A stretch of 64,000 nucleotides of DNA from Spirochaetae bacterium HGW-Spirochaetae-1 (lineage in GTDB: Bacteria > Spirochaetota > UBA4802 > UBA5550), in NCBI GenBank assembly GCA_002839375.1, contig PGXY01000006.1, positions 186,001 to 250,000 of the forward strand, given 5' to 3'. Positions within the stretch are counted from its first letter, which is position 1. Each line of letters starts with the position of its first letter. The translations under genes and the position numbers were made by a program. Below, piece after piece: positions 1 through 64,000 of the stretch. The notes below the pieces were generated by a model that ran no database searches, was not told the origin of the DNA, and saw only the letters and a program-made list of their open reading frames with translations.

Positions 1-1126
1 GGAACACGTAACATCATTCATGGTCATGGACGTCATGGCCCGGGCGCAGGAGCTGGAAAAGGCAGGAGAAAATGTCGTCCACCTGGAAGTGGGAGAGCCC
101 GACTTCGATACGCCGAAAGCGATACAGGACGCGGCCATAGAGGCCATCAGGACCGGGAAGACGCACTATACCCATGCCATGGGCATGATGGAACTCCGCG
201 AGGCCATATGCCGGCACTATTACGCGGAATACGGCGTAACCATATCGCCGGACCAGATACTGGTTACATCGGGAACATCACCGGCCATGCTTCTCACCAT
301 GCTTTCCCTGGTGGAAAAGGGCGAGGAGATCATCCTTTCAAACCCGCATTATGCCTGTTATCCCAATTTCGTCGAGGCCGCAGGGGGCCGCGTCGTAGAT
401 ATAAAAACGCGTCCCCAGGACGGGTTTCAGTACCGGCCTGAAGAAATAGAGAAGCTTATCTCGCCCCGGACAAGGGGCATCATCATTAACTCCCCCTCCA
501 ATCCCACGGGAATCGTCATGACGGAAAAAAACCTGCAGGATATTGCCCAATTCGACCACCAGTACATTCTTTCCGACGAGATATACCACGGCCTTGTCTA
601 CGAAGGGAAGGCTCACTCCATTCTGGAATTCACGAAGAATGCCTTTGTCATAAACGGTTTCTCCAAGCTCTATGCCATGACGGGCTGGCGCCTTGGATAC
701 GTTATTTTTCCCAGGGAATTTAACGGCGTCATGGAGCGGATACACCAGAACTTCATGATCTCGGCCAACAGCTTCGTGCAGCTCGCCGGTATCGCCGCCC
801 TGACGGAGGTGGGCCCCGACCTGGAAATGATGAAGCGCCACTATAATGAACGGCGCAAATACATGATAGGCCGCCTGCGCGATATGGGTTTCATCATTCA
901 TACGGAACCCACGGGCGCCTTCTATGTCTTCGCCGACGCCCGGGCCTTCTGCACCGATTCATACGCCGAGGCCTTTAAAATACTGGATGCGGTGAAGGTG
1001 GGAGTCACGCCGGGAGTGGATTTCGGCTCCGGCGGTGAGGGATTCCTGCGCTTTTCCTATGCCAACTCCATTGAGAATATCAGGGAAGGCCTGGACCGCA
1101 TTGAAGGATATCTGAAGAGCCGGTAG
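1..1126 (+). CDS. Pyridoxal-phosphate aminotransferase, class I/II (5' truncated by window edge)
   Basis: AspC-like fold-type I aminotransferase that transfers amino groups between an amino acid and a 2-oxo acid in the cytoplasm; the exact substrate cannot be read. The frame stays open upstream of the Met at 20 to the window edge and encodes HVTSF before MVMDVMARAQ, so the true start lies outside. Visible landmarks are LEVGEPDFDTP near the N-terminus, NSPSNPTG in the middle, and NGFSKLYAMTG, whose Lys (residue 216 counting from the Met at 20) should bind the cofactor. GFLRFSYANS near the C-terminus holds the Arg expected to bind the substrate carboxylate. It converges with the next gene, leaving only three bases between stop codons and no hairpin. 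Family call is firm; substrate is open. Confidence 0.93.
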   Translation, partial: EHVTSFMVMDVMARAQELEKAGENVVHLEVGEPDFDTPKAIQDAAIEAIRTGKTHYTHAMGMMELREAICRHYYAEYGVTISPDQILVTSGTSPAMLLTMLSLVEKGEEIILSNPHYACYPNFVEAAGGRVVDIKTRPQDGFQYRPEEIEKLISPRTRGIIINSPSNPTGIVMTEKNLQDIAQFDHQYILSDEIYHGLVYEGKAHSILEFTKNAFVINGFSKLYAMTGWRLGYVIFPREFNGVMERIHQNFMISANSFVQLAGIAALTEVGPDLEMMKRHYNERRKYMIGRLRDMGFIIHTEPTGAFYVFADARAFCTDSYAEAFKILDAVKVGVTPGVDFGSGGEGFLRFSYANSIENIREGLDRIEGYLKSR

Positions 1127-1129
1127 ATT

Positions 1130-1654
1130 TCAGGGAATGGCCACGCCCCGGTATCCGCTGATGGCGTCCAGGGTGGCGTGGTCTTCATAATTAAATTGAC
1201 CGTCGGTATAGCATTGTTTCGAACCATCGGGAAGTTTTTCTTCTTCATAGAAAACCTGTCCGACACGGAAGTAATATATGCCGGTGGGTACGGATGATAC
1301 ATTTACAGCGATGCTGTGGAAGCCCAGATTGCTCAGAGCAAGGTTTTCAATAAAAGGAACATTGGGTGGAAATACGATCCCTGAATCAAGCGCATATGGA
1401 GCGGCGATAACTACATAGTTGCTATATTCATTATAGGGCTCAGTGGTCATGTAAATTTCATTTCCCGCGAAGCAATTGGTGCTGGGCGACTCGTCCCAGG
1501 TGACGGTGACAAATCCTCCGGAATACTCAGCCTCGATGGAAAAGCTGGCACGCTTGGTAATGAGGCCTTCCAGTGCATCCATGCCATAGCTGCATGAAAG
1601 CATACACAGTGCGACGGTGAAACTCAGAGATTTGATGATTTGTGGTCCTTTCAT
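1130..1654 (-). CDS. Putative secreted lipoprotein of unknown function
   Basis: 174 residues, not recognised. The N-terminus is a short basic start followed by a hydrophobic run ending in CMLSC, which could be a relaxed spirochaete-type lipobox with Cys21 as the lipid site; a plain signal peptide is the alternative. The mature part is rich in Tyr, Ser and Asn and reads like an extracellular beta-sandwich: alternating segments such as GGFVTVTWDES and GIYYFRVGQVFYEE recall fibronectin-like folds. Its ATG overlaps the stop of the upstream barrel gene by four bases (ATGA at 1651-1654), so the two are co-transcribed and probably translationally coupled. A role at the outer membrane with that barrel is inference. 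Confidence 0.62.
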   Translation of the reverse strand: MKGPQIIKSLSFTVALCMLSCSYGMDALEGLITKRASFSIEAEYSGGFVTVTWDESPSTNCFAGNEIYMTTEPYNEYSNYVVIAAPYALDSGIVFPPNVPFIENLALSNLGFHSIAVNVSSVPTGIYYFRVGQVFYEEEKLPDGSKQCYTDGQFNYEDHATLDAISGYRGVAIP

Positions 1655-3066
1655 GGCTGTATCTCCGCAGGCTCCTTAACGTTCCCTTCAGTGTTCTTTG
1701 GGGTCTCTTCTTTTGTTTCACCCCTGGCCAGCTCTTCTTTTGTGTCAAAGGGGTCCCCGGTGTCCCTGAACACCGTCGATGAATTAAAGGAGTAGGTCAG
1801 CTGCAGTTCCAGGTTTACTTTGTCCACGGTTTCCACCAGTTTGTTCAATTGCGCTGCATCGTTATAGGATGTGCGAAATTCGGCGCTTATGTCATTGCCC
1901 ATAATCAGGGACTGAAAGTACAGCGAGAAAAACATGCCCTGGGCCCGGTACCGTACTGATTCGCCGTGAACCCCAACAGCCGGGTCCCAGAAGCTGCTGT
2001 AGCCGATTTTCGGGATGAGCTGCGACCGGGGATACTCGTGGAAAAAATCATATCCCAGGGAACAGGAAAAGGTCCGTACGGGACTGAAAGACAGTTTTTC
2101 TTCAGTACGCTTATCGATGAGTGTCCCGGAATGGCTCTGGAATTCGAGATACGTTTCAAGGTAGAGGCGGTTGAAGAGTTTTTCTTTAAGGCCAAGGGAG
2201 TAGAGAAAGAGATGTGCCGATTCTTTTTTATAGAGAGGATCATCTATGGTCTGGTTAACCCAGACCGCGTCATAGGGCTCGTCATTGTAGGCTCCGATCA
2301 TTTTAAATCCCACGGTGGTTTCCGGCACCAGGGGATGTAGAGGACCGGCAAAAAAACCGTAGAGCATGTTGGCGTTGACCTGTATTTCCATGGAGTCAAT
2401 GGATCCATTGTCGAAGATCATATTGCTGTCCAGAAAAAACAGGATATTGAAATTAATGAAGTACCGGGCCTTCAGGCGGGTCGAATTAAAATAGCTCATG
2501 GTGCCGTCGTCATTGGGCTTGATCTGGTTGTTGACAATGATGCCGCCGTGGAAATATCCATAGGGTTCCCAGATAAAGGAAGCGGCGAAGATGTCATCAA
2601 AAAACTGGGTGTACTTGTAATCGGTGACTGTATCGTTTCCGGCAGAGCCCCGGTCTATTTCCACTGAGCGCGTCAGTCCGTAATGGTAGCCGATGGTAGT
2701 AAACCCCGCCCTGATACGTCCCGGCTCCAGCATCCCCCCGCCGGTCTTTTCCTTCCCAAAATTGTGAAGATAGGTAAAACCGCCGTAGGTACGGATGAGA
2801 CGCATATTTACGGCCGTTTTATCACCCGATGCGTCGACGTCATATACCTGAAAATCAGGGACCCAGTTTATCCTGCCGAAAAAATCCAGGTTCCAGTTGT
2901 TTTCCTGTATGAGGGACCACCGGTCCACGAAAAGGGACTGGACATTCTCGCTGCGCGCAACAGCATTGTGCAGCGTCGATGCCTCGTAGGCGGCGGCAAA
3001 AAGGCTGTCGGTCGTATATGAAATAAAACATAATAAAAGGGAGGCAACTGTCAGTAAGCGCCGCAT
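1651..3066 (-). CDS. Putative outer-membrane beta-barrel protein
   Basis: 471 residues with a clear signal peptide (MRRLLTVASLLLCF then an AAA-like cleavage area near residues 24-26). The mature protein is made of many amphipathic stretches with alternating aromatic residues (for example NWNLDFFGRINWVPDF and YINF-type repeats), as in transmembrane beta strands; there is no TonB box and no plug domain. The C-terminal 40 residues are charged, Glu/Lys-rich (EETPKNTEGNVKEP) and look disordered, which is odd for a barrel that should end in an aromatic residue, so the barrel probably ends before this tail. No family recognised. First gene of a two-gene unit with the lipoprotein at 1130-1654. Confidence 0.6.
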   Translation of the reverse strand: MRRLLTVASLLLCFISYTTDSLFAAAYEASTLHNAVARSENVQSLFVDRWSLIQENNWNLDFFGRINWVPDFQVYDVDASGDKTAVNMRLIRTYGGFTYLHNFGKEKTGGGMLEPGRIRAGFTTIGYHYGLTRSVEIDRGSAGNDTVTDYKYTQFFDDIFAASFIWEPYGYFHGGIIVNNQIKPNDDGTMSYFNSTRLKARYFINFNILFFLDSNMIFDNGSIDSMEIQVNANMLYGFFAGPLHPLVPETTVGFKMIGAYNDEPYDAVWVNQTIDDPLYKKESAHLFLYSLGLKEKLFNRLYLETYLEFQSHSGTLIDKRTEEKLSFSPVRTFSCSLGYDFFHEYPRSQLIPKIGYSSFWDPAVGVHGESVRYRAQGMFFSLYFQSLIMGNDISAEFRTSYNDAAQLNKLVETVDKVNLELQLTYSFNSSTVFRDTGDPFDTKEELARGETKEETPKNTEGNVKEPAEIQP

Positions 3067-3449
3067 TGTATCTCCATTTCCGTCCTGGTTACTGATCCGC
3101 CATGGCAGTATGGCTGATTTTTCAGGATTCTAGCAAACTCTTTAATAAATTTCTTTAAAGTGCAGTGAAAGTGTTATTTTATCAATAAAATATTTATTAG
3201 TCAATTCTATTTGTCCTTAAAAATACTTTACAAATTTAAAGGACAATTGTATTTTCACAGAATTGGTAATATATTCAGCTCTTATAACGCTTATAACCAC
3301 ATACTTTTGCAGAGTGTAATCCACGGTATGTCGTATAACAGTTACTGAGTAATTAGATTCTTTTCAACCCGTACATATATAATCATCACCGGTTTTCAGG
3401 AATATCGGGGGGGGTTGATATATCCGGATCTTTTCTAGGAGGAAAGCTA
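3067..3449. other. AT-rich divergent intergenic region, 383 bp
   Basis: No coding frame is credible here. It separates two divergent genes and should hold both promoters. It contains an inverted repeat at 3211-3246, a direct repeat CTTATAAC at 3281-3288 and 3290-3297, and TATAAT at 3378-3383 without a good -35 box. The strong Shine-Dalgarno AGGAGGAAAG lies just before the ATG at 3450. Confidence 0.6.
3211..3246. repeat. Inverted repeat TTGTCCTT...AAGGACAA
   Basis: Two perfect 8-base arms (3211-3218 and 3239-3246) separated by 20 bases, in the promoter region between the barrel gene and the EF-G paralogue. AT pairs inside the arms extend the symmetry with one bulge. There is no T-run, so it is more likely a protein-binding site than a terminator. 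Confidence 0.45.
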
Positions 3450-5561
3450 ATGATTAAAGAGTACAAAACTGAGCAGATCAGAAACGTGGCGATTATCGGC
3501 CATAATGGAACGGGAAAATCGACACTTCTGGATGCCATGCTTTTTGTCGGCGGTAAACTTGATAAAATGGGAAGCGTCGATGCCGGCACACTGGCCTCTG
3601 ATTTCGATGAAGATGAGAAGAAACGTAAAATTTCCATCAGAAGTGCCATGGGATTTATTGAAATGGATGATGTCAAAATCAACATTCTTGACACTCCCGG
3701 AACGGCCGATTTTATTGGCGAATCCCGGGCGGCGCTGCAGGCTGCCGAATGCGCCATTCTCGTTGTGGATTCCGTAGACGGAGTTCAGATCGAGACCGAA
3801 AAGGCCTGGCGATACCTGAAAGAGAACAATATACCACGGATTATTTTTGTCAATAAAATGGATAAGGAACGCGCCGGTTATGAAGCTGTCCTGCAGAACC
3901 TGAAAAGCAACCTGGGTGTCACCGTGGCCTCGCTCACTATTCCCCAGGGTGAGGGCGCAAATTTTAACGGTGTTGTCGATATAATAGACATGAAGCTCTT
4001 GACACCCAAGGGCGACGGGAAGACCGTCACCGTGGCCGACATCCCTGCCGAGTATAAGGACAAGGCCGAGGATGAGAAAGGAAAGCTCATGGAAATGGCC
4101 GCTGAGAGCGATGACGCCCTTATCGAAAAATTTCTTGAAGGCGAGATGCTTACCGAAGATGAGATCAAGCGCGGCCTGAGGGCTCAGCTCAGGGATGCCA
4201 AACTGACAACGGTCATATGCGGATCGTCAGAGAAGGTAATAGGGATAAAGACCCTTCTCCGTATTATCAAGGATTATGCTCCTGCACCGGCCGTGGGGAA
4301 GGAATTTAAAGGCCACAAGATGGGAGATAAGGAAACGGCAATACCCGTTGCGCTTAAGTCCGATGGCTCGCTGGTCGCCGTTGTATGGAAGACCTATATT
4401 GACCAATATGCCGGCCGTTTCAACTACCTGAAGATCATATCAGGCACCCTCTACCCCGACACGGATGTTCAAAACAGCACGAAAAACGCCAGGGAGCGTC
4501 TCACCAAACTGTATTCCATGGTGGGCAGCAAACAGTATGATATGCCGTCAATCGTTGCCGGAGATATCGGCGTAGTGGTCAAGCTCGATAAAACATCCAC
4601 GGGCGACACTCTCTGCGATGCGGCGAAAAGCGTTGTCCTTCCGGTCATAAAACTGCCGAATCCCCTGTATTCCTATGCCGTGGAGCCCGTGAACAAGAGT
4701 GACGTGGACAAGATAGGCCAGTTTTTCCATAAAATCACCGATGAGAACCCGACGCTGAAATATGCATATAATGCCGAGACGCGGGAGACAGTGCTCTCGG
4801 GCATGGGTGAGCTTCAGCTGGGAATCATCCTGGAGAACGTCAGGGAAAAGAACAAGCTTGATGTGAAGACGAGGGTTCCCCGGGTGCCCTTCAGGGAAAC
4901 CATCACCAAAAAAACCGAGTCCCATTACCGCCACAAGAAACAATCGGGCGGACACGGGCAGTTCGGCGAGGTTTTTATCCGCGTGGAGCCGCAGCCCCGG
5001 GGAGTGGGTTTTAAATTTTCCGAATCCATTTTTGGCGGTTCCGTGCCGAAGCAGTACATACCCGGCGTTGAAAAGGGCATCATTGACGGACTGGATGAGG
5101 GCGTGCTGGGAAAATTCCCCGTTGTTGACGTGGCCGTAGACCTCTTTGACGGTAAGTACCATGATGTTGACTCGTCGGAGATGGCTTTCAGGATAGCTGC
5201 TCGCCAGGCCTTTAAGCAGGGCATGGAAAATGCCGGTCCGCAGCTTCTGGAGCCCATCATGAATGTCAGCATCTTTGTTGATAAGAATTTCATGGGTGAT
5301 ATCCTCAGCGATATCACCAGCCGGCGCGGCAGGGTTCTGGGCATGGACAGTGCCGAGGAGTCGAGCGGCAGCGTTTCCGTCATCAAGGCAACGGTTCCTC
5401 TTTCCGAGATGATGAGATACAGCATTGATCTGCGTTCCATGACCCAGGGAAAGGCGTCCTTTGAAATGGCCTTCTCGCATTACGATCCCATTTCCGGCAA
5501 GGAAGCGGAAAATATCATCGCTGCCCGGAAAAAGCAGCTCGAGGAAGAAGCGGAAAAATAA
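3450..5561 (+). CDS. Elongation factor G-like translational GTPase (EF-G2 type paralogue)
   Basis: 703 residues, the full EF-G length with all five domains. G1 is GHNGTGKS (residues 17-24), G3 is DTPG (81-84), G4 is NKMD (135-138). The domain IV region (PFRETITKK, SGGHGQFGEV) and C-terminal domain V (RRGRVLGM, SEMMRYSIDLRSMTQG) are intact. Two differences from canonical FusA stand out: the P-loop has Asn-Gly-Thr where FusA has Val-Asp-Ala, and the residue after DTPG is Thr85, not the catalytic His of the DTPGHVDF motif. This matches the EF-G2/FusA-like side branch. No ribosomal-protein genes are near, unlike the usual str operon. It may act in ribosome rescue or a special translation step; that is inference. 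Start fixed by AGGAGGAAAG upstream. Confidence 0.9.
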   Translation: MIKEYKTEQIRNVAIIGHNGTGKSTLLDAMLFVGGKLDKMGSVDAGTLASDFDEDEKKRKISIRSAMGFIEMDDVKINILDTPGTADFIGESRAALQAAECAILVVDSVDGVQIETEKAWRYLKENNIPRIIFVNKMDKERAGYEAVLQNLKSNLGVTVASLTIPQGEGANFNGVVDIIDMKLLTPKGDGKTVTVADIPAEYKDKAEDEKGKLMEMAAESDDALIEKFLEGEMLTEDEIKRGLRAQLRDAKLTTVICGSSEKVIGIKTLLRIIKDYAPAPAVGKEFKGHKMGDKETAIPVALKSDGSLVAVVWKTYIDQYAGRFNYLKIISGTLYPDTDVQNSTKNARERLTKLYSMVGSKQYDMPSIVAGDIGVVVKLDKTSTGDTLCDAAKSVVLPVIKLPNPLYSYAVEPVNKSDVDKIGQFFHKITDENPTLKYAYNAETRETVLSGMGELQLGIILENVREKNKLDVKTRVPRVPFRETITKKTESHYRHKKQSGGHGQFGEVFIRVEPQPRGVGFKFSESIFGGSVPKQYIPGVEKGIIDGLDEGVLGKFPVVDVAVDLFDGKYHDVDSSEMAFRIAARQAFKQGMENAGPQLLEPIMNVSIFVDKNFMGDILSDITSRRGRVLGMDSAEESSGSVSVIKATVPLSEMMRYSIDLRSMTQGKASFEMAFSHYDPISGKEAENIIAARKKQLEEEAEK

Positions 5562-5579
5562 TATCAAACTCAATAAAAG

Positions 5580-5616
5580 AAAAAAGGGGCGCCTTCGAAG
5601 AGGCGCCCCTTTTTTG
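5580..5616. terminator. Bidirectional intrinsic terminator
   Basis: GGGGCGCC (5586-5593) pairs with GGCGCCCC (5602-5609) around an 8-base loop, with A-run before and T-run after. It serves the EF-G gene on the plus strand and can also end the convergent FadL-like gene. Confidence 0.9.
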
Positions 5617-5681
5617 TGCCTGTTCCATTACACGGAAGCCATGGCGTATTCTATTTTTAATAATGATTTATCAGGATTTTC

Positions 5682-7292
5682 TTACAGCTGTAACTTCGCT
5701 TTTTTATCCTCTCCTTCTTTTTTCCCGGAATCACCGAACATGCGATAGGTAACACCAAAGGCGATTATATAAGTCTCTTCGGCAAATTCTTTTCTGATAT
5801 AGCTGGTTGAATTGACCTCAACGGGAATTCCCGCAATTTCCATTGTCGAAGTGACGGGAATTACCTGATTTACCGTGGCATTCATATAAAGGACATACTG
5901 GATGCCCATATTCACTTCAAGAGACTCGTTCACCTTTATGCCGACCCCGGCCCCGATGGTGTGGCTGAGAAGAAGGGGATCTATTTCATTGCGATACTCA
6001 TTCTTTATGCCGGTGTCATTGTAACTATACCCGGTACTTACTTTTATATAATCGTTGGGCATGTATTCGATGCAGCCCCCGGCACGATACCCAATGTTGT
6101 AGTCCTTTTCCATGCCGTCCTGGTCTACATACGGTCTCAGGTACATATCTCCACTCACTTCAAATCGCAGGCTCCTGATGACCTGGTAGGAGATGCCCAT
6201 GGACACGGACTGGGGATAGGTGACCTTCAATGTTGACTGGCCGTTACCCGAGGCATACCCGGCTCCCCCGTTGAAATCATTGTTGGCGCTGCCATCCTTG
6301 AATATATCAAGTTGCCCGGTTGCTTCAATCAAGGGGCTTACAACAAAGCTGTGTGTCTTTTTTGTCAGGATGGCGGGCAGATAATATTCATACCGCACAC
6401 CGATGTTGAGGGTCTTTACCGGTTTAAAGTCCAGACCGGAAACGATGCCGATTCCGTGACCGGTATAGGTGGTTTCGATATCCCAGTCGGAATTTCCATC
6501 GTCAAAGAGGGTCTGAGCGATGACGTTTGAGAAGGTTTCCTGAACCCCTGTCATTGTAATTGTCTGGCCGCCCGTGTAATAGATGTAACGGACACCAACC
6601 GCGGCGGAGAGCATTTTGAATATCCGGTAGGCTGCTCCCATTGTCGTGCCGATATAGTATTCTGTCCTGACTGCGCTGCTTGATTCGTAGGTATAGCTCT
6701 GGAATGTGGAGCCCAGCAGGTAGTCGTTTATAGCGTTTACCTGTTCACCAATGGCAAGGTTTCCCCAGTCCACCACGGCGAGACCCCGGGGAAAGGTGAA
6801 ATCCGGCGCGGCCTGCATAATACCCAGGGATAAATAGGCCGCCCAGTTCTCTCCCTTATACACGATATTGAAGTCGGGCATGGTGGGGGCCGTTACTTCA
6901 GCGTAATAGCTGTCATCGCCGTTGACGCTTCCCCGTGCCATGTTGGAATAGGCGCCGGAATACTGTGTCGGTCCGCTGAGATTTATTCCCAGGCTCGGCA
7001 GTGAAATATCCAGATCGTGGAAGTCCATGGAATGGAGTCGCTTCTTGTGCAGGGTCTGGCTGCTGAAATTGATATACAGGCCGGTTTTCTCCATCATGGC
7101 CAGGCCTGCCGGGTTATAAAAGGCGGCATCGGCATCGGTAGAAGCGTTTCTGTTAAGGGTACGTGCATATTCCGCGCTGTGACTGGGAAAGATACCGTCC
7201 TCCTGGTGCAGTTCCGATGCGATAAGTCCTGTCCCTGAGAAAAAAATGATCACGAATATTACGGGCAAAAAACGTATTATCAAGCATTTCAT
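5682..7292 (-). CDS. FadL/OmpP1/TodX-family outer-membrane transport protein
   Basis: About 536 residues. Start set at 7292 (MKCLIIRFLPVIF), because GGGGGGT lies eight bases upstream and a signal peptide follows at once; a longer frame to 7325 would put 11 extra residues before it. The mature N-terminus carries the FadL signature (ADAAFYNPAGLAMM), the plug and hatch region that lets hydrophobic compounds pass the outer membrane. Repeated amphipathic strands follow (VGVRYIYYTGG, IGVRYEYYLP, VNMGIQYVLYMN). The last residues, AFGVTYRMFG, look like the terminal strand, followed by a short Lys/Glu-rich tail. Substrates could be long-chain fatty acids or aromatic hydrocarbons; nothing here decides. 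Single-gene unit with its own promoter and a shared terminator. Confidence 0.85.
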   Translation of the reverse strand: MKCLIIRFLPVIFVIIFFSGTGLIASELHQEDGIFPSHSAEYARTLNRNASTDADAAFYNPAGLAMMEKTGLYINFSSQTLHKKRLHSMDFHDLDISLPSLGINLSGPTQYSGAYSNMARGSVNGDDSYYAEVTAPTMPDFNIVYKGENWAAYLSLGIMQAAPDFTFPRGLAVVDWGNLAIGEQVNAINDYLLGSTFQSYTYESSSAVRTEYYIGTTMGAAYRIFKMLSAAVGVRYIYYTGGQTITMTGVQETFSNVIAQTLFDDGNSDWDIETTYTGHGIGIVSGLDFKPVKTLNIGVRYEYYLPAILTKKTHSFVVSPLIEATGQLDIFKDGSANNDFNGGAGYASGNGQSTLKVTYPQSVSMGISYQVIRSLRFEVSGDMYLRPYVDQDGMEKDYNIGYRAGGCIEYMPNDYIKVSTGYSYNDTGIKNEYRNEIDPLLLSHTIGAGVGIKVNESLEVNMGIQYVLYMNATVNQVIPVTSTMEIAGIPVEVNSTSYIRKEFAEETYIIAFGVTYRMFGDSGKKEGEDKKAKLQL

Positions 7293-7763
7293 AACGGTAC
7301 CCCCCAGATTTTTTGCCCGATTCAAGCGGGCTGGTAGAAGTTTTATCTTTGGGAAAGTCTTTATGGTTGATTAATGTATAGATTAGATTTTATGTTAATA
7401 TTTGTCAATAAAAAAACCGGTCGGACGGTATTTTAATGGATTTGTGTTCAGGCAGTTAAACGAGAAATTCGTCATTAAAGCGTGTTTTGTTATTAATAAA
7501 TTTGTCAGTAGAGTATGGTAATTCCGGCAGGGAAGGGGAGAGGCAGCACCGCATGAGTTTCGGTACTGTCATCCTCTATCACGAAATCCTCTGCTTGCAT
7601 ATTTTATAGTTTTTAAACCTTCTAATTGCATTTCATTTATAGATTGATAGAATGATGATAATTTACCGGGCTGCATGGTAAATGTGTTGCCTTGATTTCT
7701 TTGTAACTATACAGAGGTGCAGGGACTTATGTATTATATGCCCTTGTACTCATAGGTACGGAA
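7293..7763. other. Intergenic region between divergent FadL-like and TonB-like genes
   Basis: 471 bases, AT-rich, no credible gene. It holds the minus-strand promoter described separately. For the plus-strand gene only weak candidates were seen (TATACA at 7708-7713 with TTGCCT 15 bases upstream). No riboswitch-like or terminator-like structure was recognised. Confidence 0.5.
7380..7408 (-). promoter_or_regulatory. Sigma-70-type promoter of the FadL-like gene
   Basis: Reading the minus strand, TTGACA (7408-7403) is followed after 17 bases by TAATCT (7385-7380). The expected start of transcription is near 7373, giving a leader of about 80 bases. Confidence 0.55.
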
Positions 7764-8660
7764 ATGCGTATCAATCCTGAATTGATCCAAATGGAAAAAA
7801 ACTACAGCATACATTTGTCACTGGTGTTGATAATATCACTATTTCTGCACATGGTCATATCCATGGCCCTTATGCTGCCGGCCATGGATGATATGAGAAA
7901 GCAGGAACGTCTTTTTCGCGACAGGACTGTCGGCGGCAGGGATATCATCGTCAATGTCAACCAGGACGGGAAAAGGGATATCACTCCTAAAACGCTTCTG
8001 TCCGATCAGGATTCTTCGGCGAAGGGATTTATCACCAGAAAGAAGGGTGACCGGTGGCTCAATAATTCCCGGGATTTCAAGCTCAAAAAGGGTGATGGAT
8101 CCGGTGAGAGGGCGCCCATGGCCGTGAAAGGCGGTTCGGCAAAAGAAAAAATTCTGCTGAATGATGAATCGGAAGTTGTGGCTTTGTTGCGTAAATTCAT
8201 GCCCGAAAAGGGATCGACGGGACAGAAAAATTTTTGGGATCAGATAGCAATACCGGATAAGAATGATGTAACCCTGGAGAATGCCATTTACTATTCGAAT
8301 TCAGGAATGTTCTCCTATAATACGGCAAAATTCAAAAATTTTGCCTATTTCAAGGCTATGAAGGATAAAATCGCTGCACACTGGTACCCCCCCCTCATGG
8401 CCAATGCGGCCTTCGGTGGATATGCCCCGGGAAGAATGCGCATCATGGCTATCCCCAGTCAGAAGGTGAAACTCTATTTTGTCATGGATCGCTTCGGAGA
8501 GGTGGTCCATGTGGAGATCCTCGATTCCTATGGCAACAAGGCTCTGGATGAATCCTGTGTTGACTCAATAAAGGTCTCGAAGAATTTCGGGAACGCGCCT
8601 TCAGATATGAAAGGCGAATTTATTGTGATACCTTTCATCTTCGGGTACTATTCAAATTGA
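7764..8660 (+). CDS. TonB-like protein with C-terminal TonB domain
   Basis: 298 residues. One N-terminal membrane segment (about 17-38, LSLVLIISLFLHMVISMALM), then a charged, low-complexity periplasmic stretch rich in Lys, Asp and Gly, then a domain from about residue 205. The final 95 residues (YFKAMKDKIAAHWYPP, KLYFVMDRFGEVVHVEIL, SYGNKALDESCVDSIK) have the TonB C-terminal pattern: a Trp-Tyr-Pro opening, a beta strand with Gly, and an ALDE-type helix. TonB links the proton-motive force to outer-membrane receptors, but no ExbB/ExbD and no TonB-dependent receptor lie nearby, and the Pro-rich linker typical of TonB is missing. It may instead be a TolA-like or TonB-related envelope protein. Start by ATG at 7764 with only a weak AGG seven bases upstream. 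Confidence 0.7.
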   Translation: MRINPELIQMEKNYSIHLSLVLIISLFLHMVISMALMLPAMDDMRKQERLFRDRTVGGRDIIVNVNQDGKRDITPKTLLSDQDSSAKGFITRKKGDRWLNNSRDFKLKKGDGSGERAPMAVKGGSAKEKILLNDESEVVALLRKFMPEKGSTGQKNFWDQIAIPDKNDVTLENAIYYSNSGMFSYNTAKFKNFAYFKAMKDKIAAHWYPPLMANAAFGGYAPGRMRIMAIPSQKVKLYFVMDRFGEVVHVEILDSYGNKALDESCVDSIKVSKNFGNAPSDMKGEFIVIPFIFGYYSN

Positions 8661-8764
8661 TCTCTGCATTTCTTTGACAAACCATTGTATATACCGGCAT
8701 TTTAATTTATGGCAGGGCTCTGACCCCGTATGTCTCGGCGTCGCGGGCTCTCCCATAAGGATTG

Positions 8765-8802
8765 AAAAAAAGGCCCCCCTTTACAGGGAGGCCCTTTTAT
8801 TT
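8765..8802. terminator. Intrinsic terminator, usable on both strands
   Basis: GGCCCCCCT pairs with AGGGAGGCC across a 4-base loop with one mismatch, with A-run before and T-rich after. It lies between the convergent TonB-like and OFA transporter genes. Confidence 0.8.
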
Positions 8803-8821
8803 TATGCCCGTGAAGCGGCGA

Positions 8822-10156
8822 TTATGCTTTTTTAGGCGGTTTGGAGATAATTGAAATCACTGCGCCGAGAAGACAGGCGACACCGGCAATGATGAAGGGA
8901 GTCAACCAGGCAGATGGGTCAGTGGCTCCTTTGGCTGCATCCTTGAAAATACCGGCTATCTGGGGACCAACGATTCCCGCGATACCGTATGCGAAAAATA
9001 CATAGCCATAGTTTTTGCCGACCGTGGATGTTCCGAAGAAATCAGCAGTAGCTGCGGGGAACAATGCAAAGTTTCCGCCGAAATTGAAGCCGATGATGCT
9101 TGCGGCGATGATCAATCCATTTTCGGTAGCACCAAGCTTGTAAAAAGAAAGCATGATGATTCCCTGAAAAAGGGTCATGAGGAAAAGGGACATTTTCCGG
9201 CCGATCTTGTCAGATACGGTTCCCCATGCGATACGGCCAAGGCCGTTGAGTATGGCATACCATGCCATTGCGGTTCCAGCCGTAGCGCCGGCAGCTTTTA
9301 CGACATCACTGAAACCCTCTGTTGAGGGGTCAAGAGTGCCAAGCTTGGCATAAGTAAGGGCGTCAATACCGAAGAGCTTGATACAGTAAATAACCATGAG
9401 GCCTGCCAGGGCGGAAAAGAGAAACGTGATGAAAAGCATGTAGTACTGGGGAGTTTTGATCATTTCGCTTGAATCGAAATCAACTGTTCCACTTGCTTTT
9501 GCGTCGCCTGCCTTCGGCGGGGTATACCCTTCGGGAAGCCATCCTGCAGGGGGCTCTTTCATGACGAGGCTGCCAATGAGGACCATGGCTGCGAAAATAA
9601 TTCCATAAAGGAGAAAAACACTGCGGGTGCCATCGAGTCCTGCCAGGCTGAGGTTGTTAAGAAGACCGCCTCCCCATGAGCCGGCCCATTTGACCCATAT
9701 AGTGGCTCCGAATCCGAAACCGGCAACGGCAAGACCGGTCAGCATACCTTTTTTGTCCGGGAACCATTTAACGCCAACAGCTATCGGTACAACATAGGCA
9801 AGACCAATACCGGAGCCGCCTATGACGCCAATGAAAATAAGCTGGGTTATGAAACTGCTGCCGAATAGTCCGGCAAGAACATACCCGATGCCCAGGACCA
9901 GACCACCGGCCATGGCGAGTTTTTGCGGGCCTATAGTGGCAAGTTTTCTGCCTGCCCATACCATTACGAGAGCAAAAAAGAAAAGGCCTGCGGAGAAGAT
10001 CCAGGCTGTCTGGCCAGCGGAAAATTTATACGCACCGTTAGAATCGGTAAGAACTTTGGTAAATGCTGACCATGCATAGATTGCACCAAGTGCAAGTTGA
10101 ATCAAGATCGCGCCGACAACGACGAACCATCGATTCATGACTTTTTCATTAGACAT
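8822..10156 (-). CDS. MFS transporter, oxalate/formate antiporter (OFA) family
   Basis: 444 residues with about 12 membrane segments. The N-terminus NRWFVVVGAILIQLALGAIYAWSAF is a hallmark of the OFA branch of the major facilitator superfamily, as are the GGSGIGLAYVVPIAV segment and GRIAWGTVSDKIGRK between the two halves. OFA members exchange small carboxylates such as oxalate/formate or carry monocarboxylates. There is a roughly 25-residue hydrophilic central loop and a short C-terminal KPPKKA tail. The start is firm: AAGGAGGA lies six bases before the ATG. It is a single gene, so the substrate cannot be inferred from neighbours; no oxalate decarboxylation genes are present in the window. 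Confidence 0.88.
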   Translation of the reverse strand: MSNEKVMNRWFVVVGAILIQLALGAIYAWSAFTKVLTDSNGAYKFSAGQTAWIFSAGLFFFALVMVWAGRKLATIGPQKLAMAGGLVLGIGYVLAGLFGSSFITQLIFIGVIGGSGIGLAYVVPIAVGVKWFPDKKGMLTGLAVAGFGFGATIWVKWAGSWGGGLLNNLSLAGLDGTRSVFLLYGIIFAAMVLIGSLVMKEPPAGWLPEGYTPPKAGDAKASGTVDFDSSEMIKTPQYYMLFITFLFSALAGLMVIYCIKLFGIDALTYAKLGTLDPSTEGFSDVVKAAGATAGTAMAWYAILNGLGRIAWGTVSDKIGRKMSLFLMTLFQGIIMLSFYKLGATENGLIIAASIIGFNFGGNFALFPAATADFFGTSTVGKNYGYVFFAYGIAGIVGPQIAGIFKDAAKGATDPSAWLTPFIIAGVACLLGAVISIISKPPKKA

Positions 10157-10347
10157 TCATTGTCCTCCTTGTTTTTGTAAATTTCAAAAATTTGTTTTTA
10201 ACCGCTAAGATTTTAGTTATAAAATAAAAAGGCTCACAATTTATCAAGGATATTTCTTTTTGGATATATTTTTCTCGGAATGAATGAATCAGGTTTAGGC
10301 AGATAAATACTGATATCGAAAGGGTAGGTGTGGATAAATTTAAGGGC

Positions 10348-10382
10348 AAAAAAAGAGGCAATGTCCCCGGACAATTGCCTCA
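10348..10382 (-). terminator. Intrinsic terminator of the hsp20 pair
   Basis: On the minus strand GAGGCAAT-T-GTCC pairs with GGAC-ATTGCCTC (one bulged base) and is followed by seven T residues. It lies about 40 bases after the stop of the second small heat-shock gene. Confidence 0.85.
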
Positions 10383-10423
10383 TATTAAAATCGTTTACTA
10401 TACGCTATCCTGACTTTTCATTG

Positions 10424-10801
10424 TTAATGCGTGAGGATTTCTATCTTCCTCGGCTTGCGTTCTTCCCTTTTATGCAGCGTCAGGGTTAGAACGCCGTTTT
10501 CCAGTTTTGCTTCAACTTTATCCGCATCGATGTCGTCGCCCACGGCGAATTTTCTGTAATAATTATCCAGGGCGTACTCTGAATAGATGTGCCGGTAATC
10601 ATTGAGGCTGCTGCCGTCAACGGCGCCCCTGATCTCCAGCTCATTGTTTTCAAGAGTGATGGCCAGATCCTGGCGCGTCACCCCGGGTATTTCGAATTTC
10701 ATCATGTATTCATTGGGGCTTTCATAAATATCCACGTCCGGCGCCGCGGAACAGCCCTGATTTTCAATGCTTTTGGTGTTTGCATGGGTGTTTTTTGTCA
10801 T
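10424..10801 (-). CDS. Small heat-shock protein, Hsp20/alpha-crystallin family (second gene)
   Basis: 125 residues. The alpha-crystallin domain covers nearly the whole protein after a short Gln/Asn/Thr tail: DIYESPNEYMMKFEIPGV at the first strands, LENNELEIRGAV, and ANGV-like KLENGVLTLTLHK with the conserved ENGVL motif near the end. The protein lacks the canonical C-terminal I-x-I anchor except for KIEILTH, which may serve. It acts as an ATP-independent holdase that keeps unfolding proteins soluble. It follows the first hsp20 by 11 bases and has its own Shine-Dalgarno (TAAGGAGG). Two diverged Hsp20 proteins in one operon commonly form mixed oligomers; here that is inference. Confidence 0.93.
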   Translation of the reverse strand: MTKNTHANTKSIENQGCSAAPDVDIYESPNEYMMKFEIPGVTRQDLAITLENNELEIRGAVDGSSLNDYRHIYSEYALDNYYRKFAVGDDIDADKVEAKLENGVLTLTLHKREERKPRKIEILTH

Positions 10802-10812
10802 GGCGAACCTCC

Positions 10813-11220
10813 TTACTGAATCGCTATTTTTCTTGGTTTCACTTCTTCACTTTTTTCCAGAGTCACTCTGAGAACACCGTTCTCCAGTTTTGCCTGAATC
10901 GTTTCGGTATTGACCCTGAATGGAAGCCTGATGGTTTTTGTGAAGGAACCAAAGCTTCTTTCCGCTCTAAGATAGGTGTCCTCGGTGCGGTCATTCTTTT
11001 TATCACCCTTCAGAATCAGATTTTCGTCATGAAGCTCCATATTCAGATTCTCGGGGGATATACCGGGTATGAGAGCCCTGATTTCAATAGTATCATGGCC
11101 TTCATACATGTTCACAACGGGATAATTAGATGCATTTCTTCCTGTTTTTTCGCCAAAGAAGAAAGTATCCATAATGTCAAGAGGGGAAAGCATGTCATTA
11201 AATATGCTATAAGTATACAT
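10813..11220 (-). CDS. Small heat-shock protein, Hsp20/alpha-crystallin family (first gene)
   Basis: 135 residues. An N-terminal arm (MYTYSIFNDMLSPLDIMDTFFFG) precedes an alpha-crystallin domain starting at NVVNMYEGHDTIEIRALIPG; the ENGVLRV motif and a final RKIAIQ with an I-x-I-like anchor are present. It is an ATP-independent chaperone. The start is fixed by AAGGAGG seven bases before the ATG. It leads a two-gene operon; transcription should be controlled by HrcA through the CIRCE operator about 60 bases upstream, so both genes should rise on heat or proteotoxic stress. hrcA, groEL and dnaK are not in this window. Confidence 0.94.
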   Translation of the reverse strand: MYTYSIFNDMLSPLDIMDTFFFGEKTGRNASNYPVVNMYEGHDTIEIRALIPGISPENLNMELHDENLILKGDKKNDRTEDTYLRAERSFGSFTKTIRLPFRVNTETIQAKLENGVLRVTLEKSEEVKPRKIAIQ

Positions 11221-11283
11221 GAGAAGCCTCCTTTTTAATTATTATTTTTATAAATAAAATAATTTAATTCATTCATTTAATTG

Positions 11284-11310
11284 TTAGCACTCTATATCGT
11301 TGAGTGCTAA
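11284..11310. promoter_or_regulatory. CIRCE operator (HrcA binding site)
   Basis: TTAGCACTC (11284-11292), a 9-base spacer, and GAGTGCTAA (11302-11310): a perfect match to the CIRCE consensus. It starts just after the -10 box of the hsp20 promoter, over the expected transcription start, as in known HrcA-repressed genes. Confidence 0.97.
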
Positions 11311-11317
11311 CAATAAG

Positions 11318-11346
11318 AATATATATAATTTTTTACCTATCGTCAA
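11318..11346 (-). promoter_or_regulatory. Sigma-70-type promoter of the hsp20 operon
   Basis: On the minus strand TTGACG (11346-11341), 17 bases, then TATATT (11323-11318). The CIRCE element begins seven bases downstream, so HrcA bound there would block initiation. Confidence 0.85.
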
Positions 11347-11421
11347 GAGGGGAGTAAAAAATTTTCCGATTTTTAAGTATTTAAGAATAAAATAAAATAC
11401 ACGTAGGAGGTGGGCCTGAAA

Positions 11422-12075
11422 TCATTGATTGCCGGACCATTCCACGGCAAATTTGATGAGCTCAGAGCTGCTTTTCAGGTTCAGCTTGTTTTTTATACGC
11501 AGCCGGTGTGTATCGATGGTTTTAACACTCACTTTGAGTTTTTCGGCGATTTCGCTGGTTTTAGTTCCTTGCCCCATGAGCCGGAAAACCTCCAGTTCCC
11601 GGTCCGTGAGTTTTTCCACGGGATTGGTGATTTTCTGCGGCTGGTCGAACATCAGGTTATCCAGGAGACGTGATGTCATCTTTTCACTAAGAAAGATTTT
11701 ACCGCCCATGACCTGTCGTATGGCATTGACGATGGTGCTGGTCATTTCATGTTTCATTACATAGCCCCTGGCGCCGGAACGGATTACTCTCTCGGCGTAA
11801 AGGGACTCATCGTGCATGGATAATATGAGAACGGGCAGGGAAGGATATTGAGTATGAATCATCTTGGTAAGTTCAAGACCGCTTTTTCCGGCCTTCAGGG
11901 AAATATCCACAATAGCCAGGTCGGGATGAACTTCATTGATGGTTCTCATCCCACTCTCGGCATCCTCGGCAAAACCGCAGATTACCAGGTCTTCCTCCCG
12001 GGCCAGGAGGTGTTCAAGTCCATCACGCACAATGGGGTGATCATCAATAACCAGTATTCTCACGGTCCTGTTCAT
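11422..12075 (-). CDS. Response regulator, NarL/FixJ family
   Basis: 217 residues. A receiver domain (about 1-122) with acidic pair DD11-12, phospho-acceptor Asp57 (AIVDISL), a Ser/Thr switch and Lys (YVMKHE) is followed by a LuxR-type helix-turn-helix (about 150-210): TDRELEVFRLMGQG, KTSEIAEKLKVSVKTIDTHRLRIKNKLNL. It binds DNA as a phosphorylated dimer. It lies 87 bases downstream of the HisKA_3-type sensor kinase on the same strand, the classical NarX-NarL pairing. Its targets are unknown; the homocysteine module upstream in the same run of genes is the obvious candidate, which is inference. Confidence 0.95.
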   Translation of the reverse strand: MNRTVRILVIDDHPIVRDGLEHLLAREEDLVICGFAEDAESGMRTINEVHPDLAIVDISLKAGKSGLELTKMIHTQYPSLPVLILSMHDESLYAERVIRSGARGYVMKHEMTSTIVNAIRQVMGGKIFLSEKMTSRLLDNLMFDQPQKITNPVEKLTDRELEVFRLMGQGTKTSEIAEKLKVSVKTIDTHRLRIKNKLNLKSSSELIKFAVEWSGNQ

Positions 12076-12162
12076 TTTGTTGTTCCAGTGTTTATGGTAT
12101 TGTATATGAGACGGTTTTTATACTGAATACAGAGCGCTTAAAATAACAATCAAAAAATATTT

Positions 12163-14829
12163 TTAGAGCCGGAAGGAACAGATTATTTCCGTACCGCCCC
12201 CGGGACTGCTGTCAATAGTGAGCTGAGCACCGATGAGACGCGCCCGGTAGTACATGATATTGAGACCCATTCCCGTGCTTGATTCCTTGTCAACGCGAAT
12301 TCCCCTGCCATCATCCCCGATGATGAGCGTCACATTGTCATCGTCATCATTGGTCAGTGTAAGATGTACCCGGGTGGCCCCTGAGTGTTTGATTATATTT
12401 ATGACAGCTTCCTGGATAATGTGGTGAAGGTGTATGGCTATTTTCTGGTTTTCGATCTGGAGCTGTCCATGCATGGATACCTTGCAGGAAATACCATGCT
12501 GTTCCTCCAGGTCCATTTTTATCTTTTTGAAGAGACCGTCAAAGCCTGTTTTTTCCAGGTTAACAGGAAAAACACCCTGTGCTATATTTCTCGTGGTGTT
12601 GATGGCATTATTGATCATTTCCTCGATTTTCATTGCATCTGAGGACTCATCCATACTTCTGTCTTGCAGCCTTTCGGCAAGCATTCTGCTGCGGATTGCA
12701 ATACCCAGAAGATCGTGGCTGAGACCGTCATGAAGCTCTATGCCTATTTTTTTCCTCTCCTTTTCCCCAACGTTGAGAATCTGCATCTCCTGCTGCAGTT
12801 CCCTGGTCGTGTCCCTCAGACTGATGACGACACCGGTGATGATATTATTCCTGTCGATAAAGGGATGCATGGACAAATCATAAAAGGTCCGCTTTCCGTC
12901 GGGAATATCGTACCACATGATGGTGTGGATGGCCTTGCCGATCAGGGAGTTTTCATAATTGGATGCGAAGACATTTTTGATCTCATCGTTGTCGTGAAAA
13001 ATCGCATCAATGGATCTGTTTATTACATCACGCCGTTTTTTATTGAAGGCATGCAGGAAGGCATTATTGGCAGCCAGAAATATCCTGCTCGTGTCTATAA
13101 ATGCCATGAGTTCCTGTGAGGATGACACAATATTGCTGTAAATTTTAAGAACCTCTTCAGTACGCTTCCTTTCCGTGATGTCCCGTGTGTTGAGTACTAC
13201 GCCTCCTATAAGGGGATCATGAAGCAGGTTCCTTACCGTGGATTCCATGAGATGCCATGATCCGTTTTTATGAGTGTGGCGGAATTCCATTGTCCTTATC
13301 TGACCCGGCAGCTTCAGCAGCTGTTTAAAATGTTTTCTGATTCGGGATGCATCGTCGGGATGGATGTAGTCCAGGGCCTGCGATCCCACGATGTCCTCGG
13401 GCCGGAATCCCAGAATTCTTTCGATGGGACTGCTGTCGTACATGTGCAGCCCGCTTCGGTCAAGAATGGAAATGATATCGGAGCTGTTTTCGATTAGGGC
13501 GCGAAGCTTGGTTTCCGAATCCTTCAGGGCTTTTTCCGCTTCCTTTCGGTAGGAGATATCGCGGATTATGGCCTGGTAACAGTGGTCATTATTGATTTCC
13601 ACGGGATTGATATTCAATTCGGCGAAAAAAGGTTCGCCGTCAAGCCTGAGAAAAAGCCATTCGAATCGTCCGGCTATGCCCTTGTCGGCCAGTTTAATCT
13701 GCTGGATAAGTTTTTTCTCCGATGAGATTTCTTCGGGCTGAAATTCAGGGGCAAGCCTGGAAAGATCGTACCGGACGATAGCCTCCTTCGTTATATGAAA
13801 AAGATCACAGAGGCTCTGGTTGCAGTCAATGATGCGCTCTTTATTGAATATGGCGATGGCGTCCTTCGCCGATTCAAAAAGGTTCCGGTACTTTTCTTCA
13901 GAGTCGATGAGGGCTTTTTCTACCTGCCTGCGCAGGGTGTCGTCTTCAATGATGGAGTAATTCTGGGTAATCCTCCCCCGGGAGTCATGTCCCGAAGTAA
14001 CGGTCAGGTCTCTCCAGATCGAGATCCCCTGGCCGGTGCGATGTCGGTTTTCCAGTGCCGACTGAAGGATAGTCTGCAACTCGACGATGATTCCCTTTAC
14101 GTCGTCGCATCTCTCTCCAGGATTTTTTGACATGAGTTTCATTATTATTTGCGACAGCACGAGTGGAAGGGCCTTGTTGATTTCATGAGGAGGTTTTACC
14201 TGCGATGTCGAAGGCGGTATAAAGTACCCCATGGCCGATGAGCCGGTGAAGGGAAGAACTCCCGTGAACATTTCATAGAATATAACGCCGAGAGAATGGT
14301 AATCCTCGCGATAATCACGTGAGGCTCCGGGAGCGTCACTATCCGTGGCATCGGGGATTTTCATTTCCCTTGCCGGGGCCATGGAGAAACCGGTTATTGC
14401 GGCGCTGCCGGTTTTGTCATACAGGTAGATATTAAATGGTGTCAGGTTGCCGTGAATGATGCCGTTTTCATGGACGAGTCTCAGGGTGTCTGCTATGTTT
14501 ATGGCTGTTTTCAGCAGTTCCTCAAGTGTCGACGGCTGTGTCCGCAGTTGCAGGTTGAGGGGGAGTCCCCGGTCGGGAAATATGACGGCGGGGTACTGTC
14601 CCCGGAAGAGCAGTTTGATATACTGCATAACGCCGGTGATATGGGACAGGGATGCTGTTATCTCAAAATCGTTCCTGAGGACCGTTCGGTCCTCCCATTG
14701 TGGGGAGCCTGGTTTATAAACGCGGATCTGAACGGGGCTGCCATCGGATATTCCGGTGCCGCGGAGGATAGTGCAGATGTCATTCTCCAAAAGAATTTCA
14801 CCGGTCCGGTATCCTTCGGCTTTCAGCAT
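12163..14829 (-). CDS. Pseudokinase-PAS-histidine kinase, NarX-like (HisKA_3) sensor
   Basis: 888 residues from the ATG at 14829, chosen because it overlaps the TGA of the ferredoxin gene (TGATG) and a longer upstream start would cross that gene. Order: a protein-kinase-like domain (about 10-270), three PAS domains (about 305-430, 435-560, 565-680), the HisKA_3 dimerisation helix with phospho-acceptor His700 (IELHDGLSHDLL), and a C-terminal HATPase (GDDGRGI, TGMGLNI). The kinase-like part keeps a VAIK-like Lys39 and a FYEMFTG-type APE/F region, but HRD reads HGN (126-128) and DFG reads TGF (146-148), so phosphotransfer is unlikely and it is probably a sensing or docking module. No membrane segment is seen: a cytoplasmic sensor. 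Partner regulator lies directly downstream. Confidence 0.92.
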   Translation of the reverse strand: MLKAEGYRTGEILLENDICTILRGTGISDGSPVQIRVYKPGSPQWEDRTVLRNDFEITASLSHITGVMQYIKLLFRGQYPAVIFPDRGLPLNLQLRTQPSTLEELLKTAINIADTLRLVHENGIIHGNLTPFNIYLYDKTGSAAITGFSMAPAREMKIPDATDSDAPGASRDYREDYHSLGVIFYEMFTGVLPFTGSSAMGYFIPPSTSQVKPPHEINKALPLVLSQIIMKLMSKNPGERCDDVKGIIVELQTILQSALENRHRTGQGISIWRDLTVTSGHDSRGRITQNYSIIEDDTLRRQVEKALIDSEEKYRNLFESAKDAIAIFNKERIIDCNQSLCDLFHITKEAIVRYDLSRLAPEFQPEEISSEKKLIQQIKLADKGIAGRFEWLFLRLDGEPFFAELNINPVEINNDHCYQAIIRDISYRKEAEKALKDSETKLRALIENSSDIISILDRSGLHMYDSSPIERILGFRPEDIVGSQALDYIHPDDASRIRKHFKQLLKLPGQIRTMEFRHTHKNGSWHLMESTVRNLLHDPLIGGVVLNTRDITERKRTEEVLKIYSNIVSSSQELMAFIDTSRIFLAANNAFLHAFNKKRRDVINRSIDAIFHDNDEIKNVFASNYENSLIGKAIHTIMWYDIPDGKRTFYDLSMHPFIDRNNIITGVVISLRDTTRELQQEMQILNVGEKERKKIGIELHDGLSHDLLGIAIRSRMLAERLQDRSMDESSDAMKIEEMINNAINTTRNIAQGVFPVNLEKTGFDGLFKKIKMDLEEQHGISCKVSMHGQLQIENQKIAIHLHHIIQEAVINIIKHSGATRVHLTLTNDDDDNVTLIIGDDGRGIRVDKESSTGMGLNIMYYRARLIGAQLTIDSSPGGGTEIICSFRL

Positions 14830-15260
14830 CACCTGGCCTTGATATCCAGATCGATTGTGGTTCCCGTCATGGCGTTGACCGGGCATGCCTTCATACACAT
14901 GCCGCAGGCGACGCATTTTTCAGGGTCGAATTCCACTTCCATGGTTCCCCTGTTTACTTCCAGGGCATCGACGCGGCAGACGCCGGTACAGGCACCGCAG
15001 TGGACACACTTTTCTTCGTCTCTGCGTATCATGTCCGCCAGGAGTTCAATCTGGACGCCCTCACTCTCGAGATACTCGATGCACTTGTCCATATCCTCCT
15101 GGAGACCCTTCAGCTCGAGAATGATCCGCCCCTCATGCTTCGGATAGATTTTTGCTTCCAATACGTTGAAGATTATATCGAAATCTTTTACGAGACGATA
15201 GATGATCGGCTTGTACATTATTCGGCTGGTGAATATCAATAGGATATTTTTTGAAACCAT
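14829..15260 (-). CDS. NIL-domain 2x[4Fe-4S] ferredoxin (homocysteine biosynthesis partner)
   Basis: 143 residues from the ATG at 15260, which has GAGAGGAGAG close upstream; a frame open to 15296 adds 12 residues without such a site. The N-terminal half is a NIL domain (ILLIFTSRIMYKPIIYRLVK...), an ACT-like fold known from methionine-related proteins. The C-terminal half has two CxxCxxCxxxC clusters (CVHCGACTGVC and CVACGMCMKACP). NIL-ferredoxins of this kind (MA1822 in Methanosarcina) give electrons to the DUF39 protein when aspartate semialdehyde is turned into homocysteine. The DUF39 gene lies two genes upstream. Its stop overlaps the start of the sensor kinase by one base. Confidence 0.92.
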   Translation of the reverse strand: MVSKNILLIFTSRIMYKPIIYRLVKDFDIIFNVLEAKIYPKHEGRIILELKGLQEDMDKCIEYLESEGVQIELLADMIRRDEEKCVHCGACTGVCRVDALEVNRGTMEVEFDPEKCVACGMCMKACPVNAMTGTTIDLDIKAR

Positions 15261-15348
15261 GGTTCTCTCCTCTCTATGCTTGTCAATGTCAGTCATATAT
15301 GCTTGATATCGCTATTTGTATTACAACAATCCATTCCGTCGAGCCGGT

Positions 15349-16068
15349 TCAGGTGAATTCAATCTGTCCCTGCGCCGCCAGCTTGTCGCGGTAAACAATG
15401 ACGACGCCGGAAATTTCCTCAACACCCATGGCGTATTCCAGCGCGGGAGTAAGAGACTCTTCGCCGGTGACGCGGTTGCAGGTTTCCGTGGCCACGGCAT
15501 CGGCAAGGGCCGCGTCAGGTGAAATCACCGTGGCCGTATCGGCCTTTCCGAAACTCAGAGAATGGCCCATTCTGCCGGAAGAGGTGCATATCCCGCAGGG
15601 TGTCCGGTCCGGCATGATGCGCAGGGACAGGGAATCGGCAAAATGTCCGTTCCCGGAAAAGATTTTTATGGTAACGGGCTCGATGACACTGAGCCATATA
15701 TCGCCGCCATTTTCCACTATTATTTCCGTTGTGTCGCTGAGCAGTTCACGTCCCGTAATTTCAGCTATCGCCCCGGCTACGGCCGCCATGGGGCCCACTC
15801 CCGCCTTTTCGGCTGCTCGGTGCATCAGGGCGGCGATTTCGGGACAGCCTTCTTCGCAGGGCAGGGGCGTGAGCGATGTGAGAAAACTCTCGTTCCGGGA
15901 GATATGGTCCAGCAGGTCATTTCTCAACCGCCGGACGATACTGCCGGTTTTGCCGCTCAGATCGAACCGGGCCCGGATTAAAAGATCGGTGGTGTCTATT
16001 TTAACCCTGAAGGCGGTCCACCGTGAAGTCTTCTCGTAATCCCTGTATATTTTTTCCCGATACCGCAT
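15349..16068 (-). CDS. UPF0280 family protein (COG2122), sulfide assimilation
   Basis: 239 residues, the usual family length. Typical features are YREKIYRDYEKTSRWTAFRVKIDTTDLLIRA at the start, GPMAAVAGAIAE, VENGGDIWL and CGICTSSGRMGHSLSFGKADTATV. The fold is related to ApbE. In Methanosarcina the member MA1715 was shown to help assimilate sulfide into homocysteine at low sulfide. The biochemical activity is unclear; a sulfur relay through Cys of the CGICTSS segment is conceivable but not shown. It sits 42 bases after the DUF39 gene and 88 bases before the NIL-ferredoxin gene on the same strand, which fits a shared operon. Confidence 0.9.
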   Translation of the reverse strand: MRYREKIYRDYEKTSRWTAFRVKIDTTDLLIRARFDLSGKTGSIVRRLRNDLLDHISRNESFLTSLTPLPCEEGCPEIAALMHRAAEKAGVGPMAAVAGAIAEITGRELLSDTTEIIVENGGDIWLSVIEPVTIKIFSGNGHFADSLSLRIMPDRTPCGICTSSGRMGHSLSFGKADTATVISPDAALADAVATETCNRVTGEESLTPALEYAMGVEEISGVVIVYRDKLAAQGQIEFT

Positions 16069-16110
16069 TGCATTATTCCGTGCGTGTCAGTCCGTTTCGG
16101 GCGATCCCGT

Positions 16111-17328
16111 TTATTTCCCTTCAGCCCCGGGAGTGGAACCGGCGTCCCTGTTGCCGTCATACGAAACGGATGGGAACTGTATCTGTGGTACTCCGACGGT
16201 AAAACCTTTTTCAATCCATTCTTTCAATATTACCGCTATTTTTTTGGCCATGGGATAGCTCGACAGGGGTGCCGCGGCTACGTCCCTTCCCTGGACCTGA
16301 ATGATTCCCGATTGCATTTGGGCAAAGCTCACTTCTCCCAGTGTCCTGTTGACCCCCGAGGGATAATCATAACCGTAATCGACAACGGGATAATAGATGT
16401 CCCGGTTCGATATGCCGGTGAAATAAGCCAGGTCCTCGTTCAGGATGGGAATGGGGATACCCAGGCCCACCATGAGGGAGCAGCCGTAGCCGGTGATGGA
16501 GGCTCCCCGGATAAAACGGGTATCCATCTCTTTCATGTCGCCGGTCACGGAAAGGGTTCCGGCGCCTTCCCTTGGAATGCCGTTTTCGCCGCGCCGTGCA
16601 TCGGGTGAGTGCTGCGTGCCGTACCATGTGACGGCACCCACGGCGCCTCCCAGGAATATTTTCGTTCCCGTTCCTATGGTCCAGTAATAGGGATCATTCA
16701 TGAGGGGGCTCAGTTCGCCGGCGCTGGAATAGTTGGCGTTCTGCAATTCGGGTCTTAAAATACCCATGTAGGTGTATATTGTTTTCTTCGACATGTTGAC
16801 GGCGCAGTTGTATCCCTGGTATGAATTTCTAGGGTTGTAGAGCATGGCGTTGCGCAGGTCCGAGATGGTTATGGTTTTTTCGAAATCCTGCAGGGGATAG
16901 CAGTCGGTGCCGTAGCCCTTCGCTTTCAGGGTGATCTCTTTCCCGGCAATGAGATCTTCGATGACATGCCCGCCGCCGTATCTGAAACTGCCGGGATGCA
17001 CCTTGTTCAGCGGGTCCTCGTCCCGGACCTGCGTGGCGCCCAGGTAGCAGTCCACGGCGGCAATGCCTCCATAAGCTTCAACGTCGTTGAGCCATACCTT
17101 CGAGGCCTTTATTTTGGGCCTGGTATGGCCGAAGTTGAGGAAGGCGCCCGAAGAACACATGATGCCGAAGGTGCCTGTTGTTACCACATCCACCTTTTTA
17201 AAGGCCTTTTTAACCCCTTCCTCGCGGACAATGCGGGGCATTTCTTCGGCGGTGACCACGACTGCTTCGCCTTTTCTTATTTTGTCGTTTATCTCATCAT
17301 AGCTCTTCTGTATTTTAATATCGCTCAT
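16111..17328 (-). CDS. DUF39/HcyBio homocysteine biosynthesis protein (L-aspartate semialdehyde sulfurtransferase)
   Basis: 405 residues. Family features: an N-terminal YDEINDKIRKGEAVVVTAEEM, GTFGIMCSSGAFLNFGH, ASKVWLNDVEAYGGIAAVDCYLGAT and IQGRDVAAAPLSSY-like C-terminal segment. Relatives in methanogens (MA1821) insert sulfur into L-aspartate semialdehyde to give L-homocysteine, by persulfides on two cysteines; Cys58 and Cys143 (with Cys94 a third candidate) are the likely counterparts here, to be settled by alignment. Unlike MA1821, no C-terminal CBS pair follows: the protein ends shortly after the core. First gene of the module; start by GAGGAGAG six bases upstream. It acts in the cytoplasm and needs the downstream NIL-ferredoxin. 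Confidence 0.93.
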   Translation of the reverse strand: MSDIKIQKSYDEINDKIRKGEAVVVTAEEMPRIVREEGVKKAFKKVDVVTTGTFGIMCSSGAFLNFGHTRPKIKASKVWLNDVEAYGGIAAVDCYLGATQVRDEDPLNKVHPGSFRYGGGHVIEDLIAGKEITLKAKGYGTDCYPLQDFEKTITISDLRNAMLYNPRNSYQGYNCAVNMSKKTIYTYMGILRPELQNANYSSAGELSPLMNDPYYWTIGTGTKIFLGGAVGAVTWYGTQHSPDARRGENGIPREGAGTLSVTGDMKEMDTRFIRGASITGYGCSLMVGLGIPIPILNEDLAYFTGISNRDIYYPVVDYGYDYPSGVNRTLGEVSFAQMQSGIIQVQGRDVAAAPLSSYPMAKKIAVILKEWIEKGFTVGVPQIQFPSVSYDGNRDAGSTPGAEGK

Positions 17329-17662
17329 TGCTCTCCTCGTGTCAGTGAAAACTCTTTGTCAATTTTGTACCGAAGACGGGATTATCTACAACACTTTTTT
17401 AACCCGGTGCTGAAAATCCCCGACATTTCTTTTGTGCCGGTACATTGATGAAGTAACGGTGTAAAATGCCGGTCTAATTATTCAAGCAGAATTTAAGGGA
17501 AAGGATAAGGGTGAGGGGGGGATTATTTTTTCGGGAAAAAGTGAAATTTGTTTTACTAAATATTAATAGTATGTTATTTTTAAGCATTCCGGCGCAGACT
17601 CTTTTCTCACGAGGAATAAACTGGCCGAAAAGTATATTTTCAGGAATACACGGAGCGAGGAT
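17329..17662. other. Divergent intergenic region upstream of the homocysteine module
   Basis: 334 bases, no credible gene. A GC-poor plus-strand end carries a weak promoter candidate, TTGTTT (17548-17553), 16 bases, TATGTT (17570-17575), for the secreted protein at 17663. On the minus strand TTGACA at 17363-17358 has no -10 at the right distance. A purine-rich stretch GGGTGAGGGGGGG lies at about 17507-17520. No leader-type riboswitch (SAM, SAH) was recognised. Confidence 0.45.
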
Positions 17663-19366
17663 ATGAAAAAAACAGCAGCAGCCATAATTCTCTTCTTTCT
17701 TGCCATAACACTGGGTTCCGCCGGGGACGAGGCGCTCGTCATGGAATCCATGACGCCCATCGTTTCAAAGGCCTTTACCAGGAGCGGGAAGATCAGCACC
17801 CTGGTCAGGTCCATCAACGATTTTATGAAGACTTCCATGACCATAGAACAGAAAAAAGATTTTCTGAAGGACATTGAGGAGTTCAAAAACAAAACAGGCA
17901 TCGATCCCCTGAACGAGAATTCGCTCAAGGAGACGGGCATCGATACGGAAAAGCCCCTGGGCTTTGCCTATATCGATAAGACCGAGACGGTGGAAAAGAT
18001 GATGATTTTTCTCCCCGTCCTGGATGGAAAGTCCTTCCCGGTGCGTTTTGTGCAGATAGTCAAAAAAATGAAAAAGGACGCCCCGGCCGCCGATGTTTTT
18101 CCCGTGATTACGGCCTACAAGAATTACAACCTGTACCAGGTTCAGAAAGATCTATTCTGTACCGCCATCAATGATTATTTAATCGTGTCCTCCCAGGGGG
18201 AACTGCTCCGCGAAGCAATCGATCTGGGCATGAATACCGATTCCTCCCTTGCGGCGGACCCGCTCTATATTGATTATCTGCGGAAAAGCCGGAATTCCAA
18301 CGACCTCAATATATTCGCCCGCCGCGACCTCCTCATGGAGGCCGTCAATTCATTTCAGAAGGGTTTAATGCAGAAGCAGCCCCGGGATGAGATGATGGAA
18401 AACGTTCCCCAGGGGAACAATACGCCGTTTCCCGGAATCGATATGGATAATACCAGCGGATATATAGCCGTTCCCGTCATGTATCCCGCGGAAAATAATT
18501 CCGATATGTCAGGGGCATCATCCACTCTTAACGCCCTGGACTACCTGGTCCTGGGCTTGAATCTTGAGCCGCGCAAGGTACAGGTGCAGATCGGGGCCAG
18601 TTTCAACAACAGCGATCCCATGGTGACGTCGATCCTCAATATCCTGAAAACCGGGAGTGCCGGTGAGGGCATTTATCCCACTACGGCCGTTATTTACGGT
18701 TACCTGGGTCTTGATCTGAAGAAGATGGAGGATATGTGCCGGAAGCCTGCTCCGCTCTGTGCCCAGTACGCCAAGATAAAAGCCGACATCCGGAATGATT
18801 ACGGTATCGATATGGCGAAGGACTTTATTCCCGCCAGCAGCGGCATTTTCAATATACTCGTGGGAAATCCCACTATTGGCGAATACACGCTCTTTCTGCC
18901 CATGACGGATAAAAAGAAGATACAGGTCGTGAATACGGCGATGCAGGCTCACCTGAAGAAAAAATATGCCCAGGGGAACCGGTTCGGCTATATCACGCTG
19001 GGCAAGAATAAGGGGTGCTGGTTTTTTGATAAAAACAACAAGAAACAGTTCATTGTCGCTGATGCCCGGGGCCTGTACATGAGCAGCAGCGATGTGTTCC
19101 TGAAAAAAGTCATGAATGAGAAAAATATCAGGCAGGTGAAAACCGGCGGCGAGCTCTTGAAAAAGCTGACCGACGAAGTTTTTTTTCTTACCTATATCCA
19201 GAAGAACATGTTTCTCTCGGGCCTTATCAAGTCCCAGGCGCAGGCAAACAAGCAGCTGCGTGACGCGACGAACAGTATTGGGGACATATATGTTTCGGGA
19301 GCCAAAAACGGTAATTTCATCTCTATTGACCTGGATGTGGCCATGGAGATTGTTGCGGGCATGTAG
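17663..19366 (+). CDS. Secreted periplasmic protein of unknown function
   Basis: 567 residues. A clean signal peptide (MKKTAAAIILFFLAITLGSAG) is followed by a soluble protein. The pattern of long repeated alpha/beta stretches, IDPLNENSLKETGID, LGFAYIDKTETVEKMMIFLPV and a later IYGYLGLDLKKME with a C-terminal ISIDLDVAMEI, resembles large secreted proteins of the DUF3352 type that interrogate 'model-like' two-domain folds, but the match is weak and no name is given. No catalytic motif is visible. The start is supported by GAGGAT before the ATG. The radical SAM gene begins 12 bases after its stop. Confidence 0.7.
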   Translation: MKKTAAAIILFFLAITLGSAGDEALVMESMTPIVSKAFTRSGKISTLVRSINDFMKTSMTIEQKKDFLKDIEEFKNKTGIDPLNENSLKETGIDTEKPLGFAYIDKTETVEKMMIFLPVLDGKSFPVRFVQIVKKMKKDAPAADVFPVITAYKNYNLYQVQKDLFCTAINDYLIVSSQGELLREAIDLGMNTDSSLAADPLYIDYLRKSRNSNDLNIFARRDLLMEAVNSFQKGLMQKQPRDEMMENVPQGNNTPFPGIDMDNTSGYIAVPVMYPAENNSDMSGASSTLNALDYLVLGLNLEPRKVQVQIGASFNNSDPMVTSILNILKTGSAGEGIYPTTAVIYGYLGLDLKKMEDMCRKPAPLCAQYAKIKADIRNDYGIDMAKDFIPASSGIFNILVGNPTIGEYTLFLPMTDKKKIQVVNTAMQAHLKKKYAQGNRFGYITLGKNKGCWFFDKNNKKQFIVADARGLYMSSSDVFLKKVMNEKNIRQVKTGGELLKKLTDEVFFLTYIQKNMFLSGLIKSQAQANKQLRDATNSIGDIYVSGAKNGNFISIDLDVAMEIVAGM

Positions 19367-19378
19367 GGGATATTTTTT

Positions 19379-20323
19379 ATGAAATACGTATTCGGCCCGG
19401 TGAATTCCCGGAGGCTGGGAATTTCACTGGGCATTGACCTGGTGCCCCATAAAACATGTTCTCTCAACTGCATTTACTGTGAATGCGGAGAGACCACGGA
19501 CTGCACGGCGCTGCTGCGCGAGTATGTGCCGGTGAAGGATGTACTGGCGGAGCTCGATTCGTACCTGTCATCCTCGCCGGAACTGGATGTGCTGACCTTC
19601 TCCGGGTCGGGGGAGCCCACGCTCCACAGCGGTATCGGCACCATCATCGCGTACCTGAAGGAGCGCTATCCCCGTTATCCCGTAGTTGTGCTGACCAACG
19701 GTACCCTTCTCTGGAAAGAAGAGGTGAGGGAGGCCCTGGTTCGCGCCGACATTATCATTCCTTCCCTCGATGCCGTTTCAGAGCCGGTTTTCCGGAAGAT
19801 GCTCAGACCTACGGGGGAAATCACGGCGGAAAGGCTGGTGCGGGGACTGATGGACTTCCGCCCGGTTTTTGCGGGCAGGATGATAATAGAGATATTTATC
19901 CTGCCCGGGGTCAATGACACTCCCGACGAACTGGCAAGACTGAAAGAGGCCTGTGAAAAAATAGGACCGGACGAAATACAGCTCAATCGTCTTGACAGGC
20001 CCGGGGCCGTATACGGGCTGCAAACGGCATCGTGGAAGAGACTGGTGGAGATCAAAGAGTTTTTCCTGCCCCTTGCCGTGGAAATCATCGGGAAACCCGA
20101 TTACAGTAAAAAAATTACCGGAAGCGTCTCGGAGATCCATGACGCCGTTGGCGCCGTTCTGAAGAGACGTCCGTCGACGATCGATGACCTGAGCAGAACC
20201 CTGGGACTCCGGAAGGTCGAGGTCATGAAAATTATCGAAGAAATGGATACGGGGGGGATTCTCAGTAAAGAGGAAATGGAAAGGGGGATATTCTACCGGA
20301 TGCGGGCCGATGCGGCAGAATAA
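19379..20323 (+). CDS. Radical SAM protein, COG0731 (TYW1-like) family
   Basis: 314 residues. The [4Fe-4S]/SAM motif CxxxCxxC is at Cys27, Cys31 and Cys34 (CSLNCIYC); GSGEPTLHS provides the SAM-binding strand and LPGVNDT a later loop. The opening MKYVFGPVNSRRLGISLGIDL is characteristic of the COG0731 branch of wybutosine-like radical SAM proteins. About residues 245-314 form a winged-helix-like C-terminal part (RRPSTIDDLSRTLGLRKVEVMKIIEEM) that may bind nucleic acid or protein. Its product is unknown. GGGGAT eight bases before the ATG fits. It converges on the GHKL-like gene at 20494, with a minisatellite in between. Confidence 0.87.
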   Translation: MKYVFGPVNSRRLGISLGIDLVPHKTCSLNCIYCECGETTDCTALLREYVPVKDVLAELDSYLSSSPELDVLTFSGSGEPTLHSGIGTIIAYLKERYPRYPVVVLTNGTLLWKEEVREALVRADIIIPSLDAVSEPVFRKMLRPTGEITAERLVRGLMDFRPVFAGRMIIEIFILPGVNDTPDELARLKEACEKIGPDEIQLNRLDRPGAVYGLQTASWKRLVEIKEFFLPLAVEIIGKPDYSKKITGSVSEIHDAVGAVLKRRPSTIDDLSRTLGLRKVEVMKIIEEMDTGGILSKEEMERGIFYRMRADAAE

Positions 20324-20377
20324 AGCCGCATCCCTGCAGTTTGGACGCCGCTAATTTGATATAATAACAAGCTCGCC

Positions 20378-20470
20378 AGAAGGTAGGTAGAAGCTCGATA
20401 GAAGCTCGATAGAAGGTAGGTAGAAGCTCGATAGAAGCTCGATAGAAGGTAGGTAGAAGCTCGATAGAAG
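20378..20470. repeat. Minisatellite of 11-bp units in 33-bp super-repeats
   Basis: Two related 11-base units, A = AGAAGGTAGGT and B = AGAAGCTCGAT, run in order A-B-B-A-B-B-A-B plus a partial unit: A at 20378, 20411 and 20444, B at 20389, 20400, 20422, 20433 and 20455. All copies are identical in sequence. It lies in the 170-base gap between the convergent radical SAM and GHKL-like genes. Exact copies mean recent expansion; the copy number may vary between strains. Confidence 0.95.
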
Positions 20471-20493
20471 CCCCCTGTGCGCATTGCATTGTG

Positions 20494-21153
20494 TCAGACA
20501 GAAAGGGGAATCAGTATTTTCGCGTAGGTTTTTTCCCTGCCGTCGGTAGTGATGACAAAATTGTCGTGGGGAATATCGATGTTTTTCAGCAATACCACCA
20601 CCATGGATATGCCCAGTCCCATACCCTCGGCTTCCGGGTCGGGATTTTCCATGTAAAACTCGGCAATATTGTCGTATTTAGACGATTGTTCTATCTTTCT
20701 GGTGATTTTTTTTAATTCCTTGTCAGAAAGGGGCAGATTGTTTATAACCTCAATAATGAGGTTTTTGTTCTGCACCTTCAGATAGATACGCGTTGACAGG
20801 TGTTTGCTTTTTGCCTTGATGCCGTATTCCAGCAGGGCGTCTTCGTTTAAAATGGAGCGTATCTGCTTCACTACCTGGACCGGATCGTCGGGATTGGTTA
20901 TTTTCCCCTCGTCGATGAGGATTTTTTTCGCATTTGCCTTGGTTGCATTGGCCATTAGCTCTTTTATACAGGAAAGTATGGGGGTGAATATCTCCTGCCG
21001 GTGAAATCTTTCAAGGATTTTCATCAGGGAGAACTTTATCTTCTCTTCAGTGTCTTCCAGGGCGGAATAGGTGATAAAGACAAGATCATCACTGTTTTTT
21101 ATGGCAGTGATGACACTTCTCTGGAAATTCTGATTTAGGCTTACCGTCTGCAT
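20494..21153 (-). CDS. GHKL ATPase-like regulator, family with degenerate G1 box
   Basis: 219 residues from the ATG at 21153, chosen because the paralogue at 62042 starts at the matching point (MQTVSLN against MNTASVS); a TTG 14 codons upstream has no better ribosome site. The protein looks like a lone histidine-kinase-type ATPase domain without a phospho-accepting His. The N-box is IKELMANATKAN with Glu65 and Asn69; the G2 box is EGMGLGI (177-181). The G1 box, DxGxG in active members, reads VINNLP (about 136-141). Two paralogues occur in this window (33664-35163 and 62042-62728). The fold suggests a switch or anti-sigma-like protein; activity is not known. Confidence 0.72.
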   Translation of the reverse strand: MQTVSLNQNFQRSVITAIKNSDDLVFITYSALEDTEEKIKFSLMKILERFHRQEIFTPILSCIKELMANATKANAKKILIDEGKITNPDDPVQVVKQIRSILNEDALLEYGIKAKSKHLSTRIYLKVQNKNLIIEVINNLPLSDKELKKITRKIEQSSKYDNIAEFYMENPDPEAEGMGLGISMVVVLLKNIDIPHDNFVITTDGREKTYAKILIPLSV

Positions 21154-21239
21154 GGTGTTTATAGATATAATCGATATTTTATCAAAAATTTTCAAGTATA
21201 AAAAATATATGGTTGAAATAGACCGGAAAATATTTTTTC

Positions 21240-21248
21240 TGGTATAAT
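21240..21248 (+). promoter_or_regulatory. Extended -10 promoter of rnfB-fliG
   Basis: TGG-TATAAT gives a TGn extended -10 box (TATAAT at 21243-21248) with no good -35. Transcription would start near 21255, about 50 bases before the ATG of rnfB. Confidence 0.55.
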
Positions 21249-21254
21249 TAAGAA

Positions 21255-21267
21255 GTTATTGAATAAC
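21255..21267. promoter_or_regulatory. Palindrome over the rnfB transcription start
   Basis: GTTATT-G-AATAAC, two perfect 6-base arms around one base, begins six bases after the extended -10. This is a classical place for a repressor site; no U-run follows, so it is not a terminator. Confidence 0.45.
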
Positions 21268-21304
21268 TGAAGTATTCTGCACACTATTTTCAGGGGATGT
21301 CATA

Positions 21305-22183
21305 ATGTTTGAGGCTCTTTTTCCTTCCATTTCATCGATTTTGTCCCTTGCGGGAGTAGGTCTGGTTTTCGGACTTATTCTTTCCATTGCCAAGATAAAA
21401 CTCATGGTGGAAAAAGACCCGAAAATCGACCAGGTTCTCAGTGTGCTGCCCGGGGCCAACTGCGGGGCCTGTGGTATGCCCGGCTGCTCCGCCTATGCCA
21501 CCAGGATAGTGGAAGAGCATTATGAGATATCCCTCTGTCCCGTGGGCGGGGCCGATTCAATAGCGAAAATCGCTTCAATAATGGGCCTTGAACCCGTGGT
21601 AGGTGTAAGTCCCATGACTGCCCGGGTTCACTGTCAGGGCGGTCATGCCGAGGCATTGAAGCGATTCAAGTACAGCGGCCCCAGAAGCTGCAGCGCTGCG
21701 CAGAATATTATGGGCGGTTTCAAGGTCTGCGAATTCGGCTGTCTCGGTCTGGGCGACTGCACCAGGGTATGCCCTTTTGACGCCATTCACATGGGAGACA
21801 AGGGTCTTCCCGTTGTAGTAATTGATAAATGTACGGGATGCAACAACTGTGTTGATGTGTGCCCCCGGGATATTATCACCCTTGCCCCGATAGATACGGA
21901 AGTCAGGGTAATGTGTCTCAACAGGGAAAAGGCGCCGGTGATGAAAAAGGGATGCTCCGCTGGATGCATCGGCTGCAAACTCTGCGAAAAGAACTGTCCC
22001 GAGGATGCCATTCACGTCACCGATTTCTGCGCGGTTATTGACTATGATAAATGCACCAACTGTTATACGTGTGTGGAGGTTTGCCCCGTACCGGTAATCA
22101 ACCCTGTAGAGCGCTCGAAAAAATTTCAGAAAAAAAAGGAAGAACCTGAAAATCTGCAGGCCGAAAACAAGGCAGAAGTATGA
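21305..22183 (+). CDS. rnfB: RnfB-like multi-cluster ferredoxin subunit
   Basis: 292 residues. An N-terminal membrane anchor (about 7-30) precedes the RnfB Fe-S domain with CGACGMPGC and a later Cys (GANCGACGMPGCSAYA, CPVGG). Then come CEFGCLGLGDC/CTRVCP, CTGCNNC/CVDVCP, CIGCKLCEKNCP and CTNCYTCVEVCP groups, enough for four further [4Fe-4S] clusters, as in the long RnfB of anaerobes. In the Rnf complex it passes electrons from ferredoxin or flavodoxin toward NAD while pumping ions. None of the other rnf genes (C, D, G, E, A) is next to it. Instead it overlaps fliG by four bases (ATGA at 22180). A charged tail (SKKFQKKKEEPE) ends it. Confidence 0.9.
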   Translation: MFEALFPSISSILSLAGVGLVFGLILSIAKIKLMVEKDPKIDQVLSVLPGANCGACGMPGCSAYATRIVEEHYEISLCPVGGADSIAKIASIMGLEPVVGVSPMTARVHCQGGHAEALKRFKYSGPRSCSAAQNIMGGFKVCEFGCLGLGDCTRVCPFDAIHMGDKGLPVVVIDKCTGCNNCVDVCPRDIITLAPIDTEVRVMCLNREKAPVMKKGCSAGCIGCKLCEKNCPEDAIHVTDFCAVIDYDKCTNCYTCVEVCPVPVINPVERSKKFQKKKEEPENLQAENKAEV

Positions 22184-23193
22184 AGTCAATATTTGATATG
22201 ACAGGCGCTGAAAGAGCGGCCGCCCTTCTGGTCGCTCTTGGGCCTGAAATAGCATCGGAAATACTGCGTTATCTCGACGAAGACAGCATCGAAAAAATTA
22301 CCGTTGAAATTGCAAGGATAGACCGCCTTTCCATTGAAGAGAAGGAGGATCTCATCGGGGAATTCCTCATTGCCCTGAAGAAGGAGCGGCGCAACCTGCA
22401 TGCCGGGGAAAAGACAGCCCTGGATCTCCTGGAAAAAACTTTTGGTATAGACAAGGCCCATGAAATTCTGCATAAAGTTTCAGCACGGGACGTCCGCGGG
22501 GAATTCGAATTCCTCAGGGAACTGGAGCCGGAGCTTCTGGCTAAACTGCTGAAAGAGGAAATGCCCCAGACGATTGCCGTTGCCATGACGTATCTCCCCT
22601 CCAGTATATCGGCCGGGATTCTCCAGGCACTGCCTTCTGAAACGGCTAAAACGGTAGCCCTGCGCATGGCACGGCTCGACAGCGTTTCACCGGAAGCCGT
22701 GGTGGAAATAGCGCGGGGTTTGAAAAGGAGGTACAAGGCCTTTCTTCAGCAGAACGTTCATGTACGTGACGGTGGTGTCAATTCGCTTATCAACATAATC
22801 AACAACATGAGTTATGATGAGGAAAAGCGTCTTCTGAACCAGCTGGACGGGGTTCTTCCCGAAGTGACAAAAGAGATACGGAACCGTATTCTCAGTTTTG
22901 AAAATGTCGTTAACCTGTCGAATCGTGATTTGCGTGTTCTCATCGATGAGATAAAGGACGACCGACTGATAGCACGGGCCCTCAAGGGAGCCGGTGATGA
23001 TATCCGGTTCAAGTTTATCCGGAATATGAGTCAGAACCGCGCCACGGATGTCATAACGGAGATGGATTCAATAGGGTCTCTGCGGCTTACGGAAGTCGAG
23101 GAATGCAGGTCCGTCATTATGGAGATTATGCGTAATCTCTACGACAGCGGAGAAATTGTTTTTAAGAAGGACGGCGAAATTTTTGTGGAGTAA
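22180..23193 (+). CDS. fliG: Flagellar motor switch protein FliG
   Basis: 337 residues, the usual length, with all three domains. The N-terminal domain (TGAERAAALLVALG) ties to the MS ring; the middle part has the EHPQ-like segment, here EMPQ at 127-130 (His replaced by Met); the C-terminal torque domain contains LIDEIKDDRLIARALKGAGDDIRFKFIRNMS and ends RLTEVEE...IVFKKDGEIFVE. The charged residues of the torque helix are kept, so it should still meet the stator. It is alone: no other flagellar gene is near, and it starts inside the stop of rnfB. Spirochaetes often have two FliG proteins; this may be the orphan second copy. Start is fixed by the ATGA overlap. Confidence 0.93.
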   Translation: MKSIFDMTGAERAAALLVALGPEIASEILRYLDEDSIEKITVEIARIDRLSIEEKEDLIGEFLIALKKERRNLHAGEKTALDLLEKTFGIDKAHEILHKVSARDVRGEFEFLRELEPELLAKLLKEEMPQTIAVAMTYLPSSISAGILQALPSETAKTVALRMARLDSVSPEAVVEIARGLKRRYKAFLQQNVHVRDGGVNSLINIINNMSYDEEKRLLNQLDGVLPEVTKEIRNRILSFENVVNLSNRDLRVLIDEIKDDRLIARALKGAGDDIRFKFIRNMSQNRATDVITEMDSIGSLRLTEVEECRSVIMEIMRNLYDSGEIVFKKDGEIFVE

Positions 23194-23248
23194 TAAGCTA
23201 TGTCATGCAATAATGACGGATTGCTTCTTCGCCTTGATAAATTAAATA

Positions 23249-24901
23249 ATGGATGAAATAAATATGAAATTCAGCGAATGGAATTTCAATGAGGATTTAC
23301 TCAGAGGAATAGAGGAAACCGGTTATGCGGAATGCATGCCGGTTCAGGAATTGACGTACAAGGAAGTATTTAAAGGGAAGGACATTCTTGTCCAGTCCCA
23401 GACAGGATCGGGGAAAACGGCGGCATTTCTTATACCCATTTTTCAGCTTTTTCTTGAAAGCGAGACTCCCCGGGAAAAGAAAGCGCTTATAATAGTTCCC
23501 ACCCGTGAACTTGCCGTACAGATTGAAAAGGAGGCCGAACTGCTGGGACGTCATCTTGACCTGGTGATCGGCAGCTTTTATGGCGGTGTGGGATATACGC
23601 AGCAGGAAAAACTGATCCGTGAGGGTGTCAATATCATCATCGGTACGCCGGGCAGACTCATAGATTTCAACCAGTCGGGCAAGCTCAAGTTCAATGATAT
23701 CGATATACTGGTCATCGATGAGGCCGACCGGCTTTTCGATATGGGATTTTATCCCGACCTGAAGAAGATGCTTAAAAGGATGAAGCCCAGGGAGGAGCGG
23801 CGCACCATGCTGTTCAGTGCCACGCTGAGCGTCCAGGTGAAGAATCTCGCCTGGGAACACATGAACGAACCGGCCGATGTCTCCGTCTCACCGGAGAATA
23901 TGACCGTGGACAATATCACCCAGGGGCTTTACCACGTGGGACGTCATGAAAAGATGAAGCTCCTTCTCGGACTGCTCAATTCACTGCAGCCGAAAAATGT
24001 TCTTGTGTTCACCAACACCAAGCAGGCCGCCTTTGAGGTGGCCCAGCGGCTCGGGCTTAACGGTTACGATGCCGAGTATATTATCGGCGATCTGCCCCAG
24101 TCCAAAAGGCAGAAGGTTATCGATGGCATGAAAAGTGGCACGGTGCCGTATCTCGTGGCCACGGACGTGGCGGCCCGGGGACTGCATATCAACGATCTCG
24201 AGCTCGTGGTTAATTATGACCTGCCCGAGGACTGTGAGAATTATGTTCACCGTATTGGAAGAACGGCCAGGGCGGGAAAATCGGGAAATGCCATATCCCT
24301 CTCCTGTGAAAAATATGTTTACGGCCTGGAAGCCATCGAAACGTTTACGGGAATGAAAATACCGGTTCTCTTTGCCGATGAAAGCCTGTATGTAGAGGAT
24401 AAAAGCGCCGGCAGGTATTTCAACCTTGAAAGAAGCAAACACAAGTTCGAGGAAGCGGAGAGAGGCCGCGGCGGCAGAGGCAGGGACGGCCGGGGCAAAA
24501 CGACTCAGGATACGAGAAAAATTGTGCAGCGAAAAAAACCGGAACGGACCAGGCCCCATGCCGCTGTCAGTGCCGGTACGGCCGCCGTGGCAAAAGAGGA
24601 GGCCGTTGAAACCATTGTACGGCGTCCCGCCAGGAAAAATACGGGAAAGAGGACCGACGAAGCAAGGCCGGTTAGAGCTCAGTCTCCCGTTGAAACGGGC
24701 AGGGGAAAACGCCCCGCAGCGGCATCCCCGGTAAAGAAGGCCGATAAAAAACCCGCAGGTAAAACCAGGATTGAAGATCGTCTTAAGTACTATAGCGAGA
24801 AATACGGGGAAAACTTCACTGCCAGCAGCGAGCTCCTGGAAAAGGACAGGCAGAAACGTTCCCTGATTCAGAAAATAAAGGGCATTTTCAGGAGACCGTA
24901 A
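23249..24901 (+). CDS. DEAD-box RNA helicase (RhlE/DeaD-like)
   Basis: 550 residues. Helicase core (about 1-375): Q motif MPVQELTYKEV, motif I QTGSGKT, Ia PTRELAVQ, Ib TPGRL, II DEAD (VIDEADRLF), III SAT, V ARGLHI, VI HRIGRTARAG. The C-terminal 170 residues are basic and low-complexity (RGRGGRGRDGRGK, RKKPERTRPH, KKADKKPAGK), an RNA-binding tail that unwinds structured RNA or rRNA. The start could also be the second Met (MKFSEWNF, position 23264), which matches the usual RhlE opening; the first is reported. The next small gene starts two bases after the stop. Confidence 0.94.
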   Translation: MDEINMKFSEWNFNEDLLRGIEETGYAECMPVQELTYKEVFKGKDILVQSQTGSGKTAAFLIPIFQLFLESETPREKKALIIVPTRELAVQIEKEAELLGRHLDLVIGSFYGGVGYTQQEKLIREGVNIIIGTPGRLIDFNQSGKLKFNDIDILVIDEADRLFDMGFYPDLKKMLKRMKPREERRTMLFSATLSVQVKNLAWEHMNEPADVSVSPENMTVDNITQGLYHVGRHEKMKLLLGLLNSLQPKNVLVFTNTKQAAFEVAQRLGLNGYDAEYIIGDLPQSKRQKVIDGMKSGTVPYLVATDVAARGLHINDLELVVNYDLPEDCENYVHRIGRTARAGKSGNAISLSCEKYVYGLEAIETFTGMKIPVLFADESLYVEDKSAGRYFNLERSKHKFEEAERGRGGRGRDGRGKTTQDTRKIVQRKKPERTRPHAAVSAGTAAVAKEEAVETIVRRPARKNTGKRTDEARPVRAQSPVETGRGKRPAAASPVKKADKKPAGKTRIEDRLKYYSEKYGENFTASSELLEKDRQKRSLIQKIKGIFRRP

Positions 24902-24903
24902 AA

Positions 24904-25296
24904 ATGCTCCGTATCCCAGCATGCATACTGCTGACATGCATCTGCCTCCTGGCCGGGACGTTCACTGTCAGCGCCCAGGAGGAGGGAAAAACCCTGTCCA
25001 GGATTGCGGCAGACATTGAACAATACCGGGACAAGGAAACTACCATGAAGCTGAAACTCAAGTATGTGGACGCCATATTTGAGAAAATCATCTTTTATGA
25101 CGCCAATAATCATGATATCGTCTTTGATATTTCCGATAAAAAAAAGAGAAAGATGCTCCGGAACCAGCTCCTCACCATCCATGAAGGCATGGACTACTAT
25201 GTAACCTTCCTGGTCAGGGGTAAGGGCGCTCTGGACATGATTATCGCCGATCTCGTCGATTTCAAGCCTGTTATCATGTCATATATACCGGAATAA
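24904..25296 (+). CDS. Small secreted protein of unknown function
   Basis: 130 residues. A signal peptide (MLRIPACILLTCICLLAGTFTVSAQ, cleavage after SAQ or SA) precedes a roughly 105-residue mature domain with mixed alpha and beta character (MKLKLKYVDAIFEKIIFYD, YYVTFLVRGKGALDMII). No family was recognised. AGGAGA nine bases upstream fits the ATG, which follows the helicase stop after two bases, so it is probably co-transcribed. The alternating charged segments suggest an OB- or lipocalin-like fold, but this is guesswork. Confidence 0.65.
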   Translation: MLRIPACILLTCICLLAGTFTVSAQEEGKTLSRIAADIEQYRDKETTMKLKLKYVDAIFEKIIFYDANNHDIVFDISDKKKRKMLRNQLLTIHEGMDYYVTFLVRGKGALDMIIADLVDFKPVIMSYIPE

Positions 25297-25322
25297 AAAA
25301 AGAAGGGTCTCTATAGACTGAA

Positions 25323-25350
25323 GGCAGAATAGCTGGGCGGCTATTCTGCC
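25323..25350. other. Strong hairpin after the small secreted protein
   Basis: GGCAGAATAGC pairs perfectly with GCTATTCTGCC around the 6-base loop TGGGCG. No T-run follows on either strand, so it is not a standard intrinsic terminator; it may stabilise the 3' end or be a factor-dependent stop. Confidence 0.6.
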
Positions 25351-25385
25351 CTCAAATGATTTAACGCAGTGCCAAGTTAACAATA

Positions 25386-25394
25386 TGATATAAT
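25386..25394 (+). promoter_or_regulatory. Extended -10 promoter candidate of rsgA
   Basis: TGA-TATAAT gives an extended -10 box with TATAAT at 25389-25394, about 85 bases before the rsgA start. No convincing -35. A TTAAC...GTTAA repeat (25361-25380) lies just upstream. Confidence 0.42.
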
Positions 25395-25484
25395 CGGGAG
25401 GGAAATACCATATTACCACTTGTAGTCCAATTATCGGCATCAATGGTGAAAACTTTAGTTTTTTTTTAATTGTGGTGAAAATTT

Positions 25485-26411
25485 ATGGAGGGAAAAGTAA
25501 TTAAGGGATTCGGCCGATATTATACCGTGAAGTCCGGGTCTGAAGAGTATACCTGCGTACTGCGCGGTAAAATCAAGCAGGATAAGCGCCTGAAAAGATA
25601 TTCCGACCCCGTCGCCGTGGGAGACCTGGTGGCTTTTTTCCTCAATGCCGATGGAGGCGGTGGTGTCATTGAAACCATTCATGAAAGGAAAAATATATTT
25701 TCAAGAAAAGACCGCGGAAACCGGAAAGAGGATATCCTGGCGTCGAACCTGGACCAGATCATCGTTATCCAGTCCTATGATGAGCCTCCCTTCAACCTCA
25801 GGTTCGTGGACCGTCTTTTTGTCCGCGGTGAGAAAGAGGGCATCCCGGTCCTCCTCTGTGTCAACAAAAGCGACCTGGCCGGTCCGAAAGACGAGGAATA
25901 TATCCGGTCTTATTATAAAAAGACCAACATGAAAGTTATCAGCGTCAGCGCCAGGACCGGCAGGGGACTGGGCGAGATGAAAAAAATGACGGCAGGCAAA
26001 TGTTCCGTCCTGGCGGGTTATTCCGGCGTGGGGAAATCATCGATACTGAACGGGATATACCCCGGTCTTGATCTTAAAACATCCACTGTCTCGGAGAGCA
26101 CGGGCAAGGGGCGCCATACAACCACCAATGTGGCCCTGGTCGATATCGATGACCGGACATCCATAATCGATTCGCCGGGCCTGCGGGAGTTTGGTCTTAT
26201 GGATATCGAGCCCCGGGACCTGGCCGGCTATTTCAGCGACTTCAGGGATTACATAGATGACTGCCGCTTCAAGCCCTGTACGCACGATCATGAGCCGGAG
26301 TGCGGCGTGAAAAAACAGGTTGAGGCCGGCGGCATTTTTTATGATCGCTATATATCATACCTTAATATTCTCTATTCTTTAAAAGAGTATTATGATAATA
26401 TGTATTCGTGA
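25485..26411 (+). CDS. rsgA: Ribosome small-subunit GTPase RsgA
   Basis: 308 residues. It is a circularly permuted GTPase: NKSD (G4) comes first (LLCVNKSDLAG), then the P-loop GYSGVGKSS and then DSPGLREFG (G3). An OB fold opens the protein (KGFGRYYTVKSG...CVLRGKIK) and a zinc knuckle of Cys and His (CRFKPCTHDHEPEC) closes it. RsgA checks late 30S maturation and its GTPase is stimulated by the 30S subunit. It is followed by an MlaF-like gene 15 bases downstream, which is a weak operon link. Start at the ATG 25485 after GGTGA. Confidence 0.96.
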   Translation: MEGKVIKGFGRYYTVKSGSEEYTCVLRGKIKQDKRLKRYSDPVAVGDLVAFFLNADGGGGVIETIHERKNIFSRKDRGNRKEDILASNLDQIIVIQSYDEPPFNLRFVDRLFVRGEKEGIPVLLCVNKSDLAGPKDEEYIRSYYKKTNMKVISVSARTGRGLGEMKKMTAGKCSVLAGYSGVGKSSILNGIYPGLDLKTSTVSESTGKGRHTTTNVALVDIDDRTSIIDSPGLREFGLMDIEPRDLAGYFSDFRDYIDDCRFKPCTHDHEPECGVKKQVEAGGIFYDRYISYLNILYSLKEYYDNMYS

Positions 26412-26426
26412 GAAGAAAATCGTGAT

Positions 26427-27185
26427 ATGATTGATCTAAAAGACCTCACCATAACTTTTGACGGGAAAACAGTGATAGACGGCGTTGATATGCATGTGGG
26501 CGCCGGAGAAACGCTGGTTATCCTGGGCAAAAATGGTTCGGGCAAATCGGTAATCCTGAAGGCCGTTGCCGGGCTTATAGACAACTTCAGAGGTACGATC
26601 GGCATCAACGGCATGGATATCCGGGAGTTCTATGCCGGGAGGGGCAGGGCCGGACACGGCAGCATTACTGACGTAAGCCTGGCCTACGTGTTCCAGAAGG
26701 GAGGCCTTTTCGACTCCATGGACGTCCATGAGAATGTCGCCTTCGGTTTGCGGCGTATGGGAATCGACAGTGCGGAAACCGATGAGCGTGTTCTTGCTTC
26801 GCTGGCCCGCGTGGGACTCCGGGGCAATGAAAAAAAACTTCCCTCGGAACTCTCGGGAGGCATGCAGAAACGGGTGGGGCTCGCCAGGGCCATATGCATG
26901 AACCCCGACATTATCCTCTATGATGATCCCACGGCCGGACTTGACCCCATTCTTTCCGACTCCATGGCCGATCTTATCCTGGAAATACGGGAATCTCTGC
27001 GGACCACTTCCATAGTGGTGACGCACGATCTGAAGGTGGCGGAAAAGATAGCCGACACTATCGCGTTGCTCTACGGCGGTAAAATTGTATTCAGTGGAGA
27101 CCGGGCGGCCTTTTTTTCCCATGAAAACAGTTTTGCAGCGCAGTTCATCGAAGGCGATATCGAGGGGCCCATAGATATATTTTAA
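26427..27185 (+). CDS. ABC transporter ATPase, MlaF/Mkl-like, with Asp in place of the catalytic Glu
   Basis: 252 residues. Walker A GKNGSGKS (34-41), Q-loop Gln90, signature LSGGMQ (142-147), Walker B ILYDD with Asp166-Asp167, D-loop GLDP and the H-loop His in VVTHDL. It is most like MlaF/Mkl ATPases that drive lipid traffic between the membranes. The residue after the Walker B Asp is Asp167 where nearly all ABC ATPases have Glu, so hydrolysis may be slow. No MlaE permease or MlaD domain gene is next to it. The final 15 residues (QFIEGDIEGPIDIF) resemble the MlaF-type C-terminal tail. It may pair with a permease encoded elsewhere. Confidence 0.83.
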   Translation: MIDLKDLTITFDGKTVIDGVDMHVGAGETLVILGKNGSGKSVILKAVAGLIDNFRGTIGINGMDIREFYAGRGRAGHGSITDVSLAYVFQKGGLFDSMDVHENVAFGLRRMGIDSAETDERVLASLARVGLRGNEKKLPSELSGGMQKRVGLARAICMNPDIILYDDPTAGLDPILSDSMADLILEIRESLRTTSIVVTHDLKVAEKIADTIALLYGGKIVFSGDRAAFFSHENSFAAQFIEGDIEGPIDIF

Positions 27186-27199
27186 CCTCATCCCCCTGA

Positions 27200-27226
27200 C
27201 CCCCTTCTCCCCGAGGGAGAAGGGGG
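27200..27226. repeat. Perfect 12-bp hairpin (REP-like)
   Basis: CCCCCTTCTCCC (27200-27211) pairs perfectly with GGGAGAAGGGGG (27215-27226) around a 3-base loop. No T-run follows. This CCCTGACCCCCTTCTCCC type is seen as a dispersed hairpin in many genomes; here it divides the MlaF-like gene from the lipoprotein gene. Confidence 0.72.
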
Positions 27227-27290
27227 AATGTGTCAGGAAATTTTCTTTATGGAATGGGGAGGAAGAGAAAAAAATAAAGGAGGCATTGTG

Positions 27291-27629
27291 ATGAAACGTT
27301 TATTAATATGGATTACTCTTTTCGCCGTCATGGCCGGCGGCTGCGCGCGTAATGAACGCTCGGCCCTCATTTCAAAAAAGTTCATCGATGACAATACCTA
27401 TGAAATAGTCTGCCGTGGTTTTCCCATGGCCGAAACAGAGGGTATTGCCCGTTTTGAATCGGCCAAAAGGGCGGCGCTCATGAACGCCTATTTTTATACC
27501 CGGCAGACTTTCAATGATACGGTGTTTCCCGACCGCGACGGGGATGTCAACCGGGTGGAAGTGGGGAACGACTATGCCGTGGTTTACTATGTGATAAAGA
27601 AACGCGATCTGAAAAAGAGATTGCGGTAA
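27291..27629 (+). CDS. Small putative lipoprotein of unknown function
   Basis: 112 residues from the ATG at 27291, fixed by AAAGGAGG seven bases upstream; the open frame reaches back to 27228 but there the signal peptide would be internal. The signal peptide MKRLLIWITLFAVMAGGC ends in a lipobox (MAGGC), so Cys18 should be lipidated and the protein anchored in a membrane. The mature part reads YEIVCRGFPMAETEGIARFESAKRAALMNAYFYTRQTFND, a short alpha-beta domain like the LPP20/DUF-type proteins that coat flagella or the cell surface; the AR-x2-SAKRAALMNAY helix recalls that family. Function is not known. Confidence 0.72.
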   Translation: MKRLLIWITLFAVMAGGCARNERSALISKKFIDDNTYEIVCRGFPMAETEGIARFESAKRAALMNAYFYTRQTFNDTVFPDRDGDVNRVEVGNDYAVVYYVIKKRDLKKRLR

Positions 27630-27673
27630 GGGAATGATTCGGGTTTTCACACACTACTGACAGGAGTTTATGT

Positions 27674-28672
27674 ATGATTTTGAATATTAAAGACAGTGCC
27701 GAGTATGATGTAATTGCCATAGGATCGGCGCTTCTTGATCTTACCATCAGCGTCGAAGACTCTTTTTTGCAGGAGCTGGGACTGGAAAAGGGCCGTATGC
27801 AGCTGGTCGACCGCGAAACGAGCGCCGCCATCCTGGAACGGATAAAGGGACTCCCCATGGAAATGACCCCGGGCGGCAGTTCGGCCAATACCCTGGCGGG
27901 GATACTTAATTTCAGCGGCAGGGGGCTCTTCCTCGGTTCCGTGGGACGCGACTCTCATGGCGATGTATACATTTCCGAAACAAAGAAAATAGGTGTGGAG
28001 ACCATGATCGGAAGACATGACAGTATCACGGGCCACGCCATAACCTTTATAACGCCCGATTCAGAGCGGACCTTCGCCGTGCACCTGGGAGCGGCCCTGC
28101 AGTTTTCAGAGGATGATGTTCCTGACAGCGTGATGGGTCGGGGAAAGGTTCTGCACCTCGAGGGATATCTCTTTGAGCTGGACAACCTGAACGCGGCATG
28201 CCAGAAGGCCATGCGCCTGGCAAAGGATAACGGCCTGGCCGTATCAATTGATCTTTCCGATCCGTCCCTTATCGGCCGCATATACGACCGCCTTTTCAGT
28301 GCCGTAAAGGACTATGCCGATATCGTTTTCGTCAACGAAGACGAGGCCCGTGTATTCACGGGAAAAGCTGAGCGCGATGCGCTCGATGCCCTCTACGACC
28401 TCTGTCCCTATGCCGTGGTGAAACTGGGGGCGCAGGGGAGCCTGATCAAAACCGGGGACCGGGTCTATGACGTAACGGCTGTAAAAACAAAGGTGGTGAA
28501 CACCAACGGCGCCGGAGACATGTACGCGGCGGGCATTCTGTACGCCCTGACTCACGGCATGCAGCCCCTTGACGCGGGAAAGCTGGCCAGCTTCGCATCG
28601 TCGCGTGTCGTGGGACAGACCGGGGCGCGCCTCGGTGAAAAACTTGACATTAAAACCATACTTGCGCGGTAG
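27674..28672 (+). CDS. PfkB-family carbohydrate/nucleoside kinase (adenosine-kinase-like)
   Basis: 332 residues. Ribokinase fold: N-terminal PfkB signature GGSSANTLAGILNF, C-terminal signature NTNGAGDMYAAGIL with catalytic Asp282. The opening AIGSALLDLTISVEDSFL and the GRMQLVD segment resemble adenosine kinase-like members. It phosphorylates a sugar or nucleoside hydroxyl with ATP; the substrate cannot be set by sequence reading alone. AGGAG seven bases before the ATG fixes the start. The trmO gene follows 34 bases later. Confidence 0.9.
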   Translation: MILNIKDSAEYDVIAIGSALLDLTISVEDSFLQELGLEKGRMQLVDRETSAAILERIKGLPMEMTPGGSSANTLAGILNFSGRGLFLGSVGRDSHGDVYISETKKIGVETMIGRHDSITGHAITFITPDSERTFAVHLGAALQFSEDDVPDSVMGRGKVLHLEGYLFELDNLNAACQKAMRLAKDNGLAVSIDLSDPSLIGRIYDRLFSAVKDYADIVFVNEDEARVFTGKAERDALDALYDLCPYAVVKLGAQGSLIKTGDRVYDVTAVKTKVVNTNGAGDMYAAGILYALTHGMQPLDAGKLASFASSRVVGQTGARLGEKLDIKTILAR

Positions 28673-28706
28673 CGGAATAATTCAGGTGTCGCGGTAACAA
28701 AAAGAC

Positions 28707-29213
28707 ATGAAAGAAAAAATTGAAATAGGCGCTATCGGCATCATCCATACACCCTTCCGGACCGTGGAGGACCGGGTCCCCATTCAGGGAAGAATGCACC
28801 GCGAGAGCGAAGGAACCGTGCATCTCTTCGAAGAATACCGGAACGGTCTCAAGGACCTGGAGGGTTTCTCTCACATTTTTCTCGTCTATTATTTTGACCG
28901 GAGCGATACGGTGATGCTCAGGGCCCGTCCCTATGCCGACAGGGAGGAACACGGCATCTTCGCCATCCGGTCGCCGCATCGGCCCAATCATATAGGCCTT
29001 ACCCTGGTGGAACTTGTTGCCGTGGAGAATGCCATAGTGCGGGTCAGGGGCGTCGATATGCTCGATGGAACGCCCCTTCTCGATATCAAGCCATATAATC
29101 CTCTTTTCGATTCAGCTGCGGAGGTCCGCACGGGATGGATGGAGAATCTCGAGAGTACCGGCTCTTTCAATAAAAAACTGGGAGACCGGGAAGAGTGGCT
29201 GCATAAGAAATAA
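28707..29213 (+). CDS. trmO: tRNA methyltransferase TrmO (TsaA/YaeB)
   Basis: 168 residues. Family motifs: IGIIHTPFRTVEDRVPIQGR at the N-terminus, FSHIFLVYYFDRS, FAIRSPHRPNHIGLTLVELV and GVDMLDGTPLLDIKPYNP. TrmO methylates N6-threonylcarbamoyladenosine at position 37 of tRNAs reading ACY codons, using SAM. The length fits the single-domain (bacterial core) form without the extra C-terminal domain of E. coli TrmO. The start has only a weak ribosome site. Confidence 0.94.
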   Translation: MKEKIEIGAIGIIHTPFRTVEDRVPIQGRMHRESEGTVHLFEEYRNGLKDLEGFSHIFLVYYFDRSDTVMLRARPYADREEHGIFAIRSPHRPNHIGLTLVELVAVENAIVRVRGVDMLDGTPLLDIKPYNPLFDSAAEVRTGWMENLESTGSFNKKLGDREEWLHKK

Positions 29214-29303
29214 CCGTAATTCCGCACGATGCCCTGGTACCAAACTGAAACACAGGGAGCCTCGTTAGTTTTTACCGATTATAATGATTATAAATATTTG
29301 CTG

Positions 29304-29331
29304 TTGACTGACGGCGAAAATGATGTATAAT
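29304..29331 (+). promoter_or_regulatory. Sigma-70-type promoter of the hybrid histidine kinase
   Basis: TTGACT (29304-29309), 16 bases, TATAAT (29326-29331). Start of transcription near 29338, about 54 bases before the ATG. Confidence 0.78.
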
Positions 29332-29391
29332 AATAGGGTGATTGCGAGGTGTTGAAGATATGCATCTCGAAAGATTTTTCACAGGTGATCC

Positions 29392-31650
29392 ATGAGAGAG
29401 AGAATAAAAAGACTCTGGTGCGGCATGTCCGGTGTTTTTGCCCGGGATCAGCGGGCGCCGGAGTCGGGAAATAAAAAGCTTCCCGGACCCTTGAAGGTGT
29501 ATGAAAATGCCGATTTTACAATGCAGCTCAAAGCCCGGTTCATGTATTACCTTTCTGTTACAAGTATTGGTATTGTCACATTCATTACATCATACAGCTA
29601 CTTTATCCAGTTGACCGGCGAAGGCTATGGCGGGCTTAATTACCCGGTGCTGCTGTCGGAAACGGTTGGAATAGCAATTTTCCTGGGATGCCTCATTCTG
29701 CTTAAAAAAGGTTATTATGCCCTGGCTTCCCATTTTCTCCTGTCGGCAGCCCTTATCCTTATCTGGATAGTCATGATAGTAGACCGGGGCGACGCCGTTT
29801 CCCGACTTGATTCCCTGGTGATGATCGTGCCTATTCTCAGCATGATTCCCCTGGTTGTTTCACGTTATAAGCAGGTCATTCTTTTATATGTTGCCGCAAA
29901 TATTATCATGCTTTTTCTGTTTATGAAATTATTCCGCTACCAGCTTGCCATTCCCGATTTTGCCGTCGCCGACTACCTGGCCGATATGTCCATGGCCCTG
30001 ATTTTTATAGGTATTTCAGTCTATAATATTTTCAGGATAAACAAGGCATCCCTTGAGCGGGCCGAGGCTGATATCGAAGAGCGCAGGAAGGCCGAGGATG
30101 CGCTCTCGTTCCAGAAATCTCTTCTCGAGGCCCAGTCCGAGGCTTCCTCTGACGGCATCCTTGTCGTGGATGGTGAGGGGCGGATGATATCGTGGAACAG
30201 CCGGTTCCGCGAGCTGTGGGGAATACCCAATCATATTCTTGCATCAGGCTCTGATCAGAGCGCACTCCGGTATATCATGGAAAAGCTGCGTGACAGTGAT
30301 GCATTCATATGCAGGGTGCAGTATCTCTATGAACATCCGGAAGAGAAGAGCAGTGATGAGATATTCCTTGCAGACGGGAGAATATTTGACCGTTATTCGT
30401 CACCGGTTAGGGGGAAAGATGGCCAATACCTGGGAAGGGTATGGTATTTCAGGGACATTACGGGTAAAAAGGAGGCCGAGGACGAGAATAACAGGCTCAT
30501 TGAACAGCTCGCTCAGTCGCAGAGGATGGAATCCATAGGAAGACTTGCGGGCGGAATCGCCCATGATTTTAATAACCTCCTCACGGCAATTTCCGGCAAT
30601 GTCGATCTTTCCCTTATCGATCTTAAAAAAGGACGTTCCCCTGAAAATCATCTTACCGATGCCAAAAGCGCAGCGGTAAGCGCCGCGACCCTGACGAGGC
30701 AGCTCCTGGCTTTTTCCCGCAAGCAGATCATCGAGCCCCGGGTTATGGACCTGGTTAAAATGGTGTCCCGTTCAAAAAACATGCTGGAGAGGATAATCGG
30801 CGAAAACATTCAGCTGCTGATAGAATCGAAGTCTCATCGGGCCATGATAAAGTCTGATCCAGGGCAGATAGAACAGATAATCGTTAACCTGGCCGTGAAC
30901 GCCCGCGATGCCATGCCCCAGGGGGGAACTCTCACCATCGAAACAGGAGAAGTGATCCTGGGGGATGACTATGTTCGTCAGCACCCCTACACAATTTCCG
31001 GCCGCTATATCACGCTGTCGGTTTCTGACACGGGCATCGGTATTCCCGGGGAAATAAGAGAACATCTCTTTGAGCCTTTTTTTACGACAAAGCCCAAGGG
31101 AAAGGGAACCGGCCTGGGGCTTGCCACGACCTATGGCGCGGTCAAGCAGAACGGGGGCTTCATTGAAGTTGATTCTGAACCGGGACAGGGCTCTGTATTT
31201 ATCATATATCTGCCCCGTGTGGAATCGGAAGAAGAAGACGAGGGGAAAAGCCAGCCTCCCGATAATCCTCCCGTGGGCGGAAATGAGACAATTTTACTGG
31301 TGGAAGATGATGACATGGTGCGTAATTTTGCCACCAATATCCTGGAGCGCCTTGGATACAACATCATATCCTGCAATACGGCGGAAAGCGCGCTGGAGAA
31401 ATCCCGTGAATACAGCGGGAATATCCACATCCTCGTCACTGACGTAGTGCTTCCCGGCATGAATGGCAAGACCCTGGCCGATGCGATTGTAAAACAGCGT
31501 CAGGGTATTAAGGTGCTCTTTACATCGGGGTATAATGAAAACATCATTGTTCATCATGGCGTGCTTGATGAGGGGATACAGTTTATAGGGAAACCTTATA
31601 CCATGGACAGTCTTGCCCGGAAGATCCGTGAGATTATGGACGGGGTTTGA
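29392..31650 (+). CDS. Membrane-bound hybrid histidine kinase with C-terminal receiver
   Basis: 752 residues. About six membrane segments (residues 48-215), a PAS domain (about 245-365), HisKA with phospho-acceptor His391 ([16 protein letters not shown]), HATPase ([33 protein letters not shown]), then a receiver with acidic DDD and phospho-acceptor Asp684 (LVTDVVLPG). The receiver would pass phosphate to a separate Hpt protein or back-regulate the kinase; neither an Hpt gene nor a regulator lies next to it. AGGTGA before the ATG and a good promoter make this a one-gene unit. The signal sensed by the membrane part is unknown. Confidence 0.95.
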
Positions 31651-31658
31651 AGGGGGGA

Positions 31659-32651
31659 TTATTCGGAAACGTCGAATATTTTACTGATTTCATTTATGGC
31701 CAGGGGGTACGTCTTATTGAATGAAAGTTTTGATTTGAACCCTGCCGCGTTTTTATGTCCGCCGCCGCCGTTTTCCATGGCTATTTTCGCCACGTCATGA
31801 TTGCCCTTGGTTCGCATGCTGACCTTTACGGGACCCTCCAGGTCCTGCTTTATGAGGATACTGGCCACGACACCGCGGACCGTCAGGGGAAGGTTGATGG
31901 CCGGTTCTCCCTCGGCAAAGGAGGCTCCCGTGGCCTCCAGCATGGCCGGTGTCAGTTTCATGGCAATGAGTCTTCCGCCCTGCAGTACCTCCATGGTGGA
32001 GAGAATCCTGCTGCGCAGTTCGAAACTGGACAGCGAATTGTTTTCATAAAGCTGCTCATAGATTTTAAAGGGATTGGCTCCTTTTTCAATGCAGTGGGCC
32101 GCGATACGATAGGTCAGGGGTGATGTTTTTGGATACCGGAATGAGCCCGTGTCGAAGACCATGCCGGTGTAAATTGCCTGGGCCGATTTAAAGGTGATGT
32201 CTTTCCCGTAATACTCAATGATGTCATAAACGATCTCGCAGGCCGACGATGCTTCCACCTTGATGAAATTTGAATCAAACTTGTCCCGGCCGCCCTCGTG
32301 ATGGTCGATTATGAAGGTATCAAGCACCCTGTCCTTAAGGGTGTGATATGCGGCGCCGATATTATCATAATCGTTGGTATCCAGGACGAACTGGGCATAT
32401 TCATTGATGTCGTCGGGAAGGGTGAAATGTTCATCGAAGATATTGATTTCGTTTTCCGTGTCGATGAATTTCACTGTGAAGGGCATGGGATCGGAATTGA
32501 TGATTATGGACTTTTTCCCCAGGGACAGGAGCAGTTCATTGAAGGCGATTTCCGCGCCAAGACCGTCGGCATCGGGACTTTCATGCGTTGAGATTATGAA
32601 TTTATCATATTTCTTCAGGTAGCTGTCTATGTTTTTAAAACCTGAGTCCAT
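31659..32651 (-). CDS. nrnA: NrnA-type DHH phosphoesterase (oligoribonuclease / pAp phosphatase)
   Basis: 330 residues. DHH domain: SHESPDADGLGA-like ISTHESPDADGLGAE, a middle DTND (LDTNDYDN) and IIDHHEGG with the signature Asp-His-His; the DHHA1 domain ends with GGGGHKNAAGF. NrnA degrades 2-5 nt RNA and dephosphorylates pAp in the cytoplasm. Its ATG shares one base with the stop of glyQ (TAATG at 32649-32653), so both are translated from one message. It converges on the hybrid kinase gene, with eight bases between. Confidence 0.94.
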   Translation of the reverse strand: MDSGFKNIDSYLKKYDKFIISTHESPDADGLGAEIAFNELLLSLGKKSIIINSDPMPFTVKFIDTENEINIFDEHFTLPDDINEYAQFVLDTNDYDNIGAAYHTLKDRVLDTFIIDHHEGGRDKFDSNFIKVEASSACEIVYDIIEYYGKDITFKSAQAIYTGMVFDTGSFRYPKTSPLTYRIAAHCIEKGANPFKIYEQLYENNSLSSFELRSRILSTMEVLQGGRLIAMKLTPAMLEATGASFAEGEPAINLPLTVRGVVASILIKQDLEGPVKVSMRTKGNHDVAKIAMENGGGGHKNAAGFKSKLSFNKTYPLAINEISKIFDVSE

Positions 32652-33547
32652 TAACCCACCGTGACCGTTTTATTTTTAAGCAGGGGATATCCCATCTCTT
32701 CCCGTATCTGGACATACTGTTCGGCGCATCTCCTGGCTATATTGCGCACCCTGGCAATGTAGCCCACGCGCTCCGTAACGGAGATGGCGCCCCGCGCATC
32801 GAGCATGTTAAATACATGTGAACACTTCAGTACATAATCATAGGCCGGCAGAACAATATGGATATCTTCGCGGTCCAGAATGGCCAGGCATTCCTTTTCG
32901 TAGAGGTCAAAGAGTTTGAAGTGGAGGTCTACGTCGGCTATATTGAAATTATAATGGGAAAATTCGAATTCGCTCCGGTGATGCACGTCCCGGTAGGAGA
33001 GAGTATCGTTCCACTGCAGGTCATAGACGTTATCGACGCCCTGGATGTACATGCAGATACGTTCAAGTCCGTAGGTGAGTTCCACGGAAACAGGGGACAG
33101 TTCTATGCTGCCGCACTGCTGAAAATAGGTGAACTGGGTTATTTCCATGCCATCGAGCCAGACCTCCCATCCAAGTCCTGCAGCTCCCAGTGTGGGAGAT
33201 TCCCAGTCATCCTCAACAAAGCGGACATCGTGCTCTTCCAGCTTTATGCCCAGATACCGGAGGGAATCGAGGTACATCTCCTGTACATTGACCGGTGACG
33301 GTTTCATAATGACCTGGTATTGGTAATAATGCTGAAGGCGATTGGGATTGTCTCCATATCGGCCGTCGGTGGGACGCCGGGATGGCTCCACATAGGCTAC
33401 ATTCCAGGGTTCGGGACCAAGGACGCGGAGAAACGTGGCAGGGTTGAAGGTACCGGCTCCCACTTCCAGGTCATATCCCTGTATAATTATACAGTTGCGT
33501 TCCGACCAGTATTTGTTCAGATTGGCGATTATATCTTGGAAATGCAT
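32651..33547 (-). CDS. glyQ: Glycyl-tRNA synthetase alpha subunit GlyQ
   Basis: 298 residues, the full family length. The opening [41 protein letters not shown] is highly typical, as are [36 protein letters not shown] and [13 protein letters not shown]. It charges tRNA-Gly only together with GlyS (beta). glyS is not adjacent: downstream is nrnA and upstream is a signalling gene, so the beta subunit must be encoded elsewhere. AAAGGGA before the ATG supports the start. Confidence 0.97.
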
Positions 33548-33663
33548 AAAAAATTCCCTTTGTATAGTTTATTTCTTTGACAGAAAAAATGATAAGGGAG
33601 AGGCGAGGTTCCCGTCAAGCAATTAAAAAGCTGAGAGCGTTTATCGTGTGAAATTAATTATTT

Positions 33664-35163
33664 TCAGACGGTGCCCGTATAGGTGTCTTTCAGGACCTTG
33701 TGCAGTTGTTCATAATACTTTTTATCCGCCAGTTTGAAGTAATCCAGCACATCCTCGTCCATGAATTCGAAGCGGAATTTTTTATTTTCAATTTCCACGA
33801 AGGCGTCTGCCAGGTATACGATATAGATGAGTTCCTTTAGCTTTTCCGGGGCCATGTGGGGCCGGTGATGCAGTTCGATGGTGGATATGAGGGCTTCATT
33901 GAATTTCCACTTTTTCCCGATGAGAGCTCCCAGTGTGCTGTGGCTCATGCCGAGACTGATTTCTTCCAGGAGATTCGAATCATCCAGCCCCTTTATTCCC
34001 GTTATCTCTCGCAGTTTTTTAAACAGTTTTTCATCAACGGAAAGCATGACAATTCTGCCTATGTCGGCAAGAAGGGCGGCCAGGTAGGCGAATTCACTGA
34101 TTTTGTTGTATTTGAGCTGAATAGCGATTTTCTGGGCGTAAAAGGCCCTTTTATAGGAATCCTTCCATATGGCCTCAAAGCGCTTATAGCGGTTTTCAAT
34201 GATCTTGTATACGCCCGTGGCCACGAGAAGGGTGTTTATTCCTTTGATGCCAATCTTGACCACGGCCTCCTCGATGGTTTCCACCTTCCTGATGCTCATA
34301 TAGCCTGCTGAATTGGCCAGTTTAAGGATCGATGTGGTAAGTCCCGGGTCCCGGGATATGCTTTCGGCAATGTGTTTTATCGGCGTTTCGGGATTGCTGC
34401 ACAATTTCTGGATTTCGCTGATATTCTCGGGAAAGGCCGGGATTTCATCGATTTCCTTGAGGATGCGTTCCGTTATTTCAATGCGCGATTCGGGCTCGCT
34501 GAGATTTTTGGGTATGGAAATGGTGGCAATGGTCAGATCACCCTTGCGGTAAATTTTAAAGCAGTCGGACTTAAGACCGCTGTTCTTGAAGAGCATCATG
34601 GCCATTATAAGTCCCAGGCCCGCTCCCTCGGAATCGTCCAATACGTCTTCAAATGCGTCGGATATGTCAGTGTATTTATATGCCTTGGCAATGCGGGCGT
34701 TTATTTTATTGAGTTCCGCTTCCAGAATGGGGATATTATTTATCACATTAATGTGGATATGATCGTCGGAAATTTTGAATGCCGCCCTGACAACGAGTTT
34801 TGACTCCTCCAGTTTATCCAGATATTCTTCCGTGCTTGTCTGGTATATTTCGATCTTGAAGTTCTCCATTCCCTGGCGGTATTCCTCGATTTTATTGATA
34901 TCGAGCTCTTTTAATTTGAAATACAGGCGTTTCAGGTTGGCTTTTATGGAATTATTGATGAGTTCCTTGACGACGGTGATTATTGTATCCTTTATATAAA
35001 GAATGTCATATTCTTCCAGGTATCGATGGATGATTTTGATTATTTGAGCCTCGATATCGGGTCTGAAGGTGTGGAACTGGATGTAAAAATCGTCTCCATG
35101 TTTAATGGCCGATTTAAAATCAGGGGGATTCATTACATACGCTTTAATGTTATTATCATTCAA
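33664..35163 (-). CDS. GHKL-like/HDOD fusion signalling protein
   Basis: 499 residues; start TTG at 35163 with AGGAG nine bases upstream. Residues about 30-220 are a GHKL-like domain of the same family as the proteins at 20494 and 62042: N-box KELINNSIKANLK with Glu67 and Asn71, degenerate G1 VINNIP (140-145), G2 EGAGLGL (179-185). Residues about 235-490 are an HDOD domain (EIPAFPENISEIQKL, ISRDPGLTTSILKLANSA, ELHHRP). In the HDOD part the HD pair reads Ala366-Asp367 (LLADIGR), so no phosphohydrolase is expected, as usual for HDOD. The fusion implies that the GHKL-like module controls or is read by the HDOD module. Confidence 0.82.
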   Translation of the reverse strand: MNDNNIKAYVMNPPDFKSAIKHGDDFYIQFHTFRPDIEAQIIKIIHRYLEEYDILYIKDTIITVVKELINNSIKANLKRLYFKLKELDINKIEEYRQGMENFKIEIYQTSTEEYLDKLEESKLVVRAAFKISDDHIHINVINNIPILEAELNKINARIAKAYKYTDISDAFEDVLDDSEGAGLGLIMAMMLFKNSGLKSDCFKIYRKGDLTIATISIPKNLSEPESRIEITERILKEIDEIPAFPENISEIQKLCSNPETPIKHIAESISRDPGLTTSILKLANSAGYMSIRKVETIEEAVVKIGIKGINTLLVATGVYKIIENRYKRFEAIWKDSYKRAFYAQKIAIQLKYNKISEFAYLAALLADIGRIVMLSVDEKLFKKLREITGIKGLDDSNLLEEISLGMSHSTLGALIGKKWKFNEALISTIELHHRPHMAPEKLKELIYIVYLADAFVEIENKKFRFEFMDEDVLDYFKLADKKYYEQLHKVLKDTYTGTV

Positions 35164-35304
35164 AACCGATTGCTCCTGGAAATCATTATATCATCATTAT
35201 CGGTTGTCCTGCCCCGTGAGTTTACATTAACAGGAACGGGGAAGGCGCCGGTCCCGATTTTTTTTGGTTGATTGGCGGTGGGACTGACGGCAAATTTAAT
35301 TTTT

Positions 35305-38300
35305 TTACTGGAAATAATCAAGTCTTTTCCCTGAATTTTTGAGTGAACCGGCGAAAATTGTCCCCACGGCAAAATAGACCTGGTTTTCTCCTTCGGGTGA
35401 AAAGCCCCGGGCATATCCGATGAAGGCCTTAAGATCAACAGCGTATCCCAGGGTTATGCGTGTGTGCAGTTCGACGCCTGCGGACGGTTTCAGGTCTCCA
35501 ACGGACAGGGCGCCGTTCCAGACAGTGCCGTAGTCGGCAAAACAGGTAAGCCAGAGATCACGGAACATGACCGGGAAGGTATTATAGGCCGCGTCAAACT
35601 GGATGAGGGGAAACCGGTATTCCAGTGTGGCAGCCATGAGCCGGTCGCCGTAAAACCTGCCGGCCGGGTATCCCCGGAGTCCCCATTCGTCCCGAATATC
35701 CTCTGGATCTCCCGTTTCTCCCCTGGTGTACTGTCCCAGGCTGAAGCTGTTGACCATGTCGGGCTTGTTGATATAGATTCCGCCCCGCAGCCGAACCTTG
35801 GTCACATGGTTGTCCATAAAGCCCGGCAGAAATTCGGAATAATTCCCCGCTGCCCGGTAATAGGAATAATCCGAAGCCAGGGCGCGGTTGAAGATATCGG
35901 CAATGATCAGGAGCTTGCGGCCCTGCTCGGGACTTATGGAATAGACATGGGACCTGGTGTTGTCGAAGAGCCAGGCTCCCTGGATACGCGCCTGCATTAT
36001 TTCATAATGGGGGAAATACCGTGAAGCGGTATTATTTGTATCAATAAATGATTTCTCATAAATGTAGGCCAGGTTGACGGCCTGTATTCTTGATATAGCA
36101 ACAAAGGGGAACAGGACTGAGATGTAGCCGCTCCTGTTCAGTTCCCGGTAGAGGAGCGTATTGTGTTCCCCCTCCCAGGGGAAGTCATCCTTTCCCGTGA
36201 AAATAGAATCATCGCTGTAGCCCACGGTAAAATCGGGATACAGGGCCGAAAAGGTATAGCTCAGGTCCAGATTCAGCTGCTTCTGTTTGAAGAAATAAAA
36301 CATGGATATGAAGTAGCTGTGCCGGTACAGCACATCGTTACCCAGGGTATAAAACCCCAGGGCGTAGTCCATGGTGCCTTCGTATATCTCCTTTGAATAT
36401 AACTGGGGAAGCACTACCTGCGGCAGGACGGAGTTGAAGGCGTTATATGATTTAGATCCGGCCAGGTCTCGTGTTTCTTCCCGGCGGGAGGTGAAAAAAC
36501 CGGCGTCCAGGGCTTCGGTCTTCTGTTTTCCGCTTTCATATGCCGGGGCCGGTACTGTTTCGGGGGAATCGAAAAGGGCGGCCTGTTCGCCCTTAAGCGC
36601 TGATCCCGGATAGGGCATGATGGAAATGGCGTAGCCGTTTTTTTCATAGGAGGCAAAGGCGATGATGGTGCCGTCCGTCGATATATCCGGTGAAAAGGCC
36701 CCGCCAATGACATTAGTGAGCCGTGTAACGGTTTCTTTGTTTCTATCATACTCGTGGAGGTTATACACCCCGTTCCTGTCGGAGCTGAAGATAATGCGGT
36801 CACCGGCGGGGTGCCATGCGGGATCTATGTCATTGTACGCGTCGCGGGTGATACGCGTACATTTTCCCGTGATGCGGTTCATGATTGCCAGGTCCGTGTA
36901 TCCGCCGCGGTCCTTTATCGTAAAGACGATCTCCCTGCCATCGGGTGAGAGCCGGGCAAAGGACAGCTGGATATCCGTATCGGCGATGAGCATTTTCTTT
37001 GCCTTAAAAGATGGGTCTGTTTCAACGAGGTCGAAGCGGCCGTTGTTCTGGGCGATATATATGGCGGCATTTCCGTCGTCGGTCATATCGATATATTTTC
37101 CCCTTAATCGCGAGGTGACCGCATTATAGGCACCGCGGAAACGGTATGCCTCATTGTACAGGGAAAAATTCCGGTAATACTGTTTGTCGGAAATGACGAT
37201 ATCATCGCTTCCCGTTACAGACATGCTGTCGGGAAAAAATACCCGGCACAGATTCCGGCTGTCTCCCGATGTGAAGTCATATCTGACCAGGGAGTTGCCT
37301 CTCGTGCGGGATTTCCGGATAAAATACAGAGCCCGGGATGTCCTGCTGAACCGGGGCAGGGTCGCGCTATTGTCGGTGTGTGAAAGTATTTTGTACCGTG
37401 AAAGACCCGCGGCCCGGATCGATTCGATCTGTTTCCTGTAGCCGTTTTTTACGGACTGCTCCCAGTCCCGGTAGAGGTCGATGAAGGAGCGGCCGTATAC
37501 ATCGCGGGCGTTCTTATTGATGAGATAGGGGATAACGTTGTCGGCATTTTCCCGGTAGACCTCGTCTACGCTGTCTTCGGTATAAGTCCGGTTCAGGTAT
37601 TGCGTGAAGAGGCCTCCGTACAGGTAAGGAACCTGACCCATGGGCCAGGAACGGGGAAAGTGCGAGGCCTGGGAAATGGATTTCAGGGTGCCTGCATTGA
37701 CTTCGGTGCGCAGTACCATGTCCGTGTAAGTGCTGTTGTTGCGGCCACGGCCCGTTTCCCGCGATTCATGGAATACGGCGTTTCCCTCGATGAGCCAAAG
37801 GGGCTGGAACGATCCGGGGAACCATATCCGGCCCGGGAAATACCGGGTTACGGCCGGACACCCCCGTATCATGTCCAGGGTCAGGATGTGCGTGTACTCA
37901 TGGGTGAATACCATCTCCAGCCAGTTGGTGAAATTGTTCAGTGATGAATTCAGGCTGGGCCGGGAAACATAGATTTCAACGCGGTTGACGGGGAAGGGCA
38001 TGGCCATGCCGTTGGCATCATCAAGGTTGTCGATGAGTATTACATGAGTTCTTTCCCAGGGTTTCCACCTGATCCGGGGCGCCAGGCGGGAATGGACATC
38101 CTCGGCAATTATTTTCATGGAAAGGGCTGTTTCTTCAAGTCCCTGGTGATAGTGGATGTAAAAATGTTCGGTCTGTACGGTTTTCCAGTGCAGCGAGGGA
38201 TCATATAAAAGGGCTGCAAAGACAGCGGGTCCGGCAGATATAAAGAGGAGCAGTATCCATAATCGGAGCCCGATGAATAACAATTTTTTTTTGAAAGTAG

Positions 38301-38382
38301 TATTTTTCACTGGCGGATATTGTCTTTTTTCTATTTTTGGTCCATAATGAATGAAAGCCCACCGGGTAAAAGTCCCATGCAT
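35305..38382 (-). CDS. Outer-membrane protein: HEXXH peptidase domain, beta-propeller and surface-antigen barrel
   Basis: 1025 residues. A membrane/signal segment (about 33-57) is followed by a gluzincin-like zinc domain: HEYTH at 161-165 and the third ligand in WLIEGNAVFHE (Glu199). Residues about 330-650 contain PD40/TolB-like propeller blades (FARLSPDGREIVFT, ISTDGTIIAFASYE, DIDPAWHPAGDRIIFSSDRNG). The last about 370 residues are a BamA/D15-like barrel with strands such as WGLRGYPAGRFYGDRLMAATLEYRFPL, ending in an aromatic residue before KRLDYFQ. It probably sits in the outer membrane with the peptidase in the periplasm. The first 25 residues before the signal are unusual; a GTG (VKNTTF) start at residue 25 is possible. 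Confidence 0.85.
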   Translation of the reverse strand: MHGTFTRWAFIHYGPKIEKRQYPPVKNTTFKKKLLFIGLRLWILLLFISAGPAVFAALLYDPSLHWKTVQTEHFYIHYHQGLEETALSMKIIAEDVHSRLAPRIRWKPWERTHVILIDNLDDANGMAMPFPVNRVEIYVSRPSLNSSLNNFTNWLEMVFTHEYTHILTLDMIRGCPAVTRYFPGRIWFPGSFQPLWLIEGNAVFHESRETGRGRNNSTYTDMVLRTEVNAGTLKSISQASHFPRSWPMGQVPYLYGGLFTQYLNRTYTEDSVDEVYRENADNVIPYLINKNARDVYGRSFIDLYRDWEQSVKNGYRKQIESIRAAGLSRYKILSHTDNSATLPRFSRTSRALYFIRKSRTRGNSLVRYDFTSGDSRNLCRVFFPDSMSVTGSDDIVISDKQYYRNFSLYNEAYRFRGAYNAVTSRLRGKYIDMTDDGNAAIYIAQNNGRFDLVETDPSFKAKKMLIADTDIQLSFARLSPDGREIVFTIKDRGGYTDLAIMNRITGKCTRITRDAYNDIDPAWHPAGDRIIFSSDRNGVYNLHEYDRNKETVTRLTNVIGGAFSPDISTDGTIIAFASYEKNGYAISIMPYPGSALKGEQAALFDSPETVPAPAYESGKQKTEALDAGFFTSRREETRDLAGSKSYNAFNSVLPQVVLPQLYSKEIYEGTMDYALGFYTLGNDVLYRHSYFISMFYFFKQKQLNLDLSYTFSALYPDFTVGYSDDSIFTGKDDFPWEGEHNTLLYRELNRSGYISVLFPFVAISRIQAVNLAYIYEKSFIDTNNTASRYFPHYEIMQARIQGAWLFDNTRSHVYSISPEQGRKLLIIADIFNRALASDYSYYRAAGNYSEFLPGFMDNHVTKVRLRGGIYINKPDMVNSFSLGQYTRGETGDPEDIRDEWGLRGYPAGRFYGDRLMAATLEYRFPLIQFDAAYNTFPVMFRDLWLTCFADYGTVWNGALSVGDLKPSAGVELHTRITLGYAVDLKAFIGYARGFSPEGENQVYFAVGTIFAGSLKNSGKRLDYFQ

Positions 38383-38533
38383 ATTTTTGTGGAATATTAT
38401 GCCCGGTTATACATCTTATAATCAATGAGTCTGTAGCCTTTTTTTGTCAAGAAAACCATTGAAAAGAGTAAAAGTAATCCGGAGAGGCTGTAAAGCAAAT
38501 TATTAATTATGAGGAGAAGTCCTTTTTTTTAAA

Positions 38534-38562
38534 TTGACAACTCATATTTAAAGATTTAAAAA
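38534..38562 (+). promoter_or_regulatory. Promoter candidate of the CheY-like gene
   Basis: TTGACA (38534-38539), 17 bases, TAAAAA (38557-38562). The -35 is perfect, the -10 weak. Transcription would start near 38569, about 33 bases before the ATG; GGGAG lies before the start codon. Confidence 0.5.
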
Positions 38563-38601
38563 AGTACTATATATTTTCTTGCAATAAATGGGAGTAGTGT
38601 A

Positions 38602-39048
38602 ATGCCGAAAGAAGAATCATTTCCTAATCTTAATACCAAAGCGTCCGATGGATTGCGTCCCGGCGGGAAGCCTTACCGGCTGCTGGTAGTGGAAGACAAG
38701 GAATTTCAGCGTAAGCAGCTTGTGCAGATTTTTGAGTCGGAACAATATGAGGTTGTCGGGTCGGCCTCAAATGGCCGTGAGGCTATAAATCTTATGGAAA
38801 AACTGTCAAAACCCGTAGATATTATCACCACGGACCTGGATATGCCGGTCCTTGACGGATATGCCATGCTTTTCGAAATGAAGGACAAGCCCAATAGACC
38901 GGTTATAGTGTTCATAAGCGAGGAAACGACAAAAGGAGTCATGCAGGATCTCATTTCCATGGGAATAGCCGATTATATACTCAAACCAATAAATCGTCGT
39001 GTTGTGCTTGAACGGGTGAAAAAAGCCGTAACGAAACATGTCAAGTAA
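38602..39048 (+). CDS. CheY-like single-domain response regulator
   Basis: 148 residues. A 25-residue charged lead is followed by a receiver (about 26-146): acidic VVED, phospho-acceptor Asp in TTDLDMP, Ser in FISEE at the Thr/Ser switch position and Lys in YILKP. No output domain follows, so it signals by protein contact. GGGAG before the ATG supports the start. The next gene, 90 bases downstream on the same strand, is the tail-anchored protein of unknown function, so the two may work together; no kinase is adjacent. Confidence 0.92.
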   Translation: MPKEESFPNLNTKASDGLRPGGKPYRLLVVEDKEFQRKQLVQIFESEQYEVVGSASNGREAINLMEKLSKPVDIITTDLDMPVLDGYAMLFEMKDKPNRPVIVFISEETTKGVMQDLISMGIADYILKPINRRVVLERVKKAVTKHVK

Positions 39049-39138
39049 AGTATAAAATCCCCTGAATTGTGCCGGGGGCTTGCCTGGGTATATACATAAT
39101 TCAAAATAGATGATAGTCATACGAAATGGGAGCAGGGA

Positions 39139-40242
39139 ATGGCAGATAATCTCAAATCAGCAGCTGATTCACTGGTTGAACAGACCAGAAGATTCGATAT
39201 AGCCACTTATTATTGTAACGGTGATACGGAAAAAGCGAAACAGATGGTGGCAGGGGCCTTGAAGGATCAGTATGTCATCAAGGCACGTTTTTCATCATCA
39301 TCCCAGTACGGGGCATTCATTATATTTTACAACTCTGTTTATTCCTATGTAAGCAATATAACGGTTCTTGTTTCTCCCTCCTTCGCCTTAGAGGATATTA
39401 AAACCAGCCTGGACTGGCGCCATTTCGAGGAAGAGTTGAAGAAGCTCCTCGATAAGGGCGAACATGATGCTGTCATGTGCAATCATGCCCGGGAAGAGAT
39501 AAACGGCTCAATGAATATGGAATTTAATAAGGAGTTGAACAGGCTCCTGGAAATAAATGACGCCATAACAATCAATCACCGCTTTAAAAAAATGGTCCAG
39601 GACCGTCTTGGATTTCAGCAGATAAAGATAATTGTTGATCATGAACCGTCATCGTCGCTTGATATGGAACTCAGCTCCGTAACCGGCAGAAAGCTCGATC
39701 CTGAAGAAATAAAGAAACAGCTGAAACAGCAGGGTGATGAGAAACTCGAAGAAGAACAGCGGTTGAATAAAGAAGTAATAATTGAAAAAGTCGACGATCC
39801 CCTTTCAGGCAAAGAGGTGCGGCTTATACTACAGGGGAGTCTCATTCTTTCCCCCATCAAAGGCAAGGATGTTGGCGAGGTAGTAGCCGGGGACCGAATA
39901 AAAATCAAGATCATTGATTCAAATCCCAAGGCTATCCAGGTTGCCCGGGCCTTCAAAGCCTACGATGAAGAAACAGGGAATATAGCACCAATTATCGGAA
40001 GAGTGGTTTCGGCCAAGTATACCAGCAGGGAGGGGTATAAGTTTTTTGCCATCATAGCAAAGGGAATTTATGTCCACATCGATGAGGAAGAAGAGAATAT
40101 CAAGGTAGCCGTCGAGGACCCTGCCGCTACGGGCCAGAAGGATTCCGCCGAGGCCCCGTCAAAAATAAGTATGCCCGTTATCCTCGTGCTCATTGTCGTC
40201 TTCATCTGTCTTGTGGGCGGTATACTCATTTTCCTGCTCTGA
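39139..40242 (+). CDS. Tail-anchored protein of unknown function
   Basis: 367 residues, no recognised family. No signal peptide; a single C-terminal membrane segment (about 344-366, MPVILVLIVVFICLVGGILIFLL) makes it tail-anchored with the bulk in the cytoplasm. The N-terminal 150 residues are alpha-beta (DIATYYCNGDTEKAKQMVAGALKDQYVIKARF). A coiled, charged linker lies at about 195-215 (EEIKKQLKQQGDEKLEEEQ). A beta-rich part at 215-325 (KEVRLILQGSLILSPIKGKDVGEVVAGDRIKIKI, YKFFAIIAKGIYVHID) looks like a PilZ- or OB-like binding fold; this is only a guess. It lies 90 bases after a CheY-like regulator. Confidence 0.72.
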   Translation: MADNLKSAADSLVEQTRRFDIATYYCNGDTEKAKQMVAGALKDQYVIKARFSSSSQYGAFIIFYNSVYSYVSNITVLVSPSFALEDIKTSLDWRHFEEELKKLLDKGEHDAVMCNHAREEINGSMNMEFNKELNRLLEINDAITINHRFKKMVQDRLGFQQIKIIVDHEPSSSLDMELSSVTGRKLDPEEIKKQLKQQGDEKLEEEQRLNKEVIIEKVDDPLSGKEVRLILQGSLILSPIKGKDVGEVVAGDRIKIKIIDSNPKAIQVARAFKAYDEETGNIAPIIGRVVSAKYTSREGYKFFAIIAKGIYVHIDEEEENIKVAVEDPAATGQKDSAEAPSKISMPVILVLIVVFICLVGGILIFLL

Positions 40243-40253
40243 GGAAAGAGTTG

Positions 40254-41015
40254 TTATACCGGCCGGATCGGAACGCCCCTCGCTCTCAGTGTGTCCTTTA
40301 CTTCACGTATTGAAATCTCCCGGAAGTGAAAAATGGAGGCAGCCAGCACGGCGTCGGCCTTCCCGGCCGTGAGCCCTTCATACATGTGATCTATGGTTCC
40401 CACGCCGCCCGAGGCAATGACGGGGATGGTCACGGCCTCGGCTATAGTCCGCGTCAGTTCTATATCATATCCTATCTTCGTGCCGTCGCGGTCCATGCTC
40501 GTGAGGAGTATCTCGCCGGCGCCCATCTCCTGCGACTTGACGGCCCACTGGACGGCATCGAGTTCCGTGGGGGTTCGTCCTCCGTGCAGGTACACGGTCC
40601 AACTGCCGTGCTCGTTTTTTTTGGCATCGATGGCCACCAGGATGCATTGTGAGCCGAAACGGACAGCCGATTCTGTGATAATTTCAGGCTTCAGAACCGC
40701 CGCCGTGTTCATTGAAACCTTGTCGGCGCCGTTTTCCAGTATCATTCTCACGTCATCGACGGTACGGATACCGCCTCCCACGGTGAAGGGGATATGGACG
40801 GTTTCCGCTACATGTTTCACCATGTCCAGTATGATGTCCCGGCGGTCCGATGACGCCGTGATGTCGAGAAAAACCAGCTCGTCGGCGCCTTCGGCGTCAT
40901 AGAATCTTCCGTTTTCCACGGGATCTCCCGCGTCGATCAGGTTGACGAAATTGACTCCCTTGACCACCCTGCCGTTTGTCACGTCAAGGCATGGTATAAT
41001 GCGTTTTGCCAGCAT
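40254..41015 (-). CDS. hisF: Imidazole glycerol phosphate synthase cyclase HisF
   Basis: 253 residues from the ATG at 41015, which has AGAGGAA upstream; an open frame to 41066 adds only non-family residues. TIM barrel with catalytic Asp11-type CLD ([16 protein letters not shown]) and Asp in [17 protein letters not shown] and [15 protein letters not shown] phosphate loops, [10 protein letters not shown]. It makes imidazole glycerol phosphate and AICAR with ammonia from HisH. hisH and the other his genes are not next to it. It converges with the tail-anchored gene at 11 bases. Confidence 0.96.
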
Positions 41016-41252
41016 TGGTTCCTCTTTACCAGTACGAAGTTTTGCGGTTAAGACAGCATAAAACATGGAATAAACGGTGATCCGATTTTGGCAATGACTT
41101 TTTTTATAGTCATATTACAACGGTGAAAAATAATTGACACCCCGTATCCTTTTTGAAACCCTACTTTGCAGGCAGGTTCCGGAGCCGTCAAGATAAGGCC
41201 GCAGTTAAGCCGAAAGGGAACCTGTCGTATTCCAGAATACCGGACGTGACTG

Positions 41253-42317
41253 ATGACAAATCCATTTTCCGCCTTTGCACGGGATAATATTCCTGAAATT
41301 GATTCGGTAATACGCGGCTTTTATGACATGAAAATCAGGCAGGCCCGGTGGCCGTTCATGAAGGATATGTACGCCGATCTGGCCGCTTACTGCCTGCGGG
41401 AAGGGAAGCGTATCAGGCCCCTTCTCCTTCTCCTCGCCTGTGACGGTTACGGGAAAGGTCGCGGCGCCAGGGACGAAATGATCAGGATCGCCGCTTCGCT
41501 GGAAATGATGCATTCCTTTCTCCTGATTCAGGATGACATTATCGACAGGGCCGTGATGCGAAGGAATGAGAAGGCATTTCATGTCGTGACCGGAGAGAAA
41601 TACGGAGCGCTGACCTGTAATGACAGACTGGGAACCGATGTTGCCCTGGTACTGGCCGATGTCCTTTTTGCCAATGCCCTGGAGATCGTAGCCTCGGCAG
41701 ATATCTGCAACAGGGCGCGGAAGAGATTTCTCGGTATTTTTTCCGGCACCTATGAAATGACGGCATGGGGACAGGTCCTGGACAGTCTGAACACCATGCC
41801 GAAAAAGATTTCCATAACGGAAAATATCCCGCTAAGGATCAGTACGCTGAAAACGGCCTATTATACCATCTACTATCCCCTTCTCATGGGCTATGTCCTG
41901 AGTACGCCGGGAGGAGAACGGGAACAGGACGCTCTGCGGGAGTTCGCCCTGCCCCTGGGGCTATCTTTCCAGATCCGCGATGATATACTCGGCGTTTTCG
42001 GTGATGAAAAAGAAACGGGCAAGTCAACCGACTCCGATCTTCTCGAAGGGAAGATAACCCTGCTGATTCAGTATACCCTGGAAACGCTGAAAGGGAAGGC
42101 ACGCAGCGATTTCATGAATCTCGTCCTCAAGACGGGGAAAACGAAGAAAGATGTGAAGACCATGCGGACGACGATACGGGAAAGCGGCTCCCTGGAAAAA
42201 ACCACGATGCAGCAATCCCGATTTCTTGAGGAGGCCCGCGGTAAGCTGGACGGTCTTACGTTGAATAAAAAATACCGCCATATACTGGCGGGGCTCATCG
42301 ATATGCTTTCGGCCTGA
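41253..42317 (+). CDS. Polyprenyl (geranylgeranyl-type) diphosphate synthase
   Basis: 354 residues. Trans-prenyltransferase motifs: GKRIRPLLLLLACDGYG, the first Asp-rich motif in IQDDIIDRAVMRR and the second in QIRDDILGVFGDE. It condenses isopentenyl diphosphate with allylic diphosphates. Two bulky residues before the first motif (MMHSFLLIQDD) usually limit chain length, so a short-chain (C15-C20) product is likely. The sequence is longer than the short forms because of an extra C-terminal helix region (GKTKKDVKTMRTTIRE). A second, different polyprenyl synthase lies at 59297. Confidence 0.92.
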   Translation: MTNPFSAFARDNIPEIDSVIRGFYDMKIRQARWPFMKDMYADLAAYCLREGKRIRPLLLLLACDGYGKGRGARDEMIRIAASLEMMHSFLLIQDDIIDRAVMRRNEKAFHVVTGEKYGALTCNDRLGTDVALVLADVLFANALEIVASADICNRARKRFLGIFSGTYEMTAWGQVLDSLNTMPKKISITENIPLRISTLKTAYYTIYYPLLMGYVLSTPGGEREQDALREFALPLGLSFQIRDDILGVFGDEKETGKSTDSDLLEGKITLLIQYTLETLKGKARSDFMNLVLKTGKTKKDVKTMRTTIRESGSLEKTTMQQSRFLEEARGKLDGLTLNKKYRHILAGLIDMLSA

Positions 42318-42328
42318 AGCGCTGGAAG

Positions 42329-42355
42329 AGGCAGACTGATCCGCCAGTCGTGCCT
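42329..42355. other. Hairpin without T-run after the prenyl synthase
   Basis: AGGCA-GACTG pairs with CAGTC-G-TGCCT (one bulge) around ATCCGC. No T-run follows, so it is at most a weak stop or RNA-stabilising structure. Confidence 0.4.
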
Positions 42356-42513
42356 GAGCAGCTTCCCGATTACCCCTGATGTTCTCTTGTCGGCACGAAT
42401 GTCGGGTTCAGGAAAATATCAGCGTCATGGAAAATTTATTGCTATTAATCCGTGTTTTGTTACGGTAAAGAGAATTGTCTTTTAAGAACCCCGGGGGGAA
42501 TGTAAGAAAACGA

Positions 42514-43311
42514 ATGAAAGACCTCATTGTTACCATGCTGCAGGAAGATCTTGCCTGGGAGAATAAAACCCGCAATCTCGCTGTATTCCGGGAACGGATG
42601 AGTTCCCTGAAGGGAAAAACACACCTGGTGCTTCTCCCCGAAATGTTCAATACGGGTTTCACCATGAACGCCGCGGCCATGCATGAAGGAATGGACGGGC
42701 CCACGGTGCAATGGCTCCTGGACAATGCCCGTGAACTCAATGCCCATGTTGCCGGGACCCTTATTGTCGGCGATGGCGGGGGATTTTTCAATCGCATGGT
42801 CTGGGCGGAACCGCAGGGAAAACTGCATATCTACAACAAGAGGCATCTTTTCCGCATGGCCGGTGAAAACGGGATATTTTCCCCGGGCAATGAAAATATC
42901 ACCATCGACTGCAGGGGATGGCGCGTGAGGCCCTTCATCTGCTATGACCTGCGTTTTCCCGTGTGGAGCCGCAACAGGAACAATGATTACGACATGGCCG
43001 TGTATTTTGCCAACTGGCCCGAGCGGCGCGCCCGGCACTGGCAGGTTCTTCTGCAGGCCAGGGCCATGGAAAACCAGGCCTATGTGGCCGGCGTAAACCG
43101 TGTCGGCAAAGACGCGAAAGGTATCCGGTATACCGGTGACTCCTGTATAATTGATCCCTGGGGAAATGACGCTGTCCGGCTGGACGCAGAGGCCGGAACC
43201 GCAACGGCAGTGCTTTCCGGTTCCATGCTGACATCGTGTCGCAGGGATTTTCCCGTATGGCAGGACGCCGATACGGACTTCTGCGGCAGCGGAAATCAAG
43301 GGGGGCCGTGA
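42514..43311 (+). CDS. Carbon-nitrogen hydrolase, omega-amidase (YafV/Nit2) type
   Basis: 265 residues from the ATG at 42514 (MKDLIVTMLQEDL), which fits the family start; an open frame from a TTG at 42475 adds 13 odd residues. The nitrilase triad is Glu43 (LLPEMF), Lys109 (YNKRHLF) and Cys143 (ICYDLRFPVW). RHLFRMAGE and the HWQVLLQARAMENQAYV segment point to the omega-amidase branch, which hydrolyses 2-oxoglutaramate or 2-oxosuccinamate, the 2-oxo acid amides made by transamination of Gln or Asn, or 2-keto-4-methylthiobutyrate-related amides in methionine salvage. The next gene starts three bases after the stop. Confidence 0.9.
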   Translation: MKDLIVTMLQEDLAWENKTRNLAVFRERMSSLKGKTHLVLLPEMFNTGFTMNAAAMHEGMDGPTVQWLLDNARELNAHVAGTLIVGDGGGFFNRMVWAEPQGKLHIYNKRHLFRMAGENGIFSPGNENITIDCRGWRVRPFICYDLRFPVWSRNRNNDYDMAVYFANWPERRARHWQVLLQARAMENQAYVAGVNRVGKDAKGIRYTGDSCIIDPWGNDAVRLDAEAGTATAVLSGSMLTSCRRDFPVWQDADTDFCGSGNQGGP

Positions 43312-43314
43312 GAG

Positions 43315-43830
43315 ATGAGCAGGATATTAATCCATAAAAAAATGTGTACCATATCCCTGGTCCTGGCACTGCTCATGACTCCTGTTTTTGCCGGCGTTTC
43401 GCAGGATTTTTCAGCCGGGGATAATGCCCTGACAAATTATTTCACTCTCATGACCATATACGGGAAATGGCGCGAGGGCCTTTTCGGCAGCCGAAAATAT
43501 TATGAGAGGGAACTGTGGATTTTTCTTACTGATCTTATCCACAAGGAAATCGAGACTGAATCGGATTTTATACTGGTGTTCCCCGAGAGCCTTCAGGAAA
43601 AAAGGGTAACCTGTATATTTAAATACAGTCGGTGGCTTTACTTTCATGGAGAAATTGCCGTTGACGCCCTTGCGCCGATCATAAAAAAAGATCCCGATCT
43701 TCTGAAAAAATGGTGGCGCAGCGGCACCCTGGTTACCGTGAGCGGCCGGGTGAAAAAATTCAGGATAGGCCGGGATACCTATGGCAATACAATAAATATC
43801 TGGCTTGAAAAAGTGGTGGTGAAGGAATGA
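43315..43830 (+). CDS. Small secreted protein of unknown function
   Basis: 171 residues. A signal peptide (MSRILIHKKMCTISLVLALLMTPVFA) ends near residue 26. The mature domain has Trp/Tyr-rich stretches (FTLMTIYGKWREGLFGSRKYYERELW, CIFKYSRWLYFHGEIAVDALAP) and a C-terminal OB-like pattern (LVTVSGRVKKFRIGRDTYGNTINIWLEKVVVKE). No family was recognised. It is three bases after the omega-amidase stop, so co-transcribed. A role in the envelope is all that can be said. Confidence 0.66.
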   Translation: MSRILIHKKMCTISLVLALLMTPVFAGVSQDFSAGDNALTNYFTLMTIYGKWREGLFGSRKYYERELWIFLTDLIHKEIETESDFILVFPESLQEKRVTCIFKYSRWLYFHGEIAVDALAPIIKKDPDLLKKWWRSGTLVTVSGRVKKFRIGRDTYGNTINIWLEKVVVKE

Positions 43831-43901
43831 TTCCCCGGTACGGACAGTCGCGACCTGTCCGTGCCAAGGGGCGGCAAATTATCTATTAATGGAAATATAT
43901 T

Positions 43902-44705
43902 ATGGCGACAATTCTTGATACAATAGTTGAAGAAAGAAAAAAGCAGGTAGAGATTGAAAAGCATGATCTGCCCGTGACGGAGATGCTGGCGCGGGTTGAT
44001 GCCGTCATGGAAGACGGGTTGCGTCCCGCTGATTTTCTTTCCCGGAAGCATGAGCGCGATCCCTTTCTTATTGCCGAGATTAAAAAGGCGTCGCCGTCAA
44101 AGGGCGTTATCAGGCGGGATTTCGATATATCGGATATCGCCGGAATATATAATGAAGCAGCCCAGGTAAGCGCCGTATCGGTTCTTACAGAGCCGCGTTA
44201 TTTTCAGGGATCCTATGATTACCTGGTTTCAGCGGGGGAGGCGTGTTCCAAACCCCTGCTCATGAAGGATTTCATCTTTGATCCCTACCAGGTCATGAAG
44301 GGATTTCTCTGCGGTGCCTCGGCCTTTCTTCTCATCGCGTCCCTGGTGACGGATGAGGACGTGAAGAAGTTTTCCGCGCAGGCGAAACACCTGGGTATGC
44401 GTATTCTTTTCGAGACGCATACCATTGAGGAATACCGGCGGGCCATGAACCTGGGCGTCGACATAATCGGCATTAACAACAGGGATCTCAACACCTTCAA
44501 CACCGATATTCATCATACGCTGCGGCTCATCGATTCGGCCGGGCTTCCCACGGGATCGCTTCTCATTTCGGAAAGCGGCATCAGGACCGGCGGCGATGTG
44601 GCTGTGTTGCGCAGGGGCGGCGTGCAGGGTTTTCTCATCGGCGAGGAATTCATGAAGCACGGTGATATTGGAGCGGCCATAACCGCCGTCATGGGGCCGC
44701 AATGA
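43902..44705 (+). CDS. trpC: Indole-3-glycerol phosphate synthase TrpC
   Basis: 267 residues. TIM barrel motifs: FLIAEIKKASPSKGVI, VSVLTEPRYFQGS, LLMKDFIFDPYQ, LETHTIEE-like ILFETHTIEEYRRA, IIGINNRDLNTF and ISESGIRTGGDVAVLRRGG. It closes the indole ring of tryptophan in the cytoplasm. Its stop overlaps the start of trpF by four bases (ATGA). The other trp genes are not in the window. The ATG has only a weak ribosome site. Confidence 0.97.
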   Translation: MATILDTIVEERKKQVEIEKHDLPVTEMLARVDAVMEDGLRPADFLSRKHERDPFLIAEIKKASPSKGVIRRDFDISDIAGIYNEAAQVSAVSVLTEPRYFQGSYDYLVSAGEACSKPLLMKDFIFDPYQVMKGFLCGASAFLLIASLVTDEDVKKFSAQAKHLGMRILFETHTIEEYRRAMNLGVDIIGINNRDLNTFNTDIHHTLRLIDSAGLPTGSLLISESGIRTGGDVAVLRRGGVQGFLIGEEFMKHGDIGAAITAVMGPQ

Positions 44706-45394
44706 GCGGGGATGACGGATACGGGGACATGAACAGGCCCGTTGTAAAAATTTGCGGCATCACCGGCCGGGAGGACGCATTCTACAGCATCAGCGCCGGA
44801 GCCCGGATCCTGGGATTTATTTTTTTTGAGAAGAGTCCCCGGTATATCTCTCCGAGCCATGCCGCGGCGATAGTCAGCTCCTGCCGGAAGCGGTTCGGCG
44901 ATGACGCGGGTTATGCCGGTGTTTTTGTGAATGCCGCGATTGAGACAATAACAGATGCGGTTTCCACGGCGGGTATCGATTATATCCAGCTCCACGGTGA
45001 CGAGGACAATGCATTCATCGATGGCCTGAGGAAAACGCTTTATAGTGCCGGCCTGGATAAATGCAGGATAATTCAGGCTTTCCGGATACGGGACGGCGCT
45101 GACGTGGTGCGGGCCCGGTCTTCCATGGCTGATTATGTTCTCTTCGATTCTTTTACCAGCGGCGAATATGGCGGGACAGGACAAGGCTTTGATTGGTCCC
45201 TCATCAGAGAATTCGGACAGGATCACCGTCTTTTCCTGTCGGGCGGTATCAACGCCGGAAACGTAATAGAGGCGGTGAGAAGTATTCATCCCCATGGTAT
45301 TGATCTTTCCAGCAGTGTGGAAAGGGAAAAAGGCGTGAAGGATAAAAAAAAGATTGATGAATTCTTTGCTGTTTTTCATAGTGAGGCATTGTAA
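44702..45394 (+). CDS. trpF: Phosphoribosylanthranilate isomerase TrpF
   Basis: 230 residues. The opening PVVKICGITGREDAF, FEKSPRYISP, YAGVFVNA, YIQLHGDED, LFDSF and LSGGINAGNV are family hallmarks. It isomerises phosphoribosylanthranilate to CdRP, the step before TrpC. Start taken as the ATG at 44702, overlapping trpC; the Met ten codons in (44729) is an alternative. Interestingly trpC precedes trpF, the reaction order reversed. Confidence 0.96.
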   Translation: MSGDDGYGDMNRPVVKICGITGREDAFYSISAGARILGFIFFEKSPRYISPSHAAAIVSSCRKRFGDDAGYAGVFVNAAIETITDAVSTAGIDYIQLHGDEDNAFIDGLRKTLYSAGLDKCRIIQAFRIRDGADVVRARSSMADYVLFDSFTSGEYGGTGQGFDWSLIREFGQDHRLFLSGGINAGNVIEAVRSIHPHGIDLSSSVEREKGVKDKKKIDEFFAVFHSEAL

Positions 45395-45460
45395 AAAAAG
45401 ACGCTATAATGGTGTATGTGTTTAAGGCCATATAACATCATTAAATAGGAGAGGATTATT

Positions 45461-47287
45461 ATGTGTGGAATAATGGGCTATGTCGGAACTGCCGTCGCAT
45501 CGGAAATCATTATGACAGGCCTGAAGCGTCTTGAATACCGGGGATACGATTCGGCGGGCATCGCCCTCCTTGGCGACGATCTCTATATATGCAAAAAACC
45601 CGGCAAGCTGGTTGAACTGGAGACCTGCCTGGATTATGCAGCTCTCAGTGGATATCACACGGGCATCGGCCATACGCGATGGGCAACCCATGGTGTGCCC
45701 AATGAAATAAACGCCCACCCGCACTGCGACTGCAGCGGTGATATCACCCTTGTCCATAACGGCATAATCGAAAATTACAACACACTGAAAGAGGCGCTGA
45801 TAAAAGAAGGCCATACCATCGTCAGCGATACCGATACGGAAATTGTGGCCCACCTTATCGAGCATTATCATAAGACCGAGTCTCTCATCGATTCCGTTAT
45901 AAAGGCCCTGACCCGCGTGGAGGGAACTTATGGCCTGGCCGTTCTATCGAGAAAAGAACCCGACAAACTCGTGGCGGCAAGGAAGGGGAGTCCGCTCATA
46001 CTGGGTATCAGTGACAACGGCATGATCCTGGCTTCGGACGCCAGTGCCATTGTTGAACATACGAGGAATGTCATCTATCTCGAGGACAACGAAGTGATGG
46101 AGGTCAGGAAGGATGTTTACAAGACCTATGACATCAACCGGAATCATATCGTCAAGGAAGTGGAGGCCATAGACTGGAATATCGAGTCCATTGAGAAATC
46201 AGGATATAACCATTATATGCTGAAGGAAATATGCGAACAACCCGAAACCATTATGAATGCCTACCGGGGCAGGGTTGTTCCCGAATTCGGCAATGTGAGG
46301 CTCGACGGACTGCGACTTACGGAGCAGGAGCTTTTCGGGATCGAGAGAATTATTTTTATAGCCTGTGGTACGTCATGGCACGCGGGACTCATCGGCGAAT
46401 ACCTCATTGAGGAGTACGCGCGTATTCCCGTCGAGGTGGAGTACGCATCGGAGTTTCGTTACCGGAAACCGGTTCTAAAAAAGAACGATCTTGTCATTAC
46501 CATATCCCAGTCCGGCGAGACGGCCGACACCCTGGCTGCACTTCGTGAGGCCAAGGCCCGCGGCATTAAGGTTCTGGGTCTAACCAATGTTGTAGGAAGC
46601 ACCATCGCCCGCGAATCCGACGGCGGTATGTACATACATGCAGGCCCGGAAATAGGCGTCGCTTCCACCAAGGCCTTCACCTCTCAGGTGACGGTTCTTA
46701 TCCTGATCACCCTGCTCCTGGCCCGGCGGAGGGATATGACACCGCAGGAGGGCAAGCGAATTATCAACGATCTGCAGAGAGTTCCATCGCATCTGGGTAC
46801 TATCCTGGAGAACAGGGAAATTATTGATATTGCCAGGGAGTACAAGGACAGCATGAATTTCCTGTATCTTGGCCGTGGCGTTCAGTTTCCCGTGGCTCTC
46901 GAGGGCGCACTGAAGCTGAAGGAAATTTCCTATATTCATGCCGAGGGATATCCGGCGGCTGAGATGAAACACGGCCCCATCGCCCTTATTGATGAAAATA
47001 TGCCCGTGGTTTTCGTGGCGCTGAAGGATGATATTTACAGCAAGGTGCTCAGCAATATGGAAGAGGTGCGGGCCCGGAACGGAAAGATCATCGTCATTGC
47101 CAGCGAGGGGGATGAGGATGTGCGGAAATATGCCGATCACGTAATTCACGTTCCCGAGGTGCACAATATGGTATCCCCGCTGCTTACGGTGGTTCCCCTG
47201 CAGCTTCTGGCCTATCATATTGCCGTACTGAAAGGGTGCGATGTGGACCAGCCCAGGAACCTGGCCAAGAGCGTTACTGTGGAGTAA
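45461..47287 (+). CDS. glmS: Glutamine-fructose-6-phosphate aminotransferase GlmS
   Basis: 608 residues, the full length. N-terminal nucleophile Cys2 (MCGIMGYVG) in a class II glutamine amidotransferase domain (THGVPNEINAHPH), then two SIS domains (SWHAGLIGEYL, SQSGETADTLAAL, KAFTSQV, KHGPIALID) and the C-terminal DQPRNLAKSVTVE. It supplies glucosamine-6-phosphate for peptidoglycan and lipid A. AGGAGAGG before the ATG fixes the start. The short 5' region shows no glmS ribozyme. Confidence 0.98.
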   Translation: MCGIMGYVGTAVASEIIMTGLKRLEYRGYDSAGIALLGDDLYICKKPGKLVELETCLDYAALSGYHTGIGHTRWATHGVPNEINAHPHCDCSGDITLVHNGIIENYNTLKEALIKEGHTIVSDTDTEIVAHLIEHYHKTESLIDSVIKALTRVEGTYGLAVLSRKEPDKLVAARKGSPLILGISDNGMILASDASAIVEHTRNVIYLEDNEVMEVRKDVYKTYDINRNHIVKEVEAIDWNIESIEKSGYNHYMLKEICEQPETIMNAYRGRVVPEFGNVRLDGLRLTEQELFGIERIIFIACGTSWHAGLIGEYLIEEYARIPVEVEYASEFRYRKPVLKKNDLVITISQSGETADTLAALREAKARGIKVLGLTNVVGSTIARESDGGMYIHAGPEIGVASTKAFTSQVTVLILITLLLARRRDMTPQEGKRIINDLQRVPSHLGTILENREIIDIAREYKDSMNFLYLGRGVQFPVALEGALKLKEISYIHAEGYPAAEMKHGPIALIDENMPVVFVALKDDIYSKVLSNMEEVRARNGKIIVIASEGDEDVRKYADHVIHVPEVHNMVSPLLTVVPLQLLAYHIAVLKGCDVDQPRNLAKSVTVE

Positions 47288-47373
47288 GCACCGGTTTTGC
47301 CGTGGAATGCCTTTGTGCAATTCTGCGGGCCGTGATAAAAAATAACTTTTTCTTCGTGACATAAGTATAGTGA

Positions 47374-47402
47374 TTGACAATTTTTAAATGGCTCACTATC
47401 TT
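47374..47402 (+). promoter_or_regulatory. Sigma-70-type promoter of the VOC protein gene
   Basis: TTGACA (47374-47379), 17 bases, TATCTT (47397-47402). Transcription would start near 47409, leaving about 150 bases of untranslated leader before the ATG at 47563. Confidence 0.72.
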
Positions 47403-47562
47403 TTTGAATCAGTTCGCCCGGGCTGCCGTGCAGCAGGAGGAACAGCTGTTAAATGACTCCGTTGCCGGTTTTACCTGGAAGATTCTCCTTGCGGCAGTCA
47501 GGGATTCGACAACGGGAAGTAAAAATACTACTCAAGAATTGAAAGGGATACAAGAGGTTGAA

Positions 47563-47934
47563 ATGATTGTAATTGAAAGTATTAATAATATTGGTCTGAC
47601 CGTCTCAAATCTGGAAAAGTCCATCGAATTTTATAAGGATCTTTTCGATTTTGAGGTTGTGGAAAAATTGAGTAACGCCGGGCAGGCCTTTATCAAAATG
47701 GGCGACATGGTTATTGCCCTGAATGAAGTGGAAGGGTATAACTGTCCTGAAGATGCGGGATATGCCATTTCCTTTTATGTTGATGAGGAGGATTTTGAAG
47801 ATGCCCTGGACGAGTTGGAAGAACTGGAGATAACCATTGTTTTCGGGCCGGAAAACATCCGTAACGGCCAGTCCGTGGTTTTTCTTGATCCCGATGGAAA
47901 TAAAATCGAACTTTCATATCCAAAAATAAGCTGA
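47563..47934 (+). CDS. VOC (glyoxalase/bleomycin-resistance fold) protein
   Basis: 123 residues, one vicinal-oxygen-chelate module. The start at 47563 has AGAGG upstream; the frame is open further back but that stretch contains the promoter. VOC features: INNIGLTVSNLEKSIEFYKDLFDFEVVEK, a middle pairing strand (AISFYVD) and VVFLDPDGNKIELSYP with the C-terminal Glu metal ligand. The His usual near the N-terminus is replaced by Asn-Asn-Ile, so the metal site may be incomplete. Substrate unknown. Confidence 0.85.
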   Translation: MIVIESINNIGLTVSNLEKSIEFYKDLFDFEVVEKLSNAGQAFIKMGDMVIALNEVEGYNCPEDAGYAISFYVDEEDFEDALDELEELEITIVFGPENIRNGQSVVFLDPDGNKIELSYPKIS

Positions 47935-48001
47935 GAAAAGGACGGGATTAGTATTCATTTGCTGAATATTTAATCGCTTTCTTGCCTCCTTTATTGTTGA
48001 T

Positions 48002-48040
48002 AAAAGGGATTGCCTTGCTTCCGGGGCAATCCCTTTTATT
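48002..48040 (+). terminator. Intrinsic terminator of the VOC gene
   Basis: AAAAGGGATTGCC (48002-48014) pairs perfectly with GGCAATCCCTTTT (48025-48037) around a 10-base loop, continuing into TATTTAT. Confidence 0.85.
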
Positions 48041-48108
48041 TATAGCAAACTCCGAATTCCGGGTGTGAGGCGTTTTAAATTTATATTTTTTTAGGAGGAT
48101 AAAACCCC

Positions 48109-48738
48109 ATGGAACTGATGGAAATTCTCAGGAAAACAAAAATTATTCCCGTGGCGGTTCTTGAGAACACCGATGATGCCTGCCGCGTAGCGGAGCTGCT
48201 TCTGAAACATGATCTTTCCGTAATTGAAGTCACTCTTAGAACTGAAAATGCATTGAAATGCATTACAGCCGTTGTGGAAAAATTTCCTGAAATGAGTATC
48301 GGCGCCGGCAGCGTTCTTTCAAAGGACGGCTTGAGAGCTGCTCAGGATGGGGGAGCGCGGTTCGCCGTATCTCCGGGTCTTGATGTCGATCTACTTACGT
48401 ATGCCCGGACAAGGGAAATCCCTTTTGTGCCGGGTATCGCCACTCCCAGCGAAATCATTAAGGCGCTGGAGTTCGGCTCCATAGTCAAAATATTTCCTGC
48501 AGCGGCCCTGGGAGGCATTGAGTATATCAATGCCATTGCTGCGCCCTTTAAAATGAAGGAACTGCATCTGATGCCCACGGGAGGCGTTAACGCCGCCAAT
48601 TTCATGGATTATTTAAAAGCCGACAGGGTCATTGCCTGCGGTATGACATATATCGTGGACGGCAATCTGCTTCGGGAAAAGAACTACCGTGAAATTGAAC
48701 GGCGCATTGAGGAATCCATCCGCAGGCGCGATGAATAA
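48109..48738 (+). CDS. eda: KDPG/KHG aldolase (Eda family)
   Basis: 209 residues. Class I aldolase with Schiff-base Lys in IVKIFPAAALGG; the catalytic Glu in VIEVTLRTENAL and the phosphate loop (MPTGGVNAANFMDYL) are present. It splits KDPG to pyruvate and glyceraldehyde-3-phosphate in the Entner-Doudoroff route, or KHG to glyoxylate and pyruvate. TAGGAGG before the ATG fixes the start. No edd, gluconate or glucuronate gene is next to it, so the route it serves is open. Confidence 0.94.
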   Translation: MELMEILRKTKIIPVAVLENTDDACRVAELLLKHDLSVIEVTLRTENALKCITAVVEKFPEMSIGAGSVLSKDGLRAAQDGGARFAVSPGLDVDLLTYARTREIPFVPGIATPSEIIKALEFGSIVKIFPAAALGGIEYINAIAAPFKMKELHLMPTGGVNAANFMDYLKADRVIACGMTYIVDGNLLREKNYREIERRIEESIRRRDE

Positions 48739-48794
48739 GGTGTATTTTCATATCATGATTTTCCATAGAATATGCTGAAGAAAATGGGTTCCCC

Positions 48795-49766
48795 ATGTTA
48801 AAAAATTTATTATCGGCATTTGAGAAGAGGGAAGGGCTGCTGGGATTATCGGATTCCAACTGCTGCCGTCTTTTCAATGCCCGGGGAGACGGCATTGAGG
48901 GACTGACCCTGGACAGGTATGGTGACTATATTCTCATACAGTTCTATGATGAAGCCCTGGTTGAAACGGTGAACGGTAAAAGAGAGTTGATCGGTGAGGT
49001 GCGTAAGGCAATCATGAAAGCCCTGGAGCAGCTTCCCGTGAATGTCAGGGGCGTGCTGGCAAAGAACAGGATTACGGTAAAAGGGAATCAGGACTTTATC
49101 GATTTACGAAGAAGCGTGCTGCTTGAGGGCGAACTCCCGCCGGAAGACTACACTGTCCGTCAGAACAACATACTGGCAGGGGCTGATCTTCTTGAGGGAC
49201 AGAGCACGGGCATTTTTCTCGATATGAGGGAAATTCGCAGTGAACTGGAGCCCCTCTATCGTGAAAAAAATTTCTCTGGGATGCTGAATCTCTTTTCCTA
49301 TACTGCTCTTTTTTCCGTGCATGCCCTGAAGAACAGAGTTTCCCGCGCGGTCAATGTGGATTTATCCCGCACGGTGTTGCGTCGTGCCATGAATAATTAC
49401 CGTCTGAATGATATCGCCGTGGATGACCGGGATTTTATCTACGGGGATGCCCTGAACTGGATAAAAAGATTGATTAAAAGAGGAGAAAAATATTCAATTG
49501 TGGTGATTGATCCTCCGACCTTTGCCCGCGGGAAAAAAAACAGCTTTTCCGTGCGTACGGATTATGAGGATGCAATCAGGAGCCTGGAGGCTCTTGCTCC
49601 GGGCGGTTATGTGCTTTCAGCGATAAATTCTCGTTTTATATCGAAAAAACAGTATATTTCCTTCCATCCTGCTCAATGGAAGCTGGTTACATTCAGTAAT
49701 GAGTCATCGGATTTTCCTGCAGGGGGTGAACCCTATCTGAAAGCAGGGTTATGGTCTCTGAAATGA
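48795..49766 (+). CDS. Class I SAM-dependent rRNA methyltransferase, RlmI/RlmK-like
   Basis: 323 residues. A RlmI-like N-terminal half with the DGIEGLTLDRYGDYILIQF and LEGQSTGIFLDMREIR motifs is followed by a Rossmann fold: MLNLFSYTALFSVHAL, NVDLSRTVLRRAMNNYRL and the catalytic-loop VVIDPPTFARGKKNSF. RlmI/K methylate 23S rRNA at C5 or N of C/G. The PUA domain that opens E. coli RlmI is missing or short, so specificity may differ. 57 bases follow the aldolase gene, same strand. Confidence 0.88.
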   Translation: MLKNLLSAFEKREGLLGLSDSNCCRLFNARGDGIEGLTLDRYGDYILIQFYDEALVETVNGKRELIGEVRKAIMKALEQLPVNVRGVLAKNRITVKGNQDFIDLRRSVLLEGELPPEDYTVRQNNILAGADLLEGQSTGIFLDMREIRSELEPLYREKNFSGMLNLFSYTALFSVHALKNRVSRAVNVDLSRTVLRRAMNNYRLNDIAVDDRDFIYGDALNWIKRLIKRGEKYSIVVIDPPTFARGKKNSFSVRTDYEDAIRSLEALAPGGYVLSAINSRFISKKQYISFHPAQWKLVTFSNESSDFPAGGEPYLKAGLWSLK

Positions 49767-49807
49767 TAGATAATTCAGCATAAGTACGATTACCCGTGGA
49801 AAATATC

Positions 49808-49839
49808 TTGACATCGTTGATTTGAACGGCAAGTATAAT
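49808..49839 (+). promoter_or_regulatory. Promoter candidate with 20-base spacer, before the morphogenesis cluster
   Basis: TTGACA (49808-49813) and TATAAT (49834-49839) are both perfect hexamers, but they are 20 bases apart, longer than the usual 17. A weak AAGTAT at the proper spacing is the alternative -10. Confidence 0.4.
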
Positions 49840-49876
49840 TCCCGAGTTTTGACCCCTCTTAATTTTTTTTATTATT

Positions 49877-50596
49877 ATGATCAGGCTGTGTGAAATGCTG
49901 TATATATCATTGATTTTCATTCTATCGGGGCTTCTCCTCTTCGCCTTCTCTGTTATCTCGGGTTCACTAAAAGAGGAGAGAAGGGCGGAGTATGCCGGTA
50001 CGCCGAAGCAGAAGGAATCAGTTGTTTCTTCGTCGAAAACGAATCCGGCTGGATATGAACCATCAATCAACGCGGATAAGAAACGGGAAAAAAAAGCCGC
50101 CGACAATGATGTAGAAGAACCGGTCAAAGAAGTAAAAGAACTTTTTTTGGCAAAGGACAAAGTAATAATTGACGACAATATACCCGAGGTGTTTTCAGAC
50201 GGTGAGGATGATAGTGTCTTTGTCGGTGACCCGCTGACTTATGATAACGGGCTGCAGAACGGAGAAGCCATTGCCGTACTGTTTGATGACCATTCTTCAG
50301 TCGTGGATTATCAGCACCGGAAAGGGGTTATCGATCCCGGTCTTACGGAATACAGGAACATCAAGAGGATCGGCAGGGGCCGTTTACTTGTTGAAAAAGA
50401 GGGGATTAATTTCAAAATCGATTCGAAACTTTTCAGGTTTGATTTCTTTAAGCTGGATCAGTTTTATTCCGGTGACAATTATATAGCCCTGAAGATCAGG
50501 GGCAGGGAAGAGAAAAAGCTCTTTATATTTGAAAATGGTAAAGAGGCGGTGCCCGGAATAAAAGAAGGCTATGAGGCATTTCTTTCCCGCGTTTAA
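49877..50596 (+). CDS. Membrane-anchored protein of unknown function upstream of mreB
   Basis: 239 residues, not recognised. One N-terminal membrane segment (about 7-30, MLYISLIFILSGLLLFAFSVIS), then a charged linker rich in Lys, Glu, Ser (about 32-90) and a beta-rich globular C-terminal domain (about 95-239: EAIAVLFDDHSSVVDYQHRK, GRLLVEKEGINFKIDSKLFRFDFFKLDQF, IALKIRGREEKKLFIFE). The end could be a PH-like or OB-like sandwich. The domain may be in the periplasm. The stop overlaps the start of the next gene by one base (TAATG). A link to cell shape is inferred from position only. The second Met (residue 7) is an alternative start. Confidence 0.62.
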   Translation: MIRLCEMLYISLIFILSGLLLFAFSVISGSLKEERRAEYAGTPKQKESVVSSSKTNPAGYEPSINADKKREKKAADNDVEEPVKEVKELFLAKDKVIIDDNIPEVFSDGEDDSVFVGDPLTYDNGLQNGEAIAVLFDDHSSVVDYQHRKGVIDPGLTEYRNIKRIGRGRLLVEKEGINFKIDSKLFRFDFFKLDQFYSGDNYIALKIRGREEKKLFIFENGKEAVPGIKEGYEAFLSRV

Positions 50597-51630
50597 TGCG
50601 ATCAACCATCGGAAGGATAAAAGGTATGTATTACAGGTATAAAGTAAAAAAGAAAGACAGAAAGTCAGTTAAGATTTTATTAGTCCTTTCTCTATGCCTG
50701 GCTCTGGGATATGCCGGGTATCAGAACAGGCAGTATCTCCTGTTCTGGAAATATACCTTTAATAAATTGCAGACTAAAATTATTGAAGCTGAAAAGATTA
50801 AGAATCAGCAGCAGAGACAGTTGGCACTGCATGACCTCTGCCAGGTCTTTGACCTGTACAAAGAAGAAAACCCCATAGATGAAGAGGCATATGCCCTTTC
50901 CGCCAGGGCCCATTTTCTCCTTGGCATGGCATATCTGCCGGGGGATCTGTCCGAACTGCTTATAAATGATGCCGTTGATGATATAAGCAGTGAGGCGAGG
51001 AAAGAGTTTTTTAATGTAATACGTGATTTAAGAAAAGTTCAGGCGCTTCTTGATGATGAAAATTCCGGTAAAAAGCACATTCTCATGCTCTCTCAATCCT
51101 GTTATCTCAGCGGCTTTTTAAGCAGGGAAGAAATATTTGAGATTATCAGGAAGATCAATCCAGAAGAATTTACCTTTGAAAAAGTTGATGATGCCAGGTT
51201 TTTTGCACTCATGCATATTCTGAACAAGAACGAGGAGTTTGGATTCAGCTTTTTAACAAGCAAGGGAATGACCGATGAGGGTGTGGGCGGATTGCTGTTC
51301 CTGGCTACGGCAGAAAGGATTGCCGGACGCTATACCAATGCCATTATGAATTACAGAACGGTTATCGATAAAACAAATGATGATCGAATTTTGAAGCTCG
51401 TCCATATGAATCTGGGTAAGATTTACTACAACCAGTCTCTTTACACGGAGTCTCTGGCTCATTTTGATGCGGTCCTTAAAATAGATGCGAGGGACACTTT
51501 TTCGCGCATATGGATAGGAAAGAATTACTCTGCTATGGGGTTTCGGGACCGGGCAAAGGCCATATGGACGGAAATACTTGCAGCGGACAGGTCGAACACT
51601 GAAGTTAAAAAACTTCTTGGTGTTATGTGA
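50596..51630 (+). CDS. TPR-like protein with N-terminal membrane anchor, upstream of mreB
   Basis: 344 residues from the ATG at 50596, which overlaps the previous stop; the ATG at 50626 has a better Shine-Dalgarno (GGATAAAAGGT) and would drop ten residues. One membrane segment (about 27-45, ILLVLSLCLALGYAGYQN) precedes helix pairs that resemble tetratricopeptide repeats (YALSARAHFLLGMAYLPGDL, IAGRYTNAIMNYRTVID, LYTESLAHFDAVLKIDARD, MGFRDRAKAIWTEILAADRS). Such proteins serve as scaffolds. Together with the gene before it, it precedes mreB by 158 bases and may be part of the shape machinery, which is inference. Confidence 0.74.
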   Translation: MRSTIGRIKGMYYRYKVKKKDRKSVKILLVLSLCLALGYAGYQNRQYLLFWKYTFNKLQTKIIEAEKIKNQQQRQLALHDLCQVFDLYKEENPIDEEAYALSARAHFLLGMAYLPGDLSELLINDAVDDISSEARKEFFNVIRDLRKVQALLDDENSGKKHILMLSQSCYLSGFLSREEIFEIIRKINPEEFTFEKVDDARFFALMHILNKNEEFGFSFLTSKGMTDEGVGGLLFLATAERIAGRYTNAIMNYRTVIDKTNDDRILKLVHMNLGKIYYNQSLYTESLAHFDAVLKIDARDTFSRIWIGKNYSAMGFRDRAKAIWTEILAADRSNTEVKKLLGVM

Positions 51631-51672
51631 TTCAGTTTTATCAAAGTTTTTGGCATTGTGTCTGATTATCGC

Positions 51673-51698
51673 TTGACAAAAACGTGAAGTTTTATAGT
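51673..51698 (+). promoter_or_regulatory. Weak promoter candidate upstream of mreB
   Basis: TTGACA (51673-51678) and TATAGT (51693-51698) are 14 bases apart, too short for a strong promoter. Another TATAAT at 51743-51748 has no -35. Listed as the best start for the mre operon, with low support. Confidence 0.25.
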
Positions 51699-51788
51699 AG
51701 AGAAGTCCAAGTGTTATGTCGTATTATGCCGGGGCTTTTTTATATAATACATATAGTATGGTTCTGACCAGATGACGAGGAGCAATAT

Positions 51789-52814
51789 ATGATTTTTAAT
51801 TCATTGTATGGAATGTTTTCGAATGACATGGGAATTGACCTGGGTACGGCAAATACTCTTGTACATGTGAAAGGGCAGGGGATTGTCTTGAGCGAACCTT
51901 CGGTTGTTGCCGTGCAGACCAGCACAGGCAAGGTACTTGCCGTTGGCCAGGAAGCCAAGAGAATGCTGGGAAGGACACCGGGAGATATCGTGGCGATCCG
52001 TCCCATGAAAGACGGAGTAATCGCCGATTTTGATACCACTGAAAAGATGATCAGGTATTTTATTACGAAGGTGCATAAGAGAAAAACCCTTGTCCGTCCG
52101 CGAATGGTAATCGGGGTTCCTTCAGGAATAACCGAGGTGGAAAAGCGCGCTGTCCGTGAATCGGCGGAGCAGGCAGGTGCCAGGGAAATTTTTCTCATAG
52201 AAGAAGCGCTGGCGGCCGCCATCGGGGCGAACATTCCCATCCATGAACCGGCCGGGCACATGGTTGTTGATATCGGCGGAGGAACCACTGAGATTGCCGT
52301 GATATCCCTGGGAGGAATGGTAATTGCCGATTCCATCCGCATCGCCGGCGATGAGTTTGACGAGGCTATCATCAAATATATGAAGACGCAGTATAACCTG
52401 GTAATCGGCGAGAGAATGGCCGAAGAAGTGAAGTTTCGTCTGGGTAACGCCTTCCCCGAGAAAAAAGTTGAGTTAATGGAACTCAAGGGACGCGATGCCA
52501 TTTCAGGCCTTCCCAGAACATTGGAAATTGATTCAGCGGAAATACGGAAAGCGCTTAAAGAGCCTGTTGACCAGATTCTCGACGGCATAAAACATGTTCT
52601 GGAAAAAACACCGCCGGAACTGGCTGCCGATATAGTCGAAAGAGGAATAGTAATGACGGGCGGCGGATCTCTCCTTAAGGGACTCGATAAGTATATAAGC
52701 AAGGAGACCGGTGTACCGGTGATACTGGCGGAAAATCCCCTGACCTGTGTTGTACTCGGTGCAGGGAAATTTCTTGAGGAAATTAAAAATCTTTACAGAG
52801 CCAATCTGAAGTAA
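51789..52814 (+). CDS. mreB: Rod-shape determining protein MreB
   Basis: 341 residues. Actin-like ATPase motifs: the opening [21 protein letters not shown] (phosphate 1), [32 protein letters not shown] (phosphate 2) and [15 protein letters not shown] (adenosine). MreB polymerises along the inner membrane to steer lateral wall synthesis. It leads the set mreB-mreC-mreD-mrdA-rodA, spaced or overlapping tightly. It supports a rod, and in a spirochaete-like cell a long helical, shape. Confidence 0.98.
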
Positions 52815-52822
52815 GTTGTTTT

Positions 52823-53686
52823 GTGGAATTCTTCATCAGAAATAAAACCATTGTTGCCTTTGTCAGTTTTACTCTGTTCTGCATAATATCGCTCTCGGTT
52901 CAGTCCAGCACGTTTACTCTAACACTGGAGGGCATCGGGAGCGCTTTAATTATGCCCTTCCAGAAAGGATATGACAGTATTCAGGGCGGCGTGCACCGGA
53001 TATGGGCTGGATTTACCGAGTTGAATGACGTCCGCAACCAGCTCCAGAAAACGCGGGAAAAGTTGCAGCGCTATGAATCAATGACCGAGGAACTCTCGGA
53101 AATAAAGAGGGAAAACGAGCGTCTCAGGTCTCTCATGGGGCTTAAAGAACGTATTCCCTATGAAACAATACCGGCGTCTATAATCTCAAAGGACCCCGAT
53201 AACTGGTTTCGCACTCTTATTATCAACAGGGGATCCCGTGACGGCATCAAGATCAACATGCCCGTCATTGCATTCAGGAATGATGAAAAGGCCGTTGTGG
53301 GGAAAATTATCGAGGTTCGTCACAGCATTTCGCGTATTGTTCCCATAATATCACCGGATATGAAACTGGGGGTCATGATCCAGGAAAGCCGTTTTCCGGG
53401 ACTCCTTTCGGGACTTACCAGCAGTTCCAATCTCTGTGTCGTTGATTATGTGTCCCGTGCCGCAGTCATTAAGTACGGTGATGTGATCATCACGTCAGGG
53501 CAGGGAGGGGTTTTCCCCTCGGGCCTTATTGTGGGAACGGTAATAAAAGGTGAGGTGCTGGAATCCAGTGCTTACCAGAGAGCCATCATAAAGCCTGTTA
53601 TTGATTATGATCTTGTAGAAGAAGTATTTATAGTTAAAAAAGAGCCCGATAATGAAATACTGAAGATTCTTGAGGAGCTGGAATGA
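52823..53686 (+). CDS. mreC: Rod-shape determining protein MreC
   Basis: 287 residues, start GTG at 52823, eight bases after mreB. A membrane segment (about 9-30) is followed by a coiled coil ([39 protein letters not shown], about 68-110) and two beta domains ([58 protein letters not shown]). It bridges PBP2 and MreD in the periplasm. Its stop overlaps mreD by four bases (ATGA at 53683). Confidence 0.96.
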
Positions 53687-54186
53687 TATTCACTTATTTG
53701 GTCACCGGTGCCCTTATCGTGGTTTCTCTTATAATCCAGGGACATTCTTCCTTCGATGCTATCCGCATAGCCGGAGTCAAGCCCGACCTGGTCTTTATCA
53801 TTGTTGTATACCTGTCTTACAGTTTTGGTTCTTTTTTTGGTGAGGTGAGCGGTTTTGCCGGCGGCTTGCTGCACGATGCCATCTCCAATTCACCCCTGGG
53901 TCTGCTTACGTTTCCCAAGGTCGTGGTAGCCTTTATCGTTGGGATGTTCGGCCGGGCCGTTTTTAAAAGCAATATTGTGACGGTCACGCTGCTGCTTTTT
54001 CTGGCTTCTCTTCTGAAAGGTGTTATCATGCTTTTTCTCAGCTATATCTTCCACCATGCTTCACTGTCTTCTGTTCTTCATATCATCATCCCCGAGGCAT
54101 TCTATAATGCCCTGGTCGCGCCATTGATGTTCCTCCTGCTCGATAAAATTTACGCAAAAGAGCTTGAAAGGGAGGGGAACCTGTAA
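53683..54186 (+). CDS. mreD: Rod-shape determining protein MreD
   Basis: 167 residues with about five membrane segments. Short hydrophobic protein that anchors the elongasome; family feature is the [31 protein letters not shown] stretch. mreD follows mreC with an ATGA overlap and precedes mrdA with no gap (the ATG directly follows the stop). Confidence 0.93.
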
Positions 54187-56016
54187 ATGGGGCATACATC
54201 GTTAAAGGCCAAAATGCTTGAGGCCTTTAGGGTAAGGATGTTTTTTTATATTTCGATAGTTTCCGTCCTGTTCCTTATCCTTATCATACAAATTATAAAC
54301 CTGCAGCTCATCCATGGGGATGAATACAGCCTGAAGTCAAAAATAAACATGGAGAATAATATCCCCATACCTGCGTCACGGGGAGAGCTCTATGACAGAA
54401 ATTACAAGATTGACAGCAATAACATGGTCATTGTTTCCAACCGGCCGTCTTTTAATCTCACGACAATCCCTTCCAAGTTCAATGAAAAAGACGATTTAAA
54501 CCGGGTGCTGAAAAATGTCTCAACACTGGCAAAGGTTCCTTTTGAGAGTTTCATTGAGGAAATAAAAAACAGGAATCCCTGGGAGAGGATAGTGCTTGTT
54601 GAGGATATTGGTTTCGATACCATCGTAAAAATTGCATCGCACCCCGACAGGTTTCCAAATATTGATTGGGAGGACGCACCGGTCCGCGTTTACAATTATG
54701 GAAATATGTTTTCCCATGTCGTCGGATATATCGGCAGTATCAGCAGGGATGAGTATCACCAGTTAAAGGGGCAGGGATACCGGCATTATCAGAAGATAGG
54801 GAAATCGGGAATAGAGAAGCAGTATGATGCAACTCTGCGGGGTCAGGACGGATATGTAAGAAGAATTGTTGATGTCCGCAACAGGACTGAGGCAGAGGAA
54901 GTGGGCCTGCGGCCCGTGTCGGGGAATAATATTGTTCTAACCATCGATTTTAATATCCAGAAAACGACCTTCGAGGCCATGGACGGCCAGCTGGGTGCTG
55001 CAATCGTAATCAAGCCCGCTACGGGTGAAGTTATTGCCATGGTCAGCAAACCCGACTTTGATCCTAATCTTATCATTTCAAAGGACAATACTCAATTCGT
55101 AAAGGATCTCAATGCCGATAAGCTCAGACCCTTTCTGAACAGGAGTATCCAGTCAAAATACCCACCGGCATCGACCTTTAAGCTTGTTACTACTATAGCC
55201 GCCCTGGAAACGGAAAAGATAACTCCCTCAACGAGCTATTATTGCAGTGGTAAGTACACGCTGCAGGGCTACCAGGACAAGGATTTTTTCTGTTATGAAA
55301 CGCATGGAACTCTTGACCTCCAATGGGCCATTGCCAAATCATGCAGTGTTTATTTTTACCAACTGGGATATAAAATAGGCCCTACGAATATACTAAAGTA
55401 TGCGGAATATTTCGGCCTTGATCAATTAAGCGGAATTGACCTGCCCGGTGAAGTGGAGGGATTTATTCCGTCGAAAAAATGGAAACTCAGAACCTTCGGC
55501 CAGCCCTGGTTTGACGGTGATACAATCAATCTCTCCATTGGCCAGGGCTTTCTGCACCTCACGCCGGTCGGTATGGCTAATTTTATAGCGGGAATCGTAA
55601 ATAATGGTCTGGTGTACAAACCGCACATGATCAGGGAAATCAGGTCACCCGATAACAACACGGTAATAAAAGTCGTGGGAAGGGAGAAGGTCAGGGAAAT
55701 ACCCCTGTCGCCCGTTTCACTCAATACCGTCAAGCAGGGTATGCGCCTAAGTGTAATGAGCGGGACATCGGGAGGCCTCAGGCATCTCAAGGTCCCCGTG
55801 GCGGGAAAAACAGGTACAGCACAGACAAGATCAAAGCGGATGGAAAAATTTTCCCAGCATGCCTGGTTTGTGGGGTATGGCCCTTTTAACGGAACACCGG
55901 AACAATCTATTGCGGTGGTAGTCATTATTGAATATGGTATTGCCGGGGCGGTTGGGGCTGTTCCGGTTGCGGAGAGAATTTTCGCCAAGCTCTATGAAAC
56001 AGGATACTTTCAATGA
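54187..56016 (+). CDS. mrdA: Penicillin-binding protein 2 (class B transpeptidase)
   Basis: 609 residues. N-terminal membrane anchor (about 20-40), a dimerisation domain opening PASRGELYDRN, and the transpeptidase domain with the active-site Ser329 in S-T-F-K (PPASTFK), the second motif at S385-C386-S387 (SCS in place of SxN or the E. coli SCD), and K541-T542-G543. It cross-links peptidoglycan during elongation with RodA. GGAGGGG lies upstream of the ATG. Its stop overlaps rodA by four bases. Confidence 0.97.
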   Translation: MGHTSLKAKMLEAFRVRMFFYISIVSVLFLILIIQIINLQLIHGDEYSLKSKINMENNIPIPASRGELYDRNYKIDSNNMVIVSNRPSFNLTTIPSKFNEKDDLNRVLKNVSTLAKVPFESFIEEIKNRNPWERIVLVEDIGFDTIVKIASHPDRFPNIDWEDAPVRVYNYGNMFSHVVGYIGSISRDEYHQLKGQGYRHYQKIGKSGIEKQYDATLRGQDGYVRRIVDVRNRTEAEEVGLRPVSGNNIVLTIDFNIQKTTFEAMDGQLGAAIVIKPATGEVIAMVSKPDFDPNLIISKDNTQFVKDLNADKLRPFLNRSIQSKYPPASTFKLVTTIAALETEKITPSTSYYCSGKYTLQGYQDKDFFCYETHGTLDLQWAIAKSCSVYFYQLGYKIGPTNILKYAEYFGLDQLSGIDLPGEVEGFIPSKKWKLRTFGQPWFDGDTINLSIGQGFLHLTPVGMANFIAGIVNNGLVYKPHMIREIRSPDNNTVIKVVGREKVREIPLSPVSLNTVKQGMRLSVMSGTSGGLRHLKVPVAGKTGTAQTRSKRMEKFSQHAWFVGYGPFNGTPEQSIAVVVIIEYGIAGAVGAVPVAERIFAKLYETGYFQ

Positions 56017-57329
56017 CAGGAAGAGACGGCAATTACAAGATAGATTTTTTGCTGGTAGCTGTGGTGACCATTGTCGTCATGATGGGATGCCTCATGATAT
56101 ACAGCGGAGGCTTCGATCCGATTGAAAAGATGAACAACGGACTCTACCGGAAGCAGCTGCTGTGGTTTATCATAGGATTTATATTGATGATCGGTATTAC
56201 TTTTGTAAGCTACCAGCAGATAGGGGATTACGCCCTTCACATCTACGGCGTGCTTCTTTTTATCCTGATATTGACAACTATTTTCGGCACACCCATACGG
56301 AACACCAGGGCCTGGATCAATTTCGGATTTTTTTCCATACAGCCTTCCGAGTTCATGAAACTAGCGCTTGTCATTGTCCTGGGGAAGTACCTCGAAATCC
56401 GTGAACGTGAAATCAGGCACTTCCGTGAATTGCTGATTCCTTCTTTGCTCACGATGGTGCCCGTCATTATCGTTTTGAAGCAGCCCGATTTCGGTACTGC
56501 CGTCATATTTATTCCCATTCTTTTTACCATGCTTTTCGTTGGAGGTGCCGACGTCTCACACCTTCTATCCATCATAGCCATTGCGGCCATAGCACTGCTG
56601 GTGCCCATGATACTCACCTACCGCGAATGGGTTGGCGCCGAAGGAGGCAGTTTTCTTCTGGATTTTTTTAAGGATGTCCATAAGATTTTCCTGGTTGCCG
56701 GCCTTTTCCTCATCATAGCCATTGTTGTGTTCATCGTGCACCGTTTTTATGTGAAAAATATATTGAGGAGAGTATATATCTTCGGGACGGTGCTTTCCAT
56801 GGGGCTTTTCTCATCGGTGGTTATTCAGAACCTGTTCAAGGAGTACCAGAAAAAACGTATTCTCGTTTTTCTCAATCCCGATCTGGACCCTCATGGATCA
56901 GGCTATAATATAATCCAGTCAAAAATCGCCATCGGTTCGGGAGGTTTTTTCGGAAAGGGTTTTCTCAACGGGACACAGTCGCAGCTTGGTTTCCTCCCGG
57001 AAAAGACATCGGATTTTATTTTTTCCGTGTTTGCCGAAGAATGGGGCTTTTTCGGAGCCGTACTGCTCCTTGGACTTCTGGCACTGATCATTTTCAGGGG
57101 TATTCAGATCGCCCTGGAGTCGAAGGATAAATATGGAGCCATGCTGGCCAGCGGGATTACTTCCATATTTTTCTTTCATTTTTTCATCAATATCGGCATG
57201 GTAATCGGAATTATGCCCGTAACGGGCCTCCCTCTCAGCTTCGTTTCCTATGGAGGATCGAATCTGCTCATGGCTATGCTTGCCGTTGGAATTTTAATTA
57301 ATATACGGATGCGGAAGTTCGTATATTAA
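56013..57329 (+). CDS. rodA: Peptidoglycan glycosyltransferase RodA (SEDS)
   Basis: 438 residues with about ten membrane segments. SEDS motifs: RAWINFGFFSIQPSEFMKLAL, LKQPDFGTAVIFIPI, ksKIAIGSGGFFGKGFLNGTQSQLGFLPEKTSDFIFSVFAEEWGF, FVSYGGSNLLMAML. Its loops hold the conserved Asp/Glu of the polymerase. It works with PBP2 and MreCD. An unusually long insert (about 200-260, VHKIFLVAGLFLI...) adds a pair of membrane segments compared with E. coli RodA (370 residues). Last gene of the mre run; start fixed by the ATGA overlap. Confidence 0.96.
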   Translation: MTGRDGNYKIDFLLVAVVTIVVMMGCLMIYSGGFDPIEKMNNGLYRKQLLWFIIGFILMIGITFVSYQQIGDYALHIYGVLLFILILTTIFGTPIRNTRAWINFGFFSIQPSEFMKLALVIVLGKYLEIREREIRHFRELLIPSLLTMVPVIIVLKQPDFGTAVIFIPILFTMLFVGGADVSHLLSIIAIAAIALLVPMILTYREWVGAEGGSFLLDFFKDVHKIFLVAGLFLIIAIVVFIVHRFYVKNILRRVYIFGTVLSMGLFSSVVIQNLFKEYQKKRILVFLNPDLDPHGSGYNIIQSKIAIGSGGFFGKGFLNGTQSQLGFLPEKTSDFIFSVFAEEWGFFGAVLLLGLLALIIFRGIQIALESKDKYGAMLASGITSIFFFHFFINIGMVIGIMPVTGLPLSFVSYGGSNLLMAMLAVGILINIRMRKFVY

Positions 57330-57379
57330 TTGTATGGTCGTGCCAATCACTAAACATTAAAATAAGTGTAACGGCGATG

Positions 57380-57409
57380 CCCCTCTTTTTGCAGCAGCAA
57401 AGAGAAGGG
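57380..57409. other. Imperfect hairpin in the leader of queC
   Basis: CCCCTCTTTTTGC and GCAAAGAGAAGGG pair imperfectly around AGCA, 43 bases before the queC start. It lacks a T-run and does not match a preQ1 riboswitch, the usual control of queuosine genes. Confidence 0.35.
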
Positions 57410-57451
57410 ATGATATCTACGTGGCACAGTTGATATGGAGGAAATGCATCT

Positions 57452-58147
57452 ATGACCTCGCACGAAAAGGCGGTAGTTCTCTTAAGCGGCGGGCTCGACT
57501 CGGCCACGGTTGCAGCCATAGCAGTCCAGCGTGGCTTCTCACTGCACGCATTGACCTTCAACTACGGGCAGAGACATGATGTGGAGCTACGATCTGCCGG
57601 AAAACTGGCCGGGTTTTTCAGGACCGAATCCCACGTCATCATTGATATCCCATCGAAAGTTTTCAGTACGGCTCTTGTGAAAAACTCCGGCATTGATGTA
57701 CCAAAAAACAGGCTGCATGATGCAGATGTCATACCATCCACCTATGTGCCGGCACGAAACATCATTTTTCTTTCCTTTGCCCTCGCCTATGCGGAATCGT
57801 CGGGGGCGCGCCATATTTTTATCGGGGCCAATGCCGTTGATTACAGCGGCTATCCCGATTGCCGGCCGGAATTTTTCAGAGCATTCCAGGTCATGGCTGA
57901 TGCGGGAACCAGGGCCGGTGTAGAAGGCCGGGGCTTTATCATCGAAACGCCCCTTCTCGAATGGACCAAGGCGGAAATCATCAGGAAGGGGGTTGAACTT
58001 GGTGTTGATTATTCCATGACTCACAGTTGTTATGACCCCGGGGATGACGGAACATCGTGCGGTGAGTGCGACAGTTGTATCATCCGCAGCAGGGGATTTG
58101 CTGAAGCCGGTGTTCCTGATCCCACGATATACCGGAAGAAATCATGA
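57452..58147 (+). CDS. queC: 7-cyano-7-deazaguanine synthase QueC
   Basis: 231 residues. PP-loop LLSGGLDSATVAAIA binds ATP; ARNIIFLSFALAYAE and the C-terminal zinc cluster (SCYDPGDDGTSCGECDSCIIR) are typical. It turns 7-carboxy-7-deazaguanine into preQ0 for queuosine. GGAGG lies 12 bases before the ATG. No queD, queE or queF is adjacent. It overlaps the comF-like gene by four bases (ATGA at 58144). Confidence 0.97.
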   Translation: MTSHEKAVVLLSGGLDSATVAAIAVQRGFSLHALTFNYGQRHDVELRSAGKLAGFFRTESHVIIDIPSKVFSTALVKNSGIDVPKNRLHDADVIPSTYVPARNIIFLSFALAYAESSGARHIFIGANAVDYSGYPDCRPEFFRAFQVMADAGTRAGVEGRGFIIETPLLEWTKAEIIRKGVELGVDYSMTHSCYDPGDDGTSCGECDSCIIRSRGFAEAGVPDPTIYRKKS

Positions 58148-58854
58148 TTTCCGCTCATGAAGCCATAATCAATATTCTATTCCCTTCGTGGTGCCTTAAC
58201 TGTGGAATCCCTGTTTCCTCCAGTGACCGGCATCTCTGTGTTTTATGCCGTGAAAAAATTGAGTTTGTTCATAATGCCTGTCCTGTCTGCTCTGGTTTTG
58301 TTATGGATGGCGTATGTCTCATGTGCGGCAACCGGGAAATATTTTTTAAAAAGAATATCGCCATAATGGAGTATACGGGCGTGGCGAAGGAAATACTTCA
58401 TCATTTTAAGTTCAGCGGCAAAAAACGTCTCTCCCGTTTGCTGGGAGGGGAGGCCTTAAAGGCATGGGAGTCATGGGGAGGGAAGGCCGATATGGTGACA
58501 TCGGTTCCCATGAACCCGGTTAAGGAGTGGAAAAGAGGATATAACCAGTCGAAACTGGTGGCACAACATGTGGCAAAAAATTCATCGATTCCCTACAGGG
58601 ACATCATGCGGGAAAAAAAGGATTCAAAAACCCAGCGTGAGCAGGGCTATTACAATCGTTTTTTTAATGTGCTGGACAGATATTTCGTAAAGGATACAAT
58701 GGATGTTACAAACAAGACAATTTTATTGGTAGACGATGTCTTTACGACCGGTGCAACTTTAAATGAATGCTCCAGGATCATCAGAGATGCCGGTGCAAAG
58801 GCTGTTTTTTGTCTTACTCTTGCCAGGGCAGGTATAAAAAAGCTTGAAAAATAA
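58144..58854 (+). CDS. ComF-family phosphoribosyltransferase-like protein
   Basis: 236 residues. N-terminal zinc-binding pairs (CLNCGIPVSS, CVLCREKIEF, CPVCSGFVMDGVCLMCG) precede a PRTase-like domain with GYNQSKLVA and the PRPP loop ILLVDDVFTTGATLNEC. ComF takes part in DNA uptake in Gram-positive bacteria; the related GntX acts in gluconate use; in most bacteria the role is unknown. Its start overlaps the stop of queC by four bases, so it is co-transcribed. Confidence 0.93.
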   Translation: MISAHEAIINILFPSWCLNCGIPVSSSDRHLCVLCREKIEFVHNACPVCSGFVMDGVCLMCGNREIFFKKNIAIMEYTGVAKEILHHFKFSGKKRLSRLLGGEALKAWESWGGKADMVTSVPMNPVKEWKRGYNQSKLVAQHVAKNSSIPYRDIMREKKDSKTQREQGYYNRFFNVLDRYFVKDTMDVTNKTILLVDDVFTTGATLNECSRIIRDAGAKAVFCLTLARAGIKKLEK

Positions 58855-58957
58855 AGTGACTTGTTCAATAATTACTAAGCTTAAATGACTCTGTGTATAA
58901 AAAGCTGCCGGATATTGTTCCTGTATATCAATTTCATGATACTTGTGGAGAGGCATG

Positions 58958-59287
58958 ATGAAAAGAGAATCTCATGACAGCGTTGAAATAATAACACTTG
59001 AAGGCCGCATAGACCAGGAAGGTTCGGAAGAGCTGGAGGGCATCCTGCAGGAATGTCTCGACGATGACAGGGCCAATATCTGTATTGATATGATAAATGT
59101 TAAACATATATGCAGTTCGGCGTTGGGTGCGCTTGTTGCCATAAAAAGAAAAATTAAGGACAATGAAGGTGATATTAAGCTGGTAATTGTAAATGATAAC
59201 CTCCTTAGACTGTTTCAGACAACCATGCTCGACAAGGTATTCGAAATCTATGATTCACGGCGGGAATGTCTGAGCACCTTCGATTGA
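58958..59287 (+). CDS. STAS-domain anti-sigma factor antagonist
   Basis: 109 residues from the ATG at 58958, which is seven bases after GGAG (GGAGAGGC); the ATG at 58955 is four bases away and also possible. STAS fold with IITLEGRIDQEGSEELEGIL and the phospho-acceptor loop HICSSALGALVAIK, where the second Ser is the likely switch Ser. It binds an anti-sigma kinase when unphosphorylated. No kinase of that kind is next to it, but the GHKL-like proteins in this window have an anti-sigma-kinase-like fold; a link is inference. Confidence 0.9.
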   Translation: MKRESHDSVEIITLEGRIDQEGSEELEGILQECLDDDRANICIDMINVKHICSSALGALVAIKRKIKDNEGDIKLVIVNDNLLRLFQTTMLDKVFEIYDSRRECLSTFD

Positions 59288-59296
59288 TGCGGAAGA

Positions 59297-60271
59297 ATGA
59301 AGAAAGAACTGAAAGTCATACTTCAACCTATTGAAGAGCAGCTGAAAAAGGTTGATGAAAATATTAAAAAGCAGCTGACAACGGGAATAACCCTCCTTGA
59401 TGAAAGCGCTCTCCATCTTTTTTCCCGGGGCGGGAAAAAGATCCGGGCTTCCCTGGTTCTGCTCAGCAGCGGACTTCTGGGCGGACAGCCCGAAGGGATA
59501 ACTGAACTGGCCGCTTCAGCGGAAATAGTTCACGCAGCCACGTTAATACACGATGATATCATTGACCAGGCCCTTTTGCGGCGCGGTGACCTTACCGTAT
59601 CAAAAAAATATGGAAGCAAGGCCGCTGTTCTTGCCGGCGATTACATGTATACCGTGGCACTCAGCATTGCCGTTGATGACGGTGACGGTGCTCTTTTCCC
59701 CACCATGGTATACGGCACCCGTGACATGGTCAAGGGTGAACTCTATCAGCTGCAGTATTCCAACATCGATTCCATTACTGAAGAGCATTATTATAAAATA
59801 ATCGAACTTAAAACAGCCTGTTTCATGGAAACCTGTACCAAGCTGGGTGCACGGAAAGGAGGTCTTTCGGCTGAACAGAGCGAGAAGGTGGGGAAATTCG
59901 GATTCAATCTCGGGATGGCTTTTCAGATAATAGATGACACCCTCGATGTTGTGCAGCAGGATGCAACGACGGGAAAGGACAGTGGCAATGATTTTTATGA
60001 TGGAAAGATAACACTTCCTTTTATTTATATTCTGGGCAAAGCTGAAGAAAAGGAGCGGAATGAATTGCGGTCCATGGCGAAAATTGCCGACGAAAAGAGC
60101 TGGGCGATTATCAGGAAAAAAATTATTGATGAGGGTGGTATTGATTATTCATTCAATATTGCCCGGAAATATATTGATGATGCTCTGTCCCTATTAAGTG
60201 CATTTCCAGATACGGAGAATAAAAAAATACTCATTGAAATGGCAAATTTTATTATTGAACGTGAATATTAA
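59297..60271 (+). CDS. Long-chain polyprenyl diphosphate synthase
   Basis: 324 residues. Motifs SRGGKKIRASLVLLSSGLLGG, first Asp-rich region LIHDDIIDQALLRRG, and second IIDDTLDVVQQDATTGKDSGNDF. The small residues (Ala-Ala-Thr) before the first motif point to a long-chain product (C35-C50) as in IspB, for quinone side chains or undecaprenyl-like carriers. It begins nine bases after the STAS gene. A second synthase of a shorter-chain type lies at 41253. Confidence 0.94.
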   Translation: MKKELKVILQPIEEQLKKVDENIKKQLTTGITLLDESALHLFSRGGKKIRASLVLLSSGLLGGQPEGITELAASAEIVHAATLIHDDIIDQALLRRGDLTVSKKYGSKAAVLAGDYMYTVALSIAVDDGDGALFPTMVYGTRDMVKGELYQLQYSNIDSITEEHYYKIIELKTACFMETCTKLGARKGGLSAEQSEKVGKFGFNLGMAFQIIDDTLDVVQQDATTGKDSGNDFYDGKITLPFIYILGKAEEKERNELRSMAKIADEKSWAIIRKKIIDEGGIDYSFNIARKYIDDALSLLSAFPDTENKKILIEMANFIIEREY

Positions 60272-60340
60272 ACGTGGTATCTTGGTTGCAACTGTTGTTT
60301 GTGTTGCATTATAACCATTGTTGAAAGGGGGAAGGGGTCC

Positions 60341-60562
60341 ATGATTACAAAGGAAAAAGAAGAGGTTTTAAAATATTACAATCTGGGTTTAACGGCATAT
60401 AAACAGCGCAAATGGGATGACGCGATTAAGGCTTTTGAAATGGCCCTGAAGGTTGATCCCCATGACGGCCCGTCGGGAGTGTATCTGAAGAGGGCCAATG
60501 ATTACAAAGTGACTCCACCACCCAAGGACTGGGACGGGGTTTTTACCATGACGACAAAGTAA
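60341..60562 (+). CDS. Short TPR protein with a cyclase-tail-like C-terminus
   Basis: 73 residues from the ATG at 60341, chosen because GGGGAAGGGG lies directly upstream. A single TPR-like helix pair (EEVLKYYNLGLTAYKQRKWDDAIKAFEMALKVDPHDG) is followed by YLKRANDYKVTPPPKDWDGVFTMTTK. The last segment, with PPPxDWDGVFxMTxK, is like the C-terminal tail that follows TPRs in many class III adenylate cyclases. No cyclase domain is present here. Function is unknown; it may dock to the same partners. Confidence 0.82.
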   Translation: MITKEKEEVLKYYNLGLTAYKQRKWDDAIKAFEMALKVDPHDGPSGVYLKRANDYKVTPPPKDWDGVFTMTTK

Positions 60563-60610
60563 CGACATATACAGCTACTTATTTCACTTAATATCCAGGG
60601 ACGATCAGGC

Positions 60611-61024
60611 ATGACAAAAAAAGTAATTCAGGTCAGCAAAAATCCCGTATATGATATCGGCATGATATCGACGGTTTTTGCCAGGGATACGGAATTTTCC
60701 GGAGACCTCACATTTAAAAAATCACTGCAGATTAACGGGAAGTTCGACGGGGAGATTTCATCGGGAGGATTTCTCGTTATCGGTGAAGGTGCCGAGGTGA
60801 GAGCGAATATCAGGGCGAAAACGGTTATTCTCATGGGAACCGTTTTCGGCAATATCGAAGCGGAAAACAAGCTGGAAATTCACACATCGGGACGATTGTT
60901 CGGCAATATCCGTACATCGCAGTTGAAGATCGCCGATGGTGTCGTCTTTGAAGGCAAATGTGAAATGATAAAAGCCGATGAGAAAAAACAAAAAAAAGAA
61001 GCGGTGAAACCTGAGAAAACCTGA
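60611..61024 (+). CDS. Bactofilin (polymer-forming cytoskeletal protein)
   Basis: 137 residues. The core is a beta-helix of regular about 18-residue repeats: ISTVFARDTEFSGDLTFKKSLQINGKFDGEIS, SGGFLVIGEGAEVRANIRAKTVILMGTVFGNIEAENKLEIHTSGRLFGNIRTSQLKI. The last 20 residues are Lys/Glu-rich (MIKADEKKQKKEAVKPEK). Bactofilins polymerise without nucleotide and shape cells or position proteins. The N-terminal tail (MTKKVIQVSKNPVYDIG) may link to the membrane. It sits between the TPR mini-gene and the AmrS-like gene. Confidence 0.95.
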   Translation: MTKKVIQVSKNPVYDIGMISTVFARDTEFSGDLTFKKSLQINGKFDGEISSGGFLVIGEGAEVRANIRAKTVILMGTVFGNIEAENKLEIHTSGRLFGNIRTSQLKIADGVVFEGKCEMIKADEKKQKKEAVKPEKT

Positions 61025-61032
61025 TACCTGCC

Positions 61033-62034
61033 ATGGCACAGGGGAAAGAGGCATATTATTACGAAAAGCTCGATGCCCTTCGCGTCGCCTGCCATCTATG
61101 TCCGCACAATTGTGTCATTCCTGAAAAAAAAACCGGTATTTGCGGGGTCCGTATTAATAAACAGGGTCTTCTCTATTCGGAGATCTACGGCCAGGTTACG
61201 GCCATTTCCATGGACCCCATGGAAAAAAAGCCGCTCTATCATTTCTATCCCGGCACGGAAATACTATCTATCGGAACCAAAGGCTGCAATTTTAAATGCC
61301 CTTACTGCCAGAACTGGCACATATCGCAGGATGTCACAGCCCATGCCGTCTATCACGAACCCGACGAAATAATTGAACTGGCACTTAAAAAAAAATCAAC
61401 AGGCATTGCCTATACCTATTCAGAACCGGCAATATGGATTGAATACGTTCTGGAGATGGCGGAAAAAGCCCGCATAAAAGGTCTGAAAAATGTCATGGTG
61501 ACCAATGGTTTTATAAATGAAAAGCCCCTCACGGATCTGCTCAGGTTCATCGATGCCATGAATATAGACCTCAAGGCCTTCAGGCCTGAAACGTATAAAA
61601 AAATACAAAAGGGAAATCTTGATGATGTGCTTAATACCATTAAAATATCCCATGAACGGGAGTGTCATATCGAGTTGACCACTCTCATTGTGACCGGTGT
61701 CAATGACGATATGGATGAGATGAAGCATATAATTGAATTTATTGCCTCTATCGATGTTATGATCCCCTGGCACATCTCGCGTTATTATCCGTCGTATCAA
61801 TATGATGCTCCACCAACGGATGTGGATTTTTTACTCCAGGTGCATAAGGAGGCCTCGAAAACCCTTAAATATGTGTATTGTGGAAATATATCCCCTCACC
61901 TGGGAGGGAGTGATACAACCTGCCCATCGTGCGGTACGGTTCTTGTTAAACGGAGCGGCTATTTTACCAGAATAGTCTCGCTTGATCGCGGGAAATGCCG
62001 GAATTGCGGCTTCGACACGGGAATTGTCAGCTGA
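61033..62034 (+). CDS. amrS: AmmeMemoRadiSam system radical SAM enzyme
   Basis: 333 residues. An N-terminal Cys-rich motif (CHLCPHNC with Cys20, Cys23, Cys27 and Cys37) precedes the radical SAM cluster CNFKCPYC (Cys85, Cys89, Cys92). It ends with a zinc-like finger (CPSCGTVLVKRSGYF, CRNCGFDTG). It belongs to the AmrS branch, related to pyruvate-formate-lyase activases. Its partners AMMECR1 and Memo are not adjacent. The ATG follows the bactofilin stop by eight bases; no Shine-Dalgarno is clear. Confidence 0.93.
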   Translation: MAQGKEAYYYEKLDALRVACHLCPHNCVIPEKKTGICGVRINKQGLLYSEIYGQVTAISMDPMEKKPLYHFYPGTEILSIGTKGCNFKCPYCQNWHISQDVTAHAVYHEPDEIIELALKKKSTGIAYTYSEPAIWIEYVLEMAEKARIKGLKNVMVTNGFINEKPLTDLLRFIDAMNIDLKAFRPETYKKIQKGNLDDVLNTIKISHERECHIELTTLIVTGVNDDMDEMKHIIEFIASIDVMIPWHISRYYPSYQYDAPPTDVDFLLQVHKEASKTLKYVYCGNISPHLGGSDTTCPSCGTVLVKRSGYFTRIVSLDRGKCRNCGFDTGIVS

Positions 62035-62041
62035 TAGTAAT

Positions 62042-62728
62042 ATGAACACAGCCTCTGTCAGCATTGATCTCGGAAAAGCCGTGGATGATAACAAGAATAT
62101 CCTTATTGTTGCCTATGGCATTAATGAGGGTGTTGAAAACAGGCTCAAGGAAATACTGTCTCTCTACCTGAAAAAAAATGATTGTGGCCCCCTGCTGGCG
62201 CCCCTGTATACCTGCATCAAGGAACTGCTCATGAACGCCATCAAGGCGAATTTTAAATTCATTTTTTTTGAGGGATATGAATCAAAGAGCGAGGTTGATG
62301 AGCTCATAGGATATGAGAAGGCGCTGCAGGTTTTCAAGCTGGAAATGAGCAGGGAGGAAGCCCGGTATCTGGAGTCGCTGGCGAAAAGGAATGATATCAA
62401 GGCTCATGTGCTTTTTAACTATTCCGATGGAAGCCTGAACATAACCGTGGCGAATCCTGTTCCCATGACTGAACTGGAAAAGAAAAAGGTCCGGGAAAAA
62501 CTTCAGGACGCCGGACGGTGCGAGGATATTTCAGAATATTTTCTGAAGATCGCCGATGACCCTCACCGCGAGGGAGCGGGAATTGGGCTTGTCCTGGTTA
62601 CAATGATGTTGAAGTCACTGCGGATACCGGAAAATGGCTTCAGCATAAAAGCAGGGTCTTCCCGTACGGTAGCCCAACTGAAGATTCCTCTCAATGAGGG
62701 AATACTGAAAAATTATACGAGGTCATGA
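62042..62728 (+). CDS. GHKL ATPase-like regulator, family with degenerate G1 box (third copy)
   Basis: 228 residues from the ATG at 62042, eight bases after the AmrS stop. It aligns end-to-end with the protein at 20494-21153. N-box IKELLMNAIKANFK with Glu61 and Asn65; G1 position ANPVP (137-141) without Asp or Gly pair; G2 EGAGIGL (177-183). An insertion with the 'alpha' region (EGYESKSEVDELIGYEKALQVFKLEMSREEAR, about 77-108) matches the HDOD-fused paralogue. No His phospho-acceptor. Convergent with manA by two bases. Function unknown; a switch or anti-sigma-like activity is inferred. Confidence 0.72.
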   Translation: MNTASVSIDLGKAVDDNKNILIVAYGINEGVENRLKEILSLYLKKNDCGPLLAPLYTCIKELLMNAIKANFKFIFFEGYESKSEVDELIGYEKALQVFKLEMSREEARYLESLAKRNDIKAHVLFNYSDGSLNITVANPVPMTELEKKKVREKLQDAGRCEDISEYFLKIADDPHREGAGIGLVLVTMMLKSLRIPENGFSIKAGSSRTVAQLKIPLNEGILKNYTRS

Positions 62729-62730
62729 AT

Positions 62731-63921
62731 TTACAGTGGGACGGCAGCCTTGAATACTCGGCAGTTACCGGTAATCCGGTATGGCGGAGCTAAAGCCGGG
62801 ATAAGAAAGACGTCTCCCGGCGAGGCGGTAAGTTCCGTTGATGAGGATTCGAGCGTCACCGTTCCTTCAACAAAGAGCAGTATTTCCACATTTCTAATTT
62901 CAGCGCTTTGATAGGACTGATATATTGAAGTATTTATTTCCGACAGTTGAAACTCCGCGGCGCCGGTTCTGAATACTTTTTCATTGCCGTCTGCTGCTCC
63001 TTCCATAATCTCCACGGGCGTATCACTGAATGTTACAATAGAAAGCAGTTCAGCTACATCAATGTTTTTTCCCGTTAGTCCTCCCCGGATGACATTGTCC
63101 GAGTTGGCCATGAGTTCAATGCCCAAGCCGTGAATATAGGCGTGAAGGCGGCCTGCCGGCAGATACATGGCCTGTCCCGGCTTGAGTTCCACGAGGTTCA
63201 GGATCACCGGAGAGAGAATGCCCGCATCATCGGGATACTCTTTGCTGAGACGGCAGATCCAGGCGCATGCCCCGTCCTCTCGTGAGAGTTTGGCGGCATT
63301 GAGAGCAGTTTCATCGATGATTTCTTTTTTTCTCTCCGGGGCCAGGGTCATGAGCCTGCTGTAGAATGTTTTTAATCCCCCGGAACGGAGAATGGTCGTT
63401 TCCTCCCGCAAAGTGTGCGGAGCGATATTGTCGAGGTAATCGGCGATAACGCGGGGTGCCCGGAACCCGCACAGGGCTGTAAAGGGCGTTAGTGCGTAGA
63501 TCAATTCCGGTTTGTGATTGTCGTCATGATAATTTCTTTCCGGCGAGTCCGGGGGAACGCCTTTATTGTTTTCCCGGCTGAAACCCGCCGCGGCCTGTTG
63601 TTTATCGGGATGGACCTGGATGGATAGGGGTCTTTCGACGCCAAGAATCTTAAAAAGGAAAGGGAGGGCGTTGCCGAAATTTGCGGTTACGCGCCGGCCC
63701 AGAATTTCATGCGGATATTCTGCTATAAGGGATGGGAGGGGAACCGGTCCTCCTTCCATTATAACCTGCGAAGGTCCCCGTGGGTGGGTGCCCATCCAGA
63801 GTTCTGCATGCGGCTCCCGGGACATGTTGTCAATATGCAAAAGTTCCGCTATGAAAGAAGGCGAGCCCCAGGAGTATGTCTGGATAGTGTTTGCCAGGCG
63901 ATGGATCTCATGATATAGCAT
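62731..63921 (-). CDS. manA: Mannose-6-phosphate isomerase, class I
   Basis: 396 residues. Type I PMI with zinc ligands: Gln and His in SIQVHPD, Glu in HKPEL and the later His in HAYIHGLGIELMANSDNVIRGGLTGK. The active-site segment ANSDNVIRGGLT is family-typical. It interconverts mannose-6-phosphate and fructose-6-phosphate, for LPS or glycoprotein sugars. The ATG at 63921 has no clear Shine-Dalgarno; upstream bases to the window end (63922-64000) contain TTGACA near 63980 without a proper -10. Confidence 0.95.
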   Translation of the reverse strand: MLYHEIHRLANTIQTYSWGSPSFIAELLHIDNMSREPHAELWMGTHPRGPSQVIMEGGPVPLPSLIAEYPHEILGRRVTANFGNALPFLFKILGVERPLSIQVHPDKQQAAAGFSRENNKGVPPDSPERNYHDDNHKPELIYALTPFTALCGFRAPRVIADYLDNIAPHTLREETTILRSGGLKTFYSRLMTLAPERKKEIIDETALNAAKLSREDGACAWICRLSKEYPDDAGILSPVILNLVELKPGQAMYLPAGRLHAYIHGLGIELMANSDNVIRGGLTGKNIDVAELLSIVTFSDTPVEIMEGAADGNEKVFRTGAAEFQLSEINTSIYQSYQSAEIRNVEILLFVEGTVTLESSSTELTASPGDVFLIPALAPPYRITGNCRVFKAAVPL

Positions 63922-64000
63922 CAGTTTTCATTTCTCTCACTGTCTGGAAAAAAGAGCGGTAAAAAGGACGGGTATGTCAAGACAATTAATATATCTTCCT

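Follow-up and report, generated by a model that had tools for sequence, protein, structure and literature searches.

Three adjacent genes on the minus strand of the window (the whole 64-kb stretch of DNA that was analysed) encode a HcyBio/DUF39 protein, a UPF0280/COG2122 protein and a NIL-domain ferredoxin, and they are followed by the genes of a histidine kinase and a response regulator (Table 1). The original prediction had placed the three families together in one short run and had taken the trio as complete; both points were borne out, with the three families confirmed by profile searches and the three reading frames intact. The HcyBio protein of the trio is the single PF01837 match in the whole genome. 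For the UPF0280 protein the best NCBIfam model was PRK04334, with a score slightly under the cut-off (253 vs 271 bits), and in the match with the solved structure 2o34 (E 4e-30) its Cys161 pairs with a Cys. The gene of this protein lies between the other two, so that the ferredoxin gene is found two genes downstream of the HcyBio gene. As judged by Pfam and by the sequence, the ferredoxin consists of a NIL domain and two 4Fe-4S motifs with eight cysteines; a Shine-Dalgarno-like GGAGAG precedes 15260, which is therefore a more probable start than 15296. The start of the histidine kinase gene overlaps the stop of the ferredoxin gene (TGATG). No other methionine-related genes were found in the rest of the 64-kb window. 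An RnfB-like polyferredoxin gene followed by fliG was observed at 21305-22183, with no other rnf subunit among the neighbouring genes checked. In the literature searches made, no mention of UPF0280 under that name was found in connection with the DUF39 pathway, the term used there being COG2122.

Table 1. Genes of the trio and of the adjacent two-component pair (positions in the window)
Feature	Position	Strand	Evidence
HcyBio/DUF39 (COG1900a-like) protein, 405 aa	16111..17328	-	PF01837, residues 22-375, 509 bits, E 6.6e-153
UPF0280/COG2122 protein, 239 aa	15349..16068	-	PRK04334, E 2.8e-75; PDB 2o34, E 4e-30
NIL-domain 2x[4Fe-4S] ferredoxin	14829..15260 (probable; ORF open from 15296)	-	PF09383, E 8.7e-15; Fer4, E 1.6e-16
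Hybrid protein-kinase-like/PAS/HisKA_3 histidine kinase, 888 aa	12163..14829	-	Pfam and sequence
NarL/LuxR-type response regulator, 217 aa	11422..12075	-	Pfam

MA1821-type proteins have a conserved Cys54, which is needed in vivo, and a conserved Cys131 (PMC12068725). In the window HcyBio protein, Cys58 is found in the motif GIMCSSGAF and Cys143 in the motif GTDCYP; the former is invariant in the HcyBio sequences compared (133/133), and the latter is kept in 130 of the 133. The two cysteines are spaced by 85 residues in the window protein and by 76-77 in the homologues that do not have the extra loop (L099-L102), and the shorter spacing agrees with that from Cys54 to Cys131 in the published numbering of MA1821. 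In addition, the first cysteine of L099 is at position 54 if the first residue of the tblastn match is taken as position 1. Judged by motif, spacing and published numbering, and not by direct alignment, Cys58 and Cys143 correspond to Cys54 and Cys131, a match that the original prediction had proposed to test. The same prediction had pointed out that the DUF39 protein has no trailing CBS pair, and indeed no CBS domain was matched in it by the Pfam search. A CBS pair was also absent from all the bacterial homologues measured (0/132), of which 129 are about 380-409 aa long and three are HcyBio-ferredoxin fusions, and which include proteins from the Desulfovibrionales, where genetic work has shown the pathway. 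Since none of these 132 proteins has room for such a pair, its absence is the bacterial norm. The AlphaFold2 model of the HcyBio protein was a confident one, with a pLDDT of 90 and a pTM of 0.90. In the sequence and fold searches made, no close solved structure was found for the predicted fold: the best sequence matches were antibody chains (E > 0.03), and there was no Foldseek match below E 0.08 and no VIA-align Z above 3.4, which is not proof of a new fold.

The partner proteins are conserved as well. Cys161 of the UPF0280 protein (motif GICTSSGR) is present in the 32 of 32 relatives that have that column, and the eight cluster cysteines of the NIL-ferredoxin are invariant in 32 of 32 relatives. 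When 80 relatives were fetched from genome contigs, the order HcyBio-UPF0280-NIL-ferredoxin was observed in 30 of them, including the 18 closest, and one further relative had the trio genes in a different order; the recurrence of the same order argues that the clustering is not due to chance. The closest relatives come mainly from metagenome assemblies of Spirochaetota, at 69-75% identity; Desulfohalobiaceae, Desulfomonile and Syntrophaceae come next. In the tree, the window HcyBio protein falls in a Spirochaetota/Desulfohalobiaceae set of 24 rows (SH-aLRT 96), which is contained in a 31-row clade made up mostly of trio-bearing genomes (SH-aLRT 94), and this clade is sister to one with Desulfovibrionales and other Desulfobacterota (SH-aLRT 97).

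The neighbourhoods of the relatives were also compared. In five Spirochaetota relatives (L019, L020, L021, L026 and L034) the trio is likewise followed by a histidine kinase gene, whose product is 28-33% identical in the PAS/HisKA region; directly after it comes the gene of a response regulator partner that is 45-48% identical. In another Spirochaetota locus (L099:172-5277), genes for a rhodanese-TusA-DsrE fusion, an aspartokinase, HcyBio, NIL-ferredoxin and UPF0280 lie in a row, so that this operon combines a sulfur relay with the aspartate pathway. Furthermore, metE (cobalamin-independent methionine synthase) was found near HcyBio in L101, a homocysteine S-methyltransferase gene in L102, and Rrf2-cysK in L103. 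These Spirochaetota neighbours support the link of the HcyBio family with methionine. In L100, L101 and L102 the HcyBio protein is fused to a C-terminal ferredoxin with no recognised NIL domain, and the methionine genes of L101 and L102 adjoin the fusion. Near HcyBio in L043 (7136-7975) and in 15 other loci, mostly from Desulfobacterota, a protein starting with IALSGGIDSA was also observed; from this start it resembles a PP-loop ATPase and is perhaps a candidate sulfur donor of the LarE type.

The genome was searched for metX, metA, metY, metB and hom, as the original prediction had proposed. A homoserine dehydrogenase gene (hom) is present, metX was identified with PRK00175 (522 bits vs a cut-off of 331) and has metW next downstream, and metY, identified with TIGR01326 (607 bits vs a cut-off of 495), adjoins cysK and an Rrf2 regulator gene. 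No metA was found in the genome, and there is no separate metB, because no full-length Cys/Met-metabolism PLP enzyme other than MetY was found. Two proteins with a homocysteine S-methyltransferase domain are also encoded. With hom, metX-metW, cysK-metY and these two proteins in the genome, acylated homoserine is available. Upstream of metX there is a SAM-I riboswitch (94 bits), as in 12 of 14 metX loci from the window's order. In contrast, no riboswitch was detected near the trio at the gathering threshold, either in the 64-kb window or in 26 relative loci, and around the window trio no regulatory RNA was found at E values up to 1. The genome thus has a complete acyl-homoserine route under SAM control, so that life without acylated homoserine is unsupported, and the claim that the bacterium may fix sulfide with no acylated homoserine did not hold. 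Two observations had been named as speaking against the original prediction, a normal metX-metY route and a DUF39 protein lacking the reactive cysteines; the route was found, and the cysteines, Cys58 and Cys143, are present. A loss of acyl-homoserine synthesis was rejected, as metX, metY and hom were found, and a contaminant origin of metX was judged unlikely, given a contig of 470 kb and a SAM-I-metX arrangement that 12 of 14 relatives from the order share. The gene set does not replace the acyl-homoserine route and is probably a second homocysteine route beside it.

In a survey of 198 Spirochaetota genomes, given as raw counts with kinship ignored, HcyBio was present in 37. In the window's order, 28 of the 34 genomes sampled have HcyBio, and 24 of these 28 also have both metX and metY, whereas all six genomes without HcyBio keep metX. 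Two genomes (G124 and G169, 90% and 85% complete, respectively) have HcyBio and metY, and metX was undetected. Outside the order HcyBio was present in 9 of 164 genomes, and metX was found in none of these nine, as compared with 90 of the 155 HcyBio-negative genomes (Fisher p 6e-4, kinship ignored). Elsewhere in the phylum the HcyBio pathway thus takes the place of metX, and in the window's order it is found beside it. Coexistence with metX is common, as metX was found in 39 of the 59 HcyBio genomes of a Desulfovibrionales sample and, over the cut-off, in 19 of the 24 genomes that carry the trio and from which the loci were fetched. Methanosarcina acetivorans, which has both homocysteine routes (PMC12068725), served as a control, and both routes were detected in its rows of the survey. 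A single-contig Spirochaetota genome (G003; loci L103 and L104) has two copies of HcyBio and a NIL-ferredoxin gene after each of them, with no UPF0280 relative nearby and with metX and metY undetected. In Desulfothermus okinawensis (L035), in-frame stops were seen in HcyBio (one) and in metX (three), which are perhaps assembly errors.

A close known counterpart is the L-aspartate-semialdehyde sulfurtransferase of M. acetivorans (MA1821/MA1822 together with MA1715), which shares with the spirochaete the three families, the Cys54/Cys131 positions and the occurrence of both homocysteine routes in one organism. The two differ in that MA1821 has a C-terminal CBS pair, and in that the spirochaete has its UPF0280 gene in the middle of the trio. 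In Desulfovibrio, DUF39, NIL/ferredoxin and COG2122 are genetically needed for methionine, and homoserine is not an intermediate (PMC5764234). The three families of Desulfovibrio vulgaris Miyazaki F (DvMF_1464, DvMF_0262 and DvMF_0044) are also bacterial, and the HcyBio proteins of its order share the CBS-free length, but the genes lie far apart there, as judged by their locus tags, and the strain has no classical methionine route (PMC5764234), unlike the spirochaete. A bacterial version of the pathway, and the clustering of its genes in Dehalococcoides (DET0921:DET0919), have already been published (PMC5764234); there, in a different phylum, three adjacent genes were assigned to the DUF39 pathway, and the likeness to our trio is drawn from that assignment. 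MMP16/ComF, the coenzyme M synthase (COG1900d), belongs to the HcyBio superfamily and makes a thiol from an aldehyde, but in it a ferredoxin is inserted inside the COG1900 domain and the cysteines are different. The window HcyBio protein scored 138 bits with the MMP16/ComF equivalog TIGR03287 (cut-off 364), and its PF01837 match is uninterrupted, with no ferredoxin insert of that kind.

From the gene content, the conserved cysteines, the co-occurrence and the riboswitch contrast, which were observed directly, we conclude that the trio is probably a functional L-aspartate-semialdehyde sulfurtransferase operon that provides a second, SAM-riboswitch-independent route to homocysteine, as in M. acetivorans, and we give this reading a probability of about 0.72. 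The substrate, the product and the order of sulfur transfer would most likely be those published for the relatives (PMC5764234, PMC12068725). The UPF0280 protein would help to deliver sulfur derived from sulfide, HcyBio would carry it as a persulfide on Cys58 and add it to aspartate semialdehyde, and the electrons for reduction of the sulfur intermediate, which gives homocysteine, would come from the NIL-ferredoxin. The acyl route (hom, metX and metY) is tuned by SAM via the riboswitch, and the trio, with no known riboswitch and no CBS pair, would escape this control. For M. acetivorans, methionine control of the trio via the NIL domain has been proposed (PMC12068725). We infer that the spirochaete trio may be used under particular sulfide or redox conditions and that the adjacent two-component pair may control it. 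Two points weigh against this reading: the trio has no further methionine-related genes around it in the window, and homocysteine synthesis by the trio is less necessary where a regulated metX-metY is present.

In a rival reading, the trio moves sulfur to an aldehyde other than aspartate semialdehyde and yields another thiol, much as coenzyme M is made by MMP16, with methionine formed only via metX-metY. In its favour, most genomes of the order retain a complete metX-metY under SAM-riboswitch control, the trio clade and the Desulfovibrio-type clade are distinct, although they are sisters (SH-aLRT 94 and 97), and a different COG1900 subfamily uses sulfoacetaldehyde (PMC12068725). This reading is nevertheless unlikely: the protein has COG1900a-type cysteine positions and a NIL-ferredoxin partner and not the layout of MMP16 (138 vs 364 bits with TIGR03287), the sister clade is that of the Desulfovibrionales and other Desulfobacterota, where a role in homocysteine synthesis has been shown genetically, and no gene in the window or in the neighbourhoods of the relatives hints at another product. 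The HcyBio-UPF0280-NIL-ferredoxin clade is found together with SAM-riboswitched metX-metY in one order of the Spirochaetota as well as among Desulfomonile-type relatives, and forms in some members an operon with a histidine kinase and a response regulator. A related and doubtful proposal is that the trio acts as a branch of sulfur assimilation under redox or sulfide sensing, possibly towards a non-homocysteine thiol.

Alternatively, the trio could be the main homocysteine route, so that metX and metY would mainly serve other ends, for example cysteine synthesis by MetY, or salvage. The retention of HcyBio in 28 of 34 genomes of the order, and G124 and G169 with their undetected metX, are in line with this, but the SAM-I riboswitch before metX and metW after it are a signature of methionine control, the six of six genomes of the order without HcyBio keep metX, and the assemblies of G124 and G169 reach only 90% and 85% completeness, which makes this reading quite unlikely. 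That the trio is a leftover of gene transfer that no longer functions, as its patchy distribution in the phylum (37/198) might suggest, is highly improbable in view of the three intact frames, the invariant catalytic and cluster cysteines and the gene order conserved in 30 relatives.

These results indicated that the trio is a real and complete additional member of a known pathway, for which the main physiological inference has been corrected from the absence of acylated homoserine to a second route. What is modestly new is the dual-route order and the conserved histidine kinase/response regulator pair downstream of the trio; both are worth keeping, and so is the riboswitch contrast. Being compact and CBS-free, the three-gene form lends itself well to reconstitution. 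With the trio, a homocysteine pathway that has been published but little studied is extended to a Spirochaetota order whose members nearly always keep the classical route too, and since within the phylum HcyBio excludes metX outside this order and coexists with it inside, the Spirochaetota provide a natural comparison set.
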